From an uncultured Muribaculaceae bacterium (lineage in GTDB: Bacteria > Bacteroidota > Bacteroidia > Bacteroidales > Muribaculaceae), in assembly GCA_947629175.1 (NCBI GenBank), contig CANRCT010000012.1, positions 1 to 64,000 of the forward strand: DNA of 64,000 nt. Reading direction: 5' to 3'. The notes beneath the pieces were generated by a model that saw only the letters and a program-made list of their open reading frames with translations, did not search any database and was not told the origin of the DNA. Shown here one piece after another: positions 1 to 64,000 of this stretch; within the stretch, counting starts at the first letter, position 1; each line of letters opens with the position of its first letter. A program made the translations under genes and the position numbers.

Positions 1-2917
1 TCATATTCTCAACATAGGAAAATTTTGGTTCATCTGTAAGTTCCAACCAGACAATTTGTGGTTTATTGAAATCGTCCCAATAGCTGATGCTATCCTGAGT
101 TTCAAACCATTTGTTAGAGGTCTTTTTCCGTGCTTTCTCGTCACCTGCTCCAACGCGAATGCGATGGCCTGCTATTTCTATGAATTGTCCCGTCTGAGCA
201 AGCTTTTGATAGCAGTAATCAGCAAGATAATTGTCGGCTACCCAATCCAAACCTGCTTCACGGAGCATAGGCTCGGCAAAAGAGAGCAGATGGGACTTGA
301 CGGATGGATATTGTTCGATGTCGTAATTTCTCGCCGGGAAAGTGGCGATTAGCCATAGGTTCGCCCAGTCGTAGCCGTAACGCTTGATGTCACGGCCACG
401 AAGAATGGGTCGAATTAATTCCTCAGTACGTTGCCGTTCTTCCGATGTTTGACATTTACTCAGGATCTCATCTCTTTTTTCGGTGGAAATGATGAACGCT
501 TCATTGTATCCTGTAAGAACACCACGATATATGTTTATATCCCAATCCTTGAGAGGCACACCTACGGCTTCGATTTTGCGTTTGATGCTCTGCTCGATGG
601 GCGAGAGGATTACCCACGAGTCGGAGGTGGCGAAATCGGTGGCAACGGCGTTGTGCCGCACGAAATCGCTCAAATTTTTGAGGATATCTTTGTGCTGTTT
701 ACTCCCGGAGACTGCTTGTGTCTCGTGACGATTGCCATCCTTTGAGAATAGTAGTATATTGGTGTCGACCGTTGCGCTGTCGAACACTTGGATGCCTCCG
801 AAATCGAGCAACAGTTTGGGGTTAGTTTTCTTAGCAAGAAACTGACGTAGGTCTTTGCCATATCCGGCTCTCATCCATTTGTTGGATGTGATGTAGCACA
901 GATGACCTCCATTCTTCAGCATACGCCACCCTTGCTCATAGAATAGGCAATATATATCGCCGGTGCGGGCAAATGATTCAAACTTACACCCTTCATAGAG
1001 CTTCGCAAGTGAGCCACCATTGCCTTGAAGCTGAATGTAAGGAGGATTACCGATTACAATGTCGAACCCCCCATTTTCAAATACATCGGTAAACCATGTG
1101 TGCCAAAGGAAGAAATCCGAGTTCTCCGATGGATCCGTTCCTGTGGGAAGTATAATCTCTTTATCAAGTAGCTGACGACGCACATTATTGATTATATCGT
1201 TGAATAGTCGGGCGCGTTTGGCATGATCGGATGTTCCATAATAAGATTTTAAATCCGACACAAGAATCTCGCGATCCGGATCATCTGAGTCAAACAATGA
1301 CGCATGTGAATTCACTTTGGTCATATCGGCAAGGGTTATGCCATTATAGCTTTCCAACAACGAGTTGCCCTGCATGATTTTGAAATGAAGGTTAGGAAGT
1401 GGTTGTGGCTCTTTCTCATCCACCACCATTGCCAGCCAGAAGCGAAGACGTGCAATATCAACCGCACCTTTCTCAATGTCAACGCCATAAATACTCTTCT
1501 CCATGATATGACGTTTGATAAGCGTACGGTCTGAGTCGGGTTTCAACGCGATGAATATACGTGAAAGAAGATTGACGAGACCCATAGGGAATGCCCCAGA
1601 GCCAATGGCCGGGTCACAAATCTTAACATCGACAAGCTTGCGCAGCAGTTTCATCCTTTGTTCAGGAGTCAGAATCTCAGGATCAATTGTTTCGATAAAC
1701 TTTCGGATAAGGGGATGTGCTTTCTTCTCGTAGCCATTATTGAGATAGGCTATGAGTGATTCGCGGCACATATAATCAACGATTTCTTTCGGAGTATAGA
1801 ATGCCCCTTTGTCTTTATTGTCTTCAAGAAGGTTCTCAAAGATACGTCCCAGCATCTCAGGGTCAATGCCGATTTCTGCGTCTTCTGTGTCGTTTTCATC
1901 GATAGTGAAGTTATAGCTATCGAGAAAGCCGAATAATTTTTCGAAATACGAGGCAGGAAAAACGCATCTCTCCGGGTCAACATCATCTTTTTCAAAAAGA
2001 CCACCGTTAAGATATGGTATATTCTCGCTGCCAGGGAGATCTCTTGATGAGGAGGGACGCAGCTCCGGCTTGGTATTCAGCAAATCAAAAAACAATGGCT
2101 CCAGAACACCATCAAGGAAATTATCTTTTTTATCGGAGTTGACGAAAAGGTCGTGCATATAGTTCTTGTTGCCGGCCATCCAACCTTTACGCTGGAGGAA
2201 GTAGAGGAACACAATGCGGCCAAACATCTTCTTGATATAGTCACGTACATGTTTTTCATCGGAGTTAAATGTGTCAACAAACAATTTGCTTTCCTCCGAT
2301 TGCTTTTTCTCAACCCATTTACCTTTCTCCTTTACATACCGTTTGCCTGTGATGTACTGCACAAAATCAGCATAAAGCTCGCGGTATTCATCGAAGAATT
2401 GTTTGCTCAGTGCATCTACCGAGAATGCATCCCGGAGGTTTGTAAAGTCGATTCCTTTTGTCTGTAATGTCAAGAATCGTTCAGCGGGAGTATGATATTG
2501 CATTGTAGGGTCTCCGAAAACGTAAGAATAGCGCTTCGGTGTTGTTGCGGCATCCTTTATGTCGCAAATAAACGAAAGACGCCAGTTCTCGGAATCATCA
2601 TATACCACAAGGGCGGCATCAAATTCTCCATAGGACGCATTAATGAATTTCTTTACGAGATTGCGCAACCCCACACGACGGTTTGTTACACTACCATCAA
2701 GTACATCATATCTGAACAAGCCAATTGAATAACCATCAGGCGTGTCTATTGAACCGAGAAAATATCCCTGCAACTTTTCTTCCGGGTCTGAAATCGGCTG
2801 AGGATTGACTCGCAGACGATTTGCGTGGAAGAAATTAATCAGCAATTCCTGCCATGTCTCAGCGGAGAACGGCGATTTGAATATTTCCTTTAGCGTTGTC
2901 TTATTATATGATGCCAT
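1..2917 (-). CDS. Eco57I/type IIG (PglX-like) adenine-specific DNA methyltransferase, 3' end beyond window edge
   Basis: Manual translation of the minus strand from ATG at 2917 (MASYNKTTLKEIFKSPFSAETWQELLINFFHANRL...) stays open to the window edge. Contains LEDNKDKGAFYTPKEIVDYM, DPAIGSGAFPMGL (SAM motif I) and IVIGNPPYIQLQG (NPPY catalytic motif). Absent from the ORF track because no stop lies inside the window. Confidence 0.93.
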   Translation of the reverse strand, partial: MASYNKTTLKEIFKSPFSAETWQELLINFFHANRLRVNPQPISDPEEKLQGYFLGSIDTPDGYSIGLFRYDVLDGSVTNRRVGLRNLVKKFINASYGEFDAALVVYDDSENWRLSFICDIKDAATTPKRYSYVFGDPTMQYHTPAERFLTLQTKGIDFTNLRDAFSVDALSKQFFDEYRELYADFVQYITGKRYVKEKGKWVEKKQSEESKLFVDTFNSDEKHVRDYIKKMFGRIVFLYFLQRKGWMAGNKNYMHDLFVNSDKKDNFLDGVLEPLFFDLLNTKPELRPSSSRDLPGSENIPYLNGGLFEKDDVDPERCVFPASYFEKLFGFLDSYNFTIDENDTEDAEIGIDPEMLGRIFENLLEDNKDKGAFYTPKEIVDYMCRESLIAYLNNGYEKKAHPLIRKFIETIDPEILTPEQRMKLLRKLVDVKICDPAIGSGAFPMGLVNLLSRIFIALKPDSDRTLIKRHIMEKSIYGVDIEKGAVDIARLRFWLAMVVDEKEPQPLPNLHFKIMQGNSLLESYNGITLADMTKVNSHASLFDSDDPDREILVSDLKSYYGTSDHAKRARLFNDIINNVRRQLLDKEIILPTGTDPSENSDFFLWHTWFTDVFENGGFDIVIGNPPYIQLQGNGGSLAKLYEGCKFESFARTGDIYCLFYEQGWRMLKNGGHLCYITSNKWMRAGYGKDLRQFLAKKTNPKLLLDFGGIQVFDSATVDTNILLFSKDGNRHETQAVSGSKQHKDILKNLSDFVRHNAVATDFATSDSWVILSPIEQSIKRKIEAVGVPLKDWDINIYRGVLTGYNEAFIISTEKRDEILSKCQTSEERQRTEELIRPILRGRDIKRYGYDWANLWLIATFPARNYDIEQYPSVKSHLLSFAEPMLREAGLDWVADNYLADYCYQKLAQTGQFIEIAGHRIRVGAGDEKARKKTSNKWFETQDSISYWDDFNKPQIVWLELTDEPKFSYVENM

Positions 2918-2925
2918 GATGTGGG

Positions 2926-5900
2926 TCAGATGAATGTTTCGGAGATTATGATTTTAGGGTCACTTACATCCTTTTTAACGGAATCGCTTGTTATATTAGT
3001 GTGATATTCATCAACTAATTTACTTATAGCCTTTTGTAACTTGTACTCAGATTCACGGATTTTAATTCGGTCATTTTTGTATTCCTGCGATATTGTTTTC
3101 AACTCCCTCGGAAGCTGGGAATATGTGCCCTGACCAAGATAACCACGCAGAATTTTCACATTAGCGGTTATGATAGGGTCGGTAAACACCTGTAAAAGCG
3201 TTCTTAGGAATTTATCTGCCACTTGAGCGGTTTTGTCGAGGGTCGCGACATCCACCTTTGCCTCATCGTGAACCTCGATGACAGTCTGACGGTATTTTTC
3301 CAATGCTCGATTTACCTGACTGTAATGCGAATCGTCTTCTGGGATGGGAGTCGCTTGCTCATCCGGTCGTGCCTTTAGATAACCTACTGCTGTCAGGAAG
3401 TCAATAGGCTCAGGATTCCCTGCACCAACAAGATAAAATTCGGTTTTCACCTCCGAGGATACAAACACGATGGTTTTACCATGGTGTTTGCCGGTATCAT
3501 GACCGACGCGGCTTTTTAGTGGTAACGCTTTGATTTTGTGATAGAGGTCACGGTCATTGTTGTATAAGTCTCGCAGCTCACGGAGTAATGCGATTTTCTT
3601 GTCAATGCTATCTCTCACGTTGCTGTCAAACAGTTTGAACTCTTTTACAATCTCCTCCCTCGAATAAATCTGGGCATCCTCTCCATAAGCCGAGTGAAAA
3701 CTCTGTAGCTTAATCAGCGCGTTCTTGTAAAGCTGAATTTCCTTATCCCCCTGCTGAGATGGATAGAACATGAAGTTGTAGATGTTAGGAGCAACAGATC
3801 CAATTCGGTTTACACGTCCAATACGCTGCATCAGACGAGAGGCATTCCAAGGAGAGTCATAGTTCACAATCACATTAGAACGATGTAGATTCACGCCTTC
3901 AGCCAAAACATCAGAAGTAAGAATGATGTTAAAATCATTCTTCTGCTCTTCCGCCGACACATTCGCGTCGAAATTGGCTTTGACCTGACCTTTCTTTTTA
4001 TTGCGGTTTGATGCGGTGATCAACAACACATCGTCTCTCCCCATAGTATTATGAAGATAATCGTACAGGAATTTAATCGTATCCACACTCTCGGAGAATA
4101 CCACCAGTTTCCCTGTCGGGTTTATGTCTGACGATAGGAGAGTGTTTTGCAGACTATTGATAAACAGTTCCAGTTTAGGGTCATCGGAGACTTGTGACCA
4201 TTCATCGTTGAGTTTTTTGAGTATGTTCCTATCCTTCTTAAGCATTTCAATAAACTCGGGCTGGAAATCGGAAGCATGATAGAGAATGTCATCTTTGCTA
4301 TATCCTTTTTCCATCGCAAGTTCAAGAATCTCGTCAAGTTCCATATCCTTTGCCTGTAACGCTTTCACGTTTAGCTCCGGGGCAATGATGACCTTATCCT
4401 GCTCAAACATCTTTATCATGTCAGATGTGATGCGCAGTAAAGTAGCCAACGACTTCTTGAAAGCATGGAAACTGCTCTCAAGTCGTTTTACCATGTGAAC
4501 CTTGTATATACCTGCAAGACTCTGGCTTATTTGTTTTGCTCGGGGATAACGGTCTCTAAACTCCGGATTGAGAAATTCTATGGCTCGATAACGTGCATAG
4601 CCAACATGCTCAAGATTCTCTTCATCAGTAAGTGCCGACAGCGTTGCATAGAATTTTTCACTTAGAGAATCGCCTAATTGGTAGGTCAGTTCATTCGGAG
4701 GAAGTATATGTGGGAAAATTATACCTTGATCTTCAAGGTCATGGCAATAATCCGGATCGTTGAGGATATTATTGCGGGTGCGACGGATTGTCACCTTGTC
4801 GATTACCTCATCGCGTATTGACGCATATATCTTTTCAACATCAGCAGTAACATCCCGTCTGGCGCGTTCCCTCATTAGCTTCTTGTAATCCGATATTTTG
4901 GGAACAAAGAATGCTTTCAGATTTGGAACGCCATCAATAGTACATTGCTGACTGTCTTGAAACAAAAGCAACTGATTCAAGAGGTCTTCCGGTCTGTTGT
5001 TTAGGGGCGTGGCAGAAAGAAGCATCACTTTTTTACGTGATGATTTCAACAATCCTTGATTAGAGCAAGGTGCTTTACATATTTTTTGCAGCTCATCATA
5101 TTTTCCGGAGAGGTCTGACCGGAATCCGTGAGCCTCATCAACGATGATAAGGTCAAACTCCTCTTTGTCTTTGTATTGGTCTTTGCCCTCCAGGATTTTC
5201 TTTAAGCTGCCATTCGTTATGAACTGGGCTTTCTTGCTGATGCCAAATAATTTGAATGTACTACGCCAGTTTTCTTCAAGTGCCGGAGGGTAAATAACAA
5301 GTATATTGGTGTTTTTACCATTAGCTTCGATGAATCTTTTGGCAATCATTGTGGCAATCATCGTTTTGCCAAGACCTACGACATCTGAAAGGAATAATCC
5401 GTTATGCTGAAGTAGCATTTGATAACCTTGGATTACCGCATCTTTCTGATATTTCAGTTCTTTTACTCCGTCGGGAAGCTGTATAGTAAAATCATCTTCT
5501 ACTTGATCACCGAAAGCCTCAATAAGAACCTTGATATACAATTCATATGGTGTCGGTTGATAACCGAGATAGGTCTGTTTTTTATATGCGCTTATATCAT
5601 CGGCTGTTATGGCTATTGCCTCATTCCAAAGCATATCAAATTGCTCATGGCAGTAGTTTACATCATCGAAATCCTTCATTGCCACGTTCAACTCGTACCG
5701 TGGAGCGACAGTTATTCCTAATCCGGATTCCGAGATATTAGACGAACCCATAATCACCCAACCGTCTGAGTTGGGAGTATGTGTTTGGGGCAAACACAGA
5801 TAAAACTTGGCATGGAGGTTTTTTGACGGATGAATCCTCATTTGCAGTCGCCCGGAAACAAGATCTTCGCACATTTGCAATATACCTCTTTCAACCTCAG

Positions 5901-6207
5901 GTAAATAATGGGCGTTTACAATATCTTCCGCAAAGTCAGTACTAAATATTTCACGAGCCTTATCCTCATTCTCCAACATCAATAATGCCTTGTTATGCTT
6001 CCTAAAGATATTATCAATGTTGATGCCTACCAGTATTTTTATCTCTGGCACATCGCCAAGTTCTTCTCTAAGTTTGAAGTAACCTGATGACCGAAAGAAT
6101 CCGACTACTGCAAGGAATCGGTCAAAAGAAGCCATTTCTGACGCTATACCTTTTAATTTAAGGAATAGGGTATTAGATGGTGTATTATTGAAGAACTTAG
6201 TGCTCAT
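2926..6207 (-). CDS. PLD-like (HKD) nuclease domain fused to SNF2/DEAH helicase
   Basis: N-terminal LHAKFYL...GSSNISESGLG (PLD HxK-type motif), then GLGKTMIA (Walker A), DEAH (motif II), SATPLNN (motif III), DVLAEGVNLHRSNVIVNYDSPWNASRLMQRIGRVNRIG (motifs V/VI). 8-nt gap to the methyltransferase. Confidence 0.93.
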   Translation of the reverse strand: MSTKFFNNTPSNTLFLKLKGIASEMASFDRFLAVVGFFRSSGYFKLREELGDVPEIKILVGINIDNIFRKHNKALLMLENEDKAREIFSTDFAEDIVNAHYLPEVERGILQMCEDLVSGRLQMRIHPSKNLHAKFYLCLPQTHTPNSDGWVIMGSSNISESGLGITVAPRYELNVAMKDFDDVNYCHEQFDMLWNEAIAITADDISAYKKQTYLGYQPTPYELYIKVLIEAFGDQVEDDFTIQLPDGVKELKYQKDAVIQGYQMLLQHNGLFLSDVVGLGKTMIATMIAKRFIEANGKNTNILVIYPPALEENWRSTFKLFGISKKAQFITNGSLKKILEGKDQYKDKEEFDLIIVDEAHGFRSDLSGKYDELQKICKAPCSNQGLLKSSRKKVMLLSATPLNNRPEDLLNQLLLFQDSQQCTIDGVPNLKAFFVPKISDYKKLMRERARRDVTADVEKIYASIRDEVIDKVTIRRTRNNILNDPDYCHDLEDQGIIFPHILPPNELTYQLGDSLSEKFYATLSALTDEENLEHVGYARYRAIEFLNPEFRDRYPRAKQISQSLAGIYKVHMVKRLESSFHAFKKSLATLLRITSDMIKMFEQDKVIIAPELNVKALQAKDMELDEILELAMEKGYSKDDILYHASDFQPEFIEMLKKDRNILKKLNDEWSQVSDDPKLELFINSLQNTLLSSDINPTGKLVVFSESVDTIKFLYDYLHNTMGRDDVLLITASNRNKKKGQVKANFDANVSAEEQKNDFNIILTSDVLAEGVNLHRSNVIVNYDSPWNASRLMQRIGRVNRIGSVAPNIYNFMFYPSQQGDKEIQLYKNALIKLQSFHSAYGEDAQIYSREEIVKEFKLFDSNVRDSIDKKIALLRELRDLYNNDRDLYHKIKALPLKSRVGHDTGKHHGKTIVFVSSEVKTEFYLVGAGNPEPIDFLTAVGYLKARPDEQATPIPEDDSHYSQVNRALEKYRQTVIEVHDEAKVDVATLDKTAQVADKFLRTLLQVFTDPIITANVKILRGYLGQGTYSQLPRELKTISQEYKNDRIKIRESEYKLQKAISKLVDEYHTNITSDSVKKDVSDPKIIISETFI

Positions 6208-6447
6208 ATAAAAATAATAAAACTCCGGGGCAGTTATCTGAGGGCTGACCGAGCCTGTAACGACTGCTTAGGAGCTTCAATAATGGTTGGTTTTGGTGGC
6301 ATCGCTGCCTTTGGTGTTAAACCGTTCCGGTCATATTCAGAATTTTGAGGTTACTATATTGCAAAATTAGCGATTATTTCTGAGATAGCAATCGAATATG
6401 CTAAGAAACATAAGGCTGAGAGCTGATTAGAAGAGGTAAAAAGTGAA

Positions 6448-6481
6448 AACGCCGCCGAGGTATGTTTCCCTCGGTGGCGTT
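6448..6481 (-). terminator. Rho-independent terminator of the mob operon (minus strand)
   Basis: AACGCCGCCGAGG (6448-6460) / CCTCGGTGGCGTT (6469-6481), 13-bp stem with one G-U. On the minus strand it is followed by TTCACTTTTT. Sits just after the relaxase stop. Confidence 0.8.
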
Positions 6482-6485
6482 GTGG

Positions 6486-7694
6486 TTAGTGTAGTTTGGG
6501 CCCTTGTCGGCGGCGTTTGGCTTTTTGTTCTTCACGATAGCGGTGAAGTGCCTCTTCTATGGTAAGTCCGGGATGGCGGCTCAGCCACAGTTTGAAATCA
6601 TCAGGCAAAGCACCTCCATTAGCAAAACCTTCTTGCGTCTGCGAGGCTCCTGAGGATGGAACTTGGGATAACCGAGTGCCATAGTTTTGCGACTGGGATG
6701 CAGTTTGCCCGTCTAAGTCCGGATTCGATGAATAGACTCCCGGAGTCATGCGCTGTGGGTTGAATTGTATCCACACAGTAGGCATAGCTCCCTGGCATCC
6801 GTCAACTCGGACAGCTTTCCCCGCAACATAATCATTAATCTGTTGTGTCGTAAACCGCACGCCTTTGTATGATGCGATAGGCACGATGGAGCCATCTGCA
6901 TACATCCATTGAGACTGAGGATGTAACGGTTTGTTGTTGGCAAGATGCTTGGAAATATTGCCCAGACTGAATCGCCGGTCAATCTTTGATGCGGCGAAAC
7001 GTTTGCCTTTTCGGGTGTACCATAGACCCTGCAATTCGCCGGTGCCGCGCTTATATTTGTATTCTATGCCAACTCCAGCCGCTTTTAAGCGGGTCTCGAA
7101 TTGCTCGAAAGTATGGACGGATTTATCCTTCCATACCGAGTCAACGGCGTTGAAAATCTCATATCGTATCTTTTCCGTGCCACGCAGTTTATTGACATTA
7201 GTCTGCCGCTTGTCCTCGGAAATGTGCAGTCCGTATTCCTTTGTCAAGTCAAGACAGACAGCCCTGTTGCGGCTGAAATCATTTTTATCGGAAATGGTTT
7301 CGGCGTGGTTATCTATTCGGCTGAACACGATATGACAGTGTGGATAATCCTTGTCGAGATGGCGGACAATGATGTATGGAGTATCCACGATGCCCATTTT
7401 CTTCATATATTTTTGGGCAATCTCTACCATAATCCGGTCATCAACTTTATCCTTGTCGTTGGCATGGAAGTTCAGGGAAATATGTCCTACCGGATTTTTC
7501 AAGTCCGGATTCAAGGCGAGATTATCCTCAAAAGAAGCGATAATTCCACTCCGCCCCTCAATAGTAGATACATCTTTATAGTCGATAAGACGCCATTCTT
7601 TGCATGGAGAACCGTCGGGATTGTCCTTCTTTCTGCGGGTGACGTAATCGACGCAACCACCAAAACTGCCGCCTTTTGTTATCTTGCCCATCAT
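6486..7694 (-). CDS. Relaxase/mobilization nuclease (MOBP-like, PF03432-type)
   Basis: MMGKITKGGSFGGCVDYVTRRKK... HISLNFHANDKD... PHCHIVFSRIDNHAETISD (HxH). Start at 7694 preferred over the longer ORF (7751) because it gives an ATGA overlap with the MobC stop at 7691. Confidence 0.9.
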   Translation of the reverse strand: MMGKITKGGSFGGCVDYVTRRKKDNPDGSPCKEWRLIDYKDVSTIEGRSGIIASFEDNLALNPDLKNPVGHISLNFHANDKDKVDDRIMVEIAQKYMKKMGIVDTPYIIVRHLDKDYPHCHIVFSRIDNHAETISDKNDFSRNRAVCLDLTKEYGLHISEDKRQTNVNKLRGTEKIRYEIFNAVDSVWKDKSVHTFEQFETRLKAAGVGIEYKYKRGTGELQGLWYTRKGKRFAASKIDRRFSLGNISKHLANNKPLHPQSQWMYADGSIVPIASYKGVRFTTQQINDYVAGKAVRVDGCQGAMPTVWIQFNPQRMTPGVYSSNPDLDGQTASQSQNYGTRLSQVPSSGASQTQEGFANGGALPDDFKLWLSRHPGLTIEEALHRYREEQKAKRRRQGPKLH

Positions 7695-8086
7695 ACGCTG
7701 TCGGGTGTATTTCGATAGATTTTTATCAGTGAAAGAACAAAATCCTTGCACTGAATTATCTCTCTGTATGTACGGACAATCTGGTCATCCGAGGCACCAC
7801 TTTTTAGAATGGCACCAACAAATTTTGCCGTGCGGTTGAGATTTTCGGCGATTCCCTGAAGGTCGCGGATTGCCTTGACATCTCTTGGCGTGAGCCTTTC
7901 CACGACTTTGCAATGCAGTGCCGACTGCCGGATATATTCCGAGCGGTTGAGCCCTGCCATGAGAGCTTTGTCCATCATTACCTGATACTGGTCGATGTCG
8001 AATTTCACCGGCACCATGATGGACTTTCTTTCATCAGCCGGGAGTTTGGGACGTCCTTTAGCGGGACGTAAATTGGATTTCTTCAT
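7691..8086 (-). CDS. MobC-like plasmid mobilization relaxosome protein
   Basis: 131 aa (KFDIDQYQVMMDKALMAGLNRSEYIRQSALHCKVVERLT...IAENLNRTAKFVGAI), typical MobC RHH-like N-terminus and C-terminus; directly upstream of and overlapping the relaxase. Confidence 0.85.
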   Translation of the reverse strand: MKKSNLRPAKGRPKLPADERKSIMVPVKFDIDQYQVMMDKALMAGLNRSEYIRQSALHCKVVERLTPRDVKAIRDLQGIAENLNRTAKFVGAILKSGASDDQIVRTYREIIQCKDFVLSLIKIYRNTPDSV

Positions 8087-8122
8087 TGGAAATTCTGTTT
8101 GAGGTTTGTGACCATCGGGAGC

Positions 8123-8223
8123 GGAGGGGAGCGAGTCGTTTGAGGATTACTTGTAATACGAAAACATAAACTCGCTCCCTCCAATTCCGAACCCTATCGA
8201 TAGTTTCGAGATGCACGAAACTA
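8123..8223. other. Candidate oriT of element 1 (two inverted repeats upstream of mobC)
   Basis: IR1 GGAGGGGAGCGAGT (8123-8136) / ACTCGCTCCCTCC (8170-8182); IR2 perfect 8-bp TAGTTTCG (8201-8208) / CGAAACTA (8216-8223) with a 7-nt loop. Located between mobC and the DUF3408 gene. Confidence 0.5.
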
Positions 8224-8314
8224 CGAGGACTATTTAGCGGTCAAATAGGTTAATATCTCCATGTGAATATTCATGTGTATGAATATGTGTATGTATATAG
8301 TTGCAATCACGCAT

Positions 8315-8821
8315 TCAGAGTTTGCGCCAGATTTCGATGTCCGGGGAGTATGCCCGCAGGTGGTCGTCGAGGACGGCGTTGATGTAGCTGGCGACGGTTG
8401 TGCCACGCTCGCCGAGGATGCGGGCGATGCGTTCAAGTTGCTCCCAGATGTCGTCCTCGATATTGACCGGGTGACGGTTCACCAGCTTTGCCGGAGTAAG
8501 GAATGTAGCCTTGAACTCGGCGAAGTCCGATTTGCGCTGCTGCTTGCCGATGCGCTGTTGCTTCGGCGGCTCGGTCGTTTCGATTACGGATGTTGCTTCG
8601 GTTGCCGTCTGCTCGTTGCCGAACAGATTTTCATTGGCAACGGCGTTGACAGTGGCGGTGCTGTTAACAGCATTGTCGCTGTTTACTGCGGGATTGAGGT
8701 TGGTAGAGTTATCGGGTTGCATAATAATTTGGGGGTTAGAGGTTGATACTTGGATTTCGGGTGCATCGGTCAACTCTGTTGACTTGGATGCGGTGGTTGA
8801 AGGTGTTTTTGTGGTTTTCAT
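8315..8821 (-). CDS. DUF3408 domain protein (mobile-element accessory)
   Basis: C-terminal RHPVNIEDDIWEQLERIARILGERGTTVASYINAVLDDHLRAYSPDIEIWRKL. ATGA overlap with the upstream gene. Confidence 0.75.
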   Translation of the reverse strand: MKTTKTPSTTASKSTELTDAPEIQVSTSNPQIIMQPDNSTNLNPAVNSDNAVNSTATVNAVANENLFGNEQTATEATSVIETTEPPKQQRIGKQQRKSDFAEFKATFLTPAKLVNRHPVNIEDDIWEQLERIARILGERGTTVASYINAVLDDHLRAYSPDIEIWRKL

Positions 8822-9900
8822 TGTTTTGGTGGTGTTGAGGTTTTGTTGATTGCATCAGTATCCGGGTTATACCGTTCAACAGACACGAGGGTGAGTTGCA
8901 GGTCATCAATTAGTTTCTGCAACATCGGGTTACGGCGTATCATAGTTTGCAGCACGGCTTGGTCAGGCTCGATTTGCAGGAGGTAGTCTGCTATGTCAAG
9001 TCCCGCTTTTCGCTCGTCGTCGGTGGCAACTTCTTCAAGGTAGTTGAAGATACTTGCCTCGATACCGAGATTGCAAAGCAAACTCAGTTTCTGTCGCCAT
9101 TGGTCGGTCGCGCCTATATCGGGATACAGGATTACCTGACGGCCTCGGAGAACACAGAGTGCGTCGGAATTAAAGCAACCGTTTTTACCGCCGGATGCGA
9201 GCCAAACATATTCGGGCAGATAATAAGCTGCCACAAGTGCCGTCTTTTCGCTCTCGACAATGGCAACCGGCTTGCCCCTGTTCATCGGCAACAGGTGTTC
9301 GCCGAAAAAGCACTGACGCAGATTGAACTCGGGCAACTTCAACAGCGAATGAACCCATGTGACATGGTTGAACGGGTGCTTGACACGTTTGCCGCTGTCT
9401 GCATCATAGAGCATGACTTTCCCGGTACGAACACTGCCATTGATGTCGGTCTGCCAGAATACGCATGACCCCGGCCAGTGCTTCGATGTACCTACGCGAT
9501 AATCTTTCATCAGCCTAAGGGCTTCCTCGGCTCCGAACTTGGAGTGGAGGAACAGATAGAGGTTGTTCTTCTCATATCCGTGCAGAGTCTGTGCAACAGT
9601 CTCTGCCGCGATGAACGATGTCGGCTTTCGCTGCTCGGTCTGCTTGGCTCGCCATGCTGACGGAGCTGTGAAATCAGAGTGCAAGGGCTTAGCCTCCGGA
9701 TTACGCTCAAAATATTCCTTCGGTGTCAGGTGGTAGCCGCAGCTCTGCTCATGGTCGCATCTGCCAACATCATCAGGAAACGAGATTTGTTTCTCAGTGT
9801 CGATATATCGGCTGAAGCAACGCTTCTTATGACAGGCAGGGCAACAGTATCGGCTTCCAACTCCCTTATAGGGCTGGAGAATGAATCGGTGTGCGTTCAT
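8818..9900 (-). CDS. DUF6371-like / zinc-finger plus TOPRIM primase-like protein
   Basis: N-terminal Zn-binding YCCPACHKKRCFSRY...CDHEQSCGYH; TOPRIM-like VAIVESEKTALVAAYYL and ILYPDIGATDQW. Confidence 0.75.
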   Translation of the reverse strand: MNAHRFILQPYKGVGSRYCCPACHKKRCFSRYIDTEKQISFPDDVGRCDHEQSCGYHLTPKEYFERNPEAKPLHSDFTAPSAWRAKQTEQRKPTSFIAAETVAQTLHGYEKNNLYLFLHSKFGAEEALRLMKDYRVGTSKHWPGSCVFWQTDINGSVRTGKVMLYDADSGKRVKHPFNHVTWVHSLLKLPEFNLRQCFFGEHLLPMNRGKPVAIVESEKTALVAAYYLPEYVWLASGGKNGCFNSDALCVLRGRQVILYPDIGATDQWRQKLSLLCNLGIEASIFNYLEEVATDDERKAGLDIADYLLQIEPDQAVLQTMIRRNPMLQKLIDDLQLTLVSVERYNPDTDAINKTSTPPKQ

Positions 9901-9984
9901 AGATTCTCAAAGATTTTGCTTGCATTTTCTGCGTAACCCGCATTTTGTCGGTTCAAAATGCGGAAAATGCAGAAAGCGCAGGTG

Positions 9985-11346
9985 TCAGAGTTTGGAATAA
10001 TGTCCATGTTTCTCACGCTGGAAATAGGTGCCTAATGAGACTGACCGTTTGAGAAAGTCCTGAAACGTGCGTCCCGGCATACCGTTCTCTTTTGCCACGG
10101 CTATCCCTTCCTCGGTCGTGAAACAGTCGGGCAGAGCGGCGATTATGGCTCTCTGCTGCTCGGTCAGCGACATTTCGCTGATGATGCCATGCACTTTTCT
10201 GGCGGTCGCCTTGAAATAATCCACAAGCGATATGGCGTTCTCGACGGAAAGGATGTCTATGTTCGTTCTGTCGGCTTCTCCGCAGGCCCACCGAGCCATC
10301 TGCAATATCAGGCAGAAACGTATGGCATGGAAATCGAACTTGTTGTAAACGCCTTTCAGCGCATCACAGTCCTCGCGGTTACATTCCTCGGTGTTCTGAC
10401 GCTGCCATTCGTAGAGCCTTGCTTTCGCGTCCGGCGCAAAGGGTAGGATATTGGCTATGACATTGCCGTCGGAATCTGTTTCGTATGGAATAGCGACGAG
10501 CCTTTCTATTATCTCCGCCCATGCCGCTTCTATGTCGAAAGTCGGCTCCTTGTCGCTCCACGGCTGTTTGTCCTGATTATGGGGCATGACGAACAGCAGA
10601 CGGTCGATAAAACCGTTTGATGAGCGGCTGCCCTGTGCCAATTCGTTGAGTATGCCGTTCTGGATAGTTCCTACCACCGAGATAAAGGGGCGGCTGATAT
10701 AGACCGAGTTCTTTACCCCCTTGCGGTCGGAAAACGACGGATTGGCATTGAACAGCTTTAGCCAGTATTCTTCATCGGAGCCTTTGTTGTATCGGTTGAA
10801 GCTCTTGAACCAGCCCGCAAGTTCGTCATTCCACATGGCTATCCCTCTCAGATTCTGTGAGTGGATTAGCAGCATGGCTTCGGGAGTGGCATCGGAAATC
10901 AGGAACCGTTTGCATACCGGTGCAACGGGATGAGGCTCGCTGCGTTCCTTCATGGGCAGTTCGCGCTGACGCTCGTATTCCTCACACGCCTTGATGTAGG
11001 CACGGGTCGCGGCACCGTCCAATTCGGAGAATGGTCGTATGGCAAAGTTCAGCGGATGCGACTTGCACGCTCCCGGTCTGCCGACAAGAGCCATGAACAG
11101 AATCGCGCTCTCATCCCATTTCCCTTTGAGCCGGGCGAAATGGGTGTTGCCGATACCGAGACCGACAGCCACAAGCATAGCCCCTGCAAGATAATCCACC
11201 GGATATCCGTAACAGTCGTTAGCCTCCCTGACGATTCTCTGAATTTTCATCGGCAATGCGCCAAGCGGAAAATCCCCGCCCCGGACTTTTACACTCATAT
11301 CAACGGCCTTGCCGAGTACGAGCATCGGGTCAACAGATTTCTCCAT
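9985..11346 (-). CDS. DUF3987 (primase/helicase-like) protein
   Basis: LPMKIQRIVREANDCYGYPVDYLAGAMLVAVG...FMALVGRPGACKSHPL...NDELAGWFKSFNRY...; clearly homologous to the element-2 protein at 29265-30608. Confidence 0.85.
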   Translation of the reverse strand: MEKSVDPMLVLGKAVDMSVKVRGGDFPLGALPMKIQRIVREANDCYGYPVDYLAGAMLVAVGLGIGNTHFARLKGKWDESAILFMALVGRPGACKSHPLNFAIRPFSELDGAATRAYIKACEEYERQRELPMKERSEPHPVAPVCKRFLISDATPEAMLLIHSQNLRGIAMWNDELAGWFKSFNRYNKGSDEEYWLKLFNANPSFSDRKGVKNSVYISRPFISVVGTIQNGILNELAQGSRSSNGFIDRLLFVMPHNQDKQPWSDKEPTFDIEAAWAEIIERLVAIPYETDSDGNVIANILPFAPDAKARLYEWQRQNTEECNREDCDALKGVYNKFDFHAIRFCLILQMARWACGEADRTNIDILSVENAISLVDYFKATARKVHGIISEMSLTEQQRAIIAALPDCFTTEEGIAVAKENGMPGRTFQDFLKRSVSLGTYFQREKHGHYSKL

Positions 11347-11349
11347 AGG

Positions 11350-11736
11350 CTAACGGCGATAAGTTGATTTGCCACGAGTGCCACGGCTGATCTCCGCTTC
11401 CATCTCGGCAAAGGAGAGGACGGATGACTGACGCTTGTTCTCCGTTACATGGGTCACGAGTTCGCTTTCGACGAAGCGCCACTCTTTTTCGCCCGGAACT
11501 TTGTAGGCCGGCAGTTTTCCTTCTTTGGCGAGGCGATAGATTGTGGACTTTGCCTTGCCGAGAATTTCACAGGCTTTTTCGATGCTTATGAATTTTGCGT
11601 TTGACTTAGGGTTGTTTCTCTCGGAGGCGAGTTGAGCGCGAAGTTCCCTCACCTCATCGGCCAGTTCTCTTACGAGGCTGACCAGCGATGACACTGCACC
11701 CGGCAGTTCATCGAATGTGATTACATTGTTCAACAT
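11350..11736 (-). CDS. Helix-turn-helix (excisionase/MerR-like) DNA-binding protein
   Basis: FISIEKACEILGKAKSTIYRLAKEGKLPAYKVPGEKEWRFVESELV. Start at internal Met MLNNVITFDELPG (11736) preferred over the ORF-track start. Confidence 0.8.
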   Translation of the reverse strand: MLNNVITFDELPGAVSSLVSLVRELADEVRELRAQLASERNNPKSNAKFISIEKACEILGKAKSTIYRLAKEGKLPAYKVPGEKEWRFVESELVTHVTENKRQSSVLSFAEMEAEISRGTRGKSTYRR

Positions 11737-11846
11737 ATAAGCTGGCGAACCCACTTTAATGTGAATTCGCCAGCAAAGTACGGAAGTGTTTAAATGGTGG
11801 AATTGAGCACCGGAATCTGTACCATTCCCACCGTCAGTCCACCATA

Positions 11847-12917
11847 TCACCACCCGGTGTCATAGCCATATCTGTCAGGCTCTTCAACTATTTCATCACC
11901 AGGATTATAAGGATCAAGACCCATATCCATCATAGCAGCTTCCATCGCGCTCATTGCCCTTTGGGGTTTCTTGGGAGATTTAGATACCTTTTTAGGCTTT
12001 GACTGCTGTTTTTGGGGAACGGATTTTGTGGTAACATCTTCGGTGGGCGTTTCCACCTCAGCGTTTTCATCAGGAATTTTGAAGCTGCCAATATTCTTAT
12101 CAATTTTTATTCTGCCTTGCGTCCCGTTGCAGGTCAGCTTTCTCTCGATGGTGCAGACTTCAACATCCTTGAATGTATAAGGGAACGCCTGTTTAAGAAA
12201 ATGTGCTGTATGCAGATTATATTTATTGAACGGCTTGGCTATATTCCAGCCAAAGTGCATCATATCGGATGTGGTAAGTTCAGCCGGGAGCTGAATTGCC
12301 ATGTCCTCTGAAAAATCAGGTACGCCGGAGGTATGGATAAACTCAGTCACGATATTGATAATTCTCTCCACGACATCCTTGTCAACGAATGGAGACATCG
12401 TATAACCGACATAGAGAATTACATTCGCCTCTTTTTCATAGGCTCTGTCCTCTTGTCGTTTCTTTGCTTCCTCGCGCCGGCCTTCGTAGTCTATGACGAT
12501 TTTCTTCGGTGTCGGAGTCTCAATCTTGACTATACCGTTCTGTGGTGCCGTCTCGGGTGTGATAGGCGATTGTGGTTGTTGAATCGGGACCGGAGCCGGA
12601 GGTGCGTCAGTGATTTCTTCCGGGATGGATACAGGTTCAATCTTTTCCGGTTCACGTTGTTTGAAACCGAGCCATTTGAACAGCTTTTCAAAACATTTTA
12701 CTAATGCCGTGCCAAGAGTACGGGAAATAAACTCTTGGAAAGCGAGATACAGCAGAGCGAATACAACAAAAACACCGAGAAAGATAAGATTGGCGTTAAA
12801 GCCACTCATTCCTCTGATGTCGATTGCATATTGGCGGGCAACTGCGGCGAGAATCAGGGCAGCTATGCCTATCCAAAGCCATATCTGCCAGTGGTCGGGG
12901 AGGTGTCCGTTTTTCAT
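11847..12917 (-). CDS. Hypothetical membrane protein, two predicted N-terminal TM segments
   Basis: 356 aa. WQIWLWIGIAALILAAVARQYAI and ANLIFLGVFVVFALLYLAFQEF hydrophobic stretches; Pro/Lys-rich C-terminal half. Confidence 0.7.
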   Translation of the reverse strand: MKNGHLPDHWQIWLWIGIAALILAAVARQYAIDIRGMSGFNANLIFLGVFVVFALLYLAFQEFISRTLGTALVKCFEKLFKWLGFKQREPEKIEPVSIPEEITDAPPAPVPIQQPQSPITPETAPQNGIVKIETPTPKKIVIDYEGRREEAKKRQEDRAYEKEANVILYVGYTMSPFVDKDVVERIINIVTEFIHTSGVPDFSEDMAIQLPAELTTSDMMHFGWNIAKPFNKYNLHTAHFLKQAFPYTFKDVEVCTIERKLTCNGTQGRIKIDKNIGSFKIPDENAEVETPTEDVTTKSVPQKQQSKPKKVSKSPKKPQRAMSAMEAAMMDMGLDPYNPGDEIVEEPDRYGYDTGW

Positions 12918-13043
12918 TCAGGGTTTAATTATTGTAAAAATTTCATCAGTTTTTATAACGAACACAGCCCCAATGATGTTCACCGGGAAAATTAAGTGCC
13001 ACTCAAAATCAATGAAATGGCACTCAAAATAAATTTGTGGAGA

Positions 13044-13223
13044 TTATGATTGCTCGGATTCTCCGATGGGATAATGTTTTAGCTCATATTTCCTTACAAT
13101 CTCGGAAACTTTAATTAGTTCAACGGCGTCTGGGCTATCTGATGGAGTATCATCAGATACAAGAGGCAACAATTCCTCAATTCGAGCAAGAGCAGATTCA
13201 TATTGCTGTTGGCTGATTTCCAT
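13044..13223 (-). CDS. Small HigA-N-terminus-like (antitoxin-type) protein, 59 aa
   Basis: Manual translation MEISQQQYESALARIEELLPLVSDDTPSDSPDAVELIKVSEIVRKYELKHYPIGESEQS*. Below the ORF-track length threshold. Resembles the N-terminal segment of HigA-type antitoxins without the HTH. Confidence 0.55.
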   Translation of the reverse strand: MEISQQQYESALARIEELLPLVSDDTPSDSPDAVELIKVSEIVRKYELKHYPIGESEQS

Positions 13224-13284
13224 TTTGCTTAAGTTTTATGGTACAAAGTTAAGCCTAATCTTGAAAATATCAGTCATTTTAATC

Positions 13285-14390
13285 CTATTTCAGCGAAATA
13301 ACCTGAGATGCCTCTCGCGCACGCTCATCCACGACTTTTGCGTAGATTTGGGTATTCTTGACGCTCTTATGGGTCACATTCGGCTAATAGTGAGAATGTC
13401 AACACCGTTGGCTGCAAGGAGCGTGGCGAAACTGTGGCGCATCGTGTGGAAAGTGATGCGTCGGGTTAATCCGGCAGACTTTATCCACTCTTTCAGAGGA
13501 TGGTTGACCATGTGGCGTTTCAGACCTTTGAAAACAAGGCCTTCTGAACGCTCTCCGCACAGAGCCAGTGTTTCATCACTGATGGGGAGATTCGTTTCTT
13601 CTTCCGTTTTCTCGGTGCAGAGACGGATTAGATAGCCTCCGTCCTGACCCATCTGGATATGTTTCCATGAGAGTTGCAGGATGTCGCTGATTCGTAGCCC
13701 TGTCATGCAACTGAACAGCACAGCTTGTTTGAGTACGGGTATCTTGCAGGGAGTGGCGACAAGCTGCTTGACTTCTGCGAGTGTAAGAAACTCCTTCTTG
13801 ACCTCCTTCCACTCAATTTTTTCCAGAAAGTCATTGAGATTTTCGCGGATATATTTCTCCTGATAGGTGATTTTCAGCAGAGCGCGGAATGTTGACCAGT
13901 AGCCCGCAGCAGAATTGTGGGATATTGGCCCTTTGCCATTGTTGCGCTGACGCTGGGCGGAGAGAAGATATGTGCGGAAGCCATTGCAGAAATCCACCGT
14001 AAGATCGCCGAAAGTGCATTTGCCCTTGCAATAGATAGTGAAGTGGCGCAGAACGCAATCCCATTTCTGGTATTTCTGACGGCACTTCTGCTTGAAGTAG
14101 GCGAGGAAGTCCATGCGCAGCTTCTCTTTGTCGAGGAAGTCAAACTGTTCGTTGAGAAGTTGCTCGAAGCGGCGACAACGGATAGCTTCTGCCTTTTCCT
14201 CCATAGAGGCGTTGAACTGTTTTTCGCGCTCGTTTTTGGGCGAGGCGTAGATATAGATGCCGAGGGTTTCACGGCGGCTCATCTGGTTGGTATGGGGATT
14301 ACGGATGGCAGGATAGAAATCGAGATAGAGCGAGATGCGTCCACCCGATATAGCCTTCTTGCGAAGGAAAACTTTGGTGCATGTATTCAT
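13285..14390 (-). pseudogene. Tyrosine recombinase/integrase with frameshift near the C-terminus
   Basis: ORF 13374-14390 ends ...HTMRHSFATLLAANGVDILTISRM*. The -1 frame continues VTHKSVKNTQIYAKVVDERAREASQVISLK* (13377-13285), i.e. the expected ...SRM-LGH-KSVKNTQIYAKV catalytic-Tyr segment. Confidence 0.85.
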
Positions 14391-14501
14391 GTGCGTTGTG
14401 AATTAAAAGATTTGATGCGAAGGTAGGAAGTGTTCAAACAGTGGACTCAGACACCCGGTTTTGTGGCATTTCCACCCATAGTCCACCACAAATCCACCGC
14501 A

Positions 14502-15389
14502 TCATATCGTGGGTGGAGCAAACAGATTATCAAGCTCTTGCTTGGATATTTTTATGATTCTGCCAACCTTAACCTTACTTATGCAATAGGTCTTGATATA
14601 ATGGTAAAGTTGGTCGCGGGTCATGCTGTATTTTGCCATTGCCTCCTGCATGGTGTAGGTGTCCGGCTCATTGACGGCAACACCTTTGGCTTTGTCGAAA
14701 TGCCATTTTGAATATCTCGCCTCGCATCCGACTTTCTTTTTGGGAATACGCTCCTTTGACACGAGACTATAGATTGCCGAGAGCGTCATGCCATAACGCT
14801 CCTGTATCTCCGCTGCCGTGTACCAATCGGAAATATCTTCTTTGGGTGCTGACTTGGCAAAGAATCGGTCGATATGAGGTTTGCTCCAGAGCGTTTTGCC
14901 TCGCTGGATAAATTTCGGAAAGTTGTTTTCTTTCGCCGCCTTGAATAACCATGAGTTACTGATGCCAAATTTCTCCAGCACTTCTTTCGTGGTATAGAAC
15001 TCCGTTATCGGCTGTTTCTCTTTTGCCGGACGCAACTGGTATAGGTGCGAACCATCGAAAAGAGCATTAAGGCTCTCCCTGCTGATAAGTGTTTTGCCCT
15101 TGAACTGGAAACAAGGGATAGAGTTTGCGGCGAGATAATTGTAGATTGAAGCCCGGCATACACCGAGGAGTCTGGCGCATTGTGCCGGAGTGATGAACAG
15201 GCGTTTGTCATCGCTCATTTGTGGCGATGATGCCTTGGCTTGTTCCCGCTCGACATGCTCCTTGCGCTTCGCGTCCTTGTAGGCGTGTTCCGCGCATCTT
15301 TTACAGCAATAGCGGGTCGTGCATTTTCTCGCTGTGAACGTGCTGCCACACCATTCACAGGTCTTCGTAATTTCGATTGTGCTGCTCAT
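14502..15389 (-). CDS. Zinc-ribbon plus multiple excisionase-like HTH domain protein
   Basis: N-terminal CEWCGSTFTARKCTTRYCCKRCAEHAY; then at least four HTH-like units (FITPAQCARLLGVCRASIYNYL; FYTTKEVLEKFGISNSWLFKAAKE; WYTAAEIQERYGMTLSAIYSLVSK; TYTMQEAMAKYSMTRDQLYHYIKTY). Confidence 0.8.
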   Translation of the reverse strand: MSSTIEITKTCEWCGSTFTARKCTTRYCCKRCAEHAYKDAKRKEHVEREQAKASSPQMSDDKRLFITPAQCARLLGVCRASIYNYLAANSIPCFQFKGKTLISRESLNALFDGSHLYQLRPAKEKQPITEFYTTKEVLEKFGISNSWLFKAAKENNFPKFIQRGKTLWSKPHIDRFFAKSAPKEDISDWYTAAEIQERYGMTLSAIYSLVSKERIPKKKVGCEARYSKWHFDKAKGVAVNEPDTYTMQEAMAKYSMTRDQLYHYIKTYCISKVKVGRIIKISKQELDNLFAPPTI

Positions 15390-15647
15390 TTTACGCTGTT
15401 ATTTCTGTTAATATTCTGTTAAAAGTGTCTAACCGCGTCTATTGGAGTCTAAGGGTGTCTAAATCCTCTACTACCTCGCTGACGTGATAGCCCCGATTGG
15501 CTCACGAGATACAATCGGGATACAAAAATGGGCGTAAAATCGAGCAGAAACGGTTAAAACCGAGTAATGCGACAACAAAAATGGCACCCCGTAAAGAGTG
15601 CCATACTAACAGATTATGCTAAATTGTAATCGTTTCTAACTATATAG

Positions 15648-17225
15648 TCATTTCCCGATACAAAACCTGGAGAAGATGGTGGAGAGGATTTCGGGGGTGG
15701 TGATCTGGCCGGTGATTTCGCCGAGGTGGTGGAGGGTCTGGCGGAGATCTTCGGCGACGAGTACGCCGGGGAGGTCGGCGGTCAGTCCGGCGATCATGCG
15801 GTCAATTGATGCTGAGGCCTGCACGAGGGCTTCGTAGTGGCGTGCGTTGCTGACCACTATGTCGTTGGCGGCGGGGATGTCGGTCAGCTCCAGCAGACAC
15901 TGGCGCAGAAGGTCAATACCAGTCCCGGTCAGAGCGCTGATCTCCACTACGGATGCCTCGGGGGTAATCTCGGCTACGGCTTTGCGGTGGGCTTCGATTG
16001 CACTGAATCCATTTCCGGCGTCCGCGGATGCAAATGTATGGCGCATGGTCTTGCCGTCGGCAATTACGTCGGAAGTTTCGGGCAAAGGTTGCATTCCGCC
16101 CGCGTCATCCGTGTATGCTAACGACCGGAAATCATTATATCCGGCCCTACAATGGCCCCCCCCCGCGTCAGCCGCAATTCCGCCCTCTCCCAGGGCGCTG
16201 GCGTCGCTCTTGTTGAGGGCGGCAATCACCGCGGTGTCAGCCTCTCGTTCATGCTCTATGCGGCGCATGATCGCGATCGTCTGGTCGAGCGGGGCAGTAG
16301 TGTCGACTACGGCTATCGCTATCCGGGCGCGTCGCAGCGCCTTGACCGATCGCTCTATGCCGAGCGCCTCTATGGCGTCGTCGGTGGCGCGTATGCCGGC
16401 CGTGTCTACGAGCCGGAACTCTATGCCGCCGATCTGCATGGTGTCTTCAATCGTATCGCGGGTGGTGCCGGGGATGTCGCTGACTATCGCGCGGTCCTCT
16501 TCGAGGAGCGCATTGATGAGTGTCGACTTTCCGGCGTTGGGATTGCCTACTATGGCTACCGGAACGCCCTCCTTGATGGCTTTGCCGGTGGTAAACGACG
16601 CCGCGAGCCGGTCGACTTCGCTTTTTACGTTGCCGGCGATCTCAAGCAGGCGCGCCCGCGATGCGAACTCCACGTCCTCTTCCGAGAAATCGAGCTCCAG
16701 CTCGAGAAGCGCCGATAGATCCACGAGCTGAGCCCGCAGTTCGCCCAGTCGCCGCGAAATGTCGCCACGCATCTGCTGTGCGGCTATCCGGTGGCTCTCG
16801 CGCGTGGTCGAGGCTATGACGTCGGCCACGGCTTCGGCCTCGGCCAGATCCATTTTGCCGTTGGCGAATGCCCGGCGAGTGAATTCGCCCGGTTGCGCCA
16901 GACGGCAGCCGGCGTCGATCAGCAGCCGCAGCGTCTCGCGCTGTATCCATGTGGAGCCGTGCACCGACAGCTCCACCGTGTCTTCTCCGGTGAAAGAGTG
17001 CGGGCCGCGCATCACCATGGCCAGGGCCGTGTCGACCGTCTCGCCGCTCTGCCGGTCGACGATGTCGCCGAGCGTGGCTTGTCGCGCGGCCGTTTTAGCG
17101 AGATCCTTGCCGTTCCATATCTGCCCGACGGCCTCCACGGCCTGCGGACCACTCACTCTCACCACCGCGATGCCTCCGCATCCTGCCGGAGTGGAGATGG
17201 CGCAGATTGTATCGTTTTCAGTCAT
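15648..17225 (-). CDS. mnmE: tRNA modification GTPase MnmE (TrmE)
   Basis: DTICAISTPAGCGGIAVVRVSGP; GNPNAGKSTLINALL (G1), DTAGIRAT (G3), NKSD (G4), EISALTGTGI (G5), C-terminal FCIGK*. Confidence 0.97.
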   Translation of the reverse strand: MTENDTICAISTPAGCGGIAVVRVSGPQAVEAVGQIWNGKDLAKTAARQATLGDIVDRQSGETVDTALAMVMRGPHSFTGEDTVELSVHGSTWIQRETLRLLIDAGCRLAQPGEFTRRAFANGKMDLAEAEAVADVIASTTRESHRIAAQQMRGDISRRLGELRAQLVDLSALLELELDFSEEDVEFASRARLLEIAGNVKSEVDRLAASFTTGKAIKEGVPVAIVGNPNAGKSTLINALLEEDRAIVSDIPGTTRDTIEDTMQIGGIEFRLVDTAGIRATDDAIEALGIERSVKALRRARIAIAVVDTTAPLDQTIAIMRRIEHEREADTAVIAALNKSDASALGEGGIAADAGGGHCRAGYNDFRSLAYTDDAGGMQPLPETSDVIADGKTMRHTFASADAGNGFSAIEAHRKAVAEITPEASVVEISALTGTGIDLLRQCLLELTDIPAANDIVVSNARHYEALVQASASIDRMIAGLTADLPGVLVAEDLRQTLHHLGEITGQITTPEILSTIFSRFCIGK

Positions 17226-18097
17226 TTTTTAGGTCTGATATTGCTCCAGTAGGGGAAGTCGCATTCCGCTTCCGCTTTCTCCTCGATCTCGTCGGGAAGC
17301 CATGCGAAAAAGTCGTGTCCGGTCAATCGCTCCACCTCGTCGATGCTGACTGCCGCACGCTGCATGCCCCCTTCGACGCGTCCGTTTTCCATAATGAAGC
17401 CGATGCCTCTCACCGGGTCGGTGTAGGGCGATAGCACTACTTTGAAGAAGCGCTCCGGCACGGCCACACGGCTGTCGCCTATGTATTCCCTGATCGAGTC
17501 GGTCAGCACCGGTCCGCACACTATCAGTATCGCGCTGTCGGCCCTGGCCCACTGTCGGCACTTCTCTTCGAGGCGTTTCCAGGCGCCGGTGTTGAGGCTC
17601 TTCATCTGCGGGCATATGTTGGTGAGATAGAACGTGTGGCGCATCGCCTCCTCGCTCCATTTCATGTCGCCGGCCGGGGCCATGTGCCCGCGGTCGTAGC
17701 CCGAATAGCTGTAGTCCCACGGCTCGGCGCACCCTTCCACGCTCTCGTCGGCCATGAATTTGTCATAACGTCCGGCGTGGCCCGATGTCTCGTCGGCGGT
17801 CAGCTCCCAGCTGACCCAGTTGGGCACATGCATCCGCGGGTTGAACGACAGGATCATACCTTCATAGGCCACATCGACGCCAGGCAGCTGCGGATTGGTC
17901 ACCACAGCGAGCATCTCCTCGGCGCTCGCAGTTGCGATCGGTCGGTCGGAGCGCTCGGCGCCGATCTCCTCGCGGGTGGCGTTGGCCTCGTCGCGGGCTC
18001 TGATTGCCGAGGCGAACCATATTGCGCCTATCGCCACTATCATCACAGTGAGCCACTGCGCGCTGCGGCGGCTGGTCTTCTTTTTGCGTCTTGTCAT
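17222..18097 (-). CDS. DNA/RNA non-specific endonuclease (NucA/NUC1 family), membrane-anchored or secreted
   Basis: DRGHMAPAGDMKWSEEAMRHTFYLTNICPQ active-site signature; N-terminal TM WLTVMIVAIGAIWFASAI. Start at MTRRKKK (18097) preferred; 4-nt overlap with mnmE. Confidence 0.88.
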   Translation of the reverse strand: MTRRKKKTSRRSAQWLTVMIVAIGAIWFASAIRARDEANATREEIGAERSDRPIATASAEEMLAVVTNPQLPGVDVAYEGMILSFNPRMHVPNWVSWELTADETSGHAGRYDKFMADESVEGCAEPWDYSYSGYDRGHMAPAGDMKWSEEAMRHTFYLTNICPQMKSLNTGAWKRLEEKCRQWARADSAILIVCGPVLTDSIREYIGDSRVAVPERFFKVVLSPYTDPVRGIGFIMENGRVEGGMQRAAVSIDEVERLTGHDFFAWLPDEIEEKAEAECDFPYWSNIRPKK

Positions 18098-18694
18098 AGT
18101 CGGATATATAGTGGCGGCAAAGTTACGCATAAATCGCCGCTTATTTATCATTCGCGGGCATTTTTCCCCTGTAGGATCGTGACAACCGGAAGGCTTATGC
18201 CGGGTAGCATGTGTTGATGCGTGGGTGTAGAACGGCTGGAGACAGATGTGCATGTGCCGGGTGACGAATAGCGATATTTACGTTAAAAAGAATTAAATAT
18301 AGCGATAAATGCTTGCGGAGTAGTGCTCGGTTTCTTAATTTAGCGAAAAAATCTACCTTAAACGCGAACGTATTTATTCATCACTGCGTTTCGCGAAATT
18401 ATTGCTTACCGAATGGATTTCTACAGGGATTATGATGCACAGCGAGCCCAAGACGCAGCTTTTGAGAGGGTAGTTTCTACCCCCCCCCATTCGATAACGC
18501 CCTTATTAACAGATGATTGTGCCCCGGTTGAGGCTCTTTTGCTTTCGGGATCGGAAGCCGGCCGCATGTATAGCGTCCCGGAGCATCCCTTGCCGCGGGG
18601 CATGCCTCCCGCGCGTGCGTCGACGTAAGGCCGACCTCCTCTCTCCGGCAACCGATCATTCCAATCAGTTATTAACAATTATACAGGGATAAAA

Positions 18695-21259
18695 GTGAAA
18701 ATATATAAATCGATCATCGCCCTTATCGCGATGACACTCCTCATGTTATGGCCGCCACTCCCCGCCCAGGCGCAAACCCCGAAGACTGCTACTTTTACCT
18801 ACGATGATGCTAGTACAGTAACAAGTCGGGTCCTTACATCTTCGGATGGAGTAAAAATGACAATACAAGCTAAACGAAATAATTCTATTGCTGGTGCTAC
18901 AAAATCGGGTAAGTGCTACTTTAAAATTTCAAGATCTTCCGGCGCAACACCAACATATGCTTATAGTTTCTCATTGGGTGAAGGAAAACGAATAAAATCA
19001 ATTAAGTTTGCTGGTCAACCATTGTATGGTGTGAAAAATTCAAACCCTTTGAGTAATTCATCAACTGGGTTCCGGTTTTGGGAGTCGCTAACATCCACTT
19101 CTAAATCGACTGAATATATATATGATTCCACTTCAGATAAGACGAATTCAGGCTATTTGGAATCATGTGTTATTAATGCGACTCCGACATATGGCAGCAC
19201 AAAACCGCTTGTTCTTGACATCGGTACTGGTGTGACAGAAAGTTCCCTGACATTCTATTCTTTCGAAGTTACTTACTTTGTCGACGACGGGACGCTTCCC
19301 AAAGAAAACGAAGTGACTTACGGTATTGACTATGCCACCCCGATAGAATACACCAAAGTAGAGAACCCGACGGAGGCTGACTGGACTACGGCTAAAGGTT
19401 TTGCGCCAATAGCCATCGACGGCGCCAAAGTGTTGGTGCGCCTCGGCAAGACTGTGACCACTTTCACCGCTCCCACTCCGGCAAAGCCTGCCACCGTGAT
19501 CATCGATCCGGCCAAAGGTCTCATCGGTGCGACTGCCGGAACCTCTTTCTTCACGAAACTGACCACCTCGGATGACGACCAGTTCTATAAGGTCGCATAC
19601 CTCTACAACTATAAGACCCCGACTTTTGCAAACGGGTATCAGACCGTGGCTGCCAATCTCACTCTTCCTGCCGGCGCGGCGACTGCAACCGCGCCTAATA
19701 TAGTCAGCTCCAAACAGGATCGCAATAATTTCATTACGGCGGCCAATGCCACTTACACCGTTAAAACTTCAGGTCTGAAGGATATTTTCACAGGCACAGA
19801 AAACGCTGCATTGGCCGACGGCAACGAAATGTGCGTGGCTTTCGATGGCATTCGCGTAAGCTATGTGTCGAAAGACGCGGCTGAGATACCGCCGTTGGCT
19901 CCGGTCGTAACAATTCCCGGTGACGCCAAACCTGCCGGTGATCACAAGTATAAGACACTCGGCGACTTCGATGTGACTGTGGGCAAAAACACAAAAGAAA
20001 CTTATACCGATATCGCTTTCAAATATCGTTTCGGTGATGGCGAGTTCGAAGATGTTCCTGCCGGAGGGAAGATAGCCATAACCGGGGACTGCGTGCTTGA
20101 TGTCAAGGCCGTGTCGGCCGAGCATGGAGAGTCGGGCGTAGTAAGTTACTCCTTTGACAAACTGGAAAATATAGTCAACGTCGCCAATGCTGACGCGCTC
20201 AAAGGACTTGAAGCCAAGACTCTCGTACGACTCAACTGTCCGCTGCAGATCCTGGCATCGGGTCAGTTCAAGACAAATACCAATGATTTCTATATCCTGA
20301 CCCACGATCCCGAATATAAGTCGGTGCCTCTCGTGGTCCGCGGCTCGACGGTTGTGCCAGGCAATGGCTATCAGCCCGGAACCGATCAAAACATTGCTAA
20401 TCAGAACTTCCTGCCTGCGGGAGGGGTGCTCGGCACGCTGGAGTTTGAAAACGGACGTCCGGTGATCGTGCTGAGAGATGACTCGAAAGGTATCGACAAC
20501 TTCAGCCTTTGCTATGACGGAAATGCTTTGAAATATTCAGACAATTACGATGGTGGCAAAGTGGCACCGGCCGGCAAGAACTATGTACGGTTCACTTATA
20601 TCCACAACCGCCGCAAAGATATCTCCCCTGAGGACTTCGGCAGCGCGATCAATATCGACGTTACGTTTTATGCCTCGACGGGTAAATTTACGGTGACCAA
20701 TACCGGAGCGGACGGACAAGGCGGCGAGCCGAAAGTGCTTGATGTGCGCCAGTTGAGCGATGCAGGCGGATTTACAACGGCTGTAACCAATACGTATTCT
20801 ACGGTTGGCAATCCGACGGCCGACGGCGAATACACCCTTTGTGGACTTGTCGGATATGACTACAATACAAAGTCATATTTCCTGTTGCCCCGCTTTATTG
20901 GCAAAGCGTTGCCGGAACTCACTATTGAGCCGGTGAACGACGATAATGCCAAATATACCAAATATGTCAGACCTAATGGCGATAATGCCGGTGAACTCTA
21001 TCTGGAGATGACGGGCACGCAGTTCGGGTTGAAGCTCGGAGGCAGTAACAGCACCAATCAGTATTATTGTGTGGAGGCTGACATACCGGGCGGTTCTTCC
21101 GTAACTGATAAATACATACTTACTAACAAGGGAGAGCAAACGATGGAAGTGAAGGGCGCGACGATCCCTGCTGATGAGCCTTTCAAACTTTTGGTTTACC
21201 TGAACGGAGAGGGCGCTACATCGGCCATCGATCCGGAAACAAGATGCTTTACTCGGTGA
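18695..21259 (+). CDS. Large secreted protein, N-terminal part (signal peptide); probably one gene with the next ORF
   Basis: MKIYKSIIALIAMTLLMLWPPLPAQAQ signal peptide; ends ...ATSAIDPETRCFTR* overlapping the following ORF in another frame. Confidence 0.75.
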   Translation: MKIYKSIIALIAMTLLMLWPPLPAQAQTPKTATFTYDDASTVTSRVLTSSDGVKMTIQAKRNNSIAGATKSGKCYFKISRSSGATPTYAYSFSLGEGKRIKSIKFAGQPLYGVKNSNPLSNSSTGFRFWESLTSTSKSTEYIYDSTSDKTNSGYLESCVINATPTYGSTKPLVLDIGTGVTESSLTFYSFEVTYFVDDGTLPKENEVTYGIDYATPIEYTKVENPTEADWTTAKGFAPIAIDGAKVLVRLGKTVTTFTAPTPAKPATVIIDPAKGLIGATAGTSFFTKLTTSDDDQFYKVAYLYNYKTPTFANGYQTVAANLTLPAGAATATAPNIVSSKQDRNNFITAANATYTVKTSGLKDIFTGTENAALADGNEMCVAFDGIRVSYVSKDAAEIPPLAPVVTIPGDAKPAGDHKYKTLGDFDVTVGKNTKETYTDIAFKYRFGDGEFEDVPAGGKIAITGDCVLDVKAVSAEHGESGVVSYSFDKLENIVNVANADALKGLEAKTLVRLNCPLQILASGQFKTNTNDFYILTHDPEYKSVPLVVRGSTVVPGNGYQPGTDQNIANQNFLPAGGVLGTLEFENGRPVIVLRDDSKGIDNFSLCYDGNALKYSDNYDGGKVAPAGKNYVRFTYIHNRRKDISPEDFGSAINIDVTFYASTGKFTVTNTGADGQGGEPKVLDVRQLSDAGGFTTAVTNTYSTVGNPTADGEYTLCGLVGYDYNTKSYFLLPRFIGKALPELTIEPVNDDNAKYTKYVRPNGDNAGELYLEMTGTQFGLKLGGSNSTNQYYCVEADIPGGSSVTDKYILTNKGEQTMEVKGATIPADEPFKLLVYLNGEGATSAIDPETRCFTR

Positions 21260-24200
21260 GGATGTATCATCTCCACGTCTACAATGCCGTGGACGGCGCC
21301 GACGTGTACACCTCCATAGCGCAGCTGCTGCAGGACGCCAAGGAGCATCGCGAAACGATGAACCTGTACGTGCGGCTCACTTGCCCGAATATGGCCGTAG
21401 CGGCAGTCAAGGATAACCGTTCGGCGAATGAATCGGACTGGAACTGCTTGATCGTAAAGGATGTTACTCCTTTGGTCAACGGTGAGGAGAATCCAGATAT
21501 CCCCTCGCTCCCGCTGGTGTTCAAGCAGGGCATAGGAAAATTCTCGTCGAGCTTTTTCCAATATTCCAATACGGTCGAGAAATACTATAAATATCCCCGT
21601 CCGGGCGAATATATCCAGGAGATGACCTTCAAGGTAAAGATTGATGCCAACGGCAACCTGACCGGCGACCTGACTAATTTCGACGCGCGTTACAAATCTT
21701 TCGCTGCTTCGGCCGAAACGCATTTCGGTTATAATCCGGAACTTCGCCCCGGCGAGCCTTGGTTCAAGAAGCATGTCGGCAAGATTACTCATATGGAAGA
21801 TCTTCAGAAAGCCGAGGAAGCTGTGCTTTCCGCTGAGCAACTCGACAGGCTTGTGACTGTGGAGGGCGTGAAGATCGCAGCCGTGGAGGACCCTGCCGCG
21901 CAGCCCGAGGCTCAGAGTGACGGCGGCGGCATCGCCGCGCTGGCCGACGAGCCGGCACAGAAGACCTACGTGGCCAAGATGGCCAAGGACGTGCGTCTGG
22001 AGTGGAACATCTTCCCGTCGACCGACGAAAAGACCGTGGACCACACCATCATCGACAATATCGGCGATGACGCCACCTATACCCTCACCGGACTGGTGCG
22101 CGCCGACGCCGACGGCGGCCACTTTATCGAGGTGCTCGACCTCGACCCGGTGTTCGGCAAGAAGCTCGCAGTCTGTGACCATGAGCATCATGCCACCTAT
22201 TATGACCAGGATATCGACGACGTGAAGCTCTCGCCCGAGCAGATAGGCACAGTAGTGGAGCTGACCGGAATGAAGCTTGCCGGCACCGAAGCCGACGGCT
22301 ACACCACGGTGACACGCCAGCCAGTGAAGCTCAATTTCAGCAGTCTCGCCTCGAAGACCGACGGCTGGAACAATCAGGCCAAGGAAGCCGTGGAGGGTAA
22401 TCTGCCCGTCAAACTGATGGGTACGCTGGCCGGCGCCGATGACGGTTCGGCTTACACGCTCAACGTGCTGACCTACGACAATCTCGCTTTCGACAAAGAG
22501 ACCGAGGAGGGTCTGGAACTGACATTCGACGGGGTGACTTTCGACCCGGAGCGCACGGAGTTCTACTCCGTAGGCAAGCTCGGCTACGAGGCTCCGGAAG
22601 GCACGCACGTCTACTACACGATGGTCGACCCCGATGAAGCCACAAAGGATCTTGGCGAGGACGCCACCGACGAGGACAAGGCTGCCGCTATCACGGCGGC
22701 TCTTGAAAGCCGCGCCGAGACGCTGCTCGACAATGCCGAGGGCGTACGGGCCGACCGCACTGTATGGGTGCGCCTGACAGCGTGCACCCCCGGCGAAGCC
22801 CCGATCAAGGCCCGCGTGTTTGAGGTGAAGAAGGGCTCGACCGACGTCAACAAGATCGCCGAAGTGGTAGCCGCGCAGCCCGAGGGAGGCAAGGGCGTAT
22901 ACCACGTGCGTTCGCCCTGGCTCGTGACCGCTAAAGGGGCCGACCGCGTAATCGTGACTGACGGTACGATACATGCCGCTCTGGAGACGAACGCACAGAG
23001 CCCCGCGCTTCCCGCGGCCGGCAGCCATCTGGCCGACTTCGCCGTAGCGAAAGGATCCACGGCGATGCATCCCGACTATACGTATTCGTTCGATCTGGCC
23101 GGCAATGATCTGCAGCGCATAGTGATCGAGACTCCCGCCGAGCCGGTGAAGGCTCCCGCCGTGGAGAATGTGGCTGCTGTAAGCGCCGACGCCCATAAGG
23201 GTCATCTCTTGGGATTTACCGACGTGAAGCTCTCCGGCAATAAGACGGTCGGATTCAGTGTTACAGGCGTCGTGACATCAGGTGACGCCACCGCCGGCCT
23301 GAAGCTGAACAATGTGCTCGGCATATCGCTCGACCAGATGCTCGACGACAACGCCGAGGCAAAGTATCGTCTGACAGGCTACCTGATGCCGGCCGCAGAT
23401 GGAGGTCTGGAGTTCTGGCCCGACGGAGTGATACGCCGCACGAAAATAGCCACAGTGCCGGTCATCACGCTCAGCGCCGATAAGAGCCTCCAGCCCGCTA
23501 AAGCCACCATCAGCTGCGCCGACGAGAGCCTGACGATAGAATACTCCATCGATGGCGGCAAGACCTGGATCCAGTATGCCGGCGAGATATCCCTGACCAA
23601 GAGCACTGAGCTCAAAGCCCGCGCCACGAAGGAGTATCTTGACAACAGCGACGAGGCTACGGCCACGTTCACGCTGCTCTACACCTCGGCCGCTCCCGCC
23701 GCCTCGTTTGAGGAGTCGGACGGCCTGACGAAGGTGACCCTCGGCAGCTCGGCCGAAGGCGCCGCAGCCGGCAGCTACAGGATCTACTATACGACCGACG
23801 GCAGCGAGCCCACCGAGGAGTCGACGCTCTACGCCGGCAAGCCGATCGAAGTGACGGCCCCCGACGTAGTGGTCAAGGCCATACTCATAGAAAACGCCGC
23901 CGAGGCAGTGGCGAGCGCCGTCAAGGAGTGGCCGGTGGCATTCACTCCGGCTCTGAGCGGCGACGTCACCATCACTGTCAGGGAGGAGGCGGGCAAGACC
24001 GTCATCACCATCAGCGGCCCCGGCACGATATCCTATACGCTCGACGGCGGCAAGACCTACGTGGAGTATAAGGATCCGATAGTCATAACCAACGACAGCC
24101 AGACCGAACTCCAGGGCACCATACGTGCTTTCGCCCAGGAGGACGGCAAACGTCCGGGAGCAATCAAGGAGGAATCTTACAAAGTGAGCGGTATCGGCAG

Positions 24201-24375
24201 CCTGTCGGCCGACAGCGCTGCAGGCGTGAGCGTTGAGGGCAATACGATCGTGGCGCCCGAAGGCTCGATGGTATTCGACATCACGGGTCGCCGCGTCGGT
24301 CTGACCGGACTGCGCCGCGGCATCTACATCGTACGCCTTCCCGACGGCAAGGCCGTGAAGGTAAGCGTACGCTGA
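21244..24375 (+). CDS. Large secreted protein, C-terminal part: chitobiase-like repeats and T9SS type A-like sorting domain
   Basis: No signal peptide of its own. YYTTDGSEPTEESTLYAGKPIEV and IEYSIDGGKTWIQYAGEI repeats; C-terminal MVFDITGRRVGLTGLRRGIYIVRLPDGKAVKVSVR. Confidence 0.75.
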   Translation: MLYSVRMYHLHVYNAVDGADVYTSIAQLLQDAKEHRETMNLYVRLTCPNMAVAAVKDNRSANESDWNCLIVKDVTPLVNGEENPDIPSLPLVFKQGIGKFSSSFFQYSNTVEKYYKYPRPGEYIQEMTFKVKIDANGNLTGDLTNFDARYKSFAASAETHFGYNPELRPGEPWFKKHVGKITHMEDLQKAEEAVLSAEQLDRLVTVEGVKIAAVEDPAAQPEAQSDGGGIAALADEPAQKTYVAKMAKDVRLEWNIFPSTDEKTVDHTIIDNIGDDATYTLTGLVRADADGGHFIEVLDLDPVFGKKLAVCDHEHHATYYDQDIDDVKLSPEQIGTVVELTGMKLAGTEADGYTTVTRQPVKLNFSSLASKTDGWNNQAKEAVEGNLPVKLMGTLAGADDGSAYTLNVLTYDNLAFDKETEEGLELTFDGVTFDPERTEFYSVGKLGYEAPEGTHVYYTMVDPDEATKDLGEDATDEDKAAAITAALESRAETLLDNAEGVRADRTVWVRLTACTPGEAPIKARVFEVKKGSTDVNKIAEVVAAQPEGGKGVYHVRSPWLVTAKGADRVIVTDGTIHAALETNAQSPALPAAGSHLADFAVAKGSTAMHPDYTYSFDLAGNDLQRIVIETPAEPVKAPAVENVAAVSADAHKGHLLGFTDVKLSGNKTVGFSVTGVVTSGDATAGLKLNNVLGISLDQMLDDNAEAKYRLTGYLMPAADGGLEFWPDGVIRRTKIATVPVITLSADKSLQPAKATISCADESLTIEYSIDGGKTWIQYAGEISLTKSTELKARATKEYLDNSDEATATFTLLYTSAAPAASFEESDGLTKVTLGSSAEGAAAGSYRIYYTTDGSEPTEESTLYAGKPIEVTAPDVVVKAILIENAAEAVASAVKEWPVAFTPALSGDVTITVREEAGKTVITISGPGTISYTLDGGKTYVEYKDPIVITNDSQTELQGTIRAFAQEDGKRPGAIKEESYKVSGIGSLSADSAAGVSVEGNTIVAPEGSMVFDITGRRVGLTGLRRGIYIVRLPDGKAVKVSVR

Positions 24376-24405
24376 TATCGGAAATTAACATTACCTGTTT
24401 TTGTG

Positions 24406-24438
24406 TCGGGGGCCTCGCCGTGGTGGCGGAGCCCCCGA
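24406..24438 (+). terminator. Terminator downstream of the secreted protein gene
   Basis: TCGGGGGCCTCGCC..GGCGGAGCCCCCGA hairpin followed by TCTTTT. Confidence 0.75.
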
Positions 24439-24692
24439 TCTTTTAGTGCGCGCCGGCGCAATGCTATAATACCTAAAATAGCTACCATAGCTATCGCCCC
24501 GTTCAGCCGATCAAATGCATCTCTCAGATAATTAGGCTTATAGGATGAAACAAATACGTTTTCCATAAAATCCGGGGGCTATTTTACTGCGTTTTCCTAT
24601 GAATCTGGTCGTCGAAAAACTGCGTTTTCCTGAAACGGGCGATGTGGGGAGGACCGGAAGGCGGGGACAAGACATAAGCATATAAAGTAAGA

Positions 24693-24727
24693 CAGCGGCC
24701 GATAATCAAGGAGATTACCGGCTGCTG
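24693..24727 (-). terminator. Likely ancestral tRNA-Leu terminator, now stranded beside attL
   Basis: CAGCGGCCGATAATC (24693-24707) / GATTACCGGCTGCTG (24713-24727). On the minus strand followed by TCTTACTTTAT. Sits 3 bp from the 17-bp att repeat. Confidence 0.6.
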
Positions 24728-24730
24728 CCC

Positions 24731-24747
24731 GTACCCGGACCCGGGAT
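24731..24747. repeat. attL (17-bp duplicate of tRNA-Leu 3' end)
   Basis: GTACCCGGACCCGGGAT identical to 34559-34575. Confidence 0.92.
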
Positions 24748-24859
24748 ATTGATATGAAAACGCATGAAAATGAATAGAACCATTCGCAATGGTTATCAGA
24801 TAGTTATATGTGATTGGCCTTCTATTCATTTATAGCCGTTTTCGATATTTTTTGCCAAG

Positions 24860-24878
24860 TAGTACACTTTTAGTACAC
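24860..24878 (+). repeat. Putative integrase arm-type site, left end
   Basis: TAGTACACTTTTAGTACAC; 18/19 identity, same orientation, to 34490-34508. Confidence 0.7.
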
Positions 24879-24971
24879 CACAGTTGTTATAGAACTGTTA
24901 ATGACTCTTTAATGCAAATTTACGAATTACTTTTGAATGTGTAAATTTGTGGAAAAGAAAAGTTTACACTT

Positions 24972-26219
24972 ATGGCAAATATCAAGACAAAGAACAAACA
25001 AAACCCTAAACTACAGCAGTCCGTACTGAGCGACGGACGGGCCAGCCTTTATCTTGAGTTTTACCTCGGGCGAACCGAAACTCCCGTCGTTGATGATGAC
25101 GGCAACCCGGTGTATTATACCGAAGGTGCGATGAAAGGCAAACAAAAATACAAAATCAAGCATGACCGCCGAAAAGAAAATCTGAACCTATACATCTGGA
25201 TTGCACCCCGTACTCAACAGGAGCGCATCCAGAACAAGAATACGTTGGCTCTTGCCGAGAAAATCCGATTTGAGAGAGAACAGCGTTTGCTTGAGGACCG
25301 GGAAGGCTACCGATTGAAGAAAGAGCGTATCGCCAACTTCCACGACTTCTTTCAAGAATACATAGACACATACACCAAAGCAGACAAGCGCATGATTGAA
25401 ATGGCACATCGGCGTTTCCGTGCTTTTCTCAGCGAAACTCCGGCATATATGATGTATGACCGAATTATAAGACCTCAGCAACTGACTAAGGAAATGATGC
25501 TTTCCTTTGTGGAGTATCTGAAAGCTCACGGCAAAGGTGAAGGCCCACAATCAGTATTCCAGCGTTTCAAGAAAGTCATAGCTTATGCCGTTGAAAAGGA
25601 AATCTTGTCGAAGAACCCTTGCATGGGTATTACCATCAAGGTTGACGAAAAGACTTTGAAGAAAGAAATTCTTTCTCCCGAAGAGATAGAAAGATTGATG
25701 GCAACACATTACGCCAATGAAAATCCTGTTATACAACGAGCATTTCTCTTTAGCTTATTCTGCGGTTTACGTTGGTGTGATGTAAGCGATATAACTTTCC
25801 GAAATATTGATTACGCCAACAAACTTCTGATTTTTGAGCAGAACAAAACACGCGGGCACAGTTCGGCGAGTGGTGTGGTAATCCCTCTTAACGATGATAT
25901 TCTATCTCTTGTAGGATACCCGGCGACAGAGGAAGAACGCGATAGTCTAATATTTCCGCTACCTTCTCATACCGCTTGCCTAAAGGCTGTGAAAAGATGG
26001 GTTAAAAGAGCTGGCATTAGTAAGCATATCACATGGCACTGCGCCCGACATAGTTTCGGGGTTAATTTGCTTAATCGCGGAGCGAATATAAAGACGGTAT
26101 CAACCCTTTTAGGGCATAGCAGCTTACGGCATACGGAAAAATACACACGAGCTAATGACGACCTTATGGTGAAGGCTATAAACAGCCTCGGCAGTGTCAG
26201 CTATGCAAGCCCCGAATAA
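24972..26219 (+). CDS. Tyrosine recombinase/integrase (element 2, intact)
   Basis: FSLFCGLRWCDVSDIT...ITWHCARHSFGVNLLNRGANIKTVSTLLGHSSLRHTEKYTRAND: R..HxxR..H..Y set present. Confidence 0.95.
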   Translation: MANIKTKNKQNPKLQQSVLSDGRASLYLEFYLGRTETPVVDDDGNPVYYTEGAMKGKQKYKIKHDRRKENLNLYIWIAPRTQQERIQNKNTLALAEKIRFEREQRLLEDREGYRLKKERIANFHDFFQEYIDTYTKADKRMIEMAHRRFRAFLSETPAYMMYDRIIRPQQLTKEMMLSFVEYLKAHGKGEGPQSVFQRFKKVIAYAVEKEILSKNPCMGITIKVDEKTLKKEILSPEEIERLMATHYANENPVIQRAFLFSLFCGLRWCDVSDITFRNIDYANKLLIFEQNKTRGHSSASGVVIPLNDDILSLVGYPATEEERDSLIFPLPSHTACLKAVKRWVKRAGISKHITWHCARHSFGVNLLNRGANIKTVSTLLGHSSLRHTEKYTRANDDLMVKAINSLGSVSYASPE

Positions 26220-26470
26220 CTTTCCACGGGATTGAGTGTTATATGGTTGTAGATGTGAGCTAAAAAGCTTAACTTTGCATACGGAATCGCAGTCAAAATA
26301 ATTTTGATTGTGGATTTTAGTGGTCGGACATCGGGAGGGATACCCGGTGTCCTTTTCTATCCCGAAGCATACTTGCAATCAAGATTGCAAGATTTATCGT
26401 CTTTACAACTCTATATATCAGAAATTTGTTGTATCTTTGTAATCTAATAACAAACACAAGGAGTACAGAC

Positions 26471-26629
26471 ATGGCACGACCTATCAAAGAAACCCCAGTG
26501 TTAAGGGGCAAGGACGCTGAAAATTTTGCCAGAAGAATGGCAAATCCCGCTCCTGTCAGCAAGTCTGAAAAGGAAGCGGCAAGAAAGGCGTATGAGGCGT
26601 TCAAAGCCATAAGCACATTCCCTATGTAA
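26471..26629 (+). CDS. Small putative antitoxin (52 aa) upstream of GNAT
   Basis: MARPIKETPVLRGKDAENFARRMANPAPVSKSEKEAARKAYEAFKAISTFPM; 2 nt from the start of the GNAT gene. Confidence 0.65.
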   Translation: MARPIKETPVLRGKDAENFARRMANPAPVSKSEKEAARKAYEAFKAISTFPM

Positions 26630-26631
26630 TT

Positions 26632-27162
26632 ATGGACTTTGACAAATTCACCTTCCGGCAGATAGATGCCGATACACAAATAAAGTCATTCGATTGCGGC
26701 GATGCCGATTTGAATGACTTTTTATTTTCCGATGCCGTCAATTACTACAAGTCTATGATGGCGTTGACCTATCTGCTCGAAGACAACGAGGCGGATAAGA
26801 CAGTTGCATATTACAGCCTGCTCAACGATAAGATTGTGTTCGACCCTGACGAGAAGAAGCTATGGAACCGACTTAACCGCCATGTAGCCAATTCAAAACG
26901 GCGCAAGGAATACCCGGCAGTCAAAATCGGTCGTCTTGCCATATCCAAAGATTACGCGGGTAAGCAGATAGGTCGTGCGATTCTATTGCAGGTGAAACAC
27001 GTTTTCGCCACAATGCGTCGGAGTGCTTGTCGCTTCATCACGGTTGATGCATACGCTGCTGCCGTTCCTTTCTATGAGAAATGCGGATTCATGTTCCTTT
27101 CCGAGAAAGACAAGCACTCTACCACAAGGGCTATGTATTTTGACCTTATCAATTTTCCATAA
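26632..27162 (+). CDS. GNAT-family N-acetyltransferase, putative TA toxin
   Basis: IGRLAISKDYAGKQIGRAILLQVKHVF...FITVDAYAAAVPFYEKCGFMFL: GNAT acetyl-CoA binding and C-terminal motifs as in TacT/AtaT-like toxins. Confidence 0.82.
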   Translation: MDFDKFTFRQIDADTQIKSFDCGDADLNDFLFSDAVNYYKSMMALTYLLEDNEADKTVAYYSLLNDKIVFDPDEKKLWNRLNRHVANSKRRKEYPAVKIGRLAISKDYAGKQIGRAILLQVKHVFATMRRSACRFITVDAYAAAVPFYEKCGFMFLSEKDKHSTTRAMYFDLINFP

Positions 27163-27217
27163 AAACGCTAATTGAGACATAATAACCATATTAGTATTTT
27201 TGTAGTTATACATTTTT

Positions 27218-27646
27218 ATGAATAATCGAATTAAATACGCAACCGACGTAGAACAAAGTAAAAAGCTATGTGAGTTTATTGATGTTCAGAGTTCTGATAT
27301 GTATTGGGAAGTTTCTGAATCAAGAAACCTCTTAAAATATAAGAATACCCCTAAGTCAGATGGCAAAAATAAATGTATTCATGCATGGAGTTTGCCTGCT
27401 TTGATAAACTTATTGCCGTGGGAGTTATGTCAAGTAACTGATGCCAACGTTGACATTCAAGACGCTGTATGTGAAAAATATACTATGAGAATCATGTGTG
27501 AAAGGGGCGATCCTTATCGTAGTTATAAAGTGCTTTTTGCCAATAGAGAAGGGGATGTGTTATTTTCGCGAATTGGCATGACTCCTATTGATGCGGTATA
27601 TTATGCAATATGCGGTTTAAGAGCTGAATATAATTGGAAATTCTAA
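27218..27646 (+). CDS. Hypothetical protein
   Basis: 142 aa, AT-rich, no recognised motif; 3' end overlaps the next ORF by 13 nt. Confidence 0.6.
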   Translation: MNNRIKYATDVEQSKKLCEFIDVQSSDMYWEVSESRNLLKYKNTPKSDGKNKCIHAWSLPALINLLPWELCQVTDANVDIQDAVCEKYTMRIMCERGDPYRSYKVLFANREGDVLFSRIGMTPIDAVYYAICGLRAEYNWKF

Positions 27647-28155
27647 TAGCAAAAACCGTGTTATATAACGATTTGCCAATATTTAACTCCTTTGAGAAAC
27701 AATTTGGGGATAGATTATTATCGCTTTTCCCAATCTTAAAGAAGATAAGTATCAAAACATTCTCAATGCAACAATATAAGAGTGCACAGGAAAATTATAT
27801 TATTCAAATTAAAGAGCCTGAAAAGCAGCCACTCTCGTGTTTTATATATAATAATACAGGGGCTATTGAGGAAACTATTTGTGGTATAGTCATAAATGAC
27901 GACTTGATAAATTCATTGAAGATACCTGAACATGAAATATATGCAGGGATTGCGCATGAGATTGGTCACATTCTTTACTTTTTTGCAGAAAATAAGGATG
28001 TGAATAAGGAAGAATTTTTTGCTGATTCCGTAGCTTGCAAATTGAACCTTAAGAATGAGATGTGCCAGCTTATTGAAAAGGTCTTAATGACAAACATTTA
28101 TCCTCAATCTACAAAAAATCAACTACGGATAAGACAATTATTTTTGCAATGCTAA
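27634..28155 (+). CDS. HExxH zinc metallopeptidase-like (ImmA/IrrE-like) protein
   Basis: IAHEIGHILYFFAENKDVNKEEFFADSVACKL: HEIGH plus downstream E..AD, as in ImmA/IrrE and gluzincin-type proteins. Confidence 0.68.
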   Translation: MEILIAKTVLYNDLPIFNSFEKQFGDRLLSLFPILKKISIKTFSMQQYKSAQENYIIQIKEPEKQPLSCFIYNNTGAIEETICGIVINDDLINSLKIPEHEIYAGIAHEIGHILYFFAENKDVNKEEFFADSVACKLNLKNEMCQLIEKVLMTNIYPQSTKNQLRIRQLFLQC

Positions 28156-28845
28156 AATCAGGGTTTATAATACGAAGCTAACATATTATTTGCAAGTTTC
28201 CAAAATTTTTCGTATCTTAATATAGCAATCCGACAAGGGTATCAGTCATTTTCAGTCCGGCGACAGTCAAGCGCAGTCGCAAGGTGCTGAAAATTTGGAT
28301 AATCCGTATCGGGATTGTACTTTCGTTGCGCCAAAAGGAGAAATGACCGCCGAAAAGAAAAAGCAGGACGCATGGCGGAATAACGCGGACAAAGCCGGAC
28401 ACTGCGAACCATCGCGGATTTCTCCTTGTTGAAAGTAACGGAGCAATGGCAGCCGACGTGCCGGGCACAATGATTAAAACCGCTATGATGATTGCAGCGG
28501 CATCAGTGTTCCCCCTCTGCCGACCGCACCCTTGTGAAAGGTGATTATCGCCGATATAATCAGGCATATTCAAGACCGTTATCAACGCGGAGAAATCCGC
28601 ACACGATAACAGGCAGCCCCGTTATTGCCTTATATCCCGTGGCAAAAGCCGGGTATCAGAGCCGATATTTCAGTGGTTTTCGCCATTTTGCAAGCACACG
28701 GACGAGTGTCCGATATTAGTTTAACCGCCGACCGGCCTTATCCCTCCGGGTGTAGTCATGGGCTGGAAGGCACATATTAACCCTATTGACAACACCCCCA
28801 CATCTGTATGATGACACCGCAAACGTTTTTAATCATTAAAAGCCC
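28156..28845. other. Structured, apparently non-coding intergenic region of element 2
   Basis: About 690 bp without convincing ORF. Nested hairpin ATTTTCAG/GCGAC..GTCGC/CTGAAAAT (28248-28294), AATCC/GGATT (28301-28316), long-range IR GCGGATTTCTCC (28414-28425) / GGAGAAATCCGC (28589-28600). Confidence 0.55.
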
Positions 28846-29268
28846 ATGCCCAATGCGCTAAACAATCCCCAGACCACTCAAACATCCACAATCCGAATCA
28901 ACATGACTGACTTTTTGCATCTCCCTTTGGTGGAAGTCCTCAAACTTCTCGTAAGGGGGTCGGTGGAGGAATATCTCGCCGAAAAGGAAGCCAACGCTTC
29001 CGCACGCGCCGTTACCACGGCAAACAACGAATGTGAATCTCTTGACATGAAGGGAGCTTTGGAGTTCCTCAACTCCAACGGCTACCCGATAAAGAAAGGA
29101 CAGCTCTACAAGGAAACGAGCGCGGGAACCGTGCCGTTCCAGAAATTCGGCTCCAAGCTGCATTTCAGAAAATCCGAGCTGTTGCAGTGGGCGGAGGCGC
29201 GCCTCATCGACGGAAACGCCGTCGGTGTTCTCGTACCCGCCACAACAGGGAAAGGAGGGAGGCGATGA
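28846..29268 (+). CDS. Helix-turn-helix (excisionase-like) protein
   Basis: MKGALEFLNSNGYPIKKGQLYKETSAGTVPFQKFGSKLHFRKSELLQWAEARL; ATGA overlap with the DUF3987 start. Confidence 0.75.
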   Translation: MPNALNNPQTTQTSTIRINMTDFLHLPLVEVLKLLVRGSVEEYLAEKEANASARAVTTANNECESLDMKGALEFLNSNGYPIKKGQLYKETSAGTVPFQKFGSKLHFRKSELLQWAEARLIDGNAVGVLVPATTGKGGRR

Positions 29269-30608
29269 AAAAAGAAGAAACAGCCGCAGAAAAGACCTCC
29301 CGCAATTCCTTTCCCCTTGATGTTCTTCCGAGAAAGATGCGTGAAATCATAGACGAGGCGAACACGACCCTCGGATTTCCGAAAGACTATCTCGCCATGT
29401 CGATGCTGACGGCGGTTGCCGCCGCTGTCGGAAACACACACAACGTCGAACACATGGCAGGGTGGCAGGAATACTGTATTCTTTTCGTCGCCCTCGTAGG
29501 TCGTCCGGGAGCCAACAAGAGCCACCCGCTTAGCTTCGCCATGCAGCCGCTCATAGATTTCGACGCGGAGCAGTCGGCAATCTTCTCCGAGGCTATGAAA
29601 CGCTATCTCGCGGCGATGGAGCTGCCGCCGAAAGAGAGAGCCGCCAACGGCTATGAAACGAACCCGACCGAACCGAGGCGCGTCCGCTTCACAATGCAGG
29701 ATGTCACGCCGGAGGCAGTACACCGCATACTCTCGGAAAATCCGAGGGGGCTGTGCCTCTATGCCGACGAGCTTGCCGGGTGGTTCAAGAATTTCAACCG
29801 CTACAACAACGGCTCCGAATCGGAGTTCTGGATGTCGGTGTTCAACCACAAGGTAGCCATGTCCGACCGCAAGAGCAGCCAGAGCGGTGTGTTCATCCGC
29901 AATCCGTTCCTCTGCGTCATCGGCACAATCCAGCCCAAAGTGCTGGGCGAGCTTGCCGCAGGGAACCGCAATTCAAACGGTTTCACCGAGCGTTTTCTCT
30001 ATGTGGTGCCGGACGACCAGACAAAGGCGAAATGGAACAGCGAGAGAAAATCGCCATCATTCGACATCGTTTCGGCGTGGCGTGAGGTTGTCGGCAGACT
30101 GACCGGGATTGTTCCTTCGACTGACAGCGGCGGTGACATACTGCCCGAAGATGTTCCGTTCTCGCCGGACGCACTCCAACGCCTCTATTCTTGGCAGAAC
30201 GAATCGACCGAGCGGTGCAACGCCGAGGGGAGCGACACGCTCACGGCGATTGCGAGCAAACTCGAAATCTATGCCGTGCGGTTCTGCCTTCTGCTCGCCC
30301 TCTCCGACTGGGCGTGCGGGGCAAAAAAGAAAAAGACGATAGAGGCGGCGACTGTCGAGAGGGCTATCCGTCTTACGGAGTATTTCCGGGTAACGGCGAC
30401 GATGGTGCAGGGCATCATCGGCGAGGACGCGCTGACCGATGTGCAGCTTGCCGTGATGTCGGAACTGCCCGCCACGTTCACCACCGCCGAGGGAGTTGCC
30501 ATTGCCGGGAAATGCGGAATGGCGGAACGCACGTTCAAGAAATTCCTTCGCGACAGACGGGGCGTTTTCTTCACCCGTGATGCCTACGGCTCGTATTCCA
30601 AACTTTGA
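29265..30608 (+). CDS. DUF3987 protein
   Basis: MKKEETAAEKTSRNSFPLDVLPRKMREIIDEANTTLGFPKDYLAMSML...FVALVGRPGANKSHPL...ADELAGWFKNFNRYNNGSE; start at 29265 (ATG overlapping previous stop). Homolog of 9985-11346. Confidence 0.87.
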   Translation: MKKEETAAEKTSRNSFPLDVLPRKMREIIDEANTTLGFPKDYLAMSMLTAVAAAVGNTHNVEHMAGWQEYCILFVALVGRPGANKSHPLSFAMQPLIDFDAEQSAIFSEAMKRYLAAMELPPKERAANGYETNPTEPRRVRFTMQDVTPEAVHRILSENPRGLCLYADELAGWFKNFNRYNNGSESEFWMSVFNHKVAMSDRKSSQSGVFIRNPFLCVIGTIQPKVLGELAAGNRNSNGFTERFLYVVPDDQTKAKWNSERKSPSFDIVSAWREVVGRLTGIVPSTDSGGDILPEDVPFSPDALQRLYSWQNESTERCNAEGSDTLTAIASKLEIYAVRFCLLLALSDWACGAKKKKTIEAATVERAIRLTEYFRVTATMVQGIIGEDALTDVQLAVMSELPATFTTAEGVAIAGKCGMAERTFKKFLRDRRGVFFTRDAYGSYSKL

Positions 30609-30624
30609 ATTTACCCCATGCACA

Positions 30625-31050
30625 CCTTGCACTTTTGCACACTCCCGACCGTGCAAGAGTGCAAGGAATGCACGGGGGTTATCCCTGAATTTGAAATGAT
30701 GACAACAGAGTTTTTTCTCGGTGTACCACTATACTTATTACAGTGGTTTACCGCTCTGCAACCCTCATCTGGGGAGCAGTCCCATCCGTGCTGCCGCGCA
30801 CGGAAATTACAGCCATGCGGGAAATTCCTTAGCATATTAGGGAATTTTTCGAGCCGCATATCGTTCCGATACGCTAAAAATATCCCCAATATGCCAAAGA
30901 GGTCATCCCCTTTGGAATCCCCGCGCCAACGAGGGCAGAGCCGGGCTTGCCCGGACTATGCCGAGTGCAGCCGGGGAAAGACCGTAGGTCAATCCCCGGA
31001 ACGGCTTAACATGAAGCCGTACACCCCGATTGCTACGCAACAAAAACTCG
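30625..31050. other. Candidate oriT/regulatory region of element 2
   Basis: CCTTGCACTTTTGCAC (30625-30640) / GTGCAAGAGTGCAAGG (30651-30666), 15/16 bp stem. Further small hairpins (ACCACT/AGTGGT, CCGTGC/GCACGG, AAATTCC/GGAATTT, CCGGGC/GCCCGG) before the relaxase start. Confidence 0.5.
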
Positions 31051-31057
31051 TCCGCCT

Positions 31058-32683
31058 ATGAGCTACGCAGTGTTACACATCATCAAGGCGAACTCGTCAC
31101 TGAACTCGATAGCCAAGCATATCGAGCGCACCGCCCATCCCGAAAACGCGGACCCGGCGCGGACGCATCTCAACCGCTACAATCTGGTCGAATATCCCGA
31201 CGGGATAACCGGGCTTGCGGCGGCTGTCGAACACCGCATAGCCAATGCCGGGATTACCCGAAAAATCTCCGACAGACAGGTCCGGTGCCTCAATCTGGTT
31301 ATGACCTCCGACAACGAGGGGATGCAGAGAATCATCGACAGCGGCAAGCTCGACGAATGGATTGCCGACAACATAAAATGGGCGCGCGACACATTCGGCG
31401 GCGACAATGTTGTCGGTGCCGCACTGCACATGGACGAGCGCACTCCGCATCTTCACATCGCCGTCGTTCCGATAGTGACCGCCGAGAGAAAGAAGAAAGC
31501 GAGGGAGGCGACCGCAAAGAGGCGTTACCGCACTAAAGCCGCCAACCGTCCGAGACTGTGCGCCGACGACATAATGGAGCGTGGAAAGATGAGCCGCTAT
31601 CAGGACATCTATGCCGAGGCTATGGAGAAATACGATCTGGAGCGTGGTATACGTGGTTCCGAGGCGCGCCACATCGGGCAGCACGAATATTACCGCGACT
31701 GCATGGTAAAGAAGAAAGGTCTTGAAGAAGACATCGGCAATCTCTCCATTGAGAAAAGAAAGCTCGACAAAGAGAAAAAATCTCTTGAGAGCAAGGTGGA
31801 GAGCCTTGAGTGTCGGACAACCGCCCTCGACTCCCGGAAGAAAATGCTCACGCAGGTTAACGAGGAAATACGGCAGCAGAACAATGAACTCTATTCCGAA
31901 AACACCCGGTTGACCGAGGCTAATTCTTCTCTCGTCGCCGAAAACAAATCGCTTGCCGATACCAACGCAGGACTGTCGGAGGAATCCGTCAGACTTGCGG
32001 AGCAACGGAAAGGACTTGCAGAGGATACCGACAAACTAACCGCCGAGAAAATGGCATACGAGGCACAGACTGACGAGGCGAGAAAAGAAGCCCGAAACGC
32101 CATCCGTGAGCGCGACGAGGCGAAAGCCGAGCGGGATGCACAACGCAAGGAACTCGGCAGCAACATCGCCAATATATTCACCGGGAGCAAGACCAAGAGG
32201 CTTGAAGCCGAGATTGTCAGAAAGGATAATGAAATCCGCGAGATGAAAGACCGTGCAGAGGCGCGGGAGCGGGATTTACACCGTGAAATATCCAATCTAT
32301 CGGATAGCCTGAGACGGCAGAAAGAACATGAGGCAGATACCGTCCGCAGCTATGAATGGAAGATTGGTAACTTCGTCAAGTTCTTTCCCGATGCGGTTGC
32401 CATGCTTCCGGCGATAGAGGAATGTCAGGACGTGGGATTGAATGACAACTCCATAAAGGGGCTTCTCTCAATGAATGAATATGTCTTAAAGTCCGGCATG
32501 ACACTCTATTATCCGTTCCAGCGGAGAGAAGTGGACGCTTCGGGCGCAAAGGTACAAATCAAGCGAGACCCCACGGACAACAAATTTCATCTTCATGTCA
32601 ATGGCACCCGGATATTCCAATGGCTCAAAGACCAATGGCAACGGCTTACCCAGACGGTAAAGAGAGGATTCGGAATCAATTAA
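31058..32683 (+). CDS. MobV-family relaxase with coiled-coil region
   Basis: MSYAVLHIIKANSSLNSIAKHIERTAHPENADPARTHLN...GAALHMDERTPHLHIAVVPI; long Glu/Lys-rich coiled coil after about residue 210. Confidence 0.9.
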   Translation: MSYAVLHIIKANSSLNSIAKHIERTAHPENADPARTHLNRYNLVEYPDGITGLAAAVEHRIANAGITRKISDRQVRCLNLVMTSDNEGMQRIIDSGKLDEWIADNIKWARDTFGGDNVVGAALHMDERTPHLHIAVVPIVTAERKKKAREATAKRRYRTKAANRPRLCADDIMERGKMSRYQDIYAEAMEKYDLERGIRGSEARHIGQHEYYRDCMVKKKGLEEDIGNLSIEKRKLDKEKKSLESKVESLECRTTALDSRKKMLTQVNEEIRQQNNELYSENTRLTEANSSLVAENKSLADTNAGLSEESVRLAEQRKGLAEDTDKLTAEKMAYEAQTDEARKEARNAIRERDEAKAERDAQRKELGSNIANIFTGSKTKRLEAEIVRKDNEIREMKDRAEARERDLHREISNLSDSLRRQKEHEADTVRSYEWKIGNFVKFFPDAVAMLPAIEECQDVGLNDNSIKGLLSMNEYVLKSGMTLYYPFQRREVDASGAKVQIKRDPTDNKFHLHVNGTRIFQWLKDQWQRLTQTVKRGFGIN

Positions 32684-32689
32684 TGTAAA

Positions 32690-32728
32690 AAAAGGGAGCT
32701 ACAGGCTTTATGTCTATGGCTCCCTTTT
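32690..32728. terminator. Bidirectional terminator between relaxase and S41 peptidase
   Basis: AAAAGGGAGC (32690-32699) / GCTCCCTTTT (32719-32728) between convergent genes. Confidence 0.8.
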
Positions 32729-32762
32729 ATAATCTTATTATAATCTTATAATCGCCTTATAG

Positions 32763-34091
32763 TTATCTTTTCAATAGGCCTATCGCCTTATCAAGTTGTG
32801 AGTCAGTATTATTTAATAAATCTTCAATAGTGTACTCAACAACTATATCGGGGATTATACCTGTTTCAATGATACTTGAACCGTCTGGATTAAAATACGC
32901 CCATGTTGACAAACCATAACTATAACCGCCAGGCAAATCAAAGTAGCGTGGGTGTGAAATAACCCCAACAGTGTGTGAACCGACTATTTTAGCCAAACCG
33001 AGATTTTTCATAGTGACAGCAAAGTCTTCTGCTGCAGAACCTGTATATCCATCTGTAAGTATTATTACAGGACATTTTATTTTTAAGGAATCTGGAATTT
33101 GACTAAAATAACTTCCACCAGTCCTGACTACTTCCATAGCTGTTTCTGTGGCAAAATCTTTTAGTTGAGGTATTTGACTGCCATATTCTTGAAAAGCACT
33201 GTTAGCAACTCGGCATCTTATAATAAGTGCAGCGTTTTGGTCTTTATCCGCAGGAGCGATATAATCGAAAATTGCAGGATTCCAACACTCGTCAGTGCCG
33301 CCACGGTTACCGCGGATGTCAAAGATTACTCCTCTTGAATTTCGGAATGACGGCAGATTTTCGCTGAACACGTTGTTCACATCATCCGGTTTAGTGAAAG
33401 TAGCCATACGCATATAGGCTATATTGTCCGGCAGATTTTCTATATAAGCAACTCTTTTATCGAGTGTCTTCCCCCACTCATAGGATTCCAACGCCTGTGG
33501 CTCTACGCGCTTAAGGGTAAGTGTCTCAGTTTTATGTTTTGGCGTGATGAATTCCAATTTTACGTCCGAGCCTAAATCCCCATTTAGGAACATATCCAGC
33601 GATTTACGAAATTTCCATTCATTGTTAGCTGCTGACACATAGGGATATATGTTAGCCTCAAGGAAATCTGCAACTGACACATCATCAATTTTTACAAGTT
33701 GGCTACCGATGGGAATCTTCTTGATAAATTGTTTGCCAATATTCTTAACAAACACCTGATTGTCTAATCCGATAAATTGAATGGGAACAGTAGCGGAGGG
33801 AGCTTCTGCGAAAAAGCGAGTGTGAGCGTCACCGAACTGAGCAAGAAACTCGGTCATCAGTAGTGAAAAATCTTGTTCACTTTTGGCGTTCATTATCCTT
33901 GGTAAGAAAGTTTTAAACAAACTATCCGGATTAGCCTGTTCAAAATGTTGTGGGAACGCAAAGTTATCACGCACATTTCGCCAAACAGTTGATAGAATAT
34001 ACAACCTATCTTCGGGGCTTGTTTCTGCTTTTACGAGAGGAACAGCCAACAAACTGATGAGAAAACAAAAAAAGCTAAGTATTTTCTTCAT
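32763..34091 (-). CDS. S41-family (C-terminal processing/tail-specific) peptidase, secreted
   Basis: Signal peptide MKKILSFFCFLISLLAVPLVKA; GVIFDIRGNRGGTDE; CPVIILTDGYTGSAAEDFAVTMKNLGLAKIVGSHTVGV (catalytic Ser/Lys region). Confidence 0.88.
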   Translation of the reverse strand: MKKILSFFCFLISLLAVPLVKAETSPEDRLYILSTVWRNVRDNFAFPQHFEQANPDSLFKTFLPRIMNAKSEQDFSLLMTEFLAQFGDAHTRFFAEAPSATVPIQFIGLDNQVFVKNIGKQFIKKIPIGSQLVKIDDVSVADFLEANIYPYVSAANNEWKFRKSLDMFLNGDLGSDVKLEFITPKHKTETLTLKRVEPQALESYEWGKTLDKRVAYIENLPDNIAYMRMATFTKPDDVNNVFSENLPSFRNSRGVIFDIRGNRGGTDECWNPAIFDYIAPADKDQNAALIIRCRVANSAFQEYGSQIPQLKDFATETAMEVVRTGGSYFSQIPDSLKIKCPVIILTDGYTGSAAEDFAVTMKNLGLAKIVGSHTVGVISHPRYFDLPGGYSYGLSTWAYFNPDGSSIIETGIIPDIVVEYTIEDLLNNTDSQLDKAIGLLKR

Positions 34092-34160
34092 ATTTTATAA
34101 AGTCTCATTGGCTCTTTGAGAGTAGTAACAAAAGAAAACGTGAGCCAACTATGCCACGTC

Positions 34161-34281
34161 GTAGTTTGAAGGTCGTAGGAAACCATTTGCACAGATGTAA
34201 CAATAGCAGCCCACGCTATGCGCGTGAGAACCACTATGCTATCCTTGTGCGGTTTTTGAATTTCCTACGTTCTCAAACTAC
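34161..34281. repeat. Five-stem nested inverted-repeat structure upstream of the S41 gene
   Basis: GTAGTTTG/CAAACTAC (34161-68/34274-81), GTAGGAAA/TTTCCTAC (34175-82/34261-68), GCACA/TGTGC (34189-93/34246-50), ATAGCA/TGCTAT (34203-08/34237-42), CACGC/GCGTG (34212-16/34222-26). Confidence 0.75.
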
Positions 34282-34489
34282 AAGATAAGCATAACGCTTC
34301 TTATTTTTCCAAAATGTAGCGGACCGACCGCTGTCAATCCGATTACAAAGTTAGTGCTTTATTCTCAATGTAAGGCTATCTAACCTCTTGAATTATCAGC
34401 AAAAGAGCGAAAAAGAATCGAATTAAATAAAATGAACGGCTACTAAAAATTGCTAAACTATTCATTTGGAATGGCTCAATTTTCGCCGA

Positions 34490-34508
34490 TAGTACACGTT
34501 TAGTACAC
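34490..34508 (+). repeat. Putative integrase arm-type site, right end
   Basis: TAGTACACGTTTAGTACAC, 18/19 to 24860-24878. Confidence 0.7.
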
Positions 34509-34519
34509 GTTATAAAAGA

Positions 34520-34557
34520 AATAATGACTGATAATTAGATGATTATCAGTCATTATT
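34520..34557 (-). terminator. Element-supplied tRNA-Leu terminator
   Basis: Perfect 16-bp stem AATAATGACTGATAAT (34520-34535) / ATTATCAGTCATTATT (34542-34557), directly 3' of the tRNA. On the minus strand the 3' arm ends in TTATT and is followed by TCTTTTAT. Confidence 0.7.
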
Positions 34558-34559
34558 TG

Positions 34560-34641
34560 TACCCGGACCCGGGATCGAACCGGGATGGATCGCTCCAACG
34601 GTGTTTGAGACCGTCGCGTCTACCGATTCCGCCATCCGGGC
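34560..34641 (-). tRNA. tRNA-Leu(CAA)
   Basis: Minus strand GCCCGGATGGCGGAATCGGTAGACGCGACGGTCTCAAACACCGTTGGAGCGATCCATCCCGGTTCGATCCCGGGTCCGGGTA: 7-bp acceptor stem, long variable arm, anticodon loop CTCAAAC, T-loop TTCGATC. Confidence 0.95.
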
Positions 34642-34854
34642 GTCGTGTCGCGCATTTATATGCGCTGTGAAACCGTCGGCAAAGTTACGCAAGTTTCGCC
34701 ACTTGGCCAAAAAATCCGAAAAATTTCATCGGCAGTGACTGAAATAATGGTTAAATTTGCGGCTTGAACAAAAGTGCGTCCGGATTGAGTAAGATTTAAG
34801 TCGGAATAAGTGCAAGATCCGGTCAGACTTAAAAACATAAACCGAATTAGCAGT

Positions 34855-36144
34855 ATGGAAAAAGAGAGCCGACATATCGGCACGATGTGCGTGCAGGAGG
34901 GGTGGAAACCGTCGAAAGGGGAGCCCCGCGTAGTGCCCGTTTACCAGAGCACAACTTTCAAATATGACGACAGCGAGCAGATGGCCCGGCTGTTTGATCT
35001 GGAGGACGCCGGATATTTCTACACGCGCCTGCAGAATCCCACCAACGATGCCGTGGCGGCCAAGATTGCCGCGCTCGAAGGTGGCGTAGGAGCCGTGCTG
35101 ACTTCGAGCGGCCAGGCGGCCAACTTCTTCGCGGCATTCAATATATGCGAGGCCGGATCGCATATCGTCAGCTCGTCGGCAGTCTACGGCGGCACGTTCA
35201 ATCTTTTCGCAGTCACGATGAAGAAGATGGGTATCGAGGTGACATTCGTCGATCCGAAAGCTTCGGAAGAGGAGTTGGCGGCGGCATTCAGGCCGGAGAC
35301 CCGCATGATGTTCGGCGAGACGGTGTCGAATCCGTCGCTCGACGTGCTCGACATCGAGAAATTCGCCCGTGTAGCACATGCCCACGGCGTGCCGCTGATT
35401 GTCGACAATACATTCCCGACACCTGTCAACTGCCGTCCCTTTGAATGGGGAGCCGACATAGTGACCCATTCCACCACAAAATACATGGACGGACACGCCA
35501 CGAGCGTGGGCGGGGCAGTGGTCGACAGCGGACGCTTCGACTGGGAGGCGCATGCCGACAAGTTCCCCGGCCTGACCACTCCCGACGAGTCATATCACGG
35601 CCTGACATATACGAAAACTTTCGGACCGATGGCCTATCTTACCAAACTGACGGCCCAGCTGATGCGTGATCTGGGCGCCACGCCGTCGCCCCACAACTCG
35701 TTCCTGCTCAACATCGGCCTTGAATCGCTACATCTGCGCATGCCGCGCCACTGCCAGAACGCCCTAAAGGTGGCCGCGTGGCTCGAACAGGAACCGCGGA
35801 TCGCGTGGGTCAACTATGCCGATCTGCCTTCCAATCCGCAGCACGCGCTGGCCGAAAAATATATGCCGGGCGGAACGTGCGGAGTGATATCGTTCGGCGT
35901 CAAGGGTGACCGCGAGACCGCCATCCGCTTCATGGATGCGCTGAAATTCATCGCCATCGTCACTCATGTGGCCGATGCGCGCACGTGTGTGCTTCATCCT
36001 GCCAGCCATACCCACCGGCAGCTCTCCGACGAGCAGCTTGAGGCGGCCGGAGTGCGCCCCGACCTGATACGCCTGTCGGTAGGCATCGAGGATGCCGACG
36101 ACATAATAGCCGATCTCCGTCAGGCTCTTGATCAGGCGTTGTAA
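34855..36144 (+). CDS. metY: O-acetylhomoserine aminocarboxypropyltransferase/cysteine synthase family (MetY)
   Basis: PLP Cys/Met metabolism family: PVYQSTTFKYDD, LTSSGQAANFFA, VDNTFPTPVNCRPFEWGADIVTHSTTKYMDGH. Start at MEKESRHIGTM (34855). Confidence 0.88.
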   Translation: MEKESRHIGTMCVQEGWKPSKGEPRVVPVYQSTTFKYDDSEQMARLFDLEDAGYFYTRLQNPTNDAVAAKIAALEGGVGAVLTSSGQAANFFAAFNICEAGSHIVSSSAVYGGTFNLFAVTMKKMGIEVTFVDPKASEEELAAAFRPETRMMFGETVSNPSLDVLDIEKFARVAHAHGVPLIVDNTFPTPVNCRPFEWGADIVTHSTTKYMDGHATSVGGAVVDSGRFDWEAHADKFPGLTTPDESYHGLTYTKTFGPMAYLTKLTAQLMRDLGATPSPHNSFLLNIGLESLHLRMPRHCQNALKVAAWLEQEPRIAWVNYADLPSNPQHALAEKYMPGGTCGVISFGVKGDRETAIRFMDALKFIAIVTHVADARTCVLHPASHTHRQLSDEQLEAAGVRPDLIRLSVGIEDADDIIADLRQALDQAL

Positions 36145-37796
36145 AGATATCGCTTGATCGACCGCTTGGGGGTCTTCTCGAACTCGTTGGCTATAAGCTG
36201 TATGCGGTCGATGCGTTCGTAGGGGGCCACCAAGCGGTTGAGCTGCTGGGTCACCTTCTCCATGATTTCGGGGAGCATCGCAGCCGTCACTCCGCGGCGG
36301 TCCATCGCCTCGTAATCGGGATAGACGAGGGCTATCAGCCGCTTGCCGCGCTCCACCACGAGGCTTTCGGCCACGAAAGGCATATTGTTGAGCTTCGCTT
36401 CGATCTCTTCGGGGTAGATGTTCTGTCCGTTGGCCGATAGGATCATGGTCTTGTAGCGTCCCTTGATGAAGATCGTGCCGTCGGAGCTGACCGTGCCCAT
36501 GTCGCCGGTATGGAGCCATCCCTCGCTGTCGAGCACAGCCTCCGTCGCCTCGGGATTCTTGTAATATCCCTTCATGACGTTCTGGCCGCGGACGCATATC
36601 TCGCCGGGGATTTCCGACGGACGGTCGCTGGTCACCTTCACCTCCATCACGGGCAGTATGCGTCCCGACGAGCCGGGTATGAAATCCTGCCATGGAGTAT
36701 AGCTGATAAGGGGGCCGCACTCCGTCATGCCGTAACCCACAGTGAAACGGAATTTTATACGGTGGAGAAACTCCTCCACCTCATGATTGAGCGGAGCGCC
36801 GCCGGCTATCACCTCCTCGAAGGCGCCCCCGAATGCGTCGGTCAGCTTGGCGCGGATCTTGGAGTAGACCGTGCGGTTGAGGAGCGGCAGAGCCATAAGC
36901 CGTTTCATCGACGGCTTGGATATGACGGGCAATATCTGGTTGCGGTAGATTTTCTCCAGAATGAGCGGTACGCACAGGATAAGGTTGGGCCTCACTTCGC
37001 CGAGAGCTTTCAGAAGAGCCTTGGGCGAGGGAAGCTTGCCGAAAAGAGTGATGTGGGTGCCGACGGCGAGCGGCACGAGCATGTCGAACGCGCAGCCGTA
37101 GGCGTGGGCCAGCGGGAGGAACGACAGGCAGCGCGACTCCCGGTAGTGGAGCTTCGAGCGCATGCCGAACACCACGTTGCCCACCAGGTTGCTGTGGGTC
37201 AGCATCACCCCTTTGGAGAAGCCGGTGGTGCCTGAAGTATAGTTTATCTCCGCGATCGACTCCTTTGCCATTACGGGATAGTCGATATCGCTCCGGCCGA
37301 ACCCTTTGGGGTAGCTGTTGGCGAATTCCTTCCGCAGCCGGCCTATCGCTCTGATGGCGCGGCCGGAATTATCGGGGTGTTCGGCAAGTACTTTTGCGTC
37401 GTCGAGGCTCATGGCCACTTTGATGCGGTGGAGCTTCTCGAATTCGATATTCTCCCATATCGAATCGCTGACGAAGAGCATCACGGAGTCGCTGTGGTTG
37501 ATGATATGCTGCGCGTCCTGAACGTTGAAATCCTGCAGTATCGGTACGATCGCAGCCCCGTATGTGACGGTAGCCATATATGTGACGATCCATGATATGG
37601 TGTTTTTGCCGAGAAGCGCTATCTTGTCGCCCGGCTTTACTCCGCAGTCGCGGAAGAAAAGGTGAGTGCTGGCTATGCGTTCGGCAAGCTGTCCGTAAGT
37701 GAGCGCGTCGCCCGAAGTGTAGTCGCTTACAGCCGGCAGGTCCCAGTTGTCGCGGAAGCTGCGGGCATAAATCTGCAATAGGTTTTCGTCGTACAT
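36132..37796 (-). CDS. AMP-dependent synthetase / long-chain acyl-CoA ligase
   Basis: INYTSGTTGFSKGVMLTHSN; VGYGMTECGPLISYT; GEICVRGQNVMKGYYKNPEAT; GWLHTGDMG; ILSANGQNIYPEEIE. Confidence 0.92.
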   Translation of the reverse strand: MYDENLLQIYARSFRDNWDLPAVSDYTSGDALTYGQLAERIASTHLFFRDCGVKPGDKIALLGKNTISWIVTYMATVTYGAAIVPILQDFNVQDAQHIINHSDSVMLFVSDSIWENIEFEKLHRIKVAMSLDDAKVLAEHPDNSGRAIRAIGRLRKEFANSYPKGFGRSDIDYPVMAKESIAEINYTSGTTGFSKGVMLTHSNLVGNVVFGMRSKLHYRESRCLSFLPLAHAYGCAFDMLVPLAVGTHITLFGKLPSPKALLKALGEVRPNLILCVPLILEKIYRNQILPVISKPSMKRLMALPLLNRTVYSKIRAKLTDAFGGAFEEVIAGGAPLNHEVEEFLHRIKFRFTVGYGMTECGPLISYTPWQDFIPGSSGRILPVMEVKVTSDRPSEIPGEICVRGQNVMKGYYKNPEATEAVLDSEGWLHTGDMGTVSSDGTIFIKGRYKTMILSANGQNIYPEEIEAKLNNMPFVAESLVVERGKRLIALVYPDYEAMDRRGVTAAMLPEIMEKVTQQLNRLVAPYERIDRIQLIANEFEKTPKRSIKRYLYNA

Positions 37797-37892
37797 AGTT
37801 ATGGCTGTCGGGTTTTATGGAGAGTTCCTGTGATAATTACAACGGCTCTGTTGCCATGATGGTTCGTTGCGCGTCAGCGTGACGTGAGCCGG

Positions 37893-38111
37893 TCAGTTGC
37901 TTTCCAGCCCTTCGAGGATGGAGCGGAGCTCCTCATCGGTGGCCGTGAGGCGTGTGCGGCATTCGCGCAGCAGCTCTGTGGCGCGTCGCGTGTAGGCGGT
38001 CAGGCGGTCGATGTCGCACGAATCGCTCTGCATGGTGCGCAATATGGAGTCGAGTTCGTTTATTGCCTGGGTATATGTCAGTTCGTTGACGGGTTTAGGC
38101 TGGTTTTCCAT
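37893..38111 (-). CDS. xseB: Exodeoxyribonuclease VII small subunit
   Basis: LTYTQAINELDSILRTMQSDSCDIDRLTAYTRRATELLRECRTRLTATDEEL; adjacent to xseA. Confidence 0.88.
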   Translation of the reverse strand: MENQPKPVNELTYTQAINELDSILRTMQSDSCDIDRLTAYTRRATELLRECRTRLTATDEELRSILEGLESN

Positions 38112-38143
38112 TGTAAGGCGTTCGATTTGATTATGTGATTGTG

Positions 38144-39472
38144 TTACTTGACTGTCGACATTACATGTCCGTCAGCCACTATTGTCTCTATTGTGGTTCC
38201 CGAAGGCATCTCTTCCACTGATTTCACAGCATGGCCCCCTATGCGGGTTATCGAATAACCGCGGCGCAGTGTGGCCATCGGCGACAGGGCGTCGAGCAGC
38301 GCGCCGGAAGCATCGATCTGCCGGCGCGAACGGTCGATGGCGTTGCGAGCCGCGGTGGCTATCTTTTCGCCTTTCGACGCGAGCCGGGCCGTCTCAGGGG
38401 CAGTGCGTGAGGTCGCGGCGCCCGCGAGCTGCAGGGCGCGTGAGGCGAGCCTCGACAGGCCGCGCTCTATGGCCGCTTTGGGCGCATGCGGAAGCTGGCC
38501 CTCGATATATGCGAGCTGCGCGCGGCAGCCGCTGATACGGTCGGTGACGCTCTGCAGTATTTCGGCTCCCGTGCGGCGCAGTGCGTCGAGAAGCGCCTGT
38601 GCCTGTCCTACGAGCCATTCGGCTGCAGCCGTCGGGGTCTTTACGCGCATAGCCGCCACGTAGTCGAGCACTGTAACGTCGCGCTCGTGGCCTATGCCTA
38701 CGATCACCGGAAGCGGGAACTGCGCCACGTTGGCGGCCAGATCGTAGTTGTCGAATGATATCAGGTCGCTGGTGGCGCCTCCGCCGCGGATTATCACCAC
38801 GCAGTCCCATTCCAGTTCGTCGGCGGCGATGCGTTCGAGAGCGCCGATGACTGACCGGGCGGTGTGTTCGCCCTGCATCACGGCTTCAAACAGTTTCACC
38901 CTGAAGCGGAACCGCTGCGTGTTGGCATACAGCTGATGACGGAAATCGCCGTAGCCGGCGGCGCCGCGTGCGGAGATCACGGCTATGTTAAGCGCTGGAG
39001 CCGGCCATGGGATACGCTTGTTCATCTCGGCGATCCCTTCGCGCGTCAGCCGCTGGAGTATCTCCCGGCGCCGACGCTCTACGTCGCCTACCGTATACGA
39101 CGGATCCACGTCGCTTATCACCAGCGACATGCCGTAAGCGCTGTGAAAGTTGACGCTGCCGCGCACAAGCAGTTTCATCCCTGTGGCCATGCGCTGCCCT
39201 GTGACAGCCGCAAACTTGCATTGCAGGCCGCTGAGCTGCGACGCCCAGATGATCGCTCTCAGGCGCGCTGTGACGGCCCCTGTGGCTTCGTTTTTCTCTA
39301 TCAGCTCCAGATAGCAGTGGCCGCCCGACGTGCGCATGTCGGAGGCCTCGGCCACGGTCCACACGTCGCGCAGCTCCGGCGTCGACAGCCGTCCGGATAT
39401 GCGTGCTGTGAGCGCGCCAAGGCTTATGGCGCTTTCTTCTGGCGCTGATGATGCGAAGGCCGGAGCGGTCAT
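38144..39472 (-). CDS. xseA: Exodeoxyribonuclease VII large subunit
   Basis: VWTVAEASDMRTSGGHCYLELIEK...RIPWPAPALNIAVISARGAAGYGDF...DCVVIIRGGGATSDLISFDNYDLAANVAQFPLPVIVGIGHERD. Confidence 0.95.
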   Translation of the reverse strand: MTAPAFASSAPEESAISLGALTARISGRLSTPELRDVWTVAEASDMRTSGGHCYLELIEKNEATGAVTARLRAIIWASQLSGLQCKFAAVTGQRMATGMKLLVRGSVNFHSAYGMSLVISDVDPSYTVGDVERRRREILQRLTREGIAEMNKRIPWPAPALNIAVISARGAAGYGDFRHQLYANTQRFRFRVKLFEAVMQGEHTARSVIGALERIAADELEWDCVVIIRGGGATSDLISFDNYDLAANVAQFPLPVIVGIGHERDVTVLDYVAAMRVKTPTAAAEWLVGQAQALLDALRRTGAEILQSVTDRISGCRAQLAYIEGQLPHAPKAAIERGLSRLASRALQLAGAATSRTAPETARLASKGEKIATAARNAIDRSRRQIDASGALLDALSPMATLRRGYSITRIGGHAVKSVEEMPSGTTIETIVADGHVMSTVK

Positions 39473-40113
39473 TTCTTAAGGGTGAATTTTTTGCCGTCCC
39501 ATTGATAATGCTGTTCGGGCAGCAGGCATGGAGCCACTATCTCATATAGGTCGGCCGACATGAACTGGCGTGTATTGTTGGTCAGTTTCAACACGGATGT
39601 CGACGGATCGTAGGTATAGCTTATGAGCAGAAAAGGCACGAGCGCCTCTACCTCGCCGATGTTCTCACGTCCTTTGTCGGTCAGCCATTGTTTCAGGGTG
39701 GGCCTGGTGAAGGCCGGCGCCGTGACGTCGGTCTGCCAGTCGGAGCTGTGTATGCTCATCTTGCTGTCGGGCGCCGGAGTGGCCACGGTGGAGATAAGCA
39801 TCAGCAGCGTGTCGCCCTTGGCGGTTGGCAGAAGATCGATCTCATAGTCGGATGACCCGGTCATTCTGAGGCTGATGCGCATCGGATCCAGACTTGTGAT
39901 GGCTGACTGGCCGTTCATGGCGTTGGCTGTGGTGTTGTTCATGCCGCTCGTGAAATAGTCGACCATGTCGAGCCGTGCATTGCGGTCGAGCAGAGGGAAG
40001 ACCTGTCGCGGAGCGTCCACGAAAGCTTTTGCTGCCGTAAGGGTCTGTGCGCCGGCTGCCACGCATGCGCCGGCAACGGCGGCCGCGAGGGCGAGATGTC
40101 GTAGGATTTTCAT
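39469..40113 (-). CDS. DUF3256 family secreted protein
   Basis: Signal peptide; AKAFVDAPRQVFPLLDRNARLDMVDYF...; ATGA overlap with xseA. Confidence 0.7.
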   Translation of the reverse strand: MKILRHLALAAAVAGACVAAGAQTLTAAKAFVDAPRQVFPLLDRNARLDMVDYFTSGMNNTTANAMNGQSAITSLDPMRISLRMTGSSDYEIDLLPTAKGDTLLMLISTVATPAPDSKMSIHSSDWQTDVTAPAFTRPTLKQWLTDKGRENIGEVEALVPFLLISYTYDPSTSVLKLTNNTRQFMSADLYEIVAPCLLPEQHYQWDGKKFTLKK

Positions 40114-40116
40114 CGG

Positions 40117-41889
40117 TTATTTTTTCTTGCGCGACGGCTTTTTGGTGCCTCCGCGGTTTTTCTTGAGGAAATATTCATAAGTGGTCTCGGGCTTCTCTTC
40201 GGCAAGCGCCGCGCGTTTCTTGCGAGCCGAAGCGCGTGCGTAGTCTTTGTCGGGATCGGCTATCTCGCTGTAGATGCGTTTGCCGCCGTATTCGGCTCCC
40301 GAGAGAGCACCTACCACGCGCCGAGCGTCGGCCTTAGGGACGTCGAAAAGCGAGTAGCCCGGCATGAGGTCGATGCGGCCTACGTCGACGCGTTTACCCT
40401 CCACTGTGTGGTTGAGCATGTCGATCAGGTTTCCGGCGTAGAATCCGTCGGCCTTTCCGGCGTTGACATATATCCGCGCCATACCGCGCTCGGCGGTGCG
40501 GCGATCCTTGTCCTGGTTGTTTTTAGGCCGTTCCTGTTTCTCGCGGTGAGGCTTCTCGTCGATGAAGTCGATTACCGGGGCGTCGCGGTAGTATTCGAGC
40601 AGACGATTGAATTCAAGCGACAGCACGCGCTTGAGCAGATCCTCCTGCGAGAGCCAGCCCAGCTTGCGGCTCACTCCGGGCATGTATTTATCGATCTCCC
40701 CGTCGTCGACCTTCACTTTCTCTATGCGGTCGGCCAGATTGTAGAGCTGCTTCTCGATGATATGCTCGGGGGTGGGCACCTCCTTGCGCTCGAATTTCTT
40801 GCCTATCTTCTTCTCGATCTCGCGCAGCTTCCCTTTCTCGCGCGAATGGATGATGGCTACCGACACACCGGTCTTTCCGGCGCGGCCGGTGCGGCCCGAG
40901 CGGTGGGTGTAGACGGCCGTGTCGTCGGGGAGTCCGTAGTTGATCACATGGGTCAGATCGTCGACATCAAGTCCGCGCGCGGCCACGTCGGTGGCGACGA
41001 GGAGCGACACCACGCGATCGCGGAACTTGCGCATCACTATGTCGCGCTGCTGCTGCGAGAGGTCGCCGTGGAGCGCCTCGGCGTTGTAGCCGTCGGCTAT
41101 AAGCTTGTCGGCGATCTCCTGGGTGTCGCGGCGCGTGCGGCAGAATATGATGGCGTAGATGTTGGGCGAATTGTCGGCTATGCGTTTGAGGGCGAGATAC
41201 TTGTCCTTGGCGTTGACCATGTAGTAGATATGCTTCACATTGGCGGCGCCTTCGTTGCGGTTGCCCACGACGAATTCCGTAGGTTCCTTCATGTATTTGC
41301 GGGCTATGCGGGCTATCTCGTCGGGCATCGTGGCCGAGAACATCAGCATCTTGCGGTCGGAGGGTACGCATGCGAGTATCTCGTCGATAGAGTCGAGAAA
41401 TCCCATGTTGAGCATCTCGTCGGCTTCGTCAAGCACTACCGTATGCACTCCGCTGAGATCCACTACGCCACGGTTGATCAGGTCGATCAGGCGGCCGGGG
41501 GTCGCCACTATGATCTGCACGCCCCCCTTCAGCGCTCTGATCTGGCTCTCGATGGATGAGCCGCCGTAGACGGGCAGCACCTTGATCTGCGGCATGTATT
41601 TAGAGAAGTCGGCCAGATCCGACCCGATCTGAAGGCAAAGCTCGCGTGTGGGGGAGAGTATAAGTGCCTGGGGCTTGCGAAGCTCCGGATCTATGCGCTG
41701 CAGCACTGGCAGTCCGAAGGCGGCTGTCTTGCCGGTGCCGGTCTGCGCCAGAGCCACTACATCGCCCTCGGCATTCTCGCCCAGCAGATGGGGTATCACC
41801 TTCTCCTGTACAGGCATCGGTGTTTCAAAACCCAGTTCCTCGATGGCGCGGCGGAGATTCTCGTTGACGCCCAGTTCTTCAAATGTCAT
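40117..41889 (-). CDS. DEAD-box RNA helicase (DeaD/CsdA-like)
   Basis: AQTGTGKTAAFGLP, PTRELCLQI, DEADEMLNMGF, SATMP, HRSGRTGRAG; C-terminal DbpA-like RNA-binding region and basic tail. Start at MTFEELGVNENL (41889). Confidence 0.93.
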   Translation of the reverse strand: MTFEELGVNENLRRAIEELGFETPMPVQEKVIPHLLGENAEGDVVALAQTGTGKTAAFGLPVLQRIDPELRKPQALILSPTRELCLQIGSDLADFSKYMPQIKVLPVYGGSSIESQIRALKGGVQIIVATPGRLIDLINRGVVDLSGVHTVVLDEADEMLNMGFLDSIDEILACVPSDRKMLMFSATMPDEIARIARKYMKEPTEFVVGNRNEGAANVKHIYYMVNAKDKYLALKRIADNSPNIYAIIFCRTRRDTQEIADKLIADGYNAEALHGDLSQQQRDIVMRKFRDRVVSLLVATDVAARGLDVDDLTHVINYGLPDDTAVYTHRSGRTGRAGKTGVSVAIIHSREKGKLREIEKKIGKKFERKEVPTPEHIIEKQLYNLADRIEKVKVDDGEIDKYMPGVSRKLGWLSQEDLLKRVLSLEFNRLLEYYRDAPVIDFIDEKPHREKQERPKNNQDKDRRTAERGMARIYVNAGKADGFYAGNLIDMLNHTVEGKRVDVGRIDLMPGYSLFDVPKADARRVVGALSGAEYGGKRIYSEIADPDKDYARASARKKRAALAEEKPETTYEYFLKKNRGGTKKPSRKKK

Positions 41890-42158
41890 GTCAATGTCAA
41901 ATAGAATGATTTTACAAAAGTATAAAAAATTTCCGGAAAGGCTGCCGGCCTTCCTTAATGTATATAACAAATCTTGGCGGATAATGCTCATTCTGCCCCA
42001 AAAGGGGGCGCCGTCAGGAAAAAACGGAAGAAAAACCGGCGAAAAATGTATCTTTATGTGGATTTTCTTGCGTAGTTTGCAAAAATGCTTTACATTTGCT
42101 GCCGTAATTACACATATGGCTTAACAAAGTTCAATTTTTCAATCATTAATCTTACATA

Positions 42159-43496
42159 ATGAAAGCAGCAGAAGTCATCGACGATCTCAAGCGCCGTTTC
42201 CCCAACGAGCCTGAATATATCCAGGCTGTGGAGGAAGTGATCACCACTATCGAGGACACCTACAACGAGTATCCCGAGTTTGAGCGTTACAATCTCATAG
42301 AGCGTCTTTGCATACCCGACCGCATCTTTTCGTTCCGCGTCAGCTGGGTCGACGACCAGGGCAAGGTGCGCAACAACATGGGCTGGCGCATACAGCACAA
42401 CAATGCCATAGGCCCGTACAAAGGCGGCATCCGCTTCCACTCGTCGGTCAATCAGTCGATACTGAAGTTTCTCGCTTTCGAGCAGACATTCAAGAACTCG
42501 CTGACCACCCTCGCCATGGGTGGCGCAAAGGGTGGCTCCGACTTCTCGCCCCGCGGCAAGAGCGACATGGAGGTGATGCGCTTCTGCCAGGCATTCATCC
42601 AGGAACTGTGGCGCCAGATCGGCGCCGACACCGACGTGCCCGCCGGCGATATAGGCGTGGGCGGCCGTGAGGTAGGCTACATGTACGGCATGTACAAGAA
42701 GATGGCCCGCGAGAATACCGGCACGTTCACCGGCAAGGGCCGCGAGTTCGGCGGTTCGCTTATCCGTCCCGAAGCTACAGGCTACGGCAACGTTTACTTC
42801 CTGCTCAACATGCTCAAGACCCGTGGCATCGATATCGCCGGCAAGCGCGTGGCTATATCCGGATCAGGCAACGTGGCCACCTATACGGCTCAGAAACTGA
42901 TTTCGCTCGGAGCAAAGGTAGTGAGTCTGAGTGATTCCGACGGCACTGTGATAATCCCCGACGGACTGACCGAGGAGCAGATGAACTATGTGTTCCGTCT
43001 GAAGAACATCTACCGCGGCCGCATCCGCGAGTTCGCCGAGGAGTACGGTCTGCCGTATCATGCCGGCGAGCGTCCCTGGCAGATCGCCGACTGCGACATA
43101 GCGATGCCGTCGGCCACCCAGAACGAGCTTGACGGCGACGACGCGCGCGCGCTTCTGAAGCAGGGCGTGATCGCCGTAAGCGAGGGAGCCAACATGCCTT
43201 CGACACCCGACGCGATCAAGGAGTTCCTCGCCGCACGCATTCTCTACGCTCCCGGCAAGGCTGCCAATGCGGGCGGCGTATCGGTCAGCGGACTCGAAAT
43301 GGCCCAGAACTCGCAGAAGCTCTCGTGGAGCGCCGAGGAGGTCGACGCCAAGCTGCGCCAGATCATGGCCGACATCCATCATCAGTGCGAGCTCTTCGGC
43401 AAGGAAGCCGACGGCTATATCAACTACGTCAAGGGCGCCAACGTGGCCGGCTTCATGAAGGTGGCCCGCGCCATGATGGCCCAGGGCATTCTCTGA
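42159..43496 (+). CDS. gdhA: Glutamate dehydrogenase
   Basis: MGWRIQHNNAIGPYKGGIRFHSSVNQSILKFLAFEQTFKNSLTTLAMGGAKGGSDF; PAGDIGVGGREVGYMYGMYKK. Confidence 0.96.
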   Translation: MKAAEVIDDLKRRFPNEPEYIQAVEEVITTIEDTYNEYPEFERYNLIERLCIPDRIFSFRVSWVDDQGKVRNNMGWRIQHNNAIGPYKGGIRFHSSVNQSILKFLAFEQTFKNSLTTLAMGGAKGGSDFSPRGKSDMEVMRFCQAFIQELWRQIGADTDVPAGDIGVGGREVGYMYGMYKKMARENTGTFTGKGREFGGSLIRPEATGYGNVYFLLNMLKTRGIDIAGKRVAISGSGNVATYTAQKLISLGAKVVSLSDSDGTVIIPDGLTEEQMNYVFRLKNIYRGRIREFAEEYGLPYHAGERPWQIADCDIAMPSATQNELDGDDARALLKQGVIAVSEGANMPSTPDAIKEFLAARILYAPGKAANAGGVSVSGLEMAQNSQKLSWSAEEVDAKLRQIMADIHHQCELFGKEADGYINYVKGANVAGFMKVARAMMAQGIL

Positions 43497-43536
43497 TCCG
43501 TTTCAGCGCGGATTATATTCTACCTTTTTAAGCTTT

Positions 43537-43577
43537 GACCGGCGACAGGCCTGCGTTTCAGGATCCTGCCGCCGGTC
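43537..43577 (+). terminator. Hairpin downstream of gdhA
   Basis: GACCGGCGACAGG (43537-43549) / CCTGCCGCCGGTC (43565-43577). Confidence 0.6.
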
Positions 43578-43652
43578 ATCGTTTACAGCGGAGCTGGTAG
43601 AGACGAGGTGACAATTTAGTGTAATGAATTAGTTAGCTGGCTTATTATCACA

Positions 43653-43733
43653 GTAGGGATGCACCCCCGGTGCATCCGGAAACGCGATTGATGGACCCTG
43701 AAATCGGCGGATGCACCGGTGGTGTATCCCTAC
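43653..43733. repeat. REP/MITE-like extragenic palindrome
   Basis: GTAGGGATGCACCCCCGGTGCATCC (43653-43677) vs GGATGCACCGGTGGTGTATCCCTAC (43709-43733): 25-bp arms, 23/25 complementary. Confidence 0.75.
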
Positions 43734-43858
43734 GGTTTAATCGTAATCAACCGGTTGGATCGCTGAGCAGTCAGTAATATGAAGACGCAGTGTTAAATTA
43801 TTGTTAAAACACCTCGCCGAAGGACTATTTTTGCCGCCGCACGCTCTTATTAGACAGT

Positions 43859-44351
43859 ATGGACTGTAAAGAATTCACCCGCCGGCTGACAGAGTTCATG
43901 GAGCTTTACAAGCAGCAGCTGTTCCGCTACGCGTGCTATCGCGTGGGGGATCCGGCCGATGCGGAGGATATTCTTCACGACATATATCTGCGTATGATCG
44001 AAAATTTCGATCCGTCCCCGACCGATCGGCAACATGGGCGCTTACGTCTACCGTTCGCTGTTCCATGCCTGCGTATCGGCCCGGCGTGATGTTCGCCGCG
44101 TGCCGCTCGATTCTCCCGAAGTGACTGAACTCGATGCTGCCTCACCGGCGACTTTTGAAGAAGAATATGCCCGACTTACGGCCATATTGTCGCATCTTCC
44201 CGAAAATCTTGCTGAAGTGATAAGGCTGAAGATTTTCGCATCGATGACGTTCGACGACATCGCATCGTCGCTCGACGTGTCGTCCACTACGGCCAAGCGC
44301 CGCTATTATCAGGCTCTTGAATTATTACGGTCAAAATATCATTCACTATGA
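43859..44351 (+). pseudogene. ECF-type RNA polymerase sigma factor, split by a 1-nt frameshift
   Basis: ORF1 43859-44089 (MDCKEFTRRLTEFMELYKQQLFRYACYRVGDPADAEDILHDIYLRMIENFDPSPT) gives sigma region 2; ORF2 44034-44351 in the +1 frame (GAYVYRSLFHACVSARRD...LSHLPENLAEVIRLKIFASMTFDDIASSLDVSSTTAKRRYYQALELLRSKY) gives region 4. Confidence 0.85.
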
Positions 44352-45103
44352 GTCTCTCCAGTGATCATAACGAAAAAGACTATGAACGCCTGATCGAGGC
44401 TTTGACTCCACGCCACGCTCCGGTCACAGATATGAAGTTTGCGCCCCCGGCAGGAAGATTGAAGAGCCGTCTGGCGCGGTTGCTGAGCCATGCCGGACGT
44501 GTGGCTGCCGTGCTGGCGATCGGTGTCGGCATAGGGCTGTTGCTCTCGCGGCCGGATACGACAGTCGCGGCCGACAAGGTGGTGCAGCTCGGGATAGAGA
44601 AGATCAGGTCGTCGCGTATGTGTCAGATCGATTTCAAGGCACGGATGCTTCCGTCTACGCCGATTCGTCCGTTCCGTTTGTCGCCCGACGGGGAGATGAC
44701 CAGGGTGAGGATGGTGTTCCGCCCCGATTCAATAGGTGCCAGTATTACTTTCCGATGGTCGATGGACTGTCAGGATCAGTCGATAACGGTGATGCCTGAC
44801 GGTGACGTGCACTTCTGCGGCCGCAAACTCGGTCAGGCGGTGCCTGTGGAGTTTCTCCGGCATCTGACGCGCCTGTTTTATAGCGACCGAGACACCTTTG
44901 AAAATATCCTGAAATGTGATTTTGCGGTGGCCGATATCGGAGCGGCAATCAATGTGAGCGGACATGTGAGAGGTAATACTATCGGCATATGTGCCACGTT
45001 CTCCGACAAGAACGGACGCCTGGAGGTTTTCCGCATCTATGACACGTCGTGCCGTCCGATGCTGCTGATGGTCGAGACAGACTCGATCAGATATTATGAC
45101 TGA
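44348..45103 (+). CDS. Single-TM protein, anti-sigma-like position
   Basis: TM segment VAAVLAIGVGIGLLL; ATGA overlap with the sigma ORF. Confidence 0.6.
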   Translation: MSLSSDHNEKDYERLIEALTPRHAPVTDMKFAPPAGRLKSRLARLLSHAGRVAAVLAIGVGIGLLLSRPDTTVAADKVVQLGIEKIRSSRMCQIDFKARMLPSTPIRPFRLSPDGEMTRVRMVFRPDSIGASITFRWSMDCQDQSITVMPDGDVHFCGRKLGQAVPVEFLRHLTRLFYSDRDTFENILKCDFAVADIGAAINVSGHVRGNTIGICATFSDKNGRLEVFRIYDTSCRPMLLMVETDSIRYYD

Positions 45104-45128
45104 CCTTAATCATTAATTATACATCAAC

Positions 45129-46349
45129 ATGAACAAAAACGTATTGAAAGCTTGCGCAGGCTTCTCGCTCATCGTCATGACGGCGTCCTGCGGAAGTAAA
45201 AGCGGCTCATCGTCATCTGAAGTTGCCGCCGTAGCGGCTTTAGGCGATATGCCGGTGGTGGCCGAGCGTGTGGAGATGCCCGGCGGAGGAGAGCTGATAG
45301 TGGCCCATCCTGAAAAATCGGGGGAGAGAAAGACGCTGAAACTGTCGGATCTGGCCACGGATATCCGTATGGTCAGACTCGAAAACACCGACGAGGCTCT
45401 TATCGGGGCTGGGCAGACCTGGATCACCGGCGAGCGCATCATCGTCTACAGCGAGGGCGTGGTGAAGCAGTTTGATTTCGATGGCAAATATCTGGGTCAG
45501 ATCGGAGCCAGGGGCAACGGGCCCGGAGAATACTCCATCGCACCTTACGATTTCTACGTCGACGCCGATGCGGGACGGATCTATATGGTGCAGTATGGCG
45601 CCACGAAGCTGATGAGCTACAATTCCGACGGGACGTTTGCCGGCGATATCCCTCTTGCGCGCGAGATGCCCAAGGGCGCGGTGAGAGTCGATACGGAGAG
45701 GCGGCGCATCACGGCAGTATCGATGTGTTTCGAAGGCTCGAAATCACGCGACGAGGTGTGGGAGCAGGACTTCGACGGCAATCTGCTCTCGTCGGTGTCG
45801 ATGCCATGGCTCGAGGTGCCGATGGATTACAGCAATGAGGTGATGAGCAACATCGGCAGTCATCCTGAAGGATTCAGCTACTCGGTGCTTCGGTTTGTGC
45901 CTCGGGCCGACTCGCTCTACCAATACGATGGCTCCCGGCTGCGCCCGGTGTTCACGGCCTCGGTAAAAGAGGATGTCATGCATGGATATGACCGGCTTGG
46001 CAGCATGTATATGTTTGTCAGCTACGGAGAGCCGGAAGAGGTGGAAGAAAACAGCTATGTGGTTCCTGCCAATACGCCGATGCTCGTCGATCCGGCGACG
46101 CTCCGCGGCGGTTACTGCAACCTGATGATCGACTGCATAGGCGAGCTCCGCTGGGATTCGGGATGGATCTACACCAAGAGTCCCGACTATTTCATAATGA
46201 ATACCAGTCCGGGCGCGATATCGTCGTGGATCGACAAAAGCGTGGAGAAGTATGGTATTGAAGGCGACGCGCTAACGAAGCTGCGCGACTTCCAGTCGAC
46301 CCTCAGCGAGGACGACAACAATATCGTGGTCTTCGGCCGCTGGAAGTGA
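45129..46349 (+). CDS. 6-bladed beta-propeller lipoprotein
   Basis: Lipobox LIVMTASCGSKSG; DIRMVRLENTDEALIGAG...VKQFDFDGKYLGQIGARGNGPGEY, typical of Bacteroidales 6-bladed beta-propeller proteins. Confidence 0.85.
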   Translation: MNKNVLKACAGFSLIVMTASCGSKSGSSSSEVAAVAALGDMPVVAERVEMPGGGELIVAHPEKSGERKTLKLSDLATDIRMVRLENTDEALIGAGQTWITGERIIVYSEGVVKQFDFDGKYLGQIGARGNGPGEYSIAPYDFYVDADAGRIYMVQYGATKLMSYNSDGTFAGDIPLAREMPKGAVRVDTERRRITAVSMCFEGSKSRDEVWEQDFDGNLLSSVSMPWLEVPMDYSNEVMSNIGSHPEGFSYSVLRFVPRADSLYQYDGSRLRPVFTASVKEDVMHGYDRLGSMYMFVSYGEPEEVEENSYVVPANTPMLVDPATLRGGYCNLMIDCIGELRWDSGWIYTKSPDYFIMNTSPGAISSWIDKSVEKYGIEGDALTKLRDFQSTLSEDDNNIVVFGRWK

Positions 46350-46368
46350 CGGCTTTGAAATTGATGGA

Positions 46369-46407
46369 GGCGCGTCCGTTGCCCGGCAGACGGGGAGCGG
46401 ACGCGCC
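46369..46407 (+). terminator. Rho-independent terminator after the beta-propeller gene
   Basis: GGCGCGTCCG (46369-46378) / CGGACGCGCC (46398-46407), then GCTTTTTTAG. Confidence 0.85.
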
Positions 46408-46696
46408 GCTTTTTTAGTGGAACAAGGGTAGGAGATCGGGATAAGTGAAATTATGTAATAAAGGGTGAAAATTATACCATTTACCGGATGTTTTAGTTAA
46501 TAAGAATTAAAACGGGGGGGGGGTACTAAAAAATCATAATACGGCTACCGCTATTTTTATATAATTTTGAGGAAAATTATTTAACCTCAACTCCATGATA
46601 AACCCTCGCCGATCAACCTTGCAGTCGAAAAGGATTTTTGATGGACAGACAGTGTAAAATACGAGCATAACCTTAATAAGAACTAATATAAATCTT

Positions 46697-49600
46697 ATGC
46701 CAAAACAGTTAACTAAAGTAATGCTGGCATGCCTTCTTTCGGTAGGAGGCTGCTATCAGGCTGTCTACGCTCAGCAGACAGCCAGCGCGTCCCAGACCAA
46801 CGGGACGTGCACAGGCACAGTGACTGACTCAACCGGCGAGCCGATGGTAGGAGCCTCGGTGTTTGTCATTGGGTCGAACAAGGGAACTTCGACCGACATT
46901 GACGGCAACTTCTCTCTGGCTGGCGTGAAGTCAGGAGCCACGCTGCGTATATCCAGCGTCGGATACAAGACTGTCAATGTCACATGGGAGGGCCAGCCCC
47001 TTTCAGTGGTGCTTGAAGATGAGGGTAATCAGCTCGACGAGGTGGTAGTCGTCGGCTACGGTATCCAGAAGAAAGTCAACCTGACCGGCGCTGTCGCCAC
47101 TGTCAACGGCGACGTGCTCAAGGATCGCCCGATCACCAATATCGGTCAGGGCCTGCAGGGCGTGATCGGCAACCTTAACGTGACTGCCAACAACGGTGGC
47201 GCTCCGGGTGCCACATCGTCGTTCAACGTCCGCGGTACGACATCGCTCAACGGTGGCGGCCCGCTCGTGCTCGTCGACAACGTGCAGATGGACCCCAACC
47301 TGGTCAACCCCAACGACATCGAATCGGTGACCGTGCTGAAGGACGCTGCTTCGGCTGCCATCTACGGTGCTCGCGCCGCCTACGGTGTGATCCTGATCAC
47401 CACCAAGAAGGGCCGTGCCAACGAGAAGCCGACCATCAGCTTCGGAGCTTCCGGCTACTGGTCGCAGCCCGCTATGGAATTCCATAAGGTCAACTCGCTG
47501 CAGTATCTGCAGATGATGAACGGCGCAGCTCAGAACGACCGTGGTTCCAACTACTTCAACGACCTCGTCAACCAGTATGTTGAGGATTACTTCTACGGCC
47601 GCTACGACCAGCCCGTATTCGAGGTGCCCGGATCGAACAAGTATGAGTACTGCGGCAACAACGACTGGTGGGATTCGCTTTACAAGACTGCCTTCTCGCA
47701 GCTCTACAACCTCAGCATCAACGGCGGTACGGACAAGACTACCTACTACGCCTCGCTGTCGATGACCGACCAGGGAACGAACCGCCGCGGCGCTGACGAG
47801 AACTACAAGCGCTACAACGCCTCGATCAACGTCGATACTAAGATCAACAACTGGCTGACTGTCGGCGCCAAGATCAGCAACGCCTACGTGACCCAGACCC
47901 ATCCCACCGGTTCGGGCAACTCGGGCGTGACCAGCATGTCGGGTATGTTCAAGAACGACCTTCGTCCGTTCATGCCCGTGAAGCACCCCGACGGCAACTG
48001 GGCCGGTCAGGGCAGCTTCACCAACCCCGTGGCTGTGGCTGCCGAGGGCGGTAACTCCAAGACCCAGAACAACGACCTCTGGATGACAGGCGTGGTGAAA
48101 CTCACCCCGATCAAGAATCTCTTCGTGCAGGCCGACTATACCTGGAACTCCTTCACATCCAACCAGACATCGCGCAACACCGCTTTCATGGAGTATGGTG
48201 TCGACGGAGTGCCTCTGGCCGATTATCCCTGGACCAGCCGACCCACTTACATCTACAAGTATTCGGCCAACGACTACTACCAGGCTTTCAACGCGTTCGC
48301 ACAGTATGACCTGAAGATAGGCACCAGCCACAACTTCAAGTTCATGACCGGCTACAACCAGGAAAAGAAAGTCAACGGTTCATTCAGCGGACAGCGCAAC
48401 GACCTGATGAGCGGCAGCTCCTCGCAGTTTGGCGAAGCTACCGGCGACCGCAGCCTCAGCTCTTCGGCTACACAGTGGTCGATCAACAGCTGGTTCGGCC
48501 GTATCAACTACGACTTCGAGGGCAAGTATCTCGCCGAATTCGTTTGGCGCTACGACGGCTCTTCGAAATTCCCCCACGGCGACCGTTACGGTTTCTTCCC
48601 CTCGGGTTCACTCGGATGGCGTATATCTGAGGAGAGCTTCTGGGAAGGCATGCGCGGATGGTGGAACAACATGAAGATCCGTGTCTCCTACGGACGTCTG
48701 GGCAACCAGGCCGTGGGTTCCAACTTCCCCTACATCGCCAACATGGGCTACGGACAGCTCGGCTATATCGTGGGCGGCTACGAAAACCGTCCGCAGGTAG
48801 TGCAGGCTCCGGGTCTTGTCAGCGCTACTCTCACATGGGAGAAGGTCGACCAGCTTGACCTCGGCTTCGACGCAGCATTCCTCGGCAACCGCCTGACTGC
48901 TGAATTCGACTGGTACCAGCGTGACACCAAGGGCATGCTGACCGCCCAGAAGCCTCTTCCCGGCGTGCTCGGCACCAACGTGCCCAACACCAATGCAGCC
49001 GACCTCCGCACCAACGGCTGGGAGCTCGCTCTCCGCTGGAACGACCGCGTAAGCTCGATCGGCCTCAACTACTACGCACGTCTGAGCCTCTCCGACTATC
49101 AGGCCAAGATCACCAAGTTTGACAATCCCGACAAGAACCTCGGCTCCTACTACGTAGGCTGCAAGATCGGCGAGATCTGGGGCTATGAGTCGCACGGTCT
49201 TTTCCAGTCGGCCGAAGAGATCAAGAACAGCCCGAGCCAGAGCGACATCTGGGGCCGTACATGGGTGCCCGGCATGACCAAGTACGTTGACCGCAACGGC
49301 GACGGCAAAATCGGTTACGGCGAAAACACTGTAGACGATCCGGGCGACCGCTATATCATCGGCAACGACACCCCGCGCTACCAGTTCGGTATCACCGTAG
49401 GCGCAGAGTGGAAAGGATTTGACTTCGACATGTTCTGGCAGGGCACAGGCAAGCGCGACTACTGGATGGGAGGAGTTGACTACTGGGCTTTTGCCGACGA
49501 ATGGTCAGTGCCTCAGAAACATCAGGCCAACAACTACTGGACTCCCGAGAACCCCAACGCATTCTTCCCGCTGCTGTCGCACAACGGAGGCAAGAACGGT

Positions 49601-49852
49601 GCAAGCCGTCAGTGTTCTACCCGCTACCTGCAGGATGCAAGCTACGGCCGCCTGAAGAGCCTTATGCTCGGCTACACTCTGCCCGTCAAGGTTACCTCGA
49701 AGATCGGCATAGAGCGTCTGCGTCTCTACGTTCAGGGCGAAAACCTCCTCACCATCACTCCGATGGAGAAGTGTGTGGATCCCGAGACCCTCGGCAACAT
49801 GACTTACCCGCTGCAGCGTAAGTTCACAATCGGCCTCAATCTTACTCTTTAA
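46697..49852 (+). CDS. SusC/RagA-family TonB-linked outer membrane protein
   Basis: CarboxypepD_reg-like GTCTGTVTDSTGEPMVGASVFVIGSNKGTSTDIDGNFSL; LDEVVVVGYGIQKKVNLTGAVATV; VLKDAASAAIYGARAAYGVILITTKKG. Confidence 0.96.
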   Translation: MPKQLTKVMLACLLSVGGCYQAVYAQQTASASQTNGTCTGTVTDSTGEPMVGASVFVIGSNKGTSTDIDGNFSLAGVKSGATLRISSVGYKTVNVTWEGQPLSVVLEDEGNQLDEVVVVGYGIQKKVNLTGAVATVNGDVLKDRPITNIGQGLQGVIGNLNVTANNGGAPGATSSFNVRGTTSLNGGGPLVLVDNVQMDPNLVNPNDIESVTVLKDAASAAIYGARAAYGVILITTKKGRANEKPTISFGASGYWSQPAMEFHKVNSLQYLQMMNGAAQNDRGSNYFNDLVNQYVEDYFYGRYDQPVFEVPGSNKYEYCGNNDWWDSLYKTAFSQLYNLSINGGTDKTTYYASLSMTDQGTNRRGADENYKRYNASINVDTKINNWLTVGAKISNAYVTQTHPTGSGNSGVTSMSGMFKNDLRPFMPVKHPDGNWAGQGSFTNPVAVAAEGGNSKTQNNDLWMTGVVKLTPIKNLFVQADYTWNSFTSNQTSRNTAFMEYGVDGVPLADYPWTSRPTYIYKYSANDYYQAFNAFAQYDLKIGTSHNFKFMTGYNQEKKVNGSFSGQRNDLMSGSSSQFGEATGDRSLSSSATQWSINSWFGRINYDFEGKYLAEFVWRYDGSSKFPHGDRYGFFPSGSLGWRISEESFWEGMRGWWNNMKIRVSYGRLGNQAVGSNFPYIANMGYGQLGYIVGGYENRPQVVQAPGLVSATLTWEKVDQLDLGFDAAFLGNRLTAEFDWYQRDTKGMLTAQKPLPGVLGTNVPNTNAADLRTNGWELALRWNDRVSSIGLNYYARLSLSDYQAKITKFDNPDKNLGSYYVGCKIGEIWGYESHGLFQSAEEIKNSPSQSDIWGRTWVPGMTKYVDRNGDGKIGYGENTVDDPGDRYIIGNDTPRYQFGITVGAEWKGFDFDMFWQGTGKRDYWMGGVDYWAFADEWSVPQKHQANNYWTPENPNAFFPLLSHNGGKNGASRQCSTRYLQDASYGRLKSLMLGYTLPVKVTSKIGIERLRLYVQGENLLTITPMEKCVDPETLGNMTYPLQRKFTIGLNLTL

Positions 49853-49879
49853 TCTAACAGCATAAAATACAATAGATAT

Positions 49880-51715
49880 ATGAAACTAAAATATATAGCA
49901 TCGGCAGTGGTGGCTTGCGGAATGCTCCAGGCCTGCGACTACACTGACCTGAAGCCGCTGGAAGGTTTCTCTGACCCGACATTCTGGCAGTCGGTCGACG
50001 ACCTTGAGCTCTATGCCACCGGTCTGTTCGGCAATTTCGGAGGCGCTTCCGCATATGGCGATGAAGAGAGCGACAATATGGTGCCCGCTACCATCAGCTC
50101 GTATCTTTTCGATACGTATGTCACCGCCAACGCAAGCGGCTGGGACTACAGCGCGTGGTCGACAATCCGCCAGTGCAACTACTTCCTCAACCGCTACCAG
50201 CGCGTAGAGGGCAAGGAGGCCGATATCAACAAATATGTGGCCGAGGTGCGCATGATCCGTGCCATGGCCTACTATTCCAAGGTGCGCAATTTCGGTAATG
50301 TGCCCTGGTATGAGAGCGATCTCCAGACCAACGACGAGGAGCTTCTCTACAAGACGCAGGATCCGCGCTCGGTAGTGGTGCCCAACATCATCGCCGACCT
50401 TGAGTTCGCAGCCACATGGCTCCCCGACGGAGGCAATGAGGTGATGGGCCGTCCGAGCAAGGACGCAGCCCGCGCGATGCTCGCCCGCGTATGCCTCTAT
50501 TTCGGCACATATGTGAAATACCACAGCCCCTCGGAAGAGTGCATGAAGGGCTGCGAGGGTCTCGACGCCAACGCGCTTCTCAAGAAAGCAGCCGACGCTT
50601 CACAGGCCATCATGAACACCGGCAAGTATGAGATCGTGAAAGTCAACGCTCCCTCCGAGGCTCCCCAGCCCGCAGGCGATCCCCTCTACTATCACAACCT
50701 CTTCATCCAGACACAGCTCTGGGGCAATAAGGAGAACATCTTCGCCCGCTACTATACGATCAACCTTGTGACCAACGAGGTGGGCCGTCAGGAAGGCAAG
50801 AACAACCTCGGCTACTCCAAGGACTTCGCTATGAGCTACCTGATGAAGAACGGTCTGCCTATCGCAAACACCGGATCGGGCTACAAGGGCGACGCTTCTT
50901 ATGAGGACGAGTTCGACGGCCGCGATCCCCGTATGGCCCAGACCATCGGCAACGGCGCCATGATGTGGTATCCCAACGAGGACTTCCCCCGTCGCGACCT
51001 GCTGGCTACCGCCAACGGCTCCTGCACAGGCTACTCTTCCTGGAAATTCCATTCGTCGGACTACGAGCAGCAGCAGCCCAGAAGCTGTACGTTTGACTGG
51101 TTCCTCTTCCGCTATGCAGAGACTCTGCTCATCAACGCCGAGGCCAACGCCGAACTCGGCACCTGCACTCAGGACGTGCTCGACAACACCATCAACAAGA
51201 TCCGCGACCGCGTAGGCATGGCTCATCTGACCACATCGCCTGTCGCTGACGCAGCTCCCGTTGATTACGGCTACAGCGTGTCGCCGCTGATCTATGAGAT
51301 CCGCCGCGAGCGTCGCGTGGAGCTTGCTCACGAAGGCTTCCGCATGGACGACCTCAAGCGCTGGAACGCCATGAAGCTTCTTGAGAATCCTCTGACATTC
51401 CTCGGCATCAAGGTTACTCCCGAGCAGGAGGCATTCTTCGCTGTCGACGGCGACTTCAATGAGGTTTATCTCAATGAGGAGACCGGCCAGCCAATCCAGA
51501 CCGGACTGACTTTCGGCGGAGCCGACGGTCTCAAGGTCATCGATTACAATGGCGCGAAGTATCTGATGGTCTACGGCAACGAACCTCTCTATCCCGAAGG
51601 CCGCAAGTGGAAGGTCAACGACAAGCGTTGGCTCTATCCTATACCTCTGAGCCAGCTGCAGTACAACAAGAACCTTGTACAGAACTACGGCTGGGAAACA
51701 CCCGGAGCTGAATAA
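49880..51715 (+). CDS. SusD/RagB-family nutrient-binding lipoprotein
   Basis: Lipobox VVACGMLQACDYTDLKPLEG; RMIRAMAYYSKVRNFGNVPW; IYEIRRERRVELAHEGFRMDDLKRWNA. Confidence 0.95.
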   Translation: MKLKYIASAVVACGMLQACDYTDLKPLEGFSDPTFWQSVDDLELYATGLFGNFGGASAYGDEESDNMVPATISSYLFDTYVTANASGWDYSAWSTIRQCNYFLNRYQRVEGKEADINKYVAEVRMIRAMAYYSKVRNFGNVPWYESDLQTNDEELLYKTQDPRSVVVPNIIADLEFAATWLPDGGNEVMGRPSKDAARAMLARVCLYFGTYVKYHSPSEECMKGCEGLDANALLKKAADASQAIMNTGKYEIVKVNAPSEAPQPAGDPLYYHNLFIQTQLWGNKENIFARYYTINLVTNEVGRQEGKNNLGYSKDFAMSYLMKNGLPIANTGSGYKGDASYEDEFDGRDPRMAQTIGNGAMMWYPNEDFPRRDLLATANGSCTGYSSWKFHSSDYEQQQPRSCTFDWFLFRYAETLLINAEANAELGTCTQDVLDNTINKIRDRVGMAHLTTSPVADAAPVDYGYSVSPLIYEIRRERRVELAHEGFRMDDLKRWNAMKLLENPLTFLGIKVTPEQEAFFAVDGDFNEVYLNEETGQPIQTGLTFGGADGLKVIDYNGAKYLMVYGNEPLYPEGRKWKVNDKRWLYPIPLSQLQYNKNLVQNYGWETPGAE

Positions 51716-51864
51716 GCAGATAATTTAAGGTTGCACAATATCGATTCCCGGTCTCCTCTGCGGGAGACGGGAACCGATAAGACAAATGATCAAGTGTCAA
51801 GACCATTTTTGTTAGTTGGACATTAAGGTTGCGGAGAATAACATATGCTTCCGCTTGATCATCG

Positions 51865-51893
51865 GGCGCCGTGTCACTCACTGACACGGCGCC
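51865..51893 (+). terminator. Terminator of the susCD operon
   Basis: Perfect 12-bp stem GGCGCCGTGTCA / TGACACGGCGCC, 5-nt loop, then TTTTATTTG. Confidence 0.9.
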
Positions 51894-52256
51894 TTTTATT
51901 TGTTCTGATTATATCGTTCTGACAATAATGAATGTGTCCTGTCGAGCCAATGAGTGGTCTGACAGGACTAATGTCTTTATTTACAACTGATAGGGGTGTG
52001 GGGCGGGTATAAAAATAAAAAAATTACTCGTCATCACGACGAATAATCTTTTTACCTTAAATCTAATACCATGAAAAACTGGGTGCAAAGTTAGCGACTT
52101 TTTGGTAAAATGCAATATCAAAACATCCTATTTAACTCCTTTTAACATAAAATTAATGTGAATGATCAAGTTGCCATCAGCTGTGGACTGGTCAAAAGTG
52201 TTGTGTTGCAGTGTTTTGGCTGAATGGAAAGCACCGGCGCCGATAAGGCCTCAATC

Positions 52257-52952
52257 CTACAGGTTTATGTCGGCAAAAAGCCTGCGGTAGGAGTCGGCTG
52301 TGCCGATACATACGAATTCGTCGCCTTTCTCTACCTCCATTCCGGGATTTCGGTCAGGGAAGATCCGCTTGAGATGCTTCCGTGAAATGCCGAGCAGGTT
52401 GCGGCTCTCGGTAAGCCGGCTCACGGCTACCAGATTCATCCCGTAGTTTTTCTCAAGATCGAGTGAGTCATAGGGAGTCCCGGTGAAGAAATCGGGAGCC
52501 GGGAACTTCAGTACGTAGTGCTCGTCGTCGATACGCATTGACTCGATCTCTGCTCCGATACCCATTTCGTTGACAAGATCGGTGGCAGCCCGCTGCTCTG
52601 GCGTCAGAATGCGGTCGATCTGGAATCCTTCGAGTATCGACTCGTGAAGCTTGTCGATAGCCCGCGCGTAGATGTGTTTCACCTCCAGCTTCTTCAGCAG
52701 TGCGACCGTGCGTATGCTTGCGCCGAAATTCTCTCCTATAGCCACTATCACGAGATCTACGTTTTTAAGCGGAAGCACGTTGAGAGATGTCTCGTCGGTG
52801 GAGTCGATGATGTAGGCGGTGGATATATAGTCCTTGATCGCCTCCACGAGCGAAGGATTTTTGTCGGCTCCGATCACTTCATGTCCCATGTTGGTGAGAT
52901 CCATGGCGAGATTGGCTCCGTAGATGCCGAGTCCGATGATGAGATAACGCAT
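52257..52952 (-). CDS. trkA: Potassium channel/transporter NAD-binding regulatory subunit (TrkA family)
   Basis: MRYLIIGLGIYGANLAMDLTNMGHEVIGADKNPSLVEAIKD...VDLVIVAIGENFGASI; RCK_C-like C-terminus. Confidence 0.92.
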   Translation of the reverse strand: MRYLIIGLGIYGANLAMDLTNMGHEVIGADKNPSLVEAIKDYISTAYIIDSTDETSLNVLPLKNVDLVIVAIGENFGASIRTVALLKKLEVKHIYARAIDKLHESILEGFQIDRILTPEQRAATDLVNEMGIGAEIESMRIDDEHYVLKFPAPDFFTGTPYDSLDLEKNYGMNLVAVSRLTESRNLLGISRKHLKRIFPDRNPGMEVEKGDEFVCIGTADSYRRLFADINL

Positions 52953-52959
52953 ATTGAGA

Positions 52960-54909
52960 TCAGTTGATTATTATGTTGTCAGCCGGATATCTGGGCTGTA
53001 TGCCTCTGTGGCGCCCCGCTATGCCTGTGAGCAGCGATATGATGCCTACCCTGCCTATGAACATCGCCACGCAGAGCAGTATCTTGGAGGCATCGGAGAG
53101 AAGGGGAGTGGCGCCGAGCGACGATCCGACGGTGAAAAGCGCCGAGCATGATTCGAAGAGCAGTGAGCGGGTGGAGAGTCCGGGCTCCATGCCGAGGAGC
53201 AGAAGAGAGAAGATCAGGTAGGATATGATCGAGAGGGCAACAACGGCATTGGCTCTCCGGATGGAATTTACCGAGATAGTGCGGCGGAAAGCCGTCACAT
53301 AGGGGCGACCGGTGACGATAGCCCGCAGATTGAGCAAGATCGCTGCAAGAGTATTGACCTTTACGCCGCCGCCCGTCGACTGCGCCGCGCCTCCGACCCA
53401 CATAAGGAACAGCACCACGACCAGGGTGACGTCGCGGAAAGCTGCCGGGCTGACCGACGAGAATCCGGCGCTTCGCGGAGTGGCCGAGTTGAAAGCGGCC
53501 TGTGTGATTTTCTGCCACAGGGGCATCCCCGCGAGCGTATTGTCCCATTCAAGCCAGAGAAAGATGATGAACCCCGCTACGAAAAGCGCCAGGAAAGTGG
53601 TGATTACTATCCGGGTGTTCATGCTGAAAGGGTGCACGTTGCGCGGCTCCGGATCCATGTGGTGGACTCTGGCCCAGAATCCTCGTATGCGGTCGTGGAT
53701 CGTGTCGCGGAGATTGACAAGGATCGGGAAACCGATGCTTCCGGCCACAATAAGCAGTGTCGTGACCCAGTAGACAGAATTGTTGCCGGCCTGAAGGAGC
53801 ATCGGATCCGACATTCCCTGAGGCAGGGTGGAAAAACCGGCGTTGCAGAACGACGAGAGAGAATGAAACGCGGCAAAAGCCAGCTCCTCTTCAAGCGACA
53901 TGCCGAGAGCGCCTGTGACGCTCAGCCATATCCCGACAGCTCCTATAGCCTCCACGGCCAGAGTGAATCCGAGTATGTAGAATAGTGTGGGGACAAGCGC
54001 CGACATGGAGCGGGAGTAGATCATGTCGCGCAGAAGCATCTGCGAGTAGATGGAGGCGTTGCCGCTGAAAAATATGGCGAAAAAACTCGTGAACGTCATC
54101 ACTCCGAGGCCGCCGATCTGTATGAGCAGCGCCAGGATGATGACTCCCATGGGGGTGAAGTTGACATACACGTCGACCGGAGTGAGGCCGGTGATGCATA
54201 CGGCGCTCGTGCTGACAAACAGTGCGTCGGTATAGCTTATGCCCGCGTAAGTGGATTTCGGCAGCATCAGAAGAAGCGAGCCGATGAATATGAATATAAG
54301 GAAACTGGCCGACAGCAGGAGCGACGGGTTGGTGCGCTTCCCTACGGCGCGGATTATGCCGAAGCATATAGTCACCACGGAATATGCGCCGAGCGATGAA
54401 TACAGGAAGGCTTTGCCGTAAAGCAGACGTTCGAGCCACGGCAGCCATGGATGGTCGGGATGAGGATAGATCCAAGGCAGCAGCGTCAGTAGCACCATGC
54501 AGTCGACAATCCATTTGACCCAGGTGGTCTGGCGGCATGTGCGCCTGAAGAGAAACACGAGGTCGTAGACCACACGGATGATGAACACCGCCTGCGCGGC
54601 CCTGAGCACCTGGCGCAGCCCAGTGGTCTCGGCCGAAGAATGTTCAAACCCTACATGGAGTATGAATCCGGCTATACAGCCCACTGAAGCTATGAAGGCG
54701 ATGACCGTAAGAGCCGACCCGGCCAGACGCAGCGATGCCGCGCTCCTGTGGGTGAAGCGTTCGAATCGCCGGCGGGTAGCCCTGATCCGCCTCACGATTG
54801 GCCGTAATATGTCGGAAAGCTGTGGCATATATCCTCTTAATAACGTCGGCGGCAATGGCAAAGTTACAATAAATCCGGCATATTTATCGTTATCTGTAGG
54901 CATATCCAC
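52960..54909 (-). CDS. trkH: TrkH/KtrB-family potassium transporter
   Basis: Multi-TM; DALFVSTSAVCITGLTPVD, FHSLSSFCNAGFSTLPQGM, AAFNSATPRSAGFSSV, GGAAQSTGGGVKVNTLA selectivity-filter-like loops. Confidence 0.93.
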   Translation of the reverse strand: MDMPTDNDKYAGFIVTLPLPPTLLRGYMPQLSDILRPIVRRIRATRRRFERFTHRSAASLRLAGSALTVIAFIASVGCIAGFILHVGFEHSSAETTGLRQVLRAAQAVFIIRVVYDLVFLFRRTCRQTTWVKWIVDCMVLLTLLPWIYPHPDHPWLPWLERLLYGKAFLYSSLGAYSVVTICFGIIRAVGKRTNPSLLLSASFLIFIFIGSLLLMLPKSTYAGISYTDALFVSTSAVCITGLTPVDVYVNFTPMGVIILALLIQIGGLGVMTFTSFFAIFFSGNASIYSQMLLRDMIYSRSMSALVPTLFYILGFTLAVEAIGAVGIWLSVTGALGMSLEEELAFAAFHSLSSFCNAGFSTLPQGMSDPMLLQAGNNSVYWVTTLLIVAGSIGFPILVNLRDTIHDRIRGFWARVHHMDPEPRNVHPFSMNTRIVITTFLALFVAGFIIFLWLEWDNTLAGMPLWQKITQAAFNSATPRSAGFSSVSPAAFRDVTLVVVLFLMWVGGAAQSTGGGVKVNTLAAILLNLRAIVTGRPYVTAFRRTISVNSIRRANAVVALSIISYLIFSLLLLGMEPGLSTRSLLFESCSALFTVGSSLGATPLLSDASKILLCVAMFIGRVGIISLLTGIAGRHRGIQPRYPADNIIIN

Positions 54910-54939
54910 GCATTGGCCGATGACATATGCACGCTTTAC

Positions 54940-57900
54940 ATGGCAGTCGACGACTTCAAATATATATATATCAGGTTGATTTTGGCGGCGGTAGCGGCCG
55001 TGGTGGCCTGTGCCGGCGTGCCCCTGTCGGCGCAGACCGTTTCAGGCGCCGACTCCCTGGCCATATCGCCCGTTTCGCCCACTGTGCCGCGATCCTACGA
55101 CGACATCCTTTCGCCCCCTCCGCCCGCAGATCTCGGATTGCCGCGCAACGTGGTCAGCTCGGTGGAATACGATGCCGCGAGCGGATATTACGTGCTGCGC
55201 ACCAAGCTCGGCGACAGGGATATAACCACTCCGTTCATACTCACTCCCTGGCAGTATGCGCAGTGGCGCGAACGCAACGAACGCAGGCAGCGGTTCAGGA
55301 TGCTCGACGGGGGGCCGGGCGTGGAAAACGACTCCATACGCCGACGCGAGCGGAGGCAGTTTGATCTTCTCGACATGAATTTTGACCTCGGGCCTCTCGA
55401 CAAGATATTCGGCCCCGGCGGCGTAAGGCTGACCACCACCGGATCGGTGCAGATCACCACGGCCGTGAAGTCGACAAAGACCGACAATCCGGCCCTGTCG
55501 CTCAATTCCCGGCGCAAGACGTTTTTTGATTTCGACCAGAAGATACAGGCCACAGTGGCAGCGTCGGTGGGCGACCGCATGAAATTCAATCTCAACTACA
55601 ACACCGACGCCACCTTCGATTTCGACTCGAAGAATCTCAAGCTGCAGTATGAGGGTACGGAGGATGACATAGTGCGCAATATCGAGGCGGGAAACGTCAG
55701 CATGACCACCGGATCGTCGCTTATACGCGGCTCCACGGCCCTCTTCGGCATCAAGTCGACTCTGCAGTTCGGACGCCTGACGGCCACCGCACTCGTATCG
55801 CAGCAGAACTCCGAGACCCGCTCCATCAATACCCGCGGCGGAGTGCAGACCACAGCGTTCTCGCTCAATGCCGACGAGTACGACGCCAACCGCCATTATT
55901 TTCTCGCCCAGTATTTCCGTGATCATTACGACGAATTTGCATCTCGTCTGCCCTACGTAAGCGGCGGCATAAACATCACCCGTATCGAGGTGTGGATTAC
56001 CAACAAGAGCAACAACTACAACCAGAGCCGCAATCTCACGGCCTTCATGGATCTGGCCGAGTCATCGCATCTTGCCTCAGGTCACTGGACGGTCAATCCG
56101 GCAGTCGCAGCGCCTGCCAACAACGCCAATAATCTGCTGCAGACGATCAAAAACGACTATCCGTCGGCGCGGTTTATTAATTCGGTCAGCCAGGCCCTTG
56201 CGCCCCTCTCGGCATTCGGCATTCATGGCGGCACTGACTACGAAAAGGTGGAGAGTGCTCGTCTGCTGTCGCAGACCGAATATACACTCAATCCCACCCT
56301 CGGATACATATCGCTCAAGACCCAGCTCGCCGCCGACGAAGTGCTTGCCGTGGCGTTTGAATACACATGCCAGGGACAGGTATATCAGGTAGGCGAGTTC
56401 TCGGCCGACATATCCGACACCCGTCAGAGCCTCTATGTGAAGATGCTCAAGAGTACCACGCAGAATCCGCGTCTGCCCATGTGGCGGCTGATGATGAAAA
56501 ACGTGTATTCGCTCGGCGCATATCAGGTGCAGCCCGACAATTTCAGGCTGCAGGTGAAATATCTCTCCGATACCACCGGCACCGAGATCCCTTACCTGCC
56601 TGTGCCCGGCCTGAGCTCCACACCTCTGCTTCAGCTGATGGGTCTCGACCGGCTCGACTCCAACCGCGAGGGTAATCCCGACGGCTTTTTCGACTTTATC
56701 GACGGCTATACCATACAGCCGTCGACCGGCAAGGTGATATTCCCTGTTGCCGAGCCGTTCGGCAGCAATCTCGTCAGCCGCATAGGGAGCGAGGCGGCCG
56801 CCGAGCCGTTTGTATATAAGGAGCTCTATGACTCCACGCTCGTGGTCGCCCGCCAGTTTGCCGACAAAAACAAGTTTGTCATCACGGGCGAATACCGTGC
56901 CAGCGGCGGAGCGCAGATAAGGCTCGATGCCATGAACGTGCCCCGCGGATCGGTGGTAGTGACCGCCGGTGGAGTGACGCTGACCGAGAATACCGACTAT
57001 ACCGTCGACTATGCACTGGGCATCGTCACCATCACAAACCAGAGCATTATCGATTCGGGTCAGGACGTGTCGGTGACGCTTGAGAACCAGAGCCTCTTCT
57101 CCACACAGCGCAAGACGCTCCTCGGACTCGATCTGGCCTACCGGTTCAGCAAGGACTTCTATCTTGGCGCCACTCTGATGCATTATTCCGAGAAAGCTCT
57201 GACTGAGAAGGTCAACATAGGAAGCGAGACAGTCAGCAACACTATCTACGGACTCAATTTCGGCTACGCCGCCGAATTGCCGTGGCTCAATACGCTCCTC
57301 AACAAGATACCGACCATCGACGCCACTGCTCCCTCGCGCATAAGTCTGCAGGGCGAGGTGGCGCGGCTGCAGCCGGCGGCGCAGAAAAGCGGTTCGGACA
57401 AGGGAAGTTCCTACATAGATGATTTCGAATCAAGCCAGACAGGCATCGATCTCCGTTCGCCCTATTCGTGGTTTCTGGCCTCCACCCCCTACGACAACGG
57501 CCCCGATCCCCTCTTCCCCGAGGCGGCCCTGTCAGACAATCCCGACTACGGCAAGAACCGCGCTCTGCTCAACTGGTACTATATCGACCGCATGTTCACC
57601 CAGCGCAACTCGTCGCTCTGCCCCGGCTATCTCCGCGCCGATCTCAAGCAGCAGTCCAATCCCTACGTGCGAGAGGTCACCTCGCGCGAGATTTTCCCCG
57701 ACAGGCAGCTGACCTACGGCGAGTCGTCGACCATCCAGACTCTCAATCTGTCGTTCTACCCCGAGGAACGGGGCCCTTACAATGTCGACGCCGAGCGCAT
57801 CGACGACCAGGGCCGTCTCCTGCAGCCAGAAAAGCGTTGGGGGGGCATCATGAGGCGCCTCGACAACACCAATTTCGAGCAGAGCAATATCGAATACGTG

Positions 57901-60900
57901 CAGTTCTGGCTGATGAATCCCTTTCTCGATCCGGAGAATCCCAATACCGAGGGTGGCGATCTTTACTTCAACTTCGGAGAGATTTCGGAGGATATACTGA
58001 AAGACGGCCTGAAATCGTATGAAAACGGCATCCCGGCCGACGGCGACGACCGTTTCCTGCGCACGACAGCGTGGGGGCGCGTCAGCGATCAGAACTCTCT
58101 GACCTATGCATTCGACAACAATACCTCGGCGCGGCGCAGACAGGACGTGGGCCTCGACGGACTTCCCAATGATGATGAATTTGAGTTCTCCACCTACTCC
58201 GGCTATCTGGAGCGTCTGCGCACGCGTCTGGCGCCGGAGGCCGTAGAGCGGATGGAGGCCGATAGGTTCTCTCCGCTCAACGATCCGGCCGGCGACAATT
58301 ATCATTTCTACCGGGGCCGCGACTACGACGAGCAGCGCCTGGGCATTCTCGACCGCTACAAACGCTACAACGGTGTGGAAGGCAACTCTCTCTCGCCCGA
58401 GGAGGCTGACGATCCGCTCTACCAGTCGTCGCGCAACATGCCCGACGTGGAGGACATAAACCAGGACAATACGCTCAACGAGTATGAGCGCTACTTCCAG
58501 TACAAAGTCTCAATCCGCCCGCAGGATCTGCGCGTCGGCACCAACTATATCACCGACAAGCAGACGTCGCTCGTCAGCCTGCGCGACGGCACCGACGCCG
58601 AGGTTGAATGGTATCAGTTCAAGATACCCCTGGCCGATTTCGAGAGGGTGGTGGGATCGATCAGCGACCTGTCGACGGTGCGTTTCGTGCGCATGTTCAT
58701 GACCGGCTTCAAGCGTCCGACCCATCTGCGCTTCGCCACTCTCGAACTGGTGCGCGGCGAATGGCGCGCCTACGACTACAGTCTCAATGCGCGCGGCGAT
58801 ATGCCCGCTTCGGGTCAGCTCGACGTGTCAGTGGTCAATATCGAGGAAAATTCAGGCCGCACGCCGGTCAACTACGTGCTTCCTCCCGGTGTCAGCCGTC
58901 TGTCGGATCCGGCACAGCAGCAGATCGTGCAGCTCAACGAGCAGTCGATGTCGCTGCGCGTCACGGGGCTGGCCGCAGGGGATGCCCGCGGCGTCTACCG
59001 CAACACCATGCAGGATCTGCGCAATTATCGTAGGCTGCAGATGTGGGTGCACGCCGAGCAGCTTATCGATGATCCAACGGCTCTGCGCAACGGCGAACTG
59101 TCGCTTTTCGTCAGACTTGGGACTGATATTAAGCATAATTATTACGAGTATGAGATACCGCTTTCGCTGACACCTCACGGTCATTATGCCGATATCAGAG
59201 CTGATCGCGAGAAGGTATGGCCCGAGCACAACCGGCTTGATGTCAGACTTCAGACTTTGGTGGATGTGAAGAAACTGCGCAACAAGGCCAAGACCGCCGG
59301 CGAGGAGGGCGTGGGCTATGCCATGCTTTACTCCATGCGCGATCCGGAGTGCGAGGCCAATACCGTATCGGTGCTCGGCAATCCTTCGCTGAGCGACGTC
59401 AGGGTGATGATGATAGGCGTCCGCAATACTTCTCCGGCGGTAAAGGATGGCGTGGTGTGGGTCAACGAGCTGAAAGTGACCGATTTCAACAGCGAGGGGG
59501 GCTGGGCCGCAAAAGGAGCCGCCAATCTGATGCTGTCGGATATTGCCACGGTCGATGTGGGCGGTCAGCTGGAAACGGCCGGTTTCGGGGCTGTTGACCA
59601 GGGACTCAATGCCCGACGCATGGATGATTTCAAGCGGTTGAATTTCGCTGTGCAGGCCGATGTAGGCAAGGTAGTGCCCTCGTCGCTTGCTCTCCGTGCG
59701 CCGGTGTATTATTCGGTAGTGAAAGAGACCGTCACGCCGAAATACAATCCGCTCGACCGCGATGTACTGCTCAAGGATGCTCTTGACGATGCGGGTTCCC
59801 GACATGAGCGCGACTCTATCAAGGCATATGCGGTGGAGAGGGCCACAGTGCGCAGTTTCAGCGTGTCGGGACTCAATTTCGGCATACGCTCCAAGAATCC
59901 CATGCCGTGGGATCCGGCCAATTTCACATTGAATTTCTCTTTCAACCGCCAGTCGAAGAATGATCCGACTACCGAATATGAGAATACCGACGACTATCGC
60001 GGTTCGCTGCAATACAGCTATTCGCCGCGCATCCGTCCTCTCCGGCCGTTTGCCCGGATGGTCGGGAAAAGGAAGAATATGAAGTTTCTTTCTGACTGGG
60101 AGATCAACTGGCTTCCGTCGCAGATCAGTTTCCTGACCACCATGTCGCGCTACTATCATGAGCATCAGACGCGCAGCGAAATTGATGCGGGAGTAAAGCT
60201 GCCGGTTCAGGTCGGCAAGAATTTTCTCTGGGATCGGCAGCTCAACATCGCCTGGAGTCCGCTGCGCTCGCTCTCGCTGACGTTCATCTCCAATACTTCG
60301 GCCCGCATCGAAGAACCGGTCGGGGCTGTCAACAAACGTCTCTTCCCCGACCGCTACAAGGAGTGGAAGGATACGGTCATGCGCTCGATACTTCATCTTG
60401 GCACCCCCTGGGCCTACAACCAGACGTTCACAGGATCCTACCGGGCGCCGTTCAACCAGATTCCGGCCCTTGATTTCCTGACCGGACAGCTTACATACAA
60501 TGCCACCTACCGCTGGGACCGCGGTGCCACAGTAGATGGCGTGGAGCTCGGCAACAAGATAGCCAATCAGGCCACATGGACTGCCGAGGGGCGGCTGGCA
60601 TTCGACAAGTTCTACAACAAGATTCCCTATCTCAAGCGTGTCAGCCAGCGTTTTTCGGGCTCGGCCCGGAAGCCCGGACGTGCGGGACGGCGCTCTCTCG
60701 ACCGTCCGCGCCGTTTCGAGCGCAATTATCCGCTGAGCGCCGACACATCGACCGTCGTCACCCACAATCTCAAGACAAAGAAAGTGAAGCTGACGGCCAT
60801 AGATATCGATACGCGGCGTCCGATGCGGTTGCAGACGCGCGTCGTCGACGAGAATACGGTGGAGATACTTGACCGCGGCGACAAGACAATACAGGTGAGG

Positions 60901-62367
60901 GTCGTGGAGATACGCAGGGAACACTCCGGATGGCTCGACGAACTGGCACAGTACGGCGCCCGGCTGCTCATGTCGCCCCGTTCGGCGGCCGTGCGCGTCC
61001 GCTCTGTCCGCTCCCTTTCGCTGCCGCTCTTTATCCCCGATGTCGGCAATATGTTCGGACAGTCGCGCAGTTTCGGGCCTATGTCGCCCGGCCTCGACTT
61101 CGCGTTCGGGTTGACCGATGAGAGCTATGTCGACAAGGCGCTTTCGCGGGGCTGGCTCATGACCGACGACGGTCAGGTGTCGCCGGCAGTGTTCTCGCGC
61201 ACGTCGGAGGTGAATCTTGAGCTGACGCTCGAACCTGTCAGCGGGCTGAAGATACAGCTTACCGGCAACCGCACCGACAACCGCACGTCGTCGATACAGT
61301 TCATGTATGCCGGCATGCCGGTCACCTACGCCGGCTCCTATACGAAGACCCATTGCGCCATAGCCACATCACTCCGCTCCTCGAAGGCATCGGACGGATA
61401 CGCCTCGAAAGCTTTCACCGATCTGATAGAAGCCATACCGGTAGTGGCTGCCCGTCTGGAACACGATTATTCAGGGAAGAGATACCCTTCCGAAGGCTTT
61501 CTCAGCGGTACCCCGTTGGCCGGAATGCCCTACAGTCCAGCCAACGGAGCCGTATCGCAGACATCAAGCGATGTCCTCGTCCCGGCATTTGTCGCAGCAT
61601 ATACCGGCCGCTCGGCCCGCAAGGAAAATCTCGACCCGTTCCCGTCGCTCGCCTCAGTGATGCCCAACTGGCGTGTGACCTACGACGGCCTGATACGGCT
61701 GCCGCGGATGTCCGACCTCTTCAAGGCGTTCACTCTGACACATGCCTATCAGTGCACATACACGGTCGGTTCCTATTCGTCGTATCTCAACTGGGTGAGC
61801 GTCGAAGGCGACCGGCTTGGCTTCACTCTCGACGAGATCAGCGGCAATCCGGTGCCGTCGTCGCCGTTCAATATATCGTCGGTGGCGATCACCGAGCGTT
61901 TCGCGCCGCTGATCGGCGTGGCGGTGACGCTCAAAAACGATCTGACCATCAATGCCGAGTGGCGCAATCAGCGCACTCTCACGCTCAATACATCTGCCGG
62001 ACAGGTTGTGGAGGCGACATCGTCGGGCGTCACGGCCGGAGTGGGCTACAAGATAACCAATTTCAACACTGTTCTGAAAATACGCGGCTCGCAGCAGGGT
62101 ATAAGCAATGACCTGACGGTCAATGCCGACTTCTCGCTCCAGACCAATCAGGCGCTTATACGCCGCATTGAGTCGGCCTACACGCAGGCCACATCAGGCA
62201 CCCGCACTCTCGGCATCAATCTGACAGCCAACTACGTGCTTTCGCGACGAATGACCATCGGCATGTTCTTCGAGCATCACGTCAATACTCCCATTGTCAG
62301 CTCTAACGCCTATCCCGTGACCGACAGCGCATTCGGCTTGTCGTTCAATCTCAACCTCGCCCGCTGA
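54940..62367 (+). CDS. sprA: Gliding motility / T9SS outer-membrane translocon protein SprA (Sov)
   Basis: About 2475 aa; signal peptide IYIRLILAAVAAVVACAGVPLSAQ; SprA-type SSYIDDFESSQTGIDLRSPYSWFLASTP..., TQRNSSLCPGYLRADL...REIFPDRQL..., NIEYVQFWLMNPFLDPENPNTEGGDLYFNFGEISEDILKDG. Confidence 0.92.
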   Translation: MAVDDFKYIYIRLILAAVAAVVACAGVPLSAQTVSGADSLAISPVSPTVPRSYDDILSPPPPADLGLPRNVVSSVEYDAASGYYVLRTKLGDRDITTPFILTPWQYAQWRERNERRQRFRMLDGGPGVENDSIRRRERRQFDLLDMNFDLGPLDKIFGPGGVRLTTTGSVQITTAVKSTKTDNPALSLNSRRKTFFDFDQKIQATVAASVGDRMKFNLNYNTDATFDFDSKNLKLQYEGTEDDIVRNIEAGNVSMTTGSSLIRGSTALFGIKSTLQFGRLTATALVSQQNSETRSINTRGGVQTTAFSLNADEYDANRHYFLAQYFRDHYDEFASRLPYVSGGINITRIEVWITNKSNNYNQSRNLTAFMDLAESSHLASGHWTVNPAVAAPANNANNLLQTIKNDYPSARFINSVSQALAPLSAFGIHGGTDYEKVESARLLSQTEYTLNPTLGYISLKTQLAADEVLAVAFEYTCQGQVYQVGEFSADISDTRQSLYVKMLKSTTQNPRLPMWRLMMKNVYSLGAYQVQPDNFRLQVKYLSDTTGTEIPYLPVPGLSSTPLLQLMGLDRLDSNREGNPDGFFDFIDGYTIQPSTGKVIFPVAEPFGSNLVSRIGSEAAAEPFVYKELYDSTLVVARQFADKNKFVITGEYRASGGAQIRLDAMNVPRGSVVVTAGGVTLTENTDYTVDYALGIVTITNQSIIDSGQDVSVTLENQSLFSTQRKTLLGLDLAYRFSKDFYLGATLMHYSEKALTEKVNIGSETVSNTIYGLNFGYAAELPWLNTLLNKIPTIDATAPSRISLQGEVARLQPAAQKSGSDKGSSYIDDFESSQTGIDLRSPYSWFLASTPYDNGPDPLFPEAALSDNPDYGKNRALLNWYYIDRMFTQRNSSLCPGYLRADLKQQSNPYVREVTSREIFPDRQLTYGESSTIQTLNLSFYPEERGPYNVDAERIDDQGRLLQPEKRWGGIMRRLDNTNFEQSNIEYVQFWLMNPFLDPENPNTEGGDLYFNFGEISEDILKDGLKSYENGIPADGDDRFLRTTAWGRVSDQNSLTYAFDNNTSARRRQDVGLDGLPNDDEFEFSTYSGYLERLRTRLAPEAVERMEADRFSPLNDPAGDNYHFYRGRDYDEQRLGILDRYKRYNGVEGNSLSPEEADDPLYQSSRNMPDVEDINQDNTLNEYERYFQYKVSIRPQDLRVGTNYITDKQTSLVSLRDGTDAEVEWYQFKIPLADFERVVGSISDLSTVRFVRMFMTGFKRPTHLRFATLELVRGEWRAYDYSLNARGDMPASGQLDVSVVNIEENSGRTPVNYVLPPGVSRLSDPAQQQIVQLNEQSMSLRVTGLAAGDARGVYRNTMQDLRNYRRLQMWVHAEQLIDDPTALRNGELSLFVRLGTDIKHNYYEYEIPLSLTPHGHYADIRADREKVWPEHNRLDVRLQTLVDVKKLRNKAKTAGEEGVGYAMLYSMRDPECEANTVSVLGNPSLSDVRVMMIGVRNTSPAVKDGVVWVNELKVTDFNSEGGWAAKGAANLMLSDIATVDVGGQLETAGFGAVDQGLNARRMDDFKRLNFAVQADVGKVVPSSLALRAPVYYSVVKETVTPKYNPLDRDVLLKDALDDAGSRHERDSIKAYAVERATVRSFSVSGLNFGIRSKNPMPWDPANFTLNFSFNRQSKNDPTTEYENTDDYRGSLQYSYSPRIRPLRPFARMVGKRKNMKFLSDWEINWLPSQISFLTTMSRYYHEHQTRSEIDAGVKLPVQVGKNFLWDRQLNIAWSPLRSLSLTFISNTSARIEEPVGAVNKRLFPDRYKEWKDTVMRSILHLGTPWAYNQTFTGSYRAPFNQIPALDFLTGQLTYNATYRWDRGATVDGVELGNKIANQATWTAEGRLAFDKFYNKIPYLKRVSQRFSGSARKPGRAGRRSLDRPRRFERNYPLSADTSTVVTHNLKTKKVKLTAIDIDTRRPMRLQTRVVDENTVEILDRGDKTIQVRVVEIRREHSGWLDELAQYGARLLMSPRSAAVRVRSVRSLSLPLFIPDVGNMFGQSRSFGPMSPGLDFAFGLTDESYVDKALSRGWLMTDDGQVSPAVFSRTSEVNLELTLEPVSGLKIQLTGNRTDNRTSSIQFMYAGMPVTYAGSYTKTHCAIATSLRSSKASDGYASKAFTDLIEAIPVVAARLEHDYSGKRYPSEGFLSGTPLAGMPYSPANGAVSQTSSDVLVPAFVAAYTGRSARKENLDPFPSLASVMPNWRVTYDGLIRLPRMSDLFKAFTLTHAYQCTYTVGSYSSYLNWVSVEGDRLGFTLDEISGNPVPSSPFNISSVAITERFAPLIGVAVTLKNDLTINAEWRNQRTLTLNTSAGQVVEATSSGVTAGVGYKITNFNTVLKIRGSQQGISNDLTVNADFSLQTNQALIRRIESAYTQATSGTRTLGINLTANYVLSRRMTIGMFFEHHVNTPIVSSNAYPVTDSAFGLSFNLNLAR

Positions 62368-62546
62368 CCCGACTGCCAAGCTTTCTCCCCCTCCCGCAGA
62401 AGTCCGGGATGTCCCTGCAAATAACCTACATGCCCGATAATTAACTGCTCAGTGGATGCATTCGGACGCTTTATTAAGGAATTATTTCCGTAATTGGATT
62501 AAATGATATAACTTTGCAGCCTGTAATCAAGAAAAGAAAATCGTAT

Positions 62547-64000
62547 ATGGAAGCTCGAAAGCTAAAAATCAGAGATCTGACGATGCGCGACGGACAGCAG
62601 TCGCTGTTCGCCACCCGTATGAGCCAGCAGACAATCGACCGTCTGCTCCCGCTTTATGAGAATGCCGGGTTCTATATCATGGAGGTATGGGGCGGAGCAG
62701 TGCCCGACTCTGTGATGCGTTATCTCGGCGAGTCGCCCTGGGACCGCCTCCGCAAGGCCAGCGAAGCCATGAAAGGCAAGTCGCTCCTGTCGGCTCTGTC
62801 GCGCGGACGCAATCTGTTCGGCTATGTGCCTTATCCCGACAGCGTGCTCGAAGGATTCTATAAGGAGGCCATAGCCAACGGTCTGAACGTGATGCGTATC
62901 TTCGATGCCCTCAACGATATCGACAACGTCAGGGAATCCATCAGGATGATCAACCGTCTGGGCGGCATAGCCGACGGCGCCGTGTGCTATACGGTCGATC
63001 CCAAGAGCGAGCCGGCAAAGGGTGGCTTCGCAAGCCGTCTTAAGGGACTGTTCGGAGGCCAGAAAGAGCCTGAAAAGATATTTACCGACGAGTATTTCGT
63101 GGAGAAAGCCCGCGAGATGGAGGCTCTCGGAGCGAAGATCATCACTCTTAAGGATATGGCTGGTCTGGTCAATCCTCTGCGCGCCGCCTCGATCATATCG
63201 AAGCTCAAGAGCAATCTGAAGGTGCCCGTGGATTTCCACACCCACTGCACTCCGGGCTACGGCCTGGCTTCGTCGGTGATGGCGATGATCCACGGCGTGG
63301 ATATCCTCGACACGAACATATGGTGGTTTGGCGGCGGCTCTGCCGCTCCGGCCATAGAGCTGATATATGTGTTCGCGCAGCGTCTCGGCATAGAGCTTGA
63401 TGTCGACATGGAGGCCGTGGGCAAGATCCGCAACGAGCTGCTTTCAGCGCGCCGTGAGCTGGCTCCGTTCGATCTCGTCAAGGAGTTCCCCGCCGAGTTC
63501 GATCCGTTGGCCGACACCCTCCCCGCCGAGATCTCCAAGCATTTCGACGATGCCATCGAGGCAGGCCGTCGCGGCGACGAGGAGGCAATGCTTGAGGCAT
63601 GCCACGCCATCGAGGCATATTTCCGCTTCCCCAAGCCCAATCTGCTGGTGAAGACTGCCGAGGTGCCGGGCGGAATGTATTCCAACATGGTGGCGCAGCT
63701 CAAGGCTCTCCAGTCGGAAGAGGTGCTCGACGACGCCATGGCCCTGATCCCGAAAGTGCGCCGCGACGCAGGTCTGGTGCCTCTGGTCACTCCGACGAGC
63801 CAGATCGTGGGCAGTCAGGCCGTGTTCCTCGCTCTTGACCGCAAGAAGGGCAACGCCGACTATACCAACAAGTCGAATCAGTTCATGTCGCTTATCAAGG
63901 GGGAGTATGGCCATACTCCCGTAGCTGTCGATCCGGAATTCCGGCGTCAGATCACAGGCGATCCGGAGGAACATCCCTATGACGTAAGTTCTTACAAGGC
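62547..64000 (+). CDS. Oxaloacetate decarboxylase alpha / pyruvate carboxylase subunit B-like (carboxyltransferase), 3' truncated by window edge
   Basis: Manual translation: MEARKLKIRDLTMRDGQQSLFATRMSQQTIDRLLPLYENAGFYIMEVWGGAVPDSVMRYLGESPWDRL...VPVDFHTHCTPGYGLASSVMAMIHGVDILDTN. Not in ORF track because no stop lies in window. Confidence 0.93.
   Translation, partial: MEARKLKIRDLTMRDGQQSLFATRMSQQTIDRLLPLYENAGFYIMEVWGGAVPDSVMRYLGESPWDRLRKASEAMKGKSLLSALSRGRNLFGYVPYPDSVLEGFYKEAIANGLNVMRIFDALNDIDNVRESIRMINRLGGIADGAVCYTVDPKSEPAKGGFASRLKGLFGGQKEPEKIFTDEYFVEKAREMEALGAKIITLKDMAGLVNPLRAASIISKLKSNLKVPVDFHTHCTPGYGLASSVMAMIHGVDILDTNIWWFGGGSAAPAIELIYVFAQRLGIELDVDMEAVGKIRNELLSARRELAPFDLVKEFPAEFDPLADTLPAEISKHFDDAIEAGRRGDEEAMLEACHAIEAYFRFPKPNLLVKTAEVPGGMYSNMVAQLKALQSEEVLDDAMALIPKVRRDAGLVPLVTPTSQIVGSQAVFLALDRKKGNADYTNKSNQFMSLIKGEYGHTPVAVDPEFRRQITGDPEEHPYDVSSYK

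What the first reader, a model, noticed from the sequence alone, without database searches (positions are those of the whole stretch)
1..6207. Two-gene PLD-SNF2 helicase / Eco57I-type methyltransferase module as cargo of a mobilizable element
The helicase (N-terminal HKD nuclease motif, SNF2 motor) and a large NPPY methyltransferase are 8 nt apart on one strand, and sit beside the mob/replication module of element 1. The combination resembles DISARM (SNF2 plus MTase plus PLD), type ISP and BREX PglX systems. No DrmA/DrmB, PglZ or recognisable PD-(D/E)XK domain is visible within the window, so the PLD domain may be the only nuclease. A minimal modification-linked anti-phage system is a reasonable hypothesis. 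Genes beyond the left edge are unknown.
Basis: partly seen in the sequence, partly recalled or inferred. Interest (0 to 1): 0.75.

Follow-up and report, generated by a model that had tools for sequence, protein, structure and literature searches.

The report
Mobile restriction system with swappable specificity
A gut bacterium's mobile element carries a two-gene, restriction-modification-like system whose DNA-reading part is a swappable cassette, and in close relatives a dedicated recombinase can apparently flip alternative cassettes into place, so that the system could change which DNA sequence it marks.

Summary
The two genes are real. A 1093-aa PLD(HKD)-SNF2 protein (2926-6207, -) lies 8 nt upstream of an Eco57I-class adenine methyltransferase (2-2917, -), as cargo behind the relaxase of a mobilizable element. 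The methyltransferase is cut off by the contig edge after 972 aa; its 93%-identical relative has 1073. The pair recurs in 67 of 76 Bacteroidales loci, without DISARM or BREX partners.

The half of the methyltransferase after its catalytic NPPY motif is an exchangeable specificity cassette. In 40 of 42 close pairs, DNA homology stops within 9 nt of the NPPY codons. In 7 loci, including the window's 96%-identical sister, the gene faces inverted silent copies of its C-terminus next to an Mpi-family invertase. Of 49 loci tested, exact inverted repeats occur only in the five with the invertase. In-silico inversion keeps full-length frames.

Published data fit. Prevotella intermedia 17F has the same layout, and its three motifs (GGYGAB, GGNYAG, CCNYAG) are what single inversions at two joints would give.

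Best reading: a restriction-modification-like defence system with switchable specificity, a new variant of a known kind. Inversion and restriction are inferred, not shown. No invertase was found in the window's own assembly.

The parts
2926..6207 (-). PLD(HKD)-SNF2 helicase-nuclease, 1093 aa
   Evidence: ORF; Pfam PLDc_2, ResIII, SNF2-rel, Helicase_C; PADLOC C3a139 'HKD+Snf2' 8e-45; AlphaFold pLDDT 82.7, Foldseek hits RapA, ZorD, SauUSI
5626..5892 (-). PLD/HKD nuclease domain (aa 106-194); H132, K134, GSSN157 conserved
3799..5454 (-). SF2/SNF2 motor (aa 252-803; VGLGKT, DEAH, QRIGRVNR)
2..2917 (-). Eco57I-class N6-adenine DNA methyltransferase, 972 aa seen, C-terminus beyond the contig edge
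   Evidence: full-length relative of 1073 aa in L032
1037..1048 (-). NPPY catalytic motif codons (aa 624-627): junction at which C-terminal cassettes are exchanged between loci
   Evidence: 40 of 42 close pairs lose DNA homology within -1..+9 nt of it
564..672 (-). Segment corresponding to inverted-repeat block A of L032 (SDFV...SPIEQSIKRKIEA); no second copy found in this assembly
   Evidence: L032 block A is a 109-nt exact inverted repeat; position by collinear mapping; own-genome search
361..415 (-). Segment corresponding to block B (RPILRGRDIKRYGYDWA), start of TRD1
   Evidence: 55-nt exact inverted repeat in L032
51..77 (-). Segment corresponding to block C (DDFxKPxIV), TRD1/TRD2 junction
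   Evidence: 27-nt exact inverted repeat in L032; pattern scan finds one copy in G000, two opposed copies in G146
1..50 (-). First residues of a TRD2 allele not seen elsewhere (VWLELTDEPKFSYVENM...), cut by the contig edge
6486..8086 (-). Mobilization genes (relaxase and NikA/MbpA-like) of the carrying element

Best explanation
This is a mobile, restriction-modification-like defence system. The Eco57I-class methyltransferase marks host DNA at an asymmetric m6A site and supplies target recognition. The PLD-SNF2 protein, an ATP-driven motor with a single-HKD nuclease, attacks DNA whose sites lack the mark. The specificity is modular. Everything after the methyltransferase's NPPY motif, including two half-TRDs, is exchanged between lineages as a cassette. 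In a subset of loci, including the window's nearest relative, an Mpi-family serine invertase inverts DNA between in-frame repeats. This swaps TRD1+TRD2 (blocks A/B or NPPY) or TRD2 alone (block C) with silent inverted copies and so changes the recognised sequence without changing the motor or nuclease. Shown by sequence: the gene pair, the motif conservation, the cassette exchange, the inverted repeats, the recombinase and the preserved frames. Inferred: active inversion, altered specificity, nuclease action, phage defence, and the presence of the switch in this particular strain.
For: Pair conserved in 67 of 76 helicase loci with at least 600 nt downstream: 55 adjacent, 12 with one gene between; helicase in 33 of 148 related genomes. 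Conserved HKD, SF2 and NPPY motifs. Conservation of the methyltransferase falls from about 0.6-0.8 over most of its N-terminal half to about 0.1-0.3 after residue 720. In 40 of 42 pairs with helicase >=88% and core >=85% identity, DNA homology ends -1..+9 nt from the last NPPY base. Conversely, C-termini 75-77% alike occur on cores 33-40% alike (L036/L061, L053/L124). Seven loci carry inverted silent C-termini and a serine recombinase: L032, L036, L039, L060, L127, L140, L191; RefSeq names the L191 recombinase 'master DNA invertase Mpi family'. Exact inverted repeats >=18 nt between the gene and the 9 kb downstream occur in 5 of 49 loci, exactly the five with the recombinase, plus 118 and 64 nt in L140. 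In-silico inversion gives full-length ORFs (1025/1064, 1082/1076, 1093, 999/1053, 1107 aa). The same TRD alleles are expressed in one species and silent in another. PMC5608340: P. intermedia 17F has a SNF2/RAD54 helicase, a 1117-aa methyltransferase and a 305-aa gene assigned to the same enzyme type on the complementary strand; its methylome shows GGYGAB, GGNYAG and CCNYAG, while the cloned gene alone gives GGYGAB.
Against: No sequencing reads or paired assemblies in opposite orientation were available, so inversion was not observed. The window's own assembly (99.89% complete) holds no such recombinase (with two positive controls) and no second block C. Most related loci (44 of 49) have neither, so in them cassette exchange must occur by another route. 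Restriction and phage defence are untested here. The P. intermedia sequence could not be fetched, so its membership in this family rests on published annotation and layout, and splitting its motifs into halves is my inference; the R. microfusus motifs do not split as cleanly. The methyltransferase model is poor (pTM 0.38).
Confidence: 0.68

Rival explanations
1. The window carries a plain, non-switching two-gene restriction-modification-like system. The hypervariable C-terminus only reflects long-term horizontal exchange of specificity domains, as in many restriction systems, and the contig edge is an ordinary assembly break.
For: No recombinase or silent cassette in the own assembly; 44 of 49 comparable loci lack both.
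Against: The nearest relative (96% helicase, 86% DNA over 6.4 kb) has the full switch exactly where the window ends; the contig breaks inside the same segment.
Confidence: 0.5
2. The pair is a degraded or minimal member of DISARM or BREX that has lost its other genes.
For: Helicase similar to DrmD (150 bits), methyltransferase similar to PglX (81 bits); Foldseek places the methyltransferase nearest PglX/BrxX.
Against: All scores lie far below the curated cut-offs (150 of 610; 81 of 500). The two-gene layout is intact across dozens of loci without DrmA/B, PglZ or BrxC neighbours; MZB and DUF499 are absent genome-wide and the only PglZ hit is PorX-like.
Confidence: 0.05
3. The methyltransferase is a self-sufficient Type IIG enzyme and the helicase is an auxiliary protein, so cleavage comes from the methyltransferase's own N-terminus.
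For: Best PADLOC models are REase_MTase_IIG (475 bits); Pin17FIII was catalogued as Type IIG (PMC5608340); one related methyltransferase with a TRD switch has no helicase beside it (L156).
Against: No PD-(D/E)XK family match. A D119-x-K121 pair looks like a nuclease motif but is absent in divergent members (L076, L127, L102), whereas the HKD residues of the partner are conserved.
Confidence: 0.15
4. The pair acts mainly as an epigenetic regulator (phasevarion): switching methylation to alter gene expression is the selected function, and restriction is secondary.
For: Switchable m6A specificity is the hallmark of phasevarions (PMC7394358).
Against: The ATP motor and nuclease are co-conserved with the methyltransferase in 67 of 76 loci and keep their catalytic residues; the cassettes ride on mobile elements.
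Confidence: 0.15

Closest known systems
Pin17FIII locus of Prevotella intermedia 17F (PMC5608340)
   Same: Upstream SNF2/RAD54 helicase, 1117-aa Type IIG-assigned methyltransferase, 305-aa gene of the same assignment on the opposite strand; three m6A motifs, only one reproduced by the cloned gene
   Different: Catalogued as a two-enzyme Type IIG system; the inverted gene was not recognised as a silent cassette and no recombinase or inversion was proposed in the passages read; its sequence could not be fetched here
Phase-variable Type I systems (hsdS shufflons: B. fragilis Shufflon BB, S. pneumoniae SpnIII; PMC3090145, PMC4190663)
   Same: Inverted repeats exchange TRDs between one expressed and several silent copies
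   Different: There the swap is in a separate HsdS subunit, in B. fragilis next to a tyrosine integrase; here it lies inside a single-chain methyltransferase, with an Mpi-family serine recombinase and a PLD-SNF2 partner
BREX-1 with split PglX (L. rhamnosus; PMC7513527)
   Same: [quoted passage not shown] heterogeneity linked to phase variation
   Different: Needs PglZ, BrxC and others; different partner genes and integrase
SauUSI and PADLOC candidate C3a139 'HKD+Snf2'
   Same: PLD nuclease fused to an SF2/SNF2 motor
   Different: SauUSI is a stand-alone Type IV enzyme without a cognate methyltransferase (own knowledge); C3a139 names only the protein architecture
Type-2 BREX-related (BR) systems (PMC12839542)
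   Same: HKD-SNF2 helicase plus N6-methyltransferase
   Different: Defined by DUF499 and DUF3780, not seen next to this pair; DUF499 is absent from the genome

Membership tests
DISARM | DrmD helicase at curated score | tested here: not met
   NF038317 150 bits against a cut-off of 610
DISARM | DrmB (MZB/DUF1998) and DrmA | tested here: not met
   PF09369 absent from G000, control rings in 8 genomes; no conserved neighbour besides the pair. DrmA itself was not searched genome-wide
BREX | PglX at curated score | tested here: not met
   NF033452 80.7 bits against 500
BREX | PglZ phosphatase-type protein | tested here: not met
   Only PglZ hit in G000 is a receiver-domain PorX-like protein on another contig
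Type-2 BREX-related (BR) | DUF499 ATPase | tested here: not met
   PF04465 absent from G000, but the control rang in only 1 of 14 genomes
Type ISP | Nuclease, helicase, methyltransferase and TRD in one polypeptide | tested here: not met
   Two ORFs
Type IIG | Nuclease domain in the methyltransferase chain | tested here: inconclusive
   PADLOC IIG models hit at 475 bits, but no conserved nuclease motif in the N-terminus
Restriction-modification-like system (broad) | Methyltransferase and nuclease encoded together with conserved catalytic residues | tested here: met
Restriction-modification-like system (broad) | Cleavage of unmodified DNA, protection of self | not testable with these tools
   needs biochemistry or phage plating
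Specificity-switching (invertible TRD) systems | Expressed and inverted silent TRD copies flanked by inverted repeats, with a recombinase gene | tested here: met
   Met in sister loci L032, L036, L039, L060, L127, L140, L191
Specificity-switching (invertible TRD) systems | Same features in the window's own genome | tested here: inconclusive
   Contig ends inside the segment; no recombinase or second block C in the assembly
Specificity-switching (invertible TRD) systems | Observed inversion in a population | not testable with these tools
   no reads or paired assemblies available

The most novel reading that the evidence does not exclude
A distinct class of specificity shufflon outside Type I systems: a PLD-SNF2/Eco57I restriction system whose single-chain methyltransferase is re-assembled at its own catalytic NPPY codons (or at conserved TRD joints) by a dedicated Mpi-family serine invertase. 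It would give combinatorial motifs (two half-TRDs, for example GG/CC x GAB/YAG) and, in some loci (L060, L191), switch linked accessory genes together with specificity.
Probability: 0.6. Interest if true: 0.75.

Novelty: new variant of a known kind. Interest (0 to 1): 0.64.

Why it matters
Specificity switching by inversion is best known for Type I systems. Here the same logic appears in a single-chain methyltransferase paired with a PLD-SNF2 nuclease and spread on mobile elements through gut and oral Bacteroidales. It offers a direct explanation for published orphan methylation motifs in P. intermedia 17F and predicts a fourth one (CCYGAB). It also suggests that the catalytic motif of adenine methyltransferases is a natural splice point for engineering new specificities.

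Tried and rejected
Recovering the missing methyltransferase C-terminus from other contigs of G000: DNA, protein and block-C pattern searches found only the window itself. A blastn self-comparison for inverted repeats was replaced by an exact k-mer scan, after blastn missed the 118-nt repeat of L140. A first breakpoint scan was biased by requiring the alignment to reach NPPY; it was redone without that filter. Near-identical strains in opposite orientation were sought in IMG/VR: one hit was the same genome as L039, another had lost the methyltransferase, and two exact-pattern scans found nothing. A D119-x-K121 nuclease motif in the methyltransferase N-terminus was rejected because divergent members lack it. 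DISARM, BREX and DUF499-type BR were rejected by cut-offs and genome-wide searches. CP019303 is not held.
Full report
Observation. Window base 1 is the first base of contig C12 of a 79-contig, 99.89% complete genome. The methyltransferase is therefore cut by the assembly at 972 aa; the relative L032 (Muribaculaceae Isolate-013; helicase 96%, methyltransferase 93%) has 1073 aa. Pfam finds PLDc_2, ResIII/SNF2 and Helicase_C in the first and Eco57I in the second. Next to them lie a relaxase, a NikA/MbpA-like protein, replication-type proteins and a tyrosine integrase.

The pair is a real unit. Relatives came from 148 related genomes (33 with the helicase at E <= 1e-30) and from GTDB contigs (55 loci). 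The methyltransferase follows the helicase directly in 55 of 76 loci and after one gene in 12 more. The inserted gene is often a YhcG/DUF1016 PD-(D/E)XK protein. No other gene is conserved. Relaxases of differing identity (30-40%) or integrases flank the pair in several loci, which fits a travelling cargo. HKD residues H132, K134 and N157 and all SF2 motifs are conserved in nearly all of 28 helicases. The helicase model (pLDDT 82.7) is nearest RapA, Chd1, ZorD and SauUSI. The methyltransferase model (poor, pTM 0.38) is nearest PglX/BrxX and CamA.

The specificity half is a cassette. Conservation of the methyltransferase is about 0.6-0.8 over most of its N-terminal half and 0.1-0.3 after residue 720. 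Among 42 locus pairs with helicase >=88% and methyltransferase core >=85% identity, DNA homology ends between -1 and +9 nt of the last base of the NPPY codons in 40. The two exceptions keep the whole C-terminus. The reverse also occurs: L053/L124 share 77% in the C-terminus with 43% in the helicase, and L036/L061 share 75% with 33% in the core. Some Prevotella pairs regain homology in the last ~100 nt. So the region from NPPY onward travels as a unit.

An invertible version exists. In L032 the methyltransferase is followed by an inverted 277-aa copy of its C-terminus and a 201-aa serine recombinase. The recombinase has a Resolvase domain and matches proteins that RefSeq names 'master DNA invertase Mpi family'. 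The arms share exact blocks of 109, 55 and 27 nt, separated by diverged DNA. The same layout occurs in L036 (B. pyogenes), L039 (P. canoris), L060, L127 (two silent cassettes), L140 (118- and 64-nt exact blocks) and L191 (P. nigrescens plasmid record, two silent cassettes and an ATP-binding gene between them). In L060, L127 and L191 the repeats lie on the GFDIVIGNPPY codons, the same joint at which lineages differ. An exact-repeat scan of 49 loci finds inverted repeats in five only, precisely the five with the recombinase; by chance that coincidence is about 1 in 1.9 million. Inversion in silico leaves full-length frames in L032, L036, L060, L127, L191 and L140.

TRD alleles. Between blocks B and C lies TRD1, after block C TRD2. 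TRD1 'ATFP...NKWFETQDSISYW' is expressed in the window, L032 and L036 but silent in L039. TRD1 'NTHNGVKG' is expressed in L039 and L075 and silent in L032. TRD2 'WKRIGSILRF' is expressed in L032 and L039 and silent in L036. TRD2 'YPNMTKY' is expressed in L036 and L061 and silent in L039 and L075. L075 also seems to hold a second, direct TRD2 start after the inverted one. In L039 the expressed gene is split into two frames, so that copy may be off or carry a sequence error.

Published data. In P. intermedia 17F (PMC5608340) the methyltransferase Pin17FIII (chromosome II 22231-25584) is followed by Pin17FORF9595 on the complementary strand (25608-26525), with a SNF2/RAD54 helicase upstream. The methylome has GGYGAB, GGNYAG and CCNYAG. 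Cloned Pin17FIII gives GGYGAB only; the second gene alone gives nothing; the other motifs were left without a gene. If GG/CC is read by TRD1 and GAB/YAG by TRD2 (my inference), the sequenced state is (GG,GAB). One inversion at block C gives (GG,YAG) = GGNYAG, and one at block A gives (CC,YAG) = CCNYAG. The fourth combination, CCYGAB, needs two inversions and was not reported.

The window itself. Its contig stops about 50 nt past block C, in a TRD2 allele not found elsewhere. Its genome shows no such recombinase (the search rings in two control genomes) and no second block C (control rings twice). Either this strain has a fixed version, or the switch lies in the unassembled gap. I put the chance of a switch here near one half.

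Mechanism. Most likely the methyltransferase recognises and marks a short asymmetric site, and the PLD-SNF2 protein uses ATP and the HKD site against DNA lacking the mark. No second nuclease motif is conserved: a D119-x-K121 pair in the methyltransferase N-terminus is lost in divergent members. Restriction is inferred from architecture and not shown.

Known systems. Scores for DrmD, PglX, DpdE and the PLD anti-phage family are far below curated cut-offs. MZB and DUF499 are absent genome-wide and the only PglZ protein is PorX-like. PADLOC knows the helicase architecture only as candidate C3a139 'HKD+Snf2'. In the open literature searched, inversion of TRDs is described for hsdS, and a split PglX with an integrase for L. 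rhamnosus BREX (PMC3090145, PMC7394358, PMC7513527). No description of this combination was found; subscription papers and preprints were not searched.

Noticed in passing
L060:15388-17455: Passengers in the invertible segment: a 111-aa protein that looks GIY-YIG-like by eye (no Pfam hit) follows the expressed C-terminus, and a DUF488 protein plus a 271-aa protein follow the silent one, so inversion could switch accessory genes too.
   Followed up: partly
L191:10210-11469: An ATP-binding protein (PADLOC PDC-S01 type, 390 bits) lies between the two silent methyltransferase cassettes of P. nigrescens.
   Followed up: partly
L156 (in reversed orientation 5230-10587): A methyltransferase without a neighbouring PLD-SNF2 helicase also carries inverted TRD cassettes and an Mpi-type recombinase, so the switch is not confined to this system.
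   Followed up: partly
L053:13292-14407 and similar loci: In several rumen Prevotella loci a YhcG/DUF1016 PD-(D/E)XK gene (PDC-S02) is inserted between helicase and methyltransferase.
   Followed up: partly
L063, L073, L123: Helicases about 99% identical in Leyella and Parabacteroides with unrelated methyltransferase C-termini: recent transfer with only the specificity changed. L123's methyltransferase is split.
   Followed up: partly
L074/L095 and L189: Decayed copies: the helicase is split in two frames in L074/L095, and the methyltransferase is missing behind an intact B. pyogenes-like helicase in L189.
   Followed up: no
L061:6375-6851: A lone inverted TRD2 fragment lies 3 kb upstream of the helicase instead of behind the methyltransferase.
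   Followed up: no
L139:7511-8119: A second Mpi-type recombinase in the B. pyogenes genome, not next to a methyltransferase; its target is unknown.
   Followed up: no

Follow-up and report, generated by a model that had tools for sequence, protein, structure and literature searches.

A putative pseudoknotted leader RNA ahead of many unrelated accessory genes in Bacteroidota

A palindrome within an integrative mobilizable element

The window—the whole 64,000-nucleotide stretch of contig CANRCT010000012.1 analysed here, from an uncultured Muribaculaceae bacterium—carries an integrative mobilizable element between 17-bp repeats at 24731 and 34559. The genes of the element encode a tyrosine integrase, a GNAT protein, an HTH_17 protein, a DUF3987 protein, a Mob_Pre relaxase and an S41 peptidase; the integrase, which adjoins attL, contains Phage_integrase, SAM-like 5 and arm-binding domains. 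The palindrome considered here also lies within the element. The main landmarks are:

24731-24747: attL direct repeat GTACCCGGACCCGGGAT, a 17-bp repeat
24972-26219, plus strand: tyrosine integrase of the element (PF00589, PF13102, PF17293)
31058-32683, plus strand: Mob_Pre (MobV-type) relaxase gene of the element (PF01076, E 1.7e-23)
32763-34091, minus strand: cargo gene, S41 family peptidase with a signal peptide-like start (PF03572, E 7.8e-25)
34559-34575: attR direct repeat, at the 3' end of tRNA-Leu(CAA) (34559-34641)

The element resembles the NBU/Tn4555 kind of integrative and mobilizable element (review PMC5704250) both in its position in tRNA-Leu and in having genes for a tyrosine integrase, an HTH protein, DUF3987 and Mob_Pre.

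Four further sequences were recorded in the element. Direct repeats TAGTACAC..TAGTACAC, 95% identical, lie near both element ends (24860-24878 and 34490-34508), and are possibly integrase arm-type sites. A perfect 17-bp inverted repeat (34519-34558) directly adjoins the tRNA-Leu/attR end. A 27-nt inverted repeat of 85% complementarity (30614-30677) directly follows the DUF3987 gene; the relaxase gene starts ~380 bp further on, which makes the repeat a candidate oriT by position. Finally, the rteR sRNA family gives a weak match between the integrase and GNAT genes (26283-26354; 38.8 bits, E 0.0033, gathering score 72).

The initial annotation described the palindrome as a 121-nt unit (34161-34281) of five nested stems, and all five were found exactly where it had placed them on the plus strand. 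As RNA, a 136-nt stretch has a folding energy of -39.8 kcal/mol (z -3.42) and beats 200/200 dinucleotide shuffles, while the minus-strand DNA (z -3.67) beats 199/200; the conservation and covariation reported below likewise indicate that the palindrome is not a product of chance. The structure is also, as had been proposed, more than a terminator: neither the core nor the tail contains a terminator-like site on either strand, and only P1, a hairpin upstream of the core, is picked up in a terminator-like scan. Two aspects of the original description required revision. Firstly, the stems are correct but the extent is not, the functional unit running from the promoter (34353-34346) to the S41 start codon (34091). 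Secondly, the palindrome does lie before the S41 gene, but the sense strand is the minus strand, since the nearest gene on one side reads away from the palindrome in almost every homologous locus; the hairpin would thus, if transcribed, form the leader of the S41 gene.

The predicted leader RNA so delimited is ~250 nt long and is encoded on the minus strand of the window, in the order promoter (TAACTTTG), RNA, S41 cargo gene, with the S41 start codon 43 nt past the core. The promoter motif TAnnTTTG is the Bacteroides -7 box, and we infer a transcription start at about 34339. Besides the five stems, three pairings absent from the initial annotation were found: a closing helix (P0), a pseudoknot (Px), and a tail pseudoknot that joins the core to a hairpin just before the AUG. 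From 5' to 3', and with paired strands given together, the features are:

34346-34353, minus strand: promoter -7 element TAACTTTG (Bacteroidota consensus TAnnTTTG), at conserved spacing to the core
34320-34341, minus strand: P1, hairpin at the predicted RNA 5' end (CGGATTGAC-AGCG-GTCGGTCCG); covaries in the structure-free alignment (columns 14-20/25-31)
34135-34305, minus strand: conserved core, 173 positions in covariance model R1, which scores it at 187.7 bits (E 6.5e-37) within its own genome
34295-34299 (5') and 34136-34140 (3'), minus strand: P0, AAGCG in the RNA with CGUUU in the window RNA (CGCUU in most homologues)
34282-34287 (5') and 34240-34245 (3'), minus strand: pseudoknot helix Px, UAUCUU with AGGAUA, the latter overlapping the base of P5
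34274-34281 (5') and 34161-34168 (3'), minus strand: P2, the outermost stem of the initial annotation (plus strand, GTAGTTTG 34161-34168 / CAAACTAC 34274-34281); pairs show as many as four Watson-Crick types and are 96% paired
34261-34269 (5', CGUAGGAAA) and 34174-34182 (3'), minus strand: P3 (plus strand, (C)GTAGGAAA 34174-34182 / TTTCCTAC(G) 34261-34269); 97% paired
34246-34250 (5', GCACA) and 34189-34193 (3'), minus strand: P4 (plus strand, GCACA 34189-34193 / TGTGC 34246-34250); 95% paired, four Watson-Crick types at several pairs
34237-34242 (5', AUAGCA) and 34203-34208 (3'), minus strand: P5 (plus strand, ATAGCA 34203-34208 / TGCTAT 34237-34242); 90-94% paired, mostly conserved
34222-34226 (5', CACGC) and 34212-34216 (3', GCGUG), minus strand: P6 (plus strand, CACGC 34212-34216 / GCGTG 34222-34226); 99.6% paired
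34142-34148, minus strand: upstream strand of the tail pseudoknot, UUGGCUC in the RNA, a perfect 7-bp complement of 34108-34114
34108-34114, minus strand: downstream strand of the tail pseudoknot, GAGCCAA, in the tail-hairpin loop
34103-34121, minus strand: tail hairpin UCUC-AAAGAGCCAAU-GAGA, ending 11 nt before the start codon

Covariation in the helices and pseudoknots

In a structure-free alignment of 141 sequences, covariation is seen in P2, P3 and P4 (with positions that show as many as four Watson-Crick types) and in the 5' hairpin P1. Among the homologues, P3 takes the forms CGUAGGAAA/UUUCCUACG, CCUGAGAAA/UUUCUCAGG and CCUAGGAAA/UUUCCUAGG. A second alignment, A4, holds 104 sequences (nine of them distant) aligned by R1, a model built from 35 sequences with the window sequence among them. 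With P0 and Px added, 95.3% of the 4400 cells in A4 are paired and 34 of the 43 pairs have changed on both sides; homologues with compensatory changes, whose absence the initial annotation had named as an argument against itself, therefore exist. The covariation score of A4 is 0.425, as compared with 0.161 after shuffling and 0.036-0.074 with a slid partner, and the observed values were reached in 0 of 500 shuffles; A4 was fitted to P2-P6, and leans their way because R1 contained them, while P0 and Px lie outside the model.

P0, though unmodelled, is paired in 97.7% of cells, with three pairs changed on both sides. Alignment-free swap tests of P0 and Px gave z -5.7 each, and none of 20000 permutations was as good, values that kinship among the sequences can inflate. 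Direct compensation is found in the distant homologues: AAGGUGU/ACACCUU for P0 (L169), and AUUCUGU/ACGGAAU (L164), GUCUUGU/ACAAGAC (L168) and GUUCUC/GAGAAC (L170) for Px.

The tail pseudoknot takes a common form in most homologues: CAGUUCC at the core 3' end pairs with GGAACUG in the loop of a hairpin that precedes the start codon. In a swap test of 106 loci, strands paired with their own partners at a mean of -9.8 kcal/mol, and with swapped partners at -7.9 (z -10.2). The pseudoknot strand lies within the tail hairpin in 75 of 112 loci, and the hairpin 3' end falls a median of 15 nt before the AUG (middle half 11-18). Compensated variants, distant homologues among them, include CGGUUCC/GGAACCG, CAGCUCC/GGAGCUA, AACCC/GGGUU and AGUCCC/GGGACU. 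Sixteen loci clearly do without the tail pseudoknot, and in these the gap to the AUG is shorter (median 41 vs 51 nt, p 0.006). A minority of loci thus contain no convincing tail pseudoknot, which cannot therefore be indispensable.

The wobble pairs bear on which strand, and which nucleic acid, is folded. Over P0-P6, read on the sense strand, G-U and A-C combinations occur in a ratio of 168:67; an antisense single-stranded DNA structure would not yield such an overall G-U excess, which favours sense-strand RNA. By helix, the ratio is 18:0 in P6, 27:5 in the unmodelled P0, about even in P4 and 4:9 in P3.

Two candidate hairpins compete with P0. One, GUGG..CCAC at the core 3' end, is missing from the distant homologues and was left out of the final structure; the other, AAGC-GUUAU-GCUU, fails in 22% at one pair, as against 2% for P0. 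A further helix, P2' (UUGAA/UUCAA), joins positions 29-33 of the core in A4 to positions 47-51 and uses the same 5' strand as P2; it covaries partially, with A33-U47 paired in 99% and present as A-U and G-C types. P2' is perhaps a folding intermediate or a switch.

Distribution, cargo genes and exchange on either side

Homologues were found at more than 160 places in Bacteroidota, with a common architecture of promoter, core and start codon. Of 165 places, 128 have TAnnTTTG at 43-52 nt (mode 48) ahead of the core. Of the 156 that could be scored, 140 have a start codon, in the same orientation, 0-90 nt past the core, and in 107 the distance is 40-69 nt; this narrow spacing could partly mirror the sites of cargo swaps instead of translation. 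Nine of the 165 copies have no good ORF within 400 nt, several of them at contig ends.

BLAST matches include seven plasmid records (Phocaeicola, Bacteroides, Parabacteroides, Prevotella) and phage-labelled contigs, and among genomes of the order the sequence is present in 44 of 395. An exact-pattern scan of species genomes returned at least 119 stretches, mostly in records titled with Bacteroidales genera; among the matches listed, a few are titled Clostridia, Roseburia, Oscillospiraceae or Akkermansia MAG bins, and may be binning errors. The R1 search matched 157 of 199 sampled genomes of the window's family, with one to nine copies each, and 12 of 399 genomes in a sample of the phylum, including other families of the class, weakly (42-62 bits). 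The distant copies follow the same plan, and most are again ahead of a different gene. In a fresh sample of 20 copies found by R1 in five genomes, a start codon lies 15-103 nt downstream in 19 (L202 looks off-register), most copies have the promoter, and many have a visible tail partner. Copies also occur on multi-megabase contigs.

The window's genome carries one full copy and one decayed copy (G000:C15:824-978; L002, L178), the latter scoring 28 bits and adjoining unrelated genes. A Rikenellaceae MAG contig (CAMWRR010000193.1, L159:120-1500) holds four to five tandem RNA units, each of ~295 nt, with their own promoters and divergent stems and without a convincing cargo ORF; an HTH/SocA-Panacea-like ORF (1766-2827) follows.

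The genes that follow the leader are diverse. The 140 first genes (start 0-90 nt past the core) fall into 68 unrelated sequence families, and 63 cargo representatives match 87 Pfam families, none of them dominant. Among the cargo are proteases, TonB-linked proteins and receptors, lipoproteins, DarT-like and MBOAT proteins, the class A beta-lactamase blaMUN-1 on pBUN1, and a lincosamide nucleotidyltransferase-like protein (L028, named from its sequence); the set gives one match to the Pfam aminoglycoside-2''-adenylyltransferase family. In 22 of the 140 cases, more than for any other cargo, the gene encodes a secreted protein of one family, whose members have a motif resembling FLGIPVDGxK close to the N-terminus; the loci concerned include L017, L022, L025, L029, L032, L036, L038, L041, L092, L200 and L205.

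Of the 112 loci that span 7 kb or more, 39 contain element markers (homologues of an integrase, relaxase, primase or HTH protein); this count is a lower bound, the 13 queries having come from three such elements. The leader is not bound to elements of the NBU/Tn4555 kind, most copies lying outside the tested markers. A relaxase gene was found in 47 cases. In 44 it is upstream of the leader on the same strand, its 3' end nearest, with 27 at 600 bp or less; in the other 3 it is downstream on the opposite strand, the arrangement also seen in the window.

Exchange was observed on either side of the leader. Some pairs of loci have backbone and leader in common and diverge between -1 and +28 nt from the core end (L021/L026, L021/L145, L071/L124, L113/L125), while others have leader and cargo in common and different upstream DNA (L123/L144, over 4 kb; L030/L158). 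Many other pairs share only the ~225-bp leader, at 93-97% identity. Such variable breakpoints inside the leader would suit homologous recombination. The shared sequence of L123/L144 begins near the predicted +1, and movement of the module as RNA was considered on that account; the idea was dropped because L030/L158 break within the 5' part of the leader, which is what plain homologous recombination gives.

No Rfam covariance model matched over the core in the window and seven close homologues (up to E 1), or in twelve further loci with distant homologues (up to E 0.5). In the excerpts of literature covered—on Tn4555/cfxA cassettes, Bacteroides leaders and structured-RNA surveys—the leader is undescribed, except possibly for a fragment, HMP2_4078. 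This is a palindromic 109-bp Bacteroidetes structured-RNA candidate that Fremin and Bhatt (2021, PMC8040213) place close to phage integrase and D5 N-terminal domains. On a comparison of descriptions only, it may be part of the leader RNA; the passages covered give it neither a leader role nor pseudoknots nor the cargo pattern.

A leader probably acting in cis, and its alternatives

The best reading of these observations is an uncatalogued class of cis-acting leader RNA, spread across Bacteroidota and placed ahead of many unrelated accessory genes. On comparative grounds, it is almost certain that the palindrome belongs to a conserved sense-strand leader RNA. Indeed, a 5'-UTR regulatory RNA was among the possibilities raised in the initial annotation, and it is the one strongly supported by the fixed position and orientation before one start codon, the conserved promoter, the compensation in RNA helices and the wobble asymmetry. 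The palindrome would supply the nested helices at the core of a pseudoknotted 5' leader RNA of ~250 nt. Transcription would begin at the leader's own promoter and pass straight into whichever cargo gene comes first in the integrative mobilizable element (here, the S41 peptidase), and we infer that the leader acts in cis on the gene directly after it. Through the 3' pseudoknot, a hairpin would be docked ~15 nt before the AUG, which is where the footprint of the 30S subunit is expected to end on its upstream side. Since this pseudoknotted hairpin abuts the expected ribosome footprint, we modestly favour a model in which the leader acts mainly at translation initiation, its fold most likely gating or promoting that step. 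The conformation would be set by a ligand, protein or ribosome state that is common to many hosts and is not encoded by the element; as many functions and many hosts are served by a single leader, a metabolite specific to the cargo is a less likely signal than one borne by the host, or than the ribosome itself. With the same leader on every cargo, leaders would also provide the homology at which cargo and backbones recombine.

The leader RNAs preQ1-II and SAM-II are cis-regulatory and place a pseudoknot at the ribosome-binding site. The leader described here is alike in having a structured 5' leader with covarying helices, a pseudoknot near the start codon, and a gene or operon in cis. Known riboswitches, however, precede a coherent gene set for one metabolite, whereas this leader has no Rfam match and precedes no coherent metabolic gene set, its cargo being spread over the sequence and Pfam families counted above. 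Unrelated cargo hints at no ligand, so a riboswitch proper is unproven; the leader works like the riboswitch type, and we do not claim membership of it.

The same leader could instead act on transcription, by modifying or pausing RNA polymerase (processive antitermination or attenuation) such that foreign cargo operons escape termination. A leader that serves any downstream gene fits antitermination; so do an RNA of complex structure close to +1, with P1 as a hairpin of its own, and the U-rich sequence that follows the core 3' end in several loci. The put RNA of HK022 and EAR of Bacillus are processive antitermination RNAs, and resemble the leader as generic leader RNAs that help whatever lies downstream, but no Rfam match to such families was obtained and the structure here extends to a pseudoknot just before the AUG. 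Neither this tail pseudoknot nor the start-codon spacing would be needed for an effect on transcription, and the scan of the window found no intrinsic terminator-like site between the core and the start codon; we regard a transcriptional role as unlikely, although antitermination is the strongest of the alternatives. A trans-acting non-coding RNA, the promoter of which incidentally serves the next gene too, would agree with the conserved loop sequences and with the tandem units on the Rikenellaceae contig that have no clear cargo. Such an RNA would not account for a fixed distance to the start codon in nearly every copy or for pairing between the core and the sequence adjoining the AUG, and genomes hold up to nine copies, which in the five-genome sample precede different genes. 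It is, accordingly, a very unlikely explanation.

The initial annotation also raised a folded single-stranded DNA site of the attC or sso type, and we weighed this possibility broadly, as an attC-/attI-like cassette recombination site, sso, oriT or single-strand promoter. A bulged, imperfect palindrome on mobile elements, a minus DNA strand that folds well, and different cargo on elements with the same backbone and leader all speak for such a site, and the leader shares with integron attI/attC both the bulged palindrome and a promoter adjoining exchangeable cargo. Unlike attI/attC, it is present as one copy 5' of the gene, is conserved as sense RNA, and has no known link to an integron integrase. 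Second copies beside the cargo, as a cassette model predicts, were sought; only separate leaders of separate genes were found, and in the longer loci (8-12 kb) no second copy lies at the cargo 3' end. The G-U excess speaks indirectly against antisense single-stranded DNA, the leader is not linked to any one recombinase or replication gene (with element markers in only the minority of loci given above), and the element's own integrase is an ordinary phage-type enzyme adjoining attL. The oriT of Mob_Pre relaxases sits just upstream of the mob gene, while the leader, as noted, is nearly always behind it, and copies on multi-megabase contigs make an sso unlikely. A DNA site of any of these types is thus extremely improbable. 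Lastly, a miniature inverted-repeat element (MITE), or a neutral block of homology spread by recombination and devoid of RNA function, would explain pairs of loci that share the ~225 bp with unrelated DNA on both sides. But compensatory changes are found in every helix, bulged helices covary, the orientation to genes and start codons is fixed, and homologues from distant families keep mainly the structure; we give this explanation next to no credence, and as a full account it is refuted by the covariation.

To return to the cis-acting leader, the finding concerns an abundant structured RNA—in about four in five sampled genomes of the window's family, with up to nine copies—that has no Rfam entry. 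It looks like a portable control element for accessory genes, many of them on mobile elements. Since these genes include blaMUN-1 and the lincosamide nucleotidyltransferase-like gene, the leader may govern when horizontally acquired genes, antibiotic resistance among them, are expressed in gut Bacteroidota. The Bacteroidota ribosome largely dispenses with Shine-Dalgarno pairing, and a bolder version of the model, drawn by analogy and in our view quite unlikely, is a gene-independent expression element in which the pseudoknotted RNA itself would recruit or gate that ribosome in an IRES-like manner. If true, mobile elements could have whatever cargo they carry expressed in whichever Bacteroidota host they enter, and the same expression element would double as a homologous junction for the exchange of cargo modules. 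More generally, two matters become testable with the leader: the way in which mobile cargo is controlled in hosts largely without Shine-Dalgarno initiation, and the way in which integrative elements exchange their cargo genes.
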